This document shows positions 1-26,345 of a stretch of DNA of 26,345 bases, in pieces. The notes under the pieces are model-generated. The model ran no database searches, had not been told where the DNA came from, and was given only the letters and a program-made list of their open reading frames with translations. The translations under genes and the position numbers were made by a program. Each line of letters begins with the position of its first letter. Positions within the stretch are counted from its first letter, which is position 1. Origin of the DNA: a virus; IMG/VR virus record IMGVR_UViG_3300042924_000276, positions 1 through 26,345 of that record; one strand, written 5' to 3'.

Positions 1-1731
1 TGTGCAACTGACCCTGAGTTCAAAGAACGTGCCGAGGCTGCTCGCCTCGAGGGTAAGGGCATTAAGACTGACCTAAAGGAGCTGGGAGATATTTCCTTCC
101 CCGACTTCTCTGAGCAGTTCCTAGACACCAAACTTTTTGACCATCACCTTGACTGGGTAGACTTAATTGAGGGCCGTGAGCCCCGCTGGTTAGACCCAGC
201 CATGACATACGAGCCAGGTGCTGCCAACCGTGTACTGATTAACGTACCACCTGAGCACGCCAAGTCCACAGTCATTACGACTAACTACGTCGTCTACAAG
301 ATTGTGACTAACCCCAACGCCCGCGTCATCATTGTATCTAAGACGCAGGGTATGGCCCGCAAGTTTCTTGGGGCGATTAAGACAAGACTTTCCCACCCAG
401 CCTACACCAAGTTACAGGTGGCCTTCGGCCCCAACGGTGGCTATAAGGCAGACTCAACACAATGGTCTGCTGACATGATTTATCTGGGTACAGGACGCGA
501 CTCTGGCGAGAAAGACCCAACGGTCCAGGCCCTAGGTATGGGCTCACAGATTTACGGTGCTCGCGCTGACCTGATTATTATCGACGATGCTGTGATGGGC
601 TCAAACGCTCACGAGTGGGAAAAGCAGCTCGAGTGGATTCAAAAGGAAGTTATTACCCGCCTTGGGCGACATGGTAAATTAATTATCGTTGGCACTCGAG
701 TTGCACCAATTGACCTCTATAAGATGCTGCGTGACCCCCAGCAATGGTCTGGTGGCAAATCGCCCTTTACTTACTTTGCAATGCCTGCCGTACTCCAGTT
801 TGACGAGAAGCCTGATAACTGGAAGACGCTGTGGCCTAAGACCACACTGCAGGAAAACGAGATTGATGAACCCGATGAAAATGGTTTATATCCTAAGTGG
901 GACGGACCCTCGCTCTTTACGCGCCGCTCTGAAGTTGCGCCATCTGTCTGGGCTATGGTCTACCAACAAGAAGACGTCCAGTCCGATTCTATATTCGCGC
1001 CAACAGCAATTGCAGGATGTGTTAACGGTATGCGAAAGCGTGGACCGCTTAAACCAGGTGCTCCAGGGCACCCGTCCAGAGCAGGCTCGACCTACACAGT
1101 AATTGGCTTTGACCCTGCCGTATCTGGTCGTTCAGCATTTGTAGCCGTAACTCTTAACCGCGACGATAGTACAATCTACGTACTTGACTGCGTCAACATG
1201 GCAGACCCTACTCCTCAAAAGGAAAACGCTCTGATTCGTGAGTGGGTCGAGAAGTATAGCCCTCAAGAGTTTCGTGTGGAAATTAACGCACACCAGAAGT
1301 ACTACGCCATGGACACTGACCTGCGTAACTACCTGGCTAGTTATGGCTGCCAGTTAAACTCACACTTTACTGGTAAGAACAAGTGGGACACATCTTTCGG
1401 TGTAGCATCTATGGCTAGCCTTTTCGGTACTATCCATGATGGTCGCTACCAAGACAATGGTCTAATCGAACTACCAAGCAATGAAGGCTCAGAGGGACTT
1501 AAGTCTCTTGTGCAGCAACTCATTACCTGGAAGCCAGATACTAAGAACCCAACTGACTGCGTGATGGCTTTATGGTTTGCTATCATTCGTATCCGTGAAT
1601 TGATGCAACAAAGCAGTAGGGTTGGTCAGTTCCAAAATAATCGCTGGGCAACCAGAAGTCAAAAACAACAACGCATGTCATTGAACTTAGATGAAGCATT
1701 CGCTGAACAATGGCAAGACACTTATAGTTAG
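1..1731 (+). CDS. terL: Terminase large subunit (5' partial)
   Basis: This is the packaging motor ATPase and headful/cos nuclease that cuts concatemeric phage DNA and pumps it through the portal. The frame is open from base 1, and the first in-frame ATG at 202 falls 67 residues into visible protein, just before the ATPase core, so the real start lies upstream of the window. Counting from base 1, a Walker A-type motif (PPEHAKST) is at residues 83-90 and a Walker B (LIIIDD) at 191-196. A C-terminal RNase H-like nuclease domain follows: the first acidic residue is in VIGFDPA (D371), with later acidic positions such as VEINAHQK. 576 residues are visible, a normal size for TerL. A small gene follows after 8 bases and then the portal, the usual packaging order. 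The family call is confident. The subfamily and packaging mode cannot be read from the sequence. Confidence 0.95.
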   Translation, partial: CATDPEFKERAEAARLEGKGIKTDLKELGDISFPDFSEQFLDTKLFDHHLDWVDLIEGREPRWLDPAMTYEPGAANRVLINVPPEHAKSTVITTNYVVYKIVTNPNARVIIVSKTQGMARKFLGAIKTRLSHPAYTKLQVAFGPNGGYKADSTQWSADMIYLGTGRDSGEKDPTVQALGMGSQIYGARADLIIIDDAVMGSNAHEWEKQLEWIQKEVITRLGRHGKLIIVGTRVAPIDLYKMLRDPQQWSGGKSPFTYFAMPAVLQFDEKPDNWKTLWPKTTLQENEIDEPDENGLYPKWDGPSLFTRRSEVAPSVWAMVYQQEDVQSDSIFAPTAIAGCVNGMRKRGPLKPGAPGHPSRAGSTYTVIGFDPAVSGRSAFVAVTLNRDDSTIYVLDCVNMADPTPQKENALIREWVEKYSPQEFRVEINAHQKYYAMDTDLRNYLASYGCQLNSHFTGKNKWDTSFGVASMASLFGTIHDGRYQDNGLIELPSNEGSEGLKSLVQQLITWKPDTKNPTDCVMALWFAIIRIRELMQQSSRVGQFQNNRWATRSQKQQRMSLNLDEAFAEQWQDTYS

Positions 1732-1739
1732 GATATAAA

Positions 1740-1919
1740 ATGCCAGTACCAGTAGCAGCAGCCGTAATTGGCGCAACCATGGGCGTAGTAGGTGGGCGCT
1801 TAGTTAAGAAGCAACTTGAGACACATAACAAGTTGGAAAAACTAAACAAAAATACTTCACGTAGCGAAGGTGGCATCAAAGGCCGCGGTGGAGCAAACGT
1901 AAGTCAAGTTTACAAATAA
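1740..1919 (+). CDS. Small hypothetical protein between terminase and portal
   Basis: A 59-residue reading frame starts at an ATG 8 bases after the terminase stop, with a weak AGGAT ribosome site. It ends 27 bases before the portal start, so it fills the gap between two certain genes. The N-terminus (MPVPVAAAVIGATMGVVGG) is a short hydrophobic, glycine-containing segment that could be a membrane span or glycine zipper. A basic, amphipathic stretch (KKQLETHNKLEKLNKN) and a Gly/Arg-rich tail follow. No family was recognised. A minor virion or ejection component with membrane affinity is possible but is only inferred. The fit to the gap, the tidy spacing and the non-random composition support a real gene. 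Confidence 0.65.
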   Translation: MPVPVAAAVIGATMGVVGGRLVKKQLETHNKLEKLNKNTSRSEGGIKGRGGANVSQVYK

Positions 1920-1946
1920 TTTTTTTAATTCTACGTTAGGACAACA

Positions 1947-3713
1947 ATGGCATTATCAATCGAACAAGTTGCGGCAAGAGTCGAGAACCTCCGCTTCCGC
2001 AACGCTGAACGCGACGGTCGCAACCTCGACGTTCTTTCGGTCCGCCAAGGAAATATTGCATCTGTCTATCCTGACTTTTTTCCAGACGGCGTAGATGCTA
2101 ACGTAGTTGCAAACTTTATTGACGTTGTCGCAAGCGATTTGTCAGAAGTTATGGCACCACTGCCTGCGGTCAACTGTTCAGCAGCTAACTCTGTTTCAGA
2201 CAGAGCGCGTTCATTTGCTGACAAGCGCACACGTATTGCCTCTAATTACTTTTCACACTCTGACCTTGCAGTACATATGTACCAAGGTGCAGACTGGTAT
2301 ATCACTTACGGTTTCCTCCCATTCTTTATTGAATTGGATGAGGAAGCAAAGTTGCCGCGCATCCGCCTAGAAAACCCACTGGGGTCTTACCCAGAATTCG
2401 ACCGCTACGGACGTTGCATTGCCTTTGCAAAACGCTATCTAACATCTTTGGCTGAGTTAGTCGCATTATATCCTGAGTATGAATACTCTTTGCTAGGTGG
2501 CGCAAGCTACAAGCAGGACTTGAATACTCAAGTTGAAATGATTCGCTACTACGACAAAGACCAATCAATCATCTACATTCCTACAAAGAATAACTTAGTG
2601 CTATCACGTGCTAAGAATCCATTGGGTAAGATGATGGTTGTAGTAGCACGTAAGCCATCCATCGATGATGAACTACGCGGACAATTCGACGACGTCCTTG
2701 GCATCCAGTTACTTCGCAACCGCTTTGCGTTGCTTGCGATGGAAGCTGCAGAGAAATCTGTACAGGCTCCTATCGTACTTCCACAAGATGTGCAGGAGTT
2801 GCAACTCGGTGGTGACGCTGTTATCCGTACAGCAAACCCAGCAGGTGTACGCCGCGTAGAACTTAACATTCCACCTGGCGCGTTTACTGAGCAGACCTTG
2901 CTTGGTCAAGAACTACGTGTTGGTACACGTTACCCTGAATCACGTACAGGAAACATCAGCGCATCAGTTGTTACTGGCCAAGGTGTACAGGCTCTTATGG
3001 GCGCCTTTGATACACAGGTTAAGTCAGCTCAAGCAATCTTTGCATCAGCGCTACGCGATGTAATCCAACTTTGTTTCCAAGTTGATGAAATAATTTTCCC
3101 AGATGAGAAGACAATCCGTGGTGTAGACTCAGGTTCACCATACGAAATTACATACAACCCTAAGAAGGACATCAAGGGTGACTACTCAGCTGATGTTCGT
3201 TATGGTATGTTGGCAGGACTTAACCCTGCACAGGGACTCATCTTTATGTTGCAAGCACTTGGTGGTGGACTTATCTCCAAGGATATGGCAATGCGTGAAC
3301 TTCCATTTACAGTTAACGTAACCCAAGAAGTAGAAAAGATTGAAATCGAGAGTATGCGAGCATCGCTTCTCGGTTCTATTAATGCACTCTCTCAAGCGAT
3401 ACCACAGATGGCTATGCAAGGCCAGGACGCTTCTGAAGTTGTGCGACAGATTGCGGCTGTCATTAAGGCACGCCAAAAGGGACAGGCACTAGAGGACGTC
3501 ATTGAAGAAGTCTTTACGCCAGAGCCGCAACCAGTTCCTCCTGTTGGGGCCCCACAAGCGGTTGAGCAACCGTCCCCTGTTCCCGCTGGCGCTCCAGCAG
3601 GAGGCGCTACTCTTTCACCAGAACAAGGTGCTCCTGACATTATGAGTTTATTATCAGGCATTTCTGGTACGGGACAACCAACTGCAAGCGTAAGAACAGT
3701 ACGCAGACGATAA
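1947..3713 (+). CDS. Portal protein (head-tail connector)
   Basis: This 588-residue protein directly downstream of the terminase has the size and composition of a phage portal. Portals form the dodecameric ring at one capsid vertex through which DNA enters and leaves and to which the tail attaches. The start is supported by TAGGA upstream of ATG 1947. The body is mixed alpha/beta, with long helical stretches near residues 415-510 and a Pro/Ala-rich, probably disordered tail (about 525-588, with runs such as PEPQPVPPVGAP). No motif is diagnostic by eye. The call rests on position between terL and the head genes, on length, and on a general resemblance to podovirus-type connectors recalled from memory. 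The next gene starts 13 bases later behind its own GGGGAC site. Confidence 0.82.
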   Translation: MALSIEQVAARVENLRFRNAERDGRNLDVLSVRQGNIASVYPDFFPDGVDANVVANFIDVVASDLSEVMAPLPAVNCSAANSVSDRARSFADKRTRIASNYFSHSDLAVHMYQGADWYITYGFLPFFIELDEEAKLPRIRLENPLGSYPEFDRYGRCIAFAKRYLTSLAELVALYPEYEYSLLGGASYKQDLNTQVEMIRYYDKDQSIIYIPTKNNLVLSRAKNPLGKMMVVVARKPSIDDELRGQFDDVLGIQLLRNRFALLAMEAAEKSVQAPIVLPQDVQELQLGGDAVIRTANPAGVRRVELNIPPGAFTEQTLLGQELRVGTRYPESRTGNISASVVTGQGVQALMGAFDTQVKSAQAIFASALRDVIQLCFQVDEIIFPDEKTIRGVDSGSPYEITYNPKKDIKGDYSADVRYGMLAGLNPAQGLIFMLQALGGGLISKDMAMRELPFTVNVTQEVEKIEIESMRASLLGSINALSQAIPQMAMQGQDASEVVRQIAAVIKARQKGQALEDVIEEVFTPEPQPVPPVGAPQAVEQPSPVPAGAPAGGATLSPEQGAPDIMSLLSGISGTGQPTASVRTVRRR

Positions 3714-3726
3714 GAAGGTAGGGGAC

Positions 3727-4272
3727 ATGACAACGATTATCGGAGTTCAACACGAAGATAAATGTGTAATTGTAACTGATAGTCGTATCGCAGCAGGTGG
3801 TAAAGTATACACTCATGAGACTATGGTAAAGGCAGTTGAACGTGGAAGTTATATTATTAGTGGTGCTGGTAACTATCGTGCTCTGCAAGTGGTACTCCAT
3901 GGGTGGACGCCTCCACTAGTTACAGTCAAGGCTAAAGCAAACTTGTATGAGTTTGCAATTAACAAAGTTGTGCCATCTATCAAAACGGTGCTAACTGAAG
4001 CAGGAGTAGATTTCAACAAGACATCAGATGACGATAATGATAAGTTTGAATTAAGCCTGTTAATAGCAATTAATGGAACTATCTTTGAGATAGATTCTGA
4101 TTTTGCTGTAGGAATGAATAGCACAAATTTTTATGGCATTGGTTCGGGTGGGGATTTTGCAGTAGGTGCACTTCACGCAGGAACTACAATGCTAGATGCA
4201 ATGCGAATTGCAACAATTAATAATAACGAGACGGCTCCGCCGTTTCATATCTTTGAGCAATTTACCAAGTAG
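3727..4272 (+). CDS. HslV/proteasome-beta-like Ntn hydrolase, candidate prohead protease
   Basis: The 181-residue protein begins MTTIIGV, matching the N-terminus of HslV and 20S proteasome beta subunits, where removal of Met exposes the catalytic Thr. Counting that Thr as 1, Asp17 falls in VTDSRIA and a Lys in MVKAVER at 34, close to the catalytic Lys33 of the family. A turn SGAGN (residues 45-49) matches the family's AGxxG element. The motif GIGSGGDFAVGAL at 137-149 closely resembles the GSGG segment of HslV that holds the catalytic-site serine. The length is close to HslV (about 175 residues). No HslU or other ATPase partner is in the window. Its place between portal and capsid suggests a self-compartmentalised or free protease that matures the prohead or trims the scaffold. 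The fold assignment is strong; the role is inferred. The start has a clear TAGGGGAC site. Confidence 0.85.
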   Translation: MTTIIGVQHEDKCVIVTDSRIAAGGKVYTHETMVKAVERGSYIISGAGNYRALQVVLHGWTPPLVTVKAKANLYEFAINKVVPSIKTVLTEAGVDFNKTSDDDNDKFELSLLIAINGTIFEIDSDFAVGMNSTNFYGIGSGGDFAVGALHAGTTMLDAMRIATINNNETAPPFHIFEQFTK

Positions 4273-4280
4273 GAGGAACA

Positions 4281-4697
4281 ATGGCTGTAGAAAATCGTGG
4301 AGGACCAAACGGTGGTCCACAATACAATCAGACCAATGTCAATCCTATGGGCGGTGACGGACAGAGCGGACGTATGGACCTAAATTATTCTGGCTTGCCT
4401 TATGGACAAAACAAGGCTACTAACGAACAACGTACTGCTGCTCCAACTAAGGCTCCATCAGGTGAGGCTGCACCACGTCCATCACTTGGCCCTATTACAC
4501 CAATTACTGCTGAGACAGAATTACCTGACCAGCTAGTAACTGACATGAGTGGATTGTCATCTTTGCCGCAACCTGCGGCGGACCCTGACATTGAGCAAAT
4601 ACGCACCATGTTACCAGTCCTTGAATTCTGGGCTAGTCAGCCTGATTCCTCACAGGGAACTAAGGACTACGTTCAGTATTTGAGGACTATTCTATGA
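4281..4697 (+). CDS. Hypothetical Gly/Pro/Asn-rich virion-associated protein
   Basis: A 138-residue protein with a strong AGGAGG ribosome site 8 bases after the Ntn hydrolase. Its stop overlaps the start of the giant ejection gene (ATGA at 4694), which implies translational coupling. The first 80 residues are rich in Gly, Asn, Pro and Ala and look disordered. The last 60 contain a more ordered acidic segment (SSLPQPAADPDIEQIRTML) and end in a short helix-like sequence. No family was recognised. The position suggests a minor head, head-completion or chaperone protein working with the next gene, but nothing in the sequence proves this. Confidence 0.8.
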   Translation: MAVENRGGPNGGPQYNQTNVNPMGGDGQSGRMDLNYSGLPYGQNKATNEQRTAAPTKAPSGEAAPRPSLGPITPITAETELPDQLVTDMSGLSSLPQPAADPDIEQIRTMLPVLEFWASQPDSSQGTKDYVQYLRTIL

Positions 4698-7600
4698 GCC
4701 TTTGGGAATACCTAGGCAACACTCAAAGATTACTTAATGGAGTTGGTGGTAACAATAATACACCTAACGTTAAGAATAATCGTCTACCATTTGGCGTGAC
4801 TCTTGATGTTGCAAAGAACCTACCAGATAATCCTGGTGGATGGAATGATGCAGTAGAGAAGGCACGTGTTGCATCTCTTACTACTGCTGGAAATGTTTTA
4901 GGAAAGCCATCTGGTATCCTTGCAGGTGCTGCAATTGGTAGCGTAATTCCTGGTGTAGGTACTGGTGCGGGTGCACTTCTTGGCGCTACTGCTTATGGAA
5001 TTGCTGAAGCTGATAAAGCAAGCAATGGTAAAGTCAGCAAAGTGCTTATGGCTGGCGCACGCAACGTGCGCTCTAACTATGCTTTTACTCGTGACGTAGC
5101 AAACAAAGATGCTGGCATGGGACTTCTCGCTGGCTTAACAATGATTGCTGGTGGAGCACTTGGTGGAATCGCAGGCTTTGCAGTCGGCGGACCAGTCGGT
5201 GCAGTAGCAGGTGCGGGACTTGGAGCAGCATTTGCTGGTAAAGCACAGCGTGATGTTGCTGAATCTGGTATGCTTAACTTCATCGACAAGGAATTGCAAA
5301 AGTCTGCTAAGTTTTCTGAGTCAGATGCAGGTCAAGAACACTACAACTTTGGCCGTGACACTACACAATTTGCTGCAAAGATTACAGGTTGGAACACATT
5401 AGGTGATACAACCAAGGGAATCGGTGCAGTTACATCTGGTATTCTTAACTTCGGTGTAGAAGCAAACATCGGACCTGACGTTTTAGGTCTAAAGTTTGCA
5501 GGCGCTGCCGCTCGTAGCGCACTTGTTAACCCAATTATTCAGCAACAGGGTGGAATTAGTGCACGTGTATTTAAGGGCACTAACCCAGACCTAATTAGAG
5601 ACCGTCTTATCACAGACGTTGACTTGATTAAGCGTACAGTTGCTGGTGAGGTTACACCTTATACACCAGTATTTAAGTTTTATCAAGAGAATGATGCAGC
5701 AACAATCATTCAGCGTCCAGAGTTTCGCAATGAAATCGGACAAATTGGTGCAAACCTTGTAGCAGGACAATCTCCTGAGACAATTGGTCTAATCCTTCGC
5801 GTAGGTCGTGGTGATATTGACGCACTTCAGGAGCTTGCTGTAAAGCGTGCTGATAAGTGGGCTGAACTTAACCGTTATCAATCAGCACTTGAGTCTGTTG
5901 ATAATGGGTACAACGTATACTTTGAATTCAAAGATGACATGATGCTCCTGTCTAACCGCTTTAAGGACAAGCGCGAAGCAGTTGAAGCTGAGATTAGTGC
6001 ACTTCGTAAAGAAGTAACATTTGTTAATGATGCACTTAAACTAGACACACGTATGGTTGACCGTACCGTATCTAAGTTTGCATGGGCAGAACGTTTACGT
6101 AACGACTTTGCTAAAGAACGTGCTGCTCGTAAACTAGAAGGCGCAGAACTTCCTGGTCGTGAGACTGGACTAGGTTCAATCGTACAAGGATTCTACCAGG
6201 CTAATCCACTATCTGTACCAATTCGCTTTATTGAGCGTTTAACAGATGAAGCCCCTCGTGGAACAGTTAACTTTAACGAGCCATTAATGGCAGTCGAGCG
6301 TGTTCGTACTAACATTCGTGCTGCTGTACAGGCAAAGCAAATTATGCCTGAGGAAGCACTTACATTTCTAGATGACTTTGTCAAGTCTCCTAACGAGATT
6401 GATAAGTTTAACTTTATTGAAGCATTTAATGATACACTTATCGAGCGTTCTGCTGCTAAGTATGGAGTTTCTCCGCTAATTGCTGAAGAAGTTATTAGCA
6501 TCTACCGTCGAGAAAATCGTAAGGTAGTATCTCAGGCAAAGACATCAAAAGAGTTAGATGTCGCCTACTTTATTGACGAGTCAGGTGAGGTTGCAGTTGA
6601 CCCTGTACTCGTTACCCAATTAGCCAATGGTTCTAATATTATTAATGCTAAAGAAGTAGATGCAGCGTTTAAGCGTTACTCCAAGAAGTACGGAGCAGAG
6701 GCAGGCCTACCACAAAACCTACTATTAGGTGGTAAGTTTATAGCAGATGAGTTCAACGGACTATGGCGTGGCTTTACATTGGCACGTGCTGGATATCCAA
6801 TCAACATTATCCGCGACTCTGCACTTCGTGCATGGGGAGACGTATCCCTTTTCGGTGTATTCAAGGAACTTGGCGTCGAAACAATGGATGCGATTAGTCG
6901 CAATACCAATAGTGTTAACAAGATTAATGACTGGGTTAAGGGTGTATCTAACCCAACCAAGAACATTGCTAGTATCCGTGGTAACATTGAAGACCGTTTG
7001 CGCACCATTACATTGCTAGAGTCTAAGTTAAAGGATGCAAAGTATGACTTTGATAATCCTCCTAAGGTTGTAACTGACTCTGTCGCCCGTACATTAGAGC
7101 AACATAAGCAACTTAAGAATACTGTAGATGAACTGCGCCGCCAAGAAGCGGCACTTACAACAGGTCTTAAATCAAAGCCAGTAGGCCGTGATAAGGTTAC
7201 AGTTAGTGGATATGATTTCCCTGCACCATTCTCTGGTCGATTCGGTGCGATTTCTCGCCAGCAGTTGACACAAAAGGATGACCTGCGTCGTGCTCTTGCC
7301 TCTGCCAAGGAACTAGAGATTGAAAGTATCCGTCGTGACCGTACTGGTAGCATTCCTATCGTAGCAGCACAGGACGAAGCAAGGCATCTACAGGCTTGGG
7401 AGCAAATCTTAAACGATAAGATTCGCTTTGATGATGTAGCACGCCAGATTCTTGCAGGCAAAAAGAAGAGCGATGTTATTTTGTGGATGAAAGACCCAGC
7501 AAATGTCAGTTATCTTGAGCGTTTTGGTACAGGTATCACAGCTAATACAGCATACGAGCGTATTAAAACTGTCGTAGATACATGGGCACCTAATGCTGAA

Positions 7601-9478
7601 CTACGCAAGTTAATCCTTGAGGATAAACTAGACCTAGTTAGATTAAAGCAATTGTACCCAGATGTACATCAACGTCCTATTGTTCTTACAGATGCAGTAG
7701 ATGACATGATGGCACGCAGTAATGCGTACGGTAAGTTCCGTGATGGACTTAAAGATGCAGTAGCGTGGCTATCTACAGTGCCTACAAGCCGCCTTATGTA
7801 CAACCCATACTTCGCATTAAAGTACCAGCAGAAGTTACAGAACATGGTAACGATTGCCAATACACAAGGCCGTCGCCTAACAGCTGAGGATAAAGCCTCA
7901 TTTGAAAAGGCAGCACGTGAGTATGGCATAAGTGAATACCGCAATAAGTTAAACTCCTTCCACAAGGATATGAACTATGCTGGTGTTATCAACTATATTC
8001 TTGCGTTCTTCCCTGCTTTAGTAGAACAGTACCGTGCATATGGTAAGATTGCACTGGAGAATCCAGACTTTATCGCTAAGGCTGCACAGATTACTACACT
8101 GCCAGGACGTGTTGGCGAGGTAGAAGAAGATGCATTTGGTACTGAGTATCTAAAGGTAGCATTACCATTTAATGGTATAGAGGGACGTATCCCTACAAGT
8201 TGGTTCAATCCTTTGAATCCTACTGGTGGAGCGATTATCTCAGCAGGTCCTTTGGCGACATTCTCTGTCAATGCTGCTGCAAAGAAGTACAACTTTGAGA
8301 ATAAGTTTACAGACTTCTTTATGCCATTCGGTGCACAGTCTAATGTACTACAACCATTGACACCTAATACGCTTAAGCGTAGTGCTCAAGCATTCCAGGC
8401 ATACTTTACACGTAGCGGTGAACAGTTTAATAAAGATGCAAATATGATTCTCTTACAGAAGCGATTCGATTTTGCACAATCAAAGGGCAGACAACCTAAT
8501 GCTGCTGAGTTGAAGGGGCTATCGGACGAAGCCGAAGATGGCGCAGTAGCGTTTTCAATGCTACGTTTCTTCTCATCTGTTATGTTCCCTACACAGCCAC
8601 GTCCTGTTACACCATTAACATTCTATGCTGATGAGTTAAACAAGATGCGTAATGCTGATAATGTAAACGGCGAGGAAGCATTTCTTGAAAAGTATCCTGA
8701 CTTTTTCCTGCTGACAACACGTTTGTCTGATGCAACATCAGGTCTAATCCCAGACAAGACTGCTGTTACGTTGGCAAAGAACAATCCAGATGCTATTAAA
8801 AATATCGTAGCCGCTGTTGGTGAAGATAATCTTGGTGTACTTGGTGCAGTATTTAATGATGCTAACTATGCGTTTTCATCTTCAGCACAGGCTTGGTTGC
8901 AGACATCTAATATTCCAGGAACCAGAAAGAAGTTCCGTGAGGTTGGTGCTTCTCTAGAAGCCAGCCGTTCATCTATCGTGAACAAGGGCTGGGATGACTG
9001 GTACAAGTTGATTACAATTGTAACAGAAGAACTAGAAGCATCAGGCATGGACCCAGCAAAGGGCTTTGGAAAGTCTATCATGGACAACTATAAGGCTCAG
9101 TTTCTTGAAGCTCAGAAAACTTCTAACAACTTATGGTATGAAGAAAAGATTGAGAACTCATTTGGTGGCAGCAATAGCAAGCAAGCAGATGCTGTGCGTG
9201 CACTAACTATCGCACTCAATGATGATAAACTAGGTGCAGAACTATTGAAGCAACCTAGATTCTCTACTATTGTTGAGTACCTGAATCTACGTTATGATGT
9301 GTATGATGGGTTGAAGGCTATGGGAACAACCTATGATTCCAAGAAGGCAGCGCAGTTGCGTTCAAATGTAGATACAATTGTTAACACAATGAAGAAGAAA
9401 GACATCAACTTTGCTAAGTTCTACGAGCGTTACTTCTCGGATGATAAGTTTGACTACGTATATGAGGAGCAGAAATAA
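4694..9478 (+). CDS. Giant internal virion / DNA-ejection protein (1594 aa)
   Basis: The largest gene in the window. Near the N-terminus are two long Gly/Ala segments: residues about 75-106 (GSVIPGVGTGAGALLG) and about 145-182 (GGALGGIAGFAVGGPVGAVA). Both are classic glycine zippers likely to insert in a membrane. The middle is long, charged and helical (for example around residues 410-450 and 800-920). The part from about 1090 onward (NYILAFFPALVEQYRAYG; GRIPTSWFNPLNPTGG near 1160) resembles, from memory, conserved ends of large internal virion proteins in environmental podovirus-type phages. No transglycosylase or peptidase motif was identified. Such proteins are packed in the head and are expelled to form a trans-envelope channel. 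The start overlaps the previous stop (ATGA) and the end overlaps the next start (TAATG). Role by size, zippers and neighbours. Confidence 0.78.
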   Translation: MSLWEYLGNTQRLLNGVGGNNNTPNVKNNRLPFGVTLDVAKNLPDNPGGWNDAVEKARVASLTTAGNVLGKPSGILAGAAIGSVIPGVGTGAGALLGATAYGIAEADKASNGKVSKVLMAGARNVRSNYAFTRDVANKDAGMGLLAGLTMIAGGALGGIAGFAVGGPVGAVAGAGLGAAFAGKAQRDVAESGMLNFIDKELQKSAKFSESDAGQEHYNFGRDTTQFAAKITGWNTLGDTTKGIGAVTSGILNFGVEANIGPDVLGLKFAGAAARSALVNPIIQQQGGISARVFKGTNPDLIRDRLITDVDLIKRTVAGEVTPYTPVFKFYQENDAATIIQRPEFRNEIGQIGANLVAGQSPETIGLILRVGRGDIDALQELAVKRADKWAELNRYQSALESVDNGYNVYFEFKDDMMLLSNRFKDKREAVEAEISALRKEVTFVNDALKLDTRMVDRTVSKFAWAERLRNDFAKERAARKLEGAELPGRETGLGSIVQGFYQANPLSVPIRFIERLTDEAPRGTVNFNEPLMAVERVRTNIRAAVQAKQIMPEEALTFLDDFVKSPNEIDKFNFIEAFNDTLIERSAAKYGVSPLIAEEVISIYRRENRKVVSQAKTSKELDVAYFIDESGEVAVDPVLVTQLANGSNIINAKEVDAAFKRYSKKYGAEAGLPQNLLLGGKFIADEFNGLWRGFTLARAGYPINIIRDSALRAWGDVSLFGVFKELGVETMDAISRNTNSVNKINDWVKGVSNPTKNIASIRGNIEDRLRTITLLESKLKDAKYDFDNPPKVVTDSVARTLEQHKQLKNTVDELRRQEAALTTGLKSKPVGRDKVTVSGYDFPAPFSGRFGAISRQQLTQKDDLRRALASAKELEIESIRRDRTGSIPIVAAQDEARHLQAWEQILNDKIRFDDVARQILAGKKKSDVILWMKDPANVSYLERFGTGITANTAYERIKTVVDTWAPNAELRKLILEDKLDLVRLKQLYPDVHQRPIVLTDAVDDMMARSNAYGKFRDGLKDAVAWLSTVPTSRLMYNPYFALKYQQKLQNMVTIANTQGRRLTAEDKASFEKAAREYGISEYRNKLNSFHKDMNYAGVINYILAFFPALVEQYRAYGKIALENPDFIAKAAQITTLPGRVGEVEEDAFGTEYLKVALPFNGIEGRIPTSWFNPLNPTGGAIISAGPLATFSVNAAAKKYNFENKFTDFFMPFGAQSNVLQPLTPNTLKRSAQAFQAYFTRSGEQFNKDANMILLQKRFDFAQSKGRQPNAAELKGLSDEAEDGAVAFSMLRFFSSVMFPTQPRPVTPLTFYADELNKMRNADNVNGEEAFLEKYPDFFLLTTRLSDATSGLIPDKTAVTLAKNNPDAIKNIVAAVGEDNLGVLGAVFNDANYAFSSSAQAWLQTSNIPGTRKKFREVGASLEASRSSIVNKGWDDWYKLITIVTEELEASGMDPAKGFGKSIMDNYKAQFLEAQKTSNNLWYEEKIENSFGGSNSKQADAVRALTIALNDDKLGAELLKQPRFSTIVEYLNLRYDVYDGLKAMGTTYDSKKAAQLRSNVDTIVNTMKKKDINFAKFYERYFSDDKFDYVYEEQK

Positions 9479-10206
9479 TGGCAATTGATAATCCAGTAGG
9501 ACGAGGAACTAACTCGTCCAATGCTGTGCCTAACACACCGTCATTAGGCGGTAACGTGTTGCCACCTATCTCTTCTGCATGGGCAAACAACATTAATAAC
9601 AGACTAACCGATGCTCGCATTGGTCTTGCTCCTACATCATTTCAGCAGAGTGCCAGTCTAGTTGACAGTTTTACTAAGCCTCAGTTAACCAACATTGCCA
9701 AGGTTCTTAAGAGCCTAGGGTACAGCAAGTCACAGATTTCTACTGGTATGAAGGTTAAGGATATCTTAGTATCTGACTTTGCTACAACCTTGGCAGGTTC
9801 TAAGACATACAATGATTTTGTAAATTCAGTATCAGTTGACGTACTTACAGGGCTTAACACAGATGCTAGGGCAAACGTACCAACTCAGACTATTCAGAAG
9901 TATGACCCAGTTGTACTTGGCAAGCTGATTGATAATATTTATCAGGCAACATTAGGAGAGCCAGCAAGTGAAGAGCAAAAGGCTTTGCGCCTAGCCGAAC
10001 TTGAAGGCATGATTAATACTGGTACAACCACAACGACCAAGAAGGTTGGCGGTAAGAACGTTGTCACAGTAACTCCAGGCTTTAGCCAAGAGCGTGCAAC
10101 AGCAAATATTGAGGAACAACTAAAGGAAATGAACCCTGATGAGTTCGACCGTAAAAAGCGTATTGATTTCCAAGGTTGGCTATCACAGAATGTGCAGGGT
10201 GCATAA
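9478..10206 (+). CDS. Probable internal virion protein
   Basis: A 242-residue protein whose ATG overlaps the TAA of the giant ejection gene (TAATG), with a GAGGAG ribosome site inside the upstream coding end. The first 60 residues are Asn/Ser/Pro-rich and probably disordered. Helical segments follow (LTNIAKVLKSLGYSKSQIS; IDNIYQATLGEPASEEQKAL). After these comes a threonine run (TGTTTTTKK), then a segment ending in a charged helix (EEQLKEMNPDEFDRKKRIDF). The pattern recalls structural proteins of actinobacterial phages, from memory only. As the second gene of a translationally coupled set of four, it is most simply a smaller ejection or core protein. Confidence 0.75.
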   Translation: MAIDNPVGRGTNSSNAVPNTPSLGGNVLPPISSAWANNINNRLTDARIGLAPTSFQQSASLVDSFTKPQLTNIAKVLKSLGYSKSQISTGMKVKDILVSDFATTLAGSKTYNDFVNSVSVDVLTGLNTDARANVPTQTIQKYDPVVLGKLIDNIYQATLGEPASEEQKALRLAELEGMINTGTTTTTKKVGGKNVVTVTPGFSQERATANIEEQLKEMNPDEFDRKKRIDFQGWLSQNVQGA

Positions 10207-11132
10207 TGGCTAGAGTAAATACAACAACCATTGAAGGTATCAATGCAGCATCAGGATTTGATACAGTATCTGACACAGCATCTGACACAGGTGTAGCAAC
10301 TGCTATATCCTATGGAATTAGCGAAGCACTACTCGGCGCCTATCCTGAATTGCAGGAAGTTTATGCGCTATTCAAGCAGAACAAAACAGCAGCAGCTCTT
10401 GAAGCGCTATATAGGACTAACTATTATAAAAACCTTAGCCCAACAGTTAAGTCACGTAGCAAGTTAAAGTTAGAACAACCTGGCGTATATGCTGATTCAT
10501 TTGAGAAGTACAAGTTAGGTGCTAGAAAACGTCTAGTACAAACTGGTATTAAAATTGATGATGCTACACTTAATACTTTAGCACAGCAGGCATATGACCA
10601 AGGTCTAGATGACAACCAGTTTGACATGCTACTCAAGACATCAGGAAAGATTCTTGGTTATGGTGGCACAACAGTAGGTAATATATCTACCCTGCAAGCA
10701 TACTCCCGTTCTTTTGGTGTAGACAATATGTTTAACAAATCATTCTGGGATACGCAATCAGCAGAACTTGCTATTGGTAATACAACAACCCAGGATATTG
10801 AAGCACAGATTCGCGAGACTGCAGCAAGTGCATACCCATCATACGCTGAATCAATTCGTAAGGGTGTATCAGTTGACGCACTATCATCTGCATACAAGGC
10901 TTCTTACTCATCTATCCTAGAGGTAGACCCTGACTCAATAACGTACAATGACCCACGTCTTCGCCGTGCATTACAATACATCGACCCAAAGACAGGACAA
11001 CCAGGAGTTATGCCTATCTGGCAGTTTGAAAAAGAACTACGTTCGTCACCTGATTGGCCATACACGAACAACGCTCGCGACACTATCGACTCATTAACCC
11101 TTAAAGTATTCCGTGATATGGGGATTGCATAA
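10206..11132 (+). CDS. Probable internal virion protein
   Basis: 308 residues, starting MARVNTTTIEGIN at the ATG that overlaps the previous stop (TAATG). An in-frame TTG 30 bases upstream would add ten residues (MAITECAGCI). It is rejected because the ATG fits the coupling seen across this cluster and because the longer form would overlap the upstream gene more deeply. The protein is mostly helical. It has an Ala-rich segment near 20-60, conserved-looking aromatic and charged patches (SRSFGVDNMFNKSFWD) and a C-terminal region (WQFEKELRSSPDWPYTNNA) of a type recalled from actinophage virion proteins. No catalytic motif is visible. It probably belongs to the same ejection complex as its neighbours. 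Confidence 0.78.
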   Translation: MARVNTTTIEGINAASGFDTVSDTASDTGVATAISYGISEALLGAYPELQEVYALFKQNKTAAALEALYRTNYYKNLSPTVKSRSKLKLEQPGVYADSFEKYKLGARKRLVQTGIKIDDATLNTLAQQAYDQGLDDNQFDMLLKTSGKILGYGGTTVGNISTLQAYSRSFGVDNMFNKSFWDTQSAELAIGNTTTQDIEAQIRETAASAYPSYAESIRKGVSVDALSSAYKASYSSILEVDPDSITYNDPRLRRALQYIDPKTGQPGVMPIWQFEKELRSSPDWPYTNNARDTIDSLTLKVFRDMGIA

Positions 11133-12427
11133 TGGCTAGAATTAATCCAGAATTACAGATGATTGATGGCGGTGGCGAAGTTGTCATGGGCACAAAGTCA
11201 TCTCAAACAGCGCAGGTTGATACATTGCCATCTCCAGTTGGCGAGGATGACCCACGTTACTATACAGTAAAAGTTGGCACAACAGGTAAGACATCAGCGC
11301 AACTTGCTGCTCTTGCTAACGCTGAAAATACAGCAAGAGTTATTAATGAGAATGCGACTGGTGTAACAGCTGTTATTGACCCAGGTACAGGTAGAGTTGT
11401 TACTACAAAGAAGACATCAACTTCAACAACTCCTCCGCCTCCCCCGCCACCAACTCCTCAGAATATTACTGACCCTGCGGTTCTAGCCTTAATTCAATCC
11501 TTGCAATCACAAATTGCAAACTTAACTAATGCACAAAGAACAGCACAAGACCAGGCCACTCAAGCAGCAACTCTAGCTGCAGCAGAAAAGGCTAAGCAGG
11601 CAGAGCAACAGCGTAGGTCAATCGTCGATGTCCTTTCTGACCGATTCAAAAAATACGGTCTAGGCAGTCTAATCAATAAGATTAAAGACTTGGCAATTGA
11701 TGGTGCAACAGAGGCAACAATTACCCTAGCACTACAAGAGTCAGAGGAATACAAGACACGTTTTAAGGCTAACGAAGCACGCATTGCTAAGGGTCTTGCA
11801 GTTCTTACTCCTGCAGAATACCTAAATAACGAAGATGGATACCGCCAGGTTCTACGTTCATACGGATTAAAGCAGTTCGATACAGACGCATATGTCCAGC
11901 AGTTCATTGCTAATGACATGTCTCCAACAGAGTTTTCTAACCGTGTGGTTACAGCAGTACAGCGCGTACAGAATGCTGACCCTGCGATTGTACAGCAACT
12001 ACGTCAGTTCTATGGCATTGGTCAGCAAGACCTTGTTGCTTATGTGCTTGACCCAGAGCAACAGTTCCAGAAGATTCAACGTCAGGTTTCTGCAGCTGAG
12101 ATTGGTGTAGCAGCAGCACGTCAAGGACTACAGGCTGGTGTATCTGTTGCTGAACAACTAGCAGCACAGGGTGTTACACAAGCGGAAGCACAGAAGGGTT
12201 ATGCAACTATTGCAGATATCCTTCCTACTGCTGAGAAACTTTCTGATATCTATGGCAAGACTCTGGATACTTATGGTCAGTCAGAAGCTGAGCAAGAAGT
12301 GTTCAATAGCCTAGCATCAGCACAACGTAAGCGTCAACGACTTACAGCACGTGAAGTAGCATCCTTTAGTGGTGCTGCAGGCACAAACAGAACAAGTCTT
12401 ACATCACCAACTGTAGGACAATTCTAG
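11132..12427 (+). CDS. Probable internal virion protein with polyproline linker
   Basis: 431 residues, the last of four genes joined by TAATG overlaps. The N-terminal 95 residues include Thr/Ser-rich disordered sequence and then a polyproline run (PPPPPPPTP, about residues 100-108). A long Gln/Ala-rich helix probably forming a coiled coil follows (about 112-160, e.g. QSQIANLTNAQRTAQDQATQ). The rest is helical, with segments such as ESEEYKTRFKANEARIA and a Gln/Ala-rich C-terminal third. A coiled coil joined to a rigid proline linker suits an elongated core or ejection-channel component. No enzyme motif was seen. The gene is followed by the longest untranslated gap in the head region. Confidence 0.78.
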   Translation: MARINPELQMIDGGGEVVMGTKSSQTAQVDTLPSPVGEDDPRYYTVKVGTTGKTSAQLAALANAENTARVINENATGVTAVIDPGTGRVVTTKKTSTSTTPPPPPPPTPQNITDPAVLALIQSLQSQIANLTNAQRTAQDQATQAATLAAAEKAKQAEQQRRSIVDVLSDRFKKYGLGSLINKIKDLAIDGATEATITLALQESEEYKTRFKANEARIAKGLAVLTPAEYLNNEDGYRQVLRSYGLKQFDTDAYVQQFIANDMSPTEFSNRVVTAVQRVQNADPAIVQQLRQFYGIGQQDLVAYVLDPEQQFQKIQRQVSAAEIGVAAARQGLQAGVSVAEQLAAQGVTQAEAQKGYATIADILPTAEKLSDIYGKTLDTYGQSEAEQEVFNSLASAQRKRQRLTAREVASFSGAAGTNRTSLTSPTVGQF

Positions 12428-12544
12428 AATCCTGAACGGACCTATCGGCCCCGTCAGAGTAATAGACCGATAGTAGGAGCCAGCCAATTTCCCCGAATTG
12501 AACTGTGGCCTGCGAACTAACAACGAATAGAAGGGTGGGTTGCT
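12428..12544 (+). promoter_or_regulatory. 117-base structured leader before the scaffold gene
   Basis: A non-coding gap in an otherwise overlapping operon. It contains a 7-bp stem (CTATCGG at 12442-12448 with CCGATAG at 12467-12473, 18-base loop) and a second short stem (CAATT at 12485-12489 with AATTG at 12496-12500, loop TCCCCG). Neither is followed by a T run, so this is not an obvious terminator, and no TTGACA/TATAAT pair was found. It leads into the GAAGGGTGGG ribosome site of the scaffold gene. It could be a 5' UTR element, an RNA processing site or a phage-specific promoter separating the strongly needed scaffold and capsid mRNA from the ejection genes. The function is inferred. Confidence 0.45.
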
Positions 12545-13018
12545 ATGAGCAACAACTACTGGGACGACGAAGACGATGACCAAGATAACGACAACGACAC
12601 ACAACTGGACGGAAGTGACTTACTTAAAAAGTTACGTAAAGCCAAGCGTGCAGACGAGAAGCGTATCAAGGAACTTACTGAGCAACTTGAGGGATTTTCC
12701 AAGGCGCAGCGTGAGTCAACCGTCAAGTCAGTACTAGAAAAGAAGGGTGTAAACCAGAAGGCAGCACGTCTAGTCCTCAAGGATTTAGATGGTGATTTTT
12801 CAGAAGAGGCAGTTTCAAACTGGCTAGACGAGAACGCTGACCTATTTGGTATAGAGGTATCACAGAAACGTGACGAACAAAACCTTGCGACGCTACGTCA
12901 GCAGGATGTCATGACACAGAATGCCGTTACACCAGACCGAGCACAGGACTTAGAACAGCGCATGGACAATGCAGGTTCTATGGAGGAACTCCTCGCCCTG
13001 ATGCAGTCAGAAAAATAA
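12545..13018 (+). CDS. Scaffold protein
   Basis: A 157-residue, highly charged protein immediately upstream of the major capsid gene. The first 25 residues are strongly acidic (DDEDDDQDNDND). A Lys/Glu-rich helical region predicting a coiled coil follows (about 28-70, e.g. RADEKRIKELTEQLEGF), then an acidic middle and a short C-terminal helix (EELLALMQ). Small size, acidity, coiled coil and position directly before the capsid gene are the standard signs of an internal assembly scaffold. These proteins have little sequence conservation, so the call rests on those features. It could be a substrate of the Ntn hydrolase encoded at 3727. The gap to the capsid gene is 31 bases with an AAGGAG site. 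Confidence 0.8.
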   Translation: MSNNYWDDEDDDQDNDNDTQLDGSDLLKKLRKAKRADEKRIKELTEQLEGFSKAQRESTVKSVLEKKGVNQKAARLVLKDLDGDFSEEAVSNWLDENADLFGIEVSQKRDEQNLATLRQQDVMTQNAVTPDRAQDLEQRMDNAGSMEELLALMQSEK

Positions 13019-13049
13019 TATCCGTTCATAGTCAAGGAGACTAAAAAAC

Positions 13050-14252
13050 ATGCCTAACGCATATACAGATACCTCGAGCACGTCGCTCGGCGGTACAGTT
13101 GGCGGCGCAGGTCTCGTACAAAAGGCGTATGACCGCCTTCTCGAGTTCGCTCTCCGTTCAGAACCCCTAATTCGTTCTGTCGCAGATAAGCGCCCAGCAA
13201 AGCAAGCAATCCCAGGTTCAACAGTAGTTCTACAGAAGTACGTTGACCTAGACACAAAGACATCAACACTAACAGAGACAGTTGACCCAGATGCAGTAGC
13301 ATTGTCAACACCAACATCTGTTACAGTGACACTTAACGAGTACGGTAACGCTGTACTTGTAACACGTGCGTTGGAACTATTCTCTCTAGCAGATGTAGAC
13401 CCAGCAATCGCTAACATCATTGCATACAACCTAGCCGATTCTATCGACGTAGTTGCAATGAACACACTTCGCTCAGGTTCAAACAACATCTTCGCAGGCA
13501 ATGCAACAGCAACTGCTAACGTAGATGCAGCCGATACACTAGACTCAGCAGACATCCGCAAGGCTGTTGCTAAGCTACGTGCTAACAAGGCTAAGGGCCG
13601 TCGCGGAAATGCATACTGGGTTGGTATCCACCCAGAAGTTTCACACGACCTTCGTGCAGAGACAGGCGACCTTGGATGGCGCTACCCACAGTCACAGTCT
13701 GCTTCAGAAGCAAGCAAGATTTGGGCTGGAGAAATCGGTGAGTACGAAGGCGCATTCTTCGTAGAGTCATCACGTTTGTACAACGCTAAGTCAGGTGCAG
13801 ACCAGTCAGCATTGGCAACAACAGCAGTAACAGTAGCAGGAACATCAGCTGGATTCACATTCGGCGTTGCTTCATCTGCAGTTATCGCAACACGCGCTGA
13901 AGTTGGTGACAAGATTGCAGGAACAGGTATCGCTTCAGGTGCTAAGATTACTGCTATCACTACATCAGGTTCAACAACTACATTTACTGTAGACACAGCA
14001 AACACAGCAGCAGTAACAGTTTCAACAACTGTAACTGTAACACCAGTAACACGTGTCTTCGACACAATCGTTGCAGGTTCACAGGCAATGGCAGAAGCTG
14101 TAGCTGAAGAGCCACACGTAGTTATCGGTAACGTAACTGATAAGTTGATGCGCTTCCGCCCAATGGGTTGGTACGGCGTACTTGGCTTCGCAGTATACCG
14201 TGACGAGGCTCTATACCGAATCACATCAGGTTCATCAATCGCTGCTCTCTAG
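13050..14252 (+). CDS. Major capsid protein, N4-gp56-type, with inserted domain
   Basis: A 400-residue protein with an AAGGAG site 5' of its ATG. The N-terminal half shows the pattern of the N4-gp56 major capsid family: an early helix (QKAYDRLLEFALRSEPLI), a segment PGSTVVLQKYVDL, then TLTETVDPDAV and TLNEYGNAVLVTRALEL, as in HK97-fold shells. A segment at about residues 252-333 (from SALATTAVTVAG to TVTVTPVTRVF) is a Thr/Ala/Val-rich, beta-type sequence that splits the C-terminal part. It looks like an inserted Ig-like or decoration domain. The core resumes with IVAGSQAMAEAV and ends VYRDEALYRITSG. The codon choice is strict and repetitive, as expected of the most highly expressed phage gene. 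A strong hairpin follows the stop. Confidence 0.9.
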   Translation: MPNAYTDTSSTSLGGTVGGAGLVQKAYDRLLEFALRSEPLIRSVADKRPAKQAIPGSTVVLQKYVDLDTKTSTLTETVDPDAVALSTPTSVTVTLNEYGNAVLVTRALELFSLADVDPAIANIIAYNLADSIDVVAMNTLRSGSNNIFAGNATATANVDAADTLDSADIRKAVAKLRANKAKGRRGNAYWVGIHPEVSHDLRAETGDLGWRYPQSQSASEASKIWAGEIGEYEGAFFVESSRLYNAKSGADQSALATTAVTVAGTSAGFTFGVASSAVIATRAEVGDKIAGTGIASGAKITAITTSGSTTTFTVDTANTAAVTVSTTVTVTPVTRVFDTIVAGSQAMAEAVAEEPHVVIGNVTDKLMRFRPMGWYGVLGFAVYRDEALYRITSGSSIAAL

Positions 14253-14266
14253 TAGTTAATTGACTG

Positions 14267-14290
14267 CAGGGCTAGGGAAACCTAGCCTTG
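14267..14290 (+). terminator. Hairpin with GAAA tetraloop after capsid gene
   Basis: A 10-bp stem with one G-U pair closes on a GAAA tetraloop: the core is GGCTAGG (14270-14276), loop 14277-14280, CCTAGCC (14281-14287), with further pairs out to C14267-G14290. It lies 14 bases after the capsid stop. No T run follows (TGGTGAGTCC), so it is more likely a partial terminator, a 3' stabiliser or a processing site that raises capsid mRNA relative to downstream genes than an intrinsic terminator. Confidence 0.5.
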
Positions 14291-14315
14291 TGGTGAGTCC
14301 ACTAAAGGAGGAGTC

Positions 14316-14585
14316 ATGACAGATTACATCTTCGAGACACCAACTGTCGACGAAGGATTTGAAGGAGTTCAGCGACTCTTTACATTCTACAAGTTAACAC
14401 GTGGCATTAGTATCATCAGAGTTAATGGAACTTACCGTCAGGTGCGTTATCCATACGATGGTGACTTAGACACCTACCAGGAAGTATATCTTGGTGGTAG
14501 TAAGTACACCGTAGATGACGCAACAAAAGCAGCACTTATTGCTGGTGGCGTTGGGGTAACGGAAGCAAACTTCACAGCAATATAG
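14316..14585 (+). CDS. Small head-associated hypothetical protein
   Basis: 89 residues behind a strong AAAGGAGGAG site, the first gene after the capsid hairpin. It reads as a compact beta-rich protein with motifs FYKLTRGISIIRVNGTYRQVRYP and a C-terminal VYLGGSKYTVDD followed by an Ala/Gly tail. From memory, small proteins with this layout commonly follow the capsid gene in actinobacterial phages, where their function is unknown. That resemblance was not checked by a search. A head completion, decoration or adaptor role is possible. Confidence 0.75.
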   Translation: MTDYIFETPTVDEGFEGVQRLFTFYKLTRGISIIRVNGTYRQVRYPYDGDLDTYQEVYLGGSKYTVDDATKAALIAGGVGVTEANFTAI

Positions 14586-14592
14586 GGGACAT

Positions 14593-15039
14593 ATGGGACA
14601 CGAACACGCAAGTAAGGTTCTTGAGTGGGGATATAAATTAGTAGATGGAGACATGATTCCATACTCAGCGTTATATGGGTGTGTGTATTGTGATGCTACA
14701 TCAACTGAACCGTTTCCCGATGAGAACGATATCTTTATAGACCACACCAAGTGTGGGCCTGATTGCTTTGGCTGTAAAGCCAGAGGACTTCAGATGAATA
14801 CTGGCGATGCTAACAGTCAGCGAAATGCTCCACGTAAGCGTTTCGAAAGTGAACTATCTGCATATGCTAACGCGAAGGCACAGGGCATTCAGCCTGGTGG
14901 AACTTCGATGGAAAAGATTCGTGAGGCAGAAGCAGCCTCCGAAGTATTGAATAAGCCATACAATGCTAATTCAATGCCAGATGCAAAGAACATAAATCAA
15001 TCAACCGCAGCGGTAATGAAAGAGATAGGACAAGTATAA
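14593..15039 (+). CDS. Zinc-ribbon-like hypothetical protein
   Basis: 148 residues. The N-terminal half holds a clear metal-ligand pattern: C30-x2-C33, H51, C54, C58 and C61 (the last three in KCGPDCFGCKARG). This suggests one or two zinc sites, or a treble-clef or ribbon fold. The C-terminal half is charged and helical (RFESELSAYANAKAQGIQ; MEKIREAEAASEVLN). The ATG follows a GGGGACAT site 7 bases after the previous stop, and its own stop overlaps the next start (TAATG). The CxxDCFGCK signature is recalled from actinophage proteins of unknown function. It could be a DNA-binding or structural protein, or a host-directed factor made late. No catalytic site is visible. Confidence 0.75.
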   Translation: MGHEHASKVLEWGYKLVDGDMIPYSALYGCVYCDATSTEPFPDENDIFIDHTKCGPDCFGCKARGLQMNTGDANSQRNAPRKRFESELSAYANAKAQGIQPGGTSMEKIREAEAASEVLNKPYNANSMPDAKNINQSTAAVMKEIGQV

Positions 15040-15191
15040 TGCCAAAAGTAGGAATGAAGGAATTCGCATACACAGCAAAAGGAATGGCAATGGCTAAGGC
15101 TGAGGCTAAGAAAACTGGCAAGCCAATGAAGAAGGCTGCTAAGAAAGTTGCTAAGAAGATGGTTATGAAGAAGATGGGCAAGAAGAAGTAA
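15039..15191 (+). CDS. Very basic Lys-rich mini-protein (50 aa)
   Basis: A 50-residue frame whose ATG overlaps the preceding TAA (TAATG) and whose stop abuts the next ATG at 15192. About 40 percent of its residues are Lys, in Ala/Lys/Met repeats (KKAAKKVAKKMVMKKMGKKK), like the tails of histone H1 or HU-type proteins. It starts a run of five basic mini-proteins. The overlap at one end and the zero gap at the other make it convincing despite its size. DNA condensation in the head or nucleic-acid binding in the cell is inferred from charge alone. Confidence 0.75.
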   Translation: MPKVGMKEFAYTAKGMAMAKAEAKKTGKPMKKAAKKVAKKMVMKKMGKKK

Positions 15192-15431
15192 ATGGCTTCT
15201 CCAAAACCAAAAGTAACTCCAAAGCCTAAACCAAAGGCTTCACCGCAAGCCACTAAAAAGTCTGAGGTTGTTGTTACAACTGGACGTGGCTCAACTATTA
15301 AAATGGGTGACTTAGGCAGGGTAACACCTACGCCTACAGCAAAGCCTCGTATTGGTGTAATCAAGGAGTACTCTCCTAAAGAATATCAAAAACTTCTTGA
15401 AGATATTGTAAAGCAAAATAAAAATCGATAG
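15192..15431 (+). CDS. Basic Pro/Lys-rich small protein
   Basis: 79 residues. The first 25 are an alternating Lys/Pro tract (SPKPKVTPKPKPKASPQ) typical of disordered, nucleic-acid-binding tails. A short beta-like part follows (VVVTTGRGSTIKMGDLG), then a helix (SPKEYQKLLEDIVKQNKNR). It starts immediately after the previous stop with no spacer, so it is probably translated by coupling. No family recognised. The segment SEVVVTTGRGSTIKMG loosely parallels SHVVVAKEGSKVKTIRFG in the next gene, hinting that the two share an ancestral domain. Confidence 0.72.
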   Translation: MASPKPKVTPKPKPKASPQATKKSEVVVTTGRGSTIKMGDLGRVTPTPTAKPRIGVIKEYSPKEYQKLLEDIVKQNKNR

Positions 15432-15439
15432 GAATTAAA

Positions 15440-15697
15440 ATGGCAGACCCAAGACTAAAGCGAGCAGGAGTATCAGGCTTTAACAAGCCTAAGCGTACAC
15501 CAAACCACCCCAAGAAGAGCCACGTAGTTGTGGCTAAAGAAGGTAGTAAGGTTAAAACTATTCGCTTTGGTCAACAGGGTGTGACTGGCGATAGACAACC
15601 AACAAAACGCCAAGCCTCCTTTAAGGCTCGCCACGCAAAGAATATTGCCAAGGGCAAGATGTCTGCTGCATACTGGGCGGATAAAGTTAAATGGTAG
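15440..15697 (+). CDS. Basic small protein, conserved phage type
   Basis: 85 residues, Lys/Arg-rich, starting MADPRLKRAGVSGFNKPKRT. Its C-terminal half (RQASFKARHAKNIAKGKMSAAYWADKVKW) is of a kind I recall in many aquatic phages next to head or tail genes, without a known function. The recurring layout is a basic N-terminus, a short beta hairpin, then a helix ending in aromatic residues. The ribosome site is AGGAATT, 8 bases after the previous gene. The end overlaps the next gene by 7 bases (ATGGTAG). A packaged DNA-binding protein is the simplest guess. Confidence 0.78.
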   Translation: MADPRLKRAGVSGFNKPKRTPNHPKKSHVVVAKEGSKVKTIRFGQQGVTGDRQPTKRQASFKARHAKNIAKGKMSAAYWADKVKW

Positions 15698-15879
15698 CAA
15701 AGAAAAAGGCTAAGTCAAAAGTCAATGCTGCTGGCAACTATACCAAGCCTGGCATGCGTGCTTCTTTGTTTAAGAAGATTAAGGCAGGTTCAAAGGGTGG
15801 AGACCCTGGCGAATGGTCTGCTCGTAAGGCTCAGTTGCTTGCAACTCAGTACAAGAAAGCAGGAGGCGGTTACAAGTAA
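15691..15879 (+). CDS. Basic small protein with WSARKAQ motif
   Basis: 62 residues, overlapping the previous gene by 7 bases and the next by the TAATG junction. A Lys-rich start (MVAKKKAKSKVNAAG) leads into RASLFKKIKAGSKGGDPGEWSARKAQLLATQYKKAGGG. The second part, with its Gly-Pro-Gly turn, Trp and repeated Lys/Gln helix, is of a type recalled from many phages and a few giant viruses, with no known role. It is probably another nucleic-acid-binding or virion protein. No enzyme signature. Confidence 0.78.
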   Translation: MVAKKKAKSKVNAAGNYTKPGMRASLFKKIKAGSKGGDPGEWSARKAQLLATQYKKAGGGYK

Positions 15880-16115
15880 TGGCACTCGCTAAGTCACAAA
15901 AGTCCTTAAAGAAATGGACCAAAGAAGAGTGGACAACTTCTGATGGTAAGCCATCTAAAGGCAAGAAAAGATATTTGCCCAAGAAGGCATGGTCTGCATT
16001 GAGTGCATCTGAAAAGAAAGCAACTAATCAGGCTAAAGCTGCAGGTAATGCAAAGGGTAAGCAGTTTGTAAAACAACCAAAGTCCATAGCGAAGAAAGCT
16101 GCGAGGTTTAGATAA
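15879..16115 (+). CDS. Basic small protein with Trp-rich KKWTKEEW motif
   Basis: 78 residues. An N-terminal KSLKKWTKEEWTTSDGKPS is followed by KRYLPKKAWSALSASEKKAT and a very basic C-terminus (KQFVKQPKSIAKKAARFR). The pattern, recalled from memory, recurs in small proteins of cyanophages and other aquatic phages. Both ends are TAATG junctions. It is the last of the five basic proteins. Its function is unknown; packaging with the genome or binding of host nucleic acid is inferred. Confidence 0.78.
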   Translation: MALAKSQKSLKKWTKEEWTTSDGKPSKGKKRYLPKKAWSALSASEKKATNQAKAAGNAKGKQFVKQPKSIAKKAARFR

Positions 16116-16390
16116 TGGCAACAGGAGTAGCAGGTAGCACATTTGCTGACGAGTTGAATCGTCTTGCAAATGGAGGAACATACCCAACACCAGATGTATA
16201 CCAATCCGAACAAGGTGCAGCAAATAATTATGCTGACACTAGTGGCTTAGGTATTATAGCAGCACTAAATATTAAGGCTAGCGCAAATCGTCAGCCTAAG
16301 GATTACAAGATGATGAACGCTGTCTGTAATGAACTAGCAGGGACTACTGGACTATCGGCAGTTGTTGCCTTAAGGAGCATAGACCTATGA
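16115..16390 (+). CDS. Hypothetical protein before the tail adaptor
   Basis: 91 residues with near-neutral composition, unlike the basic genes before it. It is Ala/Gly/Asn-rich and probably helical (ADELNRLANGG; GLGIIAALNIKA; MMNAVCNELAGT). The start overlaps the previous stop (TAATG) and the end overlaps the next start (ATGA at 16387), with an AAGGAG site for that gene inside its end. No family recognised. Strict coupling to the adaptor gene suggests a head-tail joining or structural role. Confidence 0.75.
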   Translation: MATGVAGSTFADELNRLANGGTYPTPDVYQSEQGAANNYADTSGLGIIAALNIKASANRQPKDYKMMNAVCNELAGTTGLSAVVALRSIDL

Positions 16391-17304
16391 CAACACTAGC
16401 ACAGATGATTGACGAAGTCCTCATTAACCTTTCAGGTTATACTTACCAACAGGACCGTTCTACATATCTACGCACAGCAGTCACCACACTGACGTCTCCA
16501 AGCACCTCACCTACAATCCTATCTCTTGGAGATACGAGTAACGTAGGTAAGGGTATCCTTGAAGTTGACGAAGAACTTATGTGGGTTGACTCATTTGACC
16601 GTGTTGGTAACACAGCAACTGTATCACCTTACGGCCGTGGGTATCTAGGCACAGGTGCTGCTACACATGCAGCTGATGCCAAGGTTACTATCTCACCTAT
16701 CTTCCCACGCTACGTAATTAAGAAGGCAATCAACGATACTATTCGTGCAATGGGTGCTAGCCTACTTGCTGTTAAGCAAACAACATTTACTTTCAACGCA
16801 GCGATTAATACTTACGAGTTTGAAGACTTAGGTATTGAGAGTATTCTAACTATGTCATGGCAGGATACAGGTCCTTCTAAGGAATGGATTCGTATTCGTC
16901 GATGGGACTTTGACCCATTCGCAGATGTAACTACTTGGGGTGCAAACTCACAGACTGTAACCATCTATGACTACATAACACCAGGACGTACAGTTAAGGT
17001 GATGTATGCCACACCTCCAGCTGCAATGGAAAACAGTGGAGATGTATTTACAACTACTACTGGATTCTCTGAATCAGCTCGTGACATTGTAATCCTTGGT
17101 GCATCATACAGATTATTGGCTTACCTTGACCCTGCTCGTGCAGGTCAGATTAGCCCACAGGCGGACGAAACAGATGGTAAGCGCCCTTACGGTGCAAGCG
17201 CATCAGCAACAAAGCAACTCTTCGCTCTTTACTCACAACGTTTGAACGAAGAAGTGTCAGCTATACAAAGTCAATACCCGCCACGAATTCATTATACTCG
17301 ATAG
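16387..17304 (+). CDS. Head-tail adaptor / tail tube A-like protein
   Basis: 305 residues. An N-terminal helix (TLAQMIDEVLINLSG) is followed by a beta-rich insert with phage-adaptor features (ILEVDEELMWVDSFD; VSPYGRGYLGTGAATH). Then come the core helix RYVIKKAINDTIRAMG, a beta-strand middle, and a final helical region (SESARDIVILGASYRLLAYLDP; LYSQRLNEEVSAIQSQYP). The helix, beta and helix order and the position just before the fiber genes fit the tail tubular protein A/gp4-type adaptor that sits under the portal. Lys is written almost only as AAG here, in contrast to the adhesin cassette downstream. The homology was judged by eye, so the exact adaptor class is uncertain. Confidence 0.72.
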   Translation: MTTLAQMIDEVLINLSGYTYQQDRSTYLRTAVTTLTSPSTSPTILSLGDTSNVGKGILEVDEELMWVDSFDRVGNTATVSPYGRGYLGTGAATHAADAKVTISPIFPRYVIKKAINDTIRAMGASLLAVKQTTFTFNAAINTYEFEDLGIESILTMSWQDTGPSKEWIRIRRWDFDPFADVTTWGANSQTVTIYDYITPGRTVKVMYATPPAAMENSGDVFTTTTGFSESARDIVILGASYRLLAYLDPARAGQISPQADETDGKRPYGASASATKQLFALYSQRLNEEVSAIQSQYPPRIHYTR

Positions 17305-17312
17305 GAATATAA

Positions 17313-19202
17313 ATGACAACACGCAATTACTCCTCTCGCTCTCAGCAGACAACACTAACAAGTGCGGTTACTGCTGGCGCATCAACGATAGTTGTTCAGT
17401 CAGGTACTGCACTCCTTGGTGGTCAGTCTATTCCTGCGGGTACAACGTTTACAGTTGTGGTAGACCCAGATACAGCGCTCGAAGAAATTTTAGATGCCAC
17501 CGCGGTATCGACTAACACCTTTACAGTAACACGTGCTATTGATGGTTCCTCGGCCCAGGCTCACTCTGCTGGTGCGGTTGTCCGTCACATGGCAATTGGT
17601 CGCGACTACCGCGAAGCCAATGCCCACGTAGAGGCTTCTACGGGTGTCCACGGCATCTCTAACTCCTCTTCTGTTGTCGGAACTATCGACACACAAACAC
17701 TAACCAACAAAACTCTTACAAGCCCTACAATCACCAACCCTAACATCTCAGGTGCTGGCGTAGATGCGAGCATTGTTTTCGAAGGTGCTACGGCAGATGC
17801 CTATGAGACCACCCTTACAGTGGTCGACCCAACTCAGGACAACACAATTACAATGCCTAACACAACAGGCACAGTGGTAATTGCTACGGCAGTACAGACT
17901 CTTACCAACAAGACTTTAACAAGCCCAACTATTTCTGGTTCTCCAGTAATTACTGGTCTATCTTCTGCAGGGATGTCAGCATCATCTGCGACTCCTAAGG
18001 ATTACGTAGATAGCATTCTAGGCTCTGCTACAGCAGCAGCCACATCAGCAGCAAGTGCTGCTACTAGTGCAGCATCGGCTGCTACATCTGCTGGAAGTTC
18101 TGAAACATCTGCAATAGCATCTGCTACATCTGCAAGTGCTTCTGCAAGTTCTGCAACAGCAGCAGCGACAAGCGCTACCTCAGCAGCAGCCTCTGCCACA
18201 GCAGCAGCAACGAGTGCAACCTCATCAGCATCTTCTGCTACGGCAGCAGCAACGAGCGCAGCTAGCGCCGCTGCCAGCGCTACCGCTGCTGCAACATCAG
18301 CAACTTCTGCTGCGGCTAGTGCAACTACTGCTGCTAATTCAGTGGCAACCATTGCTGGCTATGCAACATCATCAGCAAACTCTGCAACTGCTGCTGCTAC
18401 ATCTGCAGCAAGTGCTGCTACATCTGCCACTAGTGCTGCAGCATCTGCTGCATCTATGTCAGGTAGCGTTGCGGCTGCAGCAACATCTGCTGCAAGTGCT
18501 TCTGCAAGCGCAACGGCAGCTGCTACAAGTGAGACTAATGCCGCTGCTAGTGCAACTGCAGCAGCGACATCAGCAACATCTGCATCAGCAAGTGCTACCG
18601 CTTCAGCCAACAGTGCTTCGGCATCAGCTACTTCTGCTACTGCATCTGCATCATCAGCAAGTGCTGCAGCAACAAGTGCATCAAGTGCTGCTACTTCTCA
18701 AACTGCAGCAGCAACCAGTGCTGCAAGTGCAGCAACTTCAGCAACAAGTGCTGCTGCATCATACGATGAGTTTGATGATAGATACCTAGGCTCTAAAACA
18801 TCTGACCCAACAGTAGACAATGATGGTGGTGCTCTTATTACTGGAGCGCTTTACTTTAACTCAGTCATTGGTGCGATGAAGGTTTATGACGGCGCAGCCT
18901 GGGACCTTGTAGCACCTGACACATCTAACTTTATTGACAAATCAATTCTTACCGCAAAGGGTAGTCTTATCTCGGCAAGCGGTTCATCTACACCCTCTGC
19001 TCTTACAGTTGCCTCAACTAATGGTTATATCCTTAGCGTTAATAGCGCAACAACTACAGGTCTTGAATGGACTGCACCTAATCCAGGAGACATTACTGGC
19101 GTAACCGCTGGTGATGGACTTGCAGGTGGCGGAACATCAGGGACAGTAACACTAAGTTTATCAGACGAAACAAGCATCAACGCCGTCATGGGCGTTCTCT
19201 AA
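17313..19202 (+). CDS. Tail fiber with Ala/Ser heptad stalk
   Basis: 629 residues in four parts. Residues 1-120 form a beta-rich base with virion-anchoring character (TALLGGQSIPAGTTFTVVVD; REANAHVEASTGVHG). Residues 121-235 carry two copies of a TLTNKTLTSPTI motif (starting about 126 and 193), widespread in phage fibers. Residues about 237-482 are almost only Ala, Ser and Thr in heptad-like units (SATAAAT, SATSAAA), like the small-residue stalks of lambda Stf-type side fibers, and are expected to form a trimeric coiled rod. Residues 483-629 are a C-terminal knob region ending in an aspartate/Gly-rich part (GVTAGDGLAGGGTSG). There is no chaperone-like cut-off domain. It probably works with the adhesin at 19535. 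Confidence 0.85.
   Translation: MTTRNYSSRSQQTTLTSAVTAGASTIVVQSGTALLGGQSIPAGTTFTVVVDPDTALEEILDATAVSTNTFTVTRAIDGSSAQAHSAGAVVRHMAIGRDYREANAHVEASTGVHGISNSSSVVGTIDTQTLTNKTLTSPTITNPNISGAGVDASIVFEGATADAYETTLTVVDPTQDNTITMPNTTGTVVIATAVQTLTNKTLTSPTISGSPVITGLSSAGMSASSATPKDYVDSILGSATAAATSAASAATSAASAATSAGSSETSAIASATSASASASSATAAATSATSAAASATAAATSATSSASSATAAATSAASAAASATAAATSATSAAASATTAANSVATIAGYATSSANSATAAATSAASAATSATSAAASAASMSGSVAAAATSAASASASATAAATSETNAAASATAAATSATSASASATASANSASASATSATASASSASAAATSASSAATSQTAAATSAASAATSATSAAASYDEFDDRYLGSKTSDPTVDNDGGALITGALYFNSVIGAMKVYDGAAWDLVAPDTSNFIDKSILTAKGSLISASGSSTPSALTVASTNGYILSVNSATTTGLEWTAPNPGDITGVTAGDGLAGGGTSGTVTLSLSDETSINAVMGVL
18022..18760 (+). repeat. Imperfect tandem repeat coding Ala/Ser/Thr heptads
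   Basis: About 740 bases of degenerate 21-base units built from GCA, GCT, TCT, TCA and AGT codons, such as SATAAAT followed by SATSAAA. The units differ at synonymous positions, so this is an old, drifting array rather than a fresh slippage product. Open frames on the other strand and in the +1 frame (Gln/Leu-rich) are by-products of the composition. Such arrays can change length by recombination, altering stalk length. Confidence 0.85.
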
Positions 19203-19220
19203 AGAAAGGTACAGCAAATA

Positions 19221-19535
19221 ATGACTGTAACATCAAAAGCGCTGGCTCGAACAGCAGCAGCAACAACAAGCACAACACTATACACAGCACCAAGCACAAC
19301 ATCAGTTGCCGTAGTAACTAACATTGTATTGGCAAATGCTGCAACATCAATATCAACAGTTACTATTGCAATGGATGGAGTAGTTCTTGTCCCCGCAGTA
19401 TCTGTCCCAGCAAACTCTCTTGTTGGATTTGACCTTAAGCAAGTATTACCCGCAAACGCTACGCCTAAAACAATTACTGGGTTTGCATCTACAACTGCAG
19501 TTAATATTCATATCAGTGGAGTGGAGATAGCATAA
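19221..19535 (+). CDS. Small beta-rich fiber-associated protein
   Basis: 104 residues, Ala/Thr/Val-rich, 18 bases after the fiber stop. The sequence (TTLYTAPSTTSVAVVTNIVLAN; ATSISTVTIAMDGVVLVPAV; FASTTAVNIHISGVEIA) alternates hydrophobic and small residues in the way of a beta-sandwich. It is of a type seen in small phage fiber-tip or virion-surface proteins. The stop overlaps the next start (TAATG), coupling it to the adhesin. It may cap or trimerise the fiber or link it to the adhesin. No family confirmed. Confidence 0.72.
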   Translation: MTVTSKALARTAAATTSTTLYTAPSTTSVAVVTNIVLANAATSISTVTIAMDGVVLVPAVSVPANSLVGFDLKQVLPANATPKTITGFASTTAVNIHISGVEIA

Positions 19536-21388
19536 TGAGTTTTCAACAATACCCAGCGCCAGACACTGGTGGTGTTAGCAATTTTGCAGTTAATAACACT
19601 GCTTTAACTACTGTTACTAATTTAACCGAAGATTATCCTGCTGGTGGATATACCATTACATGTACCGACAGTGCATTTGATATTTATTTATTTAATAGTG
19701 ATGGTTCTTCTGCGGGATACACCAACATTAAATCAATTACTGCAACAAAATCATTTAACAAAATAGTTATTATCGGTGGGTCAACTGAGATTATTCAGTT
19801 TGAATTTAAAGCAAGTTACGATAGCAGTTCAGAAGATAACGAAGTAACAGCAGGACCATTTATTACATCAGCATCAACTACTAGTTTATTTACTACTGCT
19901 AGCACTGCTGCAATTGTTGGTGGAAATTTTGCTTCAGACGCAACTGGTACATTTACATCTGCTACAACTGCAACAGTTTACACAGCAACTATTACTAGAA
20001 ATAGTGCAACATCAATTACTTTAGGTAGACCAAGCACATTTCCAGCAGCATACACTCCTTATACGTTAACTTTATCAAACCCAGGAATTACAAATCCAAC
20101 AGGTAGTAATTTAAATAAGTTAAGTGGATTTAGTGCAGGTACTATTCCAGTTATTACTTCTCCATCTACAATTTCTTATACTACTGGTGCGGCAACATCG
20201 ATTACTCTTACAGCAACAGATAGTGACGGGGCTACAAGTGGAAGAACTTGGGCTGTTTCTTCTGGAACACTGCCGACTGGTTTAAGTTTAGATGCTTCAA
20301 CTGGTGTGCTTTCTGGAACTCCGACTACGTCTCAAGTAACAGTATCTTTTACAGTTACAGATGCTGGTAATAATACATCTGCTCCTGCATCAATTCTTTT
20401 TAATGGCAACCCTGTATGGGTAACAGCAGCAGGTGCATTACCTAATGGCGGTATTGGCGCTGCTTATTCAACAACACTTTCAGCAACTGATGATACTGCA
20501 GGAGTTACTTATTCATTAACATCTGGCACCTTACCAACAGGTCTTTCCTTAAATGCAAGTACTGGTGTTATTAGCGGAACCCCGTCTAGTGGTAATGGTA
20601 ACACATCATTTACTGTAACTGCTACAGATACAAATGGTGGTTCTACTGCTAGGTCATTTAGTATTGGAATTCTTATATCTACTTACTACACCGCTAGCAC
20701 AACATGGACTGCACCCGCGGGTATAACAACTGCTTATTTTGATTTGATAGCAGGTGGTGGTTCAGGTGGAAGTTTTGGTAGCAGCAATGTTGGTTGTTCT
20801 GGTGCAGGCGCTGGAGGTAAACTTACAGGTTCAGTAACCGTTGTTCCAGGAACTGGTTATTCTCTTGTTATCGGCGGCGGTGGTGCAGGTGTTGGTGGAA
20901 ATACTCAAGGTAATAATGGAACCAATACCACTTTTGCATCTACTCAAGTTGCTTTTGGTGGCGGCGGCGGTGGTGCTAATGGTTCAAGTGGTAACGGCGG
21001 CGGCTGTGGCGGTGGCGGTTCTCGTAACAACGGCGGTGCAGGCTCTCAAGGATTTAATGGCGGTAGTTCTTCTGAACAGTGGACTGGCGGTGGCGGTGGT
21101 GGTCTAGGTGCTGTTGGACAAAGCGTTGGTTATGATGGTGGTAATGGTGGCGCTGGTATTACCTTAAACGGATATACTTTCGGTGGAGGTGGTGGTGGTG
21201 CTGCTAGCCAAGGCTCAGGTGCTCGCCTAGCAGGTTCTGGTGGTACTGGCGGAGGCGGAGCAGGTGCTACTGGCACTGGTGGTGCTGGTAGTGGCAGTGG
21301 AAATACTGGTGGTGGCGGTGGTGGAAGTTGCAGTGCTACCAGTGGTGCTGGTGGTTCTGGTCTTGCATTTATTGGTTACTTAGGATAA
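19535..21388 (+). CDS. Multi-domain adhesin with Ig-like repeats and polyglycine tip
   Basis: 617 residues. Residues 1-110 are a beta-rich attachment domain. A Thr/Ser/Ala-rich beta region follows to about 200. Two putative Ig/cadherin-like domains at about 203-289 and 290-382 each hold the He_PIG-type signature (LPTGLSLDASTGVLSGTPT, LPTGLSLNASTGVISGTPS). Residues 383-617 begin TTWTAPAGITTAYFDLIAGG and become an extreme glycine-rich region (GGGGGGANGSSGNGGG). That layout matches the glycine-rich domain found at phage tail tips, where polyglycine-II sandwiches act as receptor-binding adhesins. It ends GLAFIGYLG. Lys is mostly AAA and Arg mostly AGA/AGG, unlike the rest of the operon. Most likely the receptor-binding protein; the receptor is unknown. 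Confidence 0.82.
   Translation: MSFQQYPAPDTGGVSNFAVNNTALTTVTNLTEDYPAGGYTITCTDSAFDIYLFNSDGSSAGYTNIKSITATKSFNKIVIIGGSTEIIQFEFKASYDSSSEDNEVTAGPFITSASTTSLFTTASTAAIVGGNFASDATGTFTSATTATVYTATITRNSATSITLGRPSTFPAAYTPYTLTLSNPGITNPTGSNLNKLSGFSAGTIPVITSPSTISYTTGAATSITLTATDSDGATSGRTWAVSSGTLPTGLSLDASTGVLSGTPTTSQVTVSFTVTDAGNNTSAPASILFNGNPVWVTAAGALPNGGIGAAYSTTLSATDDTAGVTYSLTSGTLPTGLSLNASTGVISGTPSSGNGNTSFTVTATDTNGGSTARSFSIGILISTYYTASTTWTAPAGITTAYFDLIAGGGSGGSFGSSNVGCSGAGAGGKLTGSVTVVPGTGYSLVIGGGGAGVGGNTQGNNGTNTTFASTQVAFGGGGGGANGSSGNGGGCGGGGSRNNGGAGSQGFNGGSSSEQWTGGGGGGLGAVGQSVGYDGGNGGAGITLNGYTFGGGGGGAASQGSGARLAGSGGTGGGGAGATGTGGAGSGSGNTGGGGGGSCSATSGAGGSGLAFIGYLG
20750..21375 (+). repeat. Glycine-codon low-complexity region
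   Basis: A GGT/GGC/GGA-rich tract encoding the polyglycine tip of the adhesin, with irregular runs such as GGCGGCGGCGG and GGTGGTGGTGG. It carries most of the receptor-binding domain and is prone to in-frame insertion and deletion. Confidence 0.8.
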
Positions 21389-21402
21389 AGGGGAAATAAA
21401 AA

Positions 21403-21813
21403 ATGGCACACTTTGCTGAAATAGATAACAATAACATTGTAAAACAAGTAGTTGTTATTCCAGATGAACAAGAAGATAGAGGTCAAGAATATCTTGCTAG
21501 TGATTTAGGCCTTGGCGGAAATTGGATTAAAACATCGTACAATACAGTTGGCGGTAGGCATCTAAGAGGCGAAACTCCTTTAAGAAAAAATTATGCTGGA
21601 ATTGGATTTACATATGATGCGCAATTAGATGCGTTTTATGAACCACAACCCTTTCCTTCATGGATTCTTAATGAAGAAACTTGCCAATGGGAAGCGCCTG
21701 TTCTTGCACCTAATGCAAAAGCAAAAAGTATAAATCAATTAGCCACAGTTGGCGACAACCATTATGTTTGGAACGAAGAAACTCAATCTTGGGATAAACT
21801 TCCAACAGAATAA
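21403..21813 (+). CDS. Conserved aquatic-phage protein, tail-fiber-associated
   Basis: 136 residues behind a GGGG site. It opens MAHFAEIDNNNIVKQVVVIP. A middle block (NWIKTSYNTVGG; GETPLRKNYAGIGFTYD) and a Trp-rich end (PSWILNEETCQWEAP; YVWNEETQSWDKLP) follow. This is a layout recalled from many cyanophages and other marine phages, where it lies near tail fiber genes and has no assigned function. All six Lys codons are AAA and all four Arg codons are AGA or AGG, as in the adhesin before it, so the two probably came in together. A fiber chaperone, fiber tip or virion surface protein is plausible. The final repeated WN/DEET...W pattern could be two short copies of one motif. Confidence 0.8.
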   Translation: MAHFAEIDNNNIVKQVVVIPDEQEDRGQEYLASDLGLGGNWIKTSYNTVGGRHLRGETPLRKNYAGIGFTYDAQLDAFYEPQPFPSWILNEETCQWEAPVLAPNAKAKSINQLATVGDNHYVWNEETQSWDKLPTE

Positions 21814-21830
21814 CAAATAGTTATAACCCC

Positions 21831-21862
21831 TGAGCATGGGTCTAAACTGCTCACTAATTTTG
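21831..21862 (+). terminator. Weak intrinsic terminator
   Basis: A 6-bp stem (TGAGCA 21831-21836 with TGCTCA 21848-21853, 11-base loop) is followed by CTAATTTTG, a short T run. It lies 18 bases after the stop of the 21403 gene and just before a promoter, so it would close the fiber transcription unit. The stem is short, so read-through is likely. Confidence 0.4.
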
Positions 21863-21867
21863 CCTAC

Positions 21868-21897
21868 TTGACAAGGTATGCCATAATAGTATATAGG
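21868..21897 (+). promoter_or_regulatory. Sigma70-type promoter for the glycosyltransferase unit
   Basis: A perfect TTGACA (21868-21873) is followed after 16 bases by TATATA (21890-21895), or after 18 by TATAGG. The position is about 30 bases upstream of the ATG at 21926, with the ribosome site AAGGGG between. It is the only full -35 match noticed in the + strand gaps. It would let the glycosyltransferase and the following tail and lysis genes be transcribed apart from the fiber genes, and by host polymerase. Confidence 0.6.
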
Positions 21898-21925
21898 CAA
21901 TCTTGCCATAACGTAAGGGGACACA

Positions 21926-22651
21926 ATGGCTAAAGTAAACAAAGGAACGCTGGCTCTAGGTTGGTGTGACAACGGTAACACTGATGGTAAGTTCACAGAG
22001 GGTGTCGTTAGCGTAGCACTACAGTGTGCTAACAATGGTATTCAGTTGACACACAGTATGCGAGTACAGGGTAATCAGATTGGCAGACAACGTCAGGTTT
22101 TGTTTGACTACTGGGCTGACCAGATTAAAAGCGACTGGTTACTATGGATTGACTCAGACATTGTAGTCAATATGGAAGTAGTTGCTAAACTATGGGACTC
22201 AGCTGACAAGATTGGCAAGCCAGTAGTTAGTGGCACATACTTTATCTCCAAAGAGAATGAAGGCACATTGGCTAAGCCATACCCTGCGCTGTTCTATGAT
22301 GTAGATGAGTTTAGTATTCAGCATGTACACCCACTACCACCTAATGAACTTATCAAGGTGGATAGCGCAGGCTTTGGCTTTGTGCTTATGCACAAGTCAA
22401 TCATCGCACCTATGCGTGAAAAGTTCCCAGACCAGTCAATGTTTGCTGAGAAAGAGAACGTCGGTGACAAGTATGTGGGTGAAGACATTGTCTTCTTCCG
22501 TAAGCTGCAAGAAGCAGGTGTTCCACTATACGCACACACTGGTGCATTAGTACGACACATTAAGCGATTCTCGCTAGATGTTGGGTACTATGATATGTAC
22601 TGGACACTAGATATGATTAAAGAAAATTCAAAACAAAAACAACAAGACTAA
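21926..22651 (+). CDS. GT-A fold glycosyltransferase
   Basis: 241 residues with the shape of a GT-A (GT2-like) glycosyltransferase. An early region with GNQIGRQRQVLFDYW comes before the metal- and nucleotide-sugar-binding DxD in WLLWIDSDIVV (D76-S77-D78). Later come the acidic pair in YVGEDIVFFRKLQEAG and a HIKR-containing end (VRHIKRF). It lacks membrane segments, so it is probably cytoplasmic. It sits between the adhesin cassette and the nozzle gene behind its own promoter, a common place for enzymes that modify virion proteins or host surface glycans. The sugar and acceptor cannot be told. The start is backed by AAGGGGACACA. Lys and Arg codons are mixed, with Arg mainly CGN, closer to the core genes than to the adhesin. 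Confidence 0.85.
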   Translation: MAKVNKGTLALGWCDNGNTDGKFTEGVVSVALQCANNGIQLTHSMRVQGNQIGRQRQVLFDYWADQIKSDWLLWIDSDIVVNMEVVAKLWDSADKIGKPVVSGTYFISKENEGTLAKPYPALFYDVDEFSIQHVHPLPPNELIKVDSAGFGFVLMHKSIIAPMREKFPDQSMFAEKENVGDKYVGEDIVFFRKLQEAGVPLYAHTGALVRHIKRFSLDVGYYDMYWTLDMIKENSKQKQQD

Positions 22652-22660
22652 GGAGTCTAC

Positions 22661-24652
22661 GTGGCTGGTCGTGATATTACCGAAGGTCGTGCAACGCGGG
22701 CTATTGCTGTCGATGTTGGTGTAGTTGCTACATCTGCTATCTGGCAAAACACTGATGTGGCATATGATACCGCTATTGGCGGTATGCCATTCATCTATGC
22801 AATCAATGATGCACGCCCTTATATCCGACAGACTGCACCATTCCGTAAGGAACAGTTTGACAATCAAACTGAACCAGGTGAGCAATCACTTACGGGATGG
22901 TGGATTCGTAGTCAGCAAAGTTTTCATGGCGGGGACGGTATAACATTCTACGACCCAGCAAGCACTACATCTAACTCACCTGACCACTATCGCTTTGCCG
23001 ATAGCAGGGGCATAGATGTATGGACACAGGGCGAAGTAACACTACTCAATGATGTAACTGACACTCATGAGATTACTGGTGCCGTCACAGGCACAGACCA
23101 CCAACACCCTAATCAGCATGCACGTTCTATTCAGTGGAGCGGCATCGATGGTGTCCTGCTTCACGACGAGTATGATGTAGATAAGATTGCTTCTGACGGA
23201 ACCGTTACTCACTTTATTGATTACAATACAGGGAGTGCTGAACCAGTACGTGCTATCTGTGATGATGGTGTCTTTGCTTATTGGGTATCAAATGCTACTG
23301 CAGGTGGAGCAAACAAGCTTCACATGTACAAGAAAGCATTGACTGACAATACAACAACTATCCCATCTCCAATGTTTACTGCAACTGGTGTTGTTATCCA
23401 GTACGCAACAATGGAGTTTATTAAAGACCGTATTATTCTTTGCGTAAACAACTCTGTCTACGAGTTAGCAACCAACGCATCTGCTCTTCCTAGCCCAGTA
23501 TATACTAATCCTAATACTAATTATCATTACACTTCTGTGTCCGCCTCTGGCCCTGCTATCTATACCGCAGGACACTCAGGCATCTACTCAACTATTCAGA
23601 AGTATACACTTACAACTGCTGGTGTAATGCCAACACTAACATCTGCTGTTGTTGCAGCAGAGCTACCTGCTGGTGAGTTTGTTGAGAAGTTATACTATTA
23701 CTTGGGTTACATGTGCATCGGAACCAATAAGGGCGTACGTGTTGCAACTGTATCAGACCAAGATGGTTCGATTAACTATGGCCCACTTATCCTAGAAACA
23801 TCACAGCCAGTGTACGACTTTGCTGGTAGAGATAAGTTCGTATGGGCAGCGACTGGAGTTGGTGCGCTAGATGGTGGACTCACTCGCATCGACCTTGGCT
23901 TAGAAATAAGCCCGCTGCGCTTTGCTTATGCAAACGATGTATATGTTTCACAGATAGCTGAGCATTATACAACAGCGTGTGCATTCCTTGGAGTAACTGA
24001 CCGCATTGCTTTTACAACTGCTTATGACACAACCAATGGTGCTATCTATCTTGAGTCGGCAAACCTATACCCATCAGGGTATCTGACAACAGGTTACATC
24101 AGATACAATACGCTAGAGCCTAAGAACTTTAAGCGCCTTGTTGCACGTGGTGATTTCAGCAAGGGGTCGATGACCCTTGAAACAGTTACTGCTGATGGCA
24201 CTGAGTATGATGTTGTATCATATGATGCATCTGTACCTCCAATAGAAGTAACTACATCTAATCCACAAGAAGCCCAGGAGTACCTGGCTTACAAGTTTAT
24301 CCTATACCGTGATGGTACTGATGCTACCAAGGGCCCAATTATGAAGGGCTACCAGGCGAAGGCAACTATTGCTACGCCTCGCCAGCGAGTAATGAGATTC
24401 CCCGTCTATTGCTATGACGTGGAGACAGACCGATACAATGTACAGGTTGGTTATGAAGGCAGAGCCTTTGATAGAATTGGCCAACTAGAATCCATTGAAG
24501 AAAATGGTGACGTTGTAACATGGCAAGACTTAACCACAGGTGAGTCACGTCAGGCTGTCATTGAACAAGTATCTTTCACCCGCCTCACACCTCCAGACCG
24601 TGGCTTCACGGGCTATGGTGGTGTCATTGATATCACGATTAGGACTGTATAA
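22661..24652 (+). CDS. Tail nozzle / tail tube B-like protein
   Basis: 663 residues with a GTG start behind an AAGGAG site. After a short N-terminus (MAGRDITEGRATRAI) the protein is almost all beta, with repeated blades of the type VRAICDDGVFAYWVSNA, IYTAGHSGIYSTIQKY and YDFAGRDKFVWAATGVGAL, suggesting a beta-propeller. It ends with IEQVSFTRLTPPDRGFTGYGGVI. Size, all-beta design and position after the adaptor and fibers match the tail tubular protein B/nozzle of podovirus-type phages, or a baseplate hub-like ring. In T7 the nozzle directly follows the adaptor, while here the fiber cassette and glycosyltransferase lie between. The structure was judged by eye, so propeller is a prediction. Confidence 0.7.
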   Translation: MAGRDITEGRATRAIAVDVGVVATSAIWQNTDVAYDTAIGGMPFIYAINDARPYIRQTAPFRKEQFDNQTEPGEQSLTGWWIRSQQSFHGGDGITFYDPASTTSNSPDHYRFADSRGIDVWTQGEVTLLNDVTDTHEITGAVTGTDHQHPNQHARSIQWSGIDGVLLHDEYDVDKIASDGTVTHFIDYNTGSAEPVRAICDDGVFAYWVSNATAGGANKLHMYKKALTDNTTTIPSPMFTATGVVIQYATMEFIKDRIILCVNNSVYELATNASALPSPVYTNPNTNYHYTSVSASGPAIYTAGHSGIYSTIQKYTLTTAGVMPTLTSAVVAAELPAGEFVEKLYYYLGYMCIGTNKGVRVATVSDQDGSINYGPLILETSQPVYDFAGRDKFVWAATGVGALDGGLTRIDLGLEISPLRFAYANDVYVSQIAEHYTTACAFLGVTDRIAFTTAYDTTNGAIYLESANLYPSGYLTTGYIRYNTLEPKNFKRLVARGDFSKGSMTLETVTADGTEYDVVSYDASVPPIEVTTSNPQEAQEYLAYKFILYRDGTDATKGPIMKGYQAKATIATPRQRVMRFPVYCYDVETDRYNVQVGYEGRAFDRIGQLESIEENGDVVTWQDLTTGESRQAVIEQVSFTRLTPPDRGFTGYGGVIDITIRTV

Positions 24653-24855
24653 TGCAGGCACAAGACTACGCAACAGTAGCCGTTGCAGTACTGACAATTA
24701 TAGGTGGCTTTGCCACTGGTGTTCGCTGGTTAGTTAAGCACTATTTAGCAGAGCTTAAGCCTAATGGTGGTTCAAGCGTCAAAGATTCCGTAGCTAGATT
24801 GGAGCGACAGGTTGAAGAAATTTATCGCATCCTTCTTTCTCGCAATAACTCTTAG
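24652..24855 (+). CDS. Small membrane protein, holin- or spanin-like
   Basis: 67 residues with a TAATG junction to the nozzle gene. One hydrophobic segment (about residues 7-28, VAVAVLTIIGGFATGVRW) is followed by a basic turn and a C-terminal helix with coiled-coil spacing (VARLERQVEEIYRILLSR). One membrane span with a helical tail fits a small holin-type or i-spanin-type protein. The lipoprotein gene starts inside its last 44 bases, a layout reminiscent of Rz/Rz1. Which role is right depends on the host envelope. Confidence 0.7.
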   Translation: MQAQDYATVAVAVLTIIGGFATGVRWLVKHYLAELKPNGGSSVKDSVARLERQVEEIYRILLSRNNS

Positions 24856-25000
24856 TGGTTGCGGGTACCAAGGCTGGGTTAGATACCCATGCCAGGAGTT
24901 TGAAAACTGGGAAAAGCCTGAGTGTAATCCCCCACAATGTGAAGTAACTGGTACTTGTTCCTCCGATTTGTTACCCGAGGTATTTGATGAAACGCCCTGA
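24812..25000 (+). CDS. Cys-rich lipoprotein, o-spanin-like (TTG start)
   Basis: 62 residues. The start is a TTG at 24812, chosen because GGAG lies 7 bases upstream and because it exactly begins a lipoprotein signal: MKKF, a hydrophobic stretch, and the lipobox LSGC with Cys17. The mature part carries four further Cys (27, 38, 43, 49) and many aromatic and Pro residues (GWVRYPCQEFENWEKPEC; CEVTGTC), suggesting two disulfides in a periplasmic or surface protein. Similar proteins are recalled from aquatic phages. It overlaps the previous gene by 44 bases in another frame and the next by 14. As a partner of the 24652 protein it would be an outer-membrane spanin in a diderm host. In a monoderm host it would be a surface lipoprotein. 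Confidence 0.72.
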   Translation: MKKFIASFFLAITLSGCGYQGWVRYPCQEFENWEKPECNPPQCEVTGTCSSDLLPEVFDETP

Positions 25001-25256
25001 AAGATATACACCCGAAGAATTACATGCTAGATTGATTGTTAGTATCGGAATCATTCTGGCTATTGTATTTGCTGGCTCAGTGTTCTCGTTACTCTGGGCT
25101 TTAGTTTTTGTAACTCAACCAATGAAGCAAGCACCTAATGATGCAGCCTTCATTGATTTAGTTTCAACCCTGACCGTGTTCCTTACTGGAACTCTAGCAG
25201 GAATTGTATCTGCCAATGGACTCAAGAGTAAGAAGAAGGAAGATGAATCAAAATGA
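24987..25256 (+). CDS. Two-span membrane protein, holin candidate
   Basis: 89 residues from ATG 24987. A TTG three bases earlier is rejected because the GAGG site is 6 bases from the ATG. After a charged N-terminus (KRPERYTPEELHARLI) there are two hydrophobic segments (about residues 16-44, with IGIILAIVFAGSVFSLLWAL, and about 58-80, with VSTLTVFLTGTLAGIVSANG), then a basic tail (KSKKKEDESK). Two spans with charged ends fit a class II-type holin. The type is recalled from marine phages. The stop overlaps the hydrolase start (ATGA at 25253), so holin and endolysin would be made together. Confidence 0.72.
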   Translation: MKRPERYTPEELHARLIVSIGIILAIVFAGSVFSLLWALVFVTQPMKQAPNDAAFIDLVSTLTVFLTGTLAGIVSANGLKSKKKEDESK

Positions 25257-25762
25257 AGCTTGTTGTCAAGAAAGCCACACCTGCCGCTACTGCTGTCCTT
25301 CGACAAGCCACAGCGATAGCGCCCTCTCGTTTGAAAGTGTCCGATGGGCTTCTGCCGTCGAAAGCACATCAATCCCAGAACCCCAGTTCAGACCATAACA
25401 CAGGTCTTGCTGTAGATTTAACCCATGACCCTAAGCACGGCATCGACTGCGTCGATATCTTCCAGAAACTAAAGGAAGACAAGCGAGTCAAGTACCTGAT
25501 TTTCAAGGGAAAGATTTGGTCGAAGGAACGTGCAGCAGAAGGCGACCGTGAATACACAGGGAGCAACAAGCACAATAAGCACCTACACATTTCAATCAAT
25601 GATGGGGCGGGCAATGATACTTCACCTTGGTTCTGGTGGCTTAATCAGCCTAAGGTAATCAATCAGGTGAAGGCGGTACTCACACCATCGCCAAGCAAGA
25701 AAACGTATAAGACTGAAGTTTGCACTTGTTGCAAAGTCCATGCGTCAAATCCTACGTCCTAA
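25253..25762 (+). CDS. M15-type peptidoglycan hydrolase (endolysin)
   Basis: 169 residues with the metal-binding pattern of the D-Ala-D-Ala peptidase/VanY-like M15 family: H48-x6-D55 (SDHNTGLAVD) and the H110-x-H112 motif (NKHLHISI), with a helix and an acidic stretch between. The active site would bind Zn and cut peptide cross-links of host peptidoglycan. The catalytic part makes up about residues 1-125. A Trp-rich end (SPWFWWLNQP) and a basic Lys/Thr segment with a CTCCKVHA motif (near residues 157-164) follow. That motif may be a cell-wall binding element or a metal site. No signal peptide, so export would need a holin. Position in the lysis cassette supports the role. Confidence 0.85.
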   Translation: MKLVVKKATPAATAVLRQATAIAPSRLKVSDGLLPSKAHQSQNPSSDHNTGLAVDLTHDPKHGIDCVDIFQKLKEDKRVKYLIFKGKIWSKERAAEGDREYTGSNKHNKHLHISINDGAGNDTSPWFWWLNQPKVINQVKAVLTPSPSKKTYKTEVCTCCKVHASNPTS

Positions 25763-25771
25763 GGAGGACTT

Positions 25772-25963
25772 ATGAATACAGAGAAACTAGTTGCTATCGC
25801 AGGCACATACCTACGTGCAGCTTTCGCATCTGTGCTAGCAATGTACATCGCAGGAATCACAGACCCTAAGGCATTAGGTTCAGCATTCCTCGCATCACTT
25901 GCTGCACCTATCCTAAAGGCTCTAGACTCTAAAGAGACTGCCTACGGCAAAGGCTCAGAGTAA
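25772..25963 (+). CDS. Small membrane protein, holin-like, actinophage type
   Basis: 63 residues behind a strong AAGGAGGAC site. Two helical segments (about 9-28, IAGTYLRAAFASVLAMYIAG, and 33-50, ALGSAFLASLAAPILKAL) flank a short turn (ITDPK). The protein ends with charged residues. Small proteins of this type, with RAAFA.V.A.Y.AG.TDPK, are common in actinobacterial phages and are often called holins. The second span is weak, so it may be a hairpin. It is the last + strand gene before the terminator. The genes at 24652 and 24987 are alternative holins. Confidence 0.75.
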   Translation: MNTEKLVAIAGTYLRAAFASVLAMYIAGITDPKALGSAFLASLAAPILKALDSKETAYGKGSE

Positions 25964-25971
25964 CCATTTAA

Positions 25972-25987
25972 GGGCCCTAGCAGGCCC
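25972..25987 (+). other. Short GC hairpin before the terminator
   Basis: GGGCC (25972-25976) pairs with GGCCC (25983-25987) around a 6-base loop, directly after the stop of the last + strand gene. It has no T run and may stabilise the mRNA end upstream of the main terminator. Confidence 0.4.
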
Positions 25988-26000
25988 ATAGCAACAAGAA

Positions 26001-26044
26001 ACCCCCCTTCCTAAGGTAATCACCCTAGGTTGGGGGGTCTTTTG
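26001..26044 (+). terminator. Strong intrinsic terminator of the late operon
   Basis: ACCCCCC (26001-26007) pairs with GGGGGGT (26032-26038). A second stem, CCTA with TAGG, lies inside across a two-base mismatch. TCTTTTG follows. The reverse strand gives GGGGGGTTTC, so it may also stop transcription of the minus-strand gene that ends at 26058. It marks the convergence of the late operon and the opposite-strand region. Confidence 0.8.
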
Positions 26045-26057
26045 TCGTTTCTAAATG

Positions 26058-26216
26058 TTACTTGATATCATCATCGTCGGCTTCGATGTCCTCAAGCAGG
26101 TCACCCATAGCCTTCAAGTCCTGCTTGAATCGATACTGCCTGTATCGCTCAATCAGTTCTAGGTATACATCACGTACTGCAATTGCTAGTAATACTCCAA
26201 AGAAAACTTCTAACAT
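26058..26216 (-). CDS. Small acidic-tailed membrane-associated protein (minus strand)
   Basis: 52 residues, read right to left. The start ATG (26214-26216) is preceded on the minus strand by AGGAGA, an excellent ribosome site four bases away. It opens MLEVFFGVLLAIAVRD, a short hydrophobic N-terminus. An amphipathic charged helix follows (LELIERYRQYRFKQDLKAMG), then an acidic end (DLLEDIEADDDDIK). It could be anchored in the membrane or be a small regulator. The competing + strand frame over the same bases is Ser-rich and has no ribosome site. It converges on the late terminator and has its own candidate promoter, so it probably begins a differently timed operon that continues beyond the window only on its 5' side. 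Function unknown. Confidence 0.72.
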   Translation of the reverse strand: MLEVFFGVLLAIAVRDVYLELIERYRQYRFKQDLKAMGDLLEDIEADDDDIK

Positions 26217-26228
26217 AGTATCTCCTAT

Positions 26229-26297
26229 AGTATATATATTATATATATAATAACCCCCGAAGGGGGTTTATATTATTATATATTATATTTAATTATA
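26229..26297. promoter_or_regulatory. AT-rich region with GC hairpin
   Basis: A perfect 7-bp stem (AACCCCC 26252-26258, loop GAA, GGGGGTT 26262-26268) is set in runs of alternating A and T on both sides. On the minus strand it lies in the leader of the 26058 gene and, having no T run, could be an attenuator, mRNA stabiliser or protein-binding site. The AT runs would melt easily and could also be part of a replication or transcription start. Confidence 0.5.
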
Positions 26298-26320
26298 CAC
26301 ATAGAATCTGACCATGTAAG
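26292..26320 (-). promoter_or_regulatory. Candidate sigma70-type promoter, minus strand
   Basis: Read on the minus strand: CTTACA (26320-26315), 17-base spacer, TATAAT (26297-26292). The -10 is perfect and four of six -35 bases fit. Transcripts would start near 26285 and run through the GC hairpin into the 26058 gene. AT-rich sequence throws up TATAAT by chance, so confidence is moderate. Confidence 0.45.
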
Positions 26321-26345
26321 TAAGCGACTCAGGTATGCCTAGTGG

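Follow-up and report, generated by a model that had tools for sequence, protein, structure and literature searches.

The gene for a proteasome-type Ntn hydrolase that lies directly behind the portal gene in the window (the whole stretch of 26,345 nucleotides of viral DNA analysed here, an IMG/VR fragment) is a strongly favoured, dispensable cassette, swapped between divergent alleles in its phage clade. Its product is probably an accessory, late-expressed threonine peptidase of the BPH/HslV type, without an ATPase of its own, that acts on a phage or host protein. Proteasome homologs of phages are already known (Fuchs et al., 2021; PMC8665760); new is a conserved cassette at the side of the portal in phages of abundant freshwater Actinobacteria, for which natural knock-outs and allele swaps exist.

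The closest public relatives of the window are OX376640 and OX376641, which correspond to LanE43-AprE7 and LanE43-AprF5 (E7 and F5 below), two cultured freshwater phages of 'Ca. Planktophila' (Nanopelagicales) (PMC10202952). These hosts are tiny actinobacteria and are among the most abundant freshwater bacteria. E7 encodes an Ntn protein with 49% identity to that of the window, and the gene directly follows the E7 portal gene. One near-full relative (G001) has a gene for WhiB, which fits a phage with an actinobacterial host. In the early region of G001 (L060:10375-12504) and also in G003, genes for an amidoligase (PF12224) and a class II glutamine amidotransferase, a second Ntn-type family, lie next to each other; this pair is missing from E7 and from the compared genomes that lack the portal-side Ntn gene.

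The gene, its product and the head operon

The features of the operon are as follows.
202..1731, plus strand: terminase large subunit gene (phrog_38, E=6.9e-62)
1947..3713, plus strand: portal protein gene (phrog_104, E=2.8e-29)
3715..3724, plus strand: Shine-Dalgarno-like sequence AAGGTAGGGG, in the gap between the portal and Ntn genes (from the sequence)
3727..4272, plus strand: Ntn-hydrolase gene, proteasome/BPH/HslV-like peptidase of 181 aa (PHROG_1040, AlphaFold2, Foldseek)
4281..4697, plus strand: gene for a 138-aa protein, homologue of Immanuel3 gp7, right border of the variable slot (phmmer, E=5e-6)
4694..9478, plus strand: gene for a giant protein of 1594 aa, homologue of Immanuel3 gp9, left gene of a hypervariable island (phrog_10618)
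12545..13018, plus strand: scaffolding protein gene, kept in genomes lacking the Ntn gene (phrog_648, E=2.7e-6)
13050..14252, plus strand: major capsid protein gene, 400 aa (phrog_1357, E=2.2e-76)

The terminase gene probably starts upstream of the window edge, because the terminase of relatives has 622 aa. The Ntn reading frame begins with ATG after a gap of 13 nt from the portal stop and ends 8 nt before the next gene; its Shine-Dalgarno-like motif is AGGGG, and most alleles have GGAGGGG or GTAGGGG upstream. From this gene spacing it is predicted that the gene is expressed late and together with the portal. Promoter and terminator scans of the operon gave a result not above chance. Further downstream (17313-19202), a predicted tail-fibre protein contains a long low-complexity tract of Ala/Ser/Thr repeats (ATSAAASATAAATSATS...).

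The first-pass annotation of this DNA had read the gene as encoding an HslV/proteasome-beta-like Ntn hydrolase, and this is borne out by profile, fold and invariant residues, which together indicate an intact active site. The profile PHROG_1040, 'peptidase HslV family', aligns with residues 1-177 of the window protein (E=1.1e-22) and detects four other alleles with E values of 1e-23 to 6e-30. Against Pfam Proteasome (PF00227) the window protein reaches E=3.8e-4 and 20.6 bits, with a gathering cut-off of 22.4 bits that is exceeded by the homologous alleles L098 (27.3) and L087 (28.6). An AlphaFold2 model, built from 34 alleles as a monomer prediction, has a mean pLDDT of 92.7 and a pTM of 0.88 and displays the alpha-beta-beta-alpha Ntn fold, with predicted helices at residues 50-59 and 73-91; the insertion that connectase has between strands 3 and 4 is absent. 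The structural comparison that had been proposed earlier, with HslV and the proteasome, was done with Foldseek and gave 911 PDB matches at E<=1e-3, headed by BPH and followed by HslV and the 20S proteasome; BPH is also the top PDB match by sequence.

The expected motifs, namely a Met-Thr start, Asp at mature position 17 and GIGSGG, are all present, and the length (181 aa) is similar to that of HslV. The lysine noted near position 33 lies at mature residue 34, shifted by one position relative to HslV. The corresponding codons and segments of the gene are listed below.
3730..3732, plus strand: codon of Thr1, the nucleophile after Met removal (Thr in 158/158 full-length alleles)
3778..3780, plus strand: codon of catalytic Asp17 (precursor D18; 158/158)
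3829..3831, plus strand: codon of the catalytic Lys33 equivalent (precursor K35; 158/158)
3868..3870, plus strand: codon of the oxyanion-hole Gly47 equivalent (precursor G48; 158/158)
4006..4050, plus strand: acidic pore-loop segment, residues 94-108, VDFNKTSDDDNDKFE (by alignment with the BPH acidic loop)
4135..4152, plus strand: GIGSGG motif, residues 137-142 (G139 and G141 invariant)

All 158 full-length slot alleles thus have the same Thr1, Asp17, Lys33 equivalent and Gly47, and a median pairwise dN/dS of 0.095 among slot alleles indicates purifying selection. The net charge of the acidic loop ranges from -5 to 0 across alleles, and only residues 99-101, within this loop, have a pLDDT below 50 in the model. 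The equivalent region is disordered in BPH crystals (PMC5777263). In one relative (L037:1002-1544) the Ntn gene is frameshifted, with 52 aa in one frame and the remainder in another, by sequencing error or decay.

Linkage to the portal and exchange at the slot

In relatives found with the Ntn protein, the gene order terminase, portal, Ntn gene, 138-aa protein gene was seen in 54/54 cases where the neighbours were visible. In order to avoid the bias of an Ntn-based search, scans based on the portal were run as well, and among 157 resolvable contigs found in this way the Ntn gene directly follows the portal gene in 142 and is missing from 15, so that the portal linkage for which the first-pass annotation had suggested a search in other phages is upheld. 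After deduplication, 173 contigs with and 15 without the gene were obtained in total, numbers to be read with the knowledge that two of the portal scans used portals of phages lacking the gene as queries, which favours non-carriers, that pattern scans reach close relatives first and that IMG/VR contigs are often fragments.

The Ntn alleles are 27%-100% identical to the window protein, and the portals about 80% or above. In the 15 contigs lacking the gene, the slot contains a basic/acidic protein of 73-90 aa (13 contigs) or an 86-aa protein (2 contigs). The 73-90-aa protein occurs in none of 155 Ntn carriers and in 12 of the 14 non-carriers with enough sequence, and it has no known family. At L219:7777-8001, L113:6527-6799 and 11 other loci this protein, with the conserved core YSKLDQYAIELHEFYKSLRRAGF..., is an exact replacement of the Ntn gene. 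In none of eight records lacking the gene that were searched whole was an Ntn gene found elsewhere in the genome, in a run made without a positive control of its own, though an HMM search did detect the family in carriers. Near-full genomes lacking the Ntn gene retain the portal (80% identity), the scaffold (65-67%) and the capsid protein (65-74% over aligned parts).

On the portal tree at least five gains or losses of the Ntn gene are required, all forced by well-supported branches, replacement events having been counted on this one tree. The portal of L173, which lacks the Ntn gene, is 97.6% identical to that of the carrier L153, and L098 and L107 have portals that are 98.5% identical with Ntn proteins that are only 32% identical. 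As near-identical portals are accompanied by an absent or divergent Ntn gene, the slot behaves as an exchangeable cassette. Repeated independent acquisition from other phages was considered and set aside, as the slot alleles may still form a single clade (p-AU 0.17). The D-type alleles share 40.5% identity with the protein of phage DSL-LC01 compared with about 30% with the window type. With respect to bacterial donors, one scan of genome contigs gave only four weak matches, in proteobacterial MAGs.

The Beephvirinae, cultured Streptomyces podophages, form the sister group, and their module matches gene for gene, with terminase, portal (41%), gp7 in place of the 138-aa protein, a giant protein, the position of the scaffold, and a capsid protein that shares about 55% over the parts that align. 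Their slot contains small ORFs. The Ntn gene was found in none of 69 portal-found soil contigs of the sister clade and nowhere in eight near-full soil sister records.

Candidate functions

The first-pass annotation had seen neither an ATPase partner nor another protease, and both observations hold: no HslU/ClpX-type protein and no second recognisable protease were detected among the window proteins tested, and neither an AAA+ protease ATPase nor a second protease was recognised among the other genes tested in the near-full relative G001. A DnaB-like protein is the sole ATPase recognised among the tested proteins of both. Because this set contained no recognisable AAA+ protease ATPase, a self-compartmentalising threonine peptidase that does not depend on an unfoldase of its own is favoured. 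Removal of Met would expose Thr1, and the subunits may then assemble into a ring barrel like that of BPH or HslV, in which the acidic pore loop would gate the entry of substrates; it is therefore proposed that no dedicated unfoldase is needed. Such a barrel, made late with the portal, would degrade or trim a flexible or specific protein of phage or host, and would raise phage yield while not being required for head building. Because BPH itself is inert in published in vitro assays (PMC5777263), proteolytic activity is a prediction from the conserved site. Against the accessory reading, a position behind the portal and a retention of about 90% in the clade are the pattern expected of a morphogenesis gene; moreover, the small replacing protein could be a functional substitute, and 'accessory' would then understate the role of the Ntn protein.

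The setting of other PHROG_1040 genes, as far as deposited annotation describes it, bears on the alternatives. Microbacterium phage WaterT and Klebsiella phage VLCpiM12a have a separate annotated head protease with the Ntn gene apart from it; in phAPEC8, Pumpernickel, Geobacillus phage E3 and Pseudoalteromonas phage J2-1 the Ntn gene has PhoH, MazG/ThyX or further metabolic genes nearby; and in DSL-LC01, Hum25, VpV262 and D'Alembert it is distant from the portal gene. As the Ntn genes of these phages lie away from head genes, PHROG_1040 is not generally a head protease family.

The second option of the first-pass annotation, an action on host proteolysis or on another target, is still a candidate. 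A protease for counter-defence or host takeover, which would act late in infection by removing a regulatory or defence protein of the host, is an unlikely alternative with several observations in its favour. The slot behaves as a cassette with gain, loss, divergent alleles and a swap with an unrelated small protein, it adjoins a hypervariable island, and PHROG_1040 genes in other phages lie among early or metabolic genes. However, the gene is part of a late operon whereas counter-defence genes are usually early, and a retention of about 90% is high for such genes.

Head maturation, the use that the first-pass annotation had put forward, is not supported. As a head protease of the clade, the enzyme would be made with the portal, enter the prohead and cleave the scaffold, the portal tail or the capsid protein. 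The canonical portal-protease gene order, the strong retention beside the portal, the conserved catalytic site and the lack of another recognised protease in the tested parts of near-full relatives are all as such a role would have it. However, members of the clade without the gene have portals up to 97.6% identical to those of carriers and, in near-full genomes, the same scaffold (65-67%) and capsid protein; the Beephvirinae do without it; portal tails are similar with and without it; the scaffold protein is separate and the capsid protein has no obvious N-terminal delta region; and some PHROG_1040 phages have a head protease of their own. This role is therefore considered very unlikely. It is also very unlikely that Nanopelagicales phages recruited a proteasome-type Ntn peptidase as a portal-linked, ATPase-free head protease whose task can be taken over, in a few relatives, by an unrelated small protein; if true, it would be the first prohead protease with a proteasome-type fold.

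Individual candidate substrates were considered too. The portal tail was discarded, since tails resemble each other with and without the Ntn gene. The major capsid protein of some phages of the clade contains an insert of 77 aa (window residues ~258-335). A linkage of this insert to the Ntn gene was not retained: nine Ntn-bearing records lack the insert and G010, which lacks the gene, has it (Fisher p=0.27, a test that ignores relatedness). The giant neighbour is unlikely to be an obligatory substrate, as carriers have at least three giant-protein families and phages lacking the Ntn gene occur with each of them. These families, encoded at 4694-9478 of the window and equivalent positions, are unlinked at the similarity cut-off used and are flanked by conserved genes, and this variability agrees with an 8-kb island between phages E7 and F5.

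Finally, it is highly improbable that the Ntn site catalyses a different reaction, such as that of an amidase or a connectase-like transpeptidation, or that the protein serves as a structural ring, since the full proteasome triad is invariant and the model lacks the connectase-type insertion after strand 3 and before strand 4, even though BPH and Anbu showed no peptidase activity in published assays and connectase, which belongs to that fold family, acts as a ligase (PMC8665760 for connectase; PMC5777263 for BPH and Anbu).

An accessory threonine peptidase thus remains the preferred reading, and the gene need no longer be misannotated, tempting as that is, as one for a head maturation protease. 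With variants in presence, absence and allele, together with the cultured phages E7 and F5 on strain LanE-43, it becomes possible to test directly what an orphan proteasome family does.

Comparison with known proteasome-type systems

With HslV the window protein has in common the fold, the Thr1/Asp17/Lys33 triad, the GSGG motif and the length. However, it scores about 25 bits against NCBIfam equivalog cut-offs of 157.75 and 137, its pore region is acidic whereas that of HslV is basic, and HslV has HslU as partner whereas no HslU was recognised among the tested proteins of the window or G001. BPH (PDB 5ovs, 5ovu), at about 18-21% identity, likewise has an acidic, flexible pore loop, and it is not regulated by a known unfoldase, just as no unfoldase partner was recognised for the window protein. 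BPH is a bacterial protein that forms a tetradecameric double ring (PMC5777263), whereas the window protein is from a phage and was modelled as a monomer.

Among the proteasome homologs described in phages, PPH and AAH (Fuchs et al., 2021; PMC8665760) are Group I homologs without AAA+ partner or propeptide, like the window protein, AAH being compared by its description. PPH is shorter, at about 140 aa, and has no helix H2, whereas the window protein has 181 aa with both H1 and H2. According to Fuchs et al. (2021), the genomic surroundings were uninformative and AAH was found in no phage specific to Actinobacteria (PMC8665760); the present clade, in contrast, infects Actinobacteria and provides such a context, so that a conserved genomic setting is now available for phage proteasome homologs that were earlier catalogued without such a clue. 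Phage genes of the PHROG_1040 group (VpV262 ORF47, phAPEC8 gp175, Microbacterium WaterT gp15) belong to the same profile family and share the Met-Thr start, the Ntn fold and the lack of an ATPase partner gene, but they sit among early, nucleotide-metabolism or unlinked genes whereas that of the present clade directly follows the portal gene. The window protein is accordingly filed as a phage HslV-family peptidase (PHROG_1040), distinct from HslV, from PPH and from prohead proteases.
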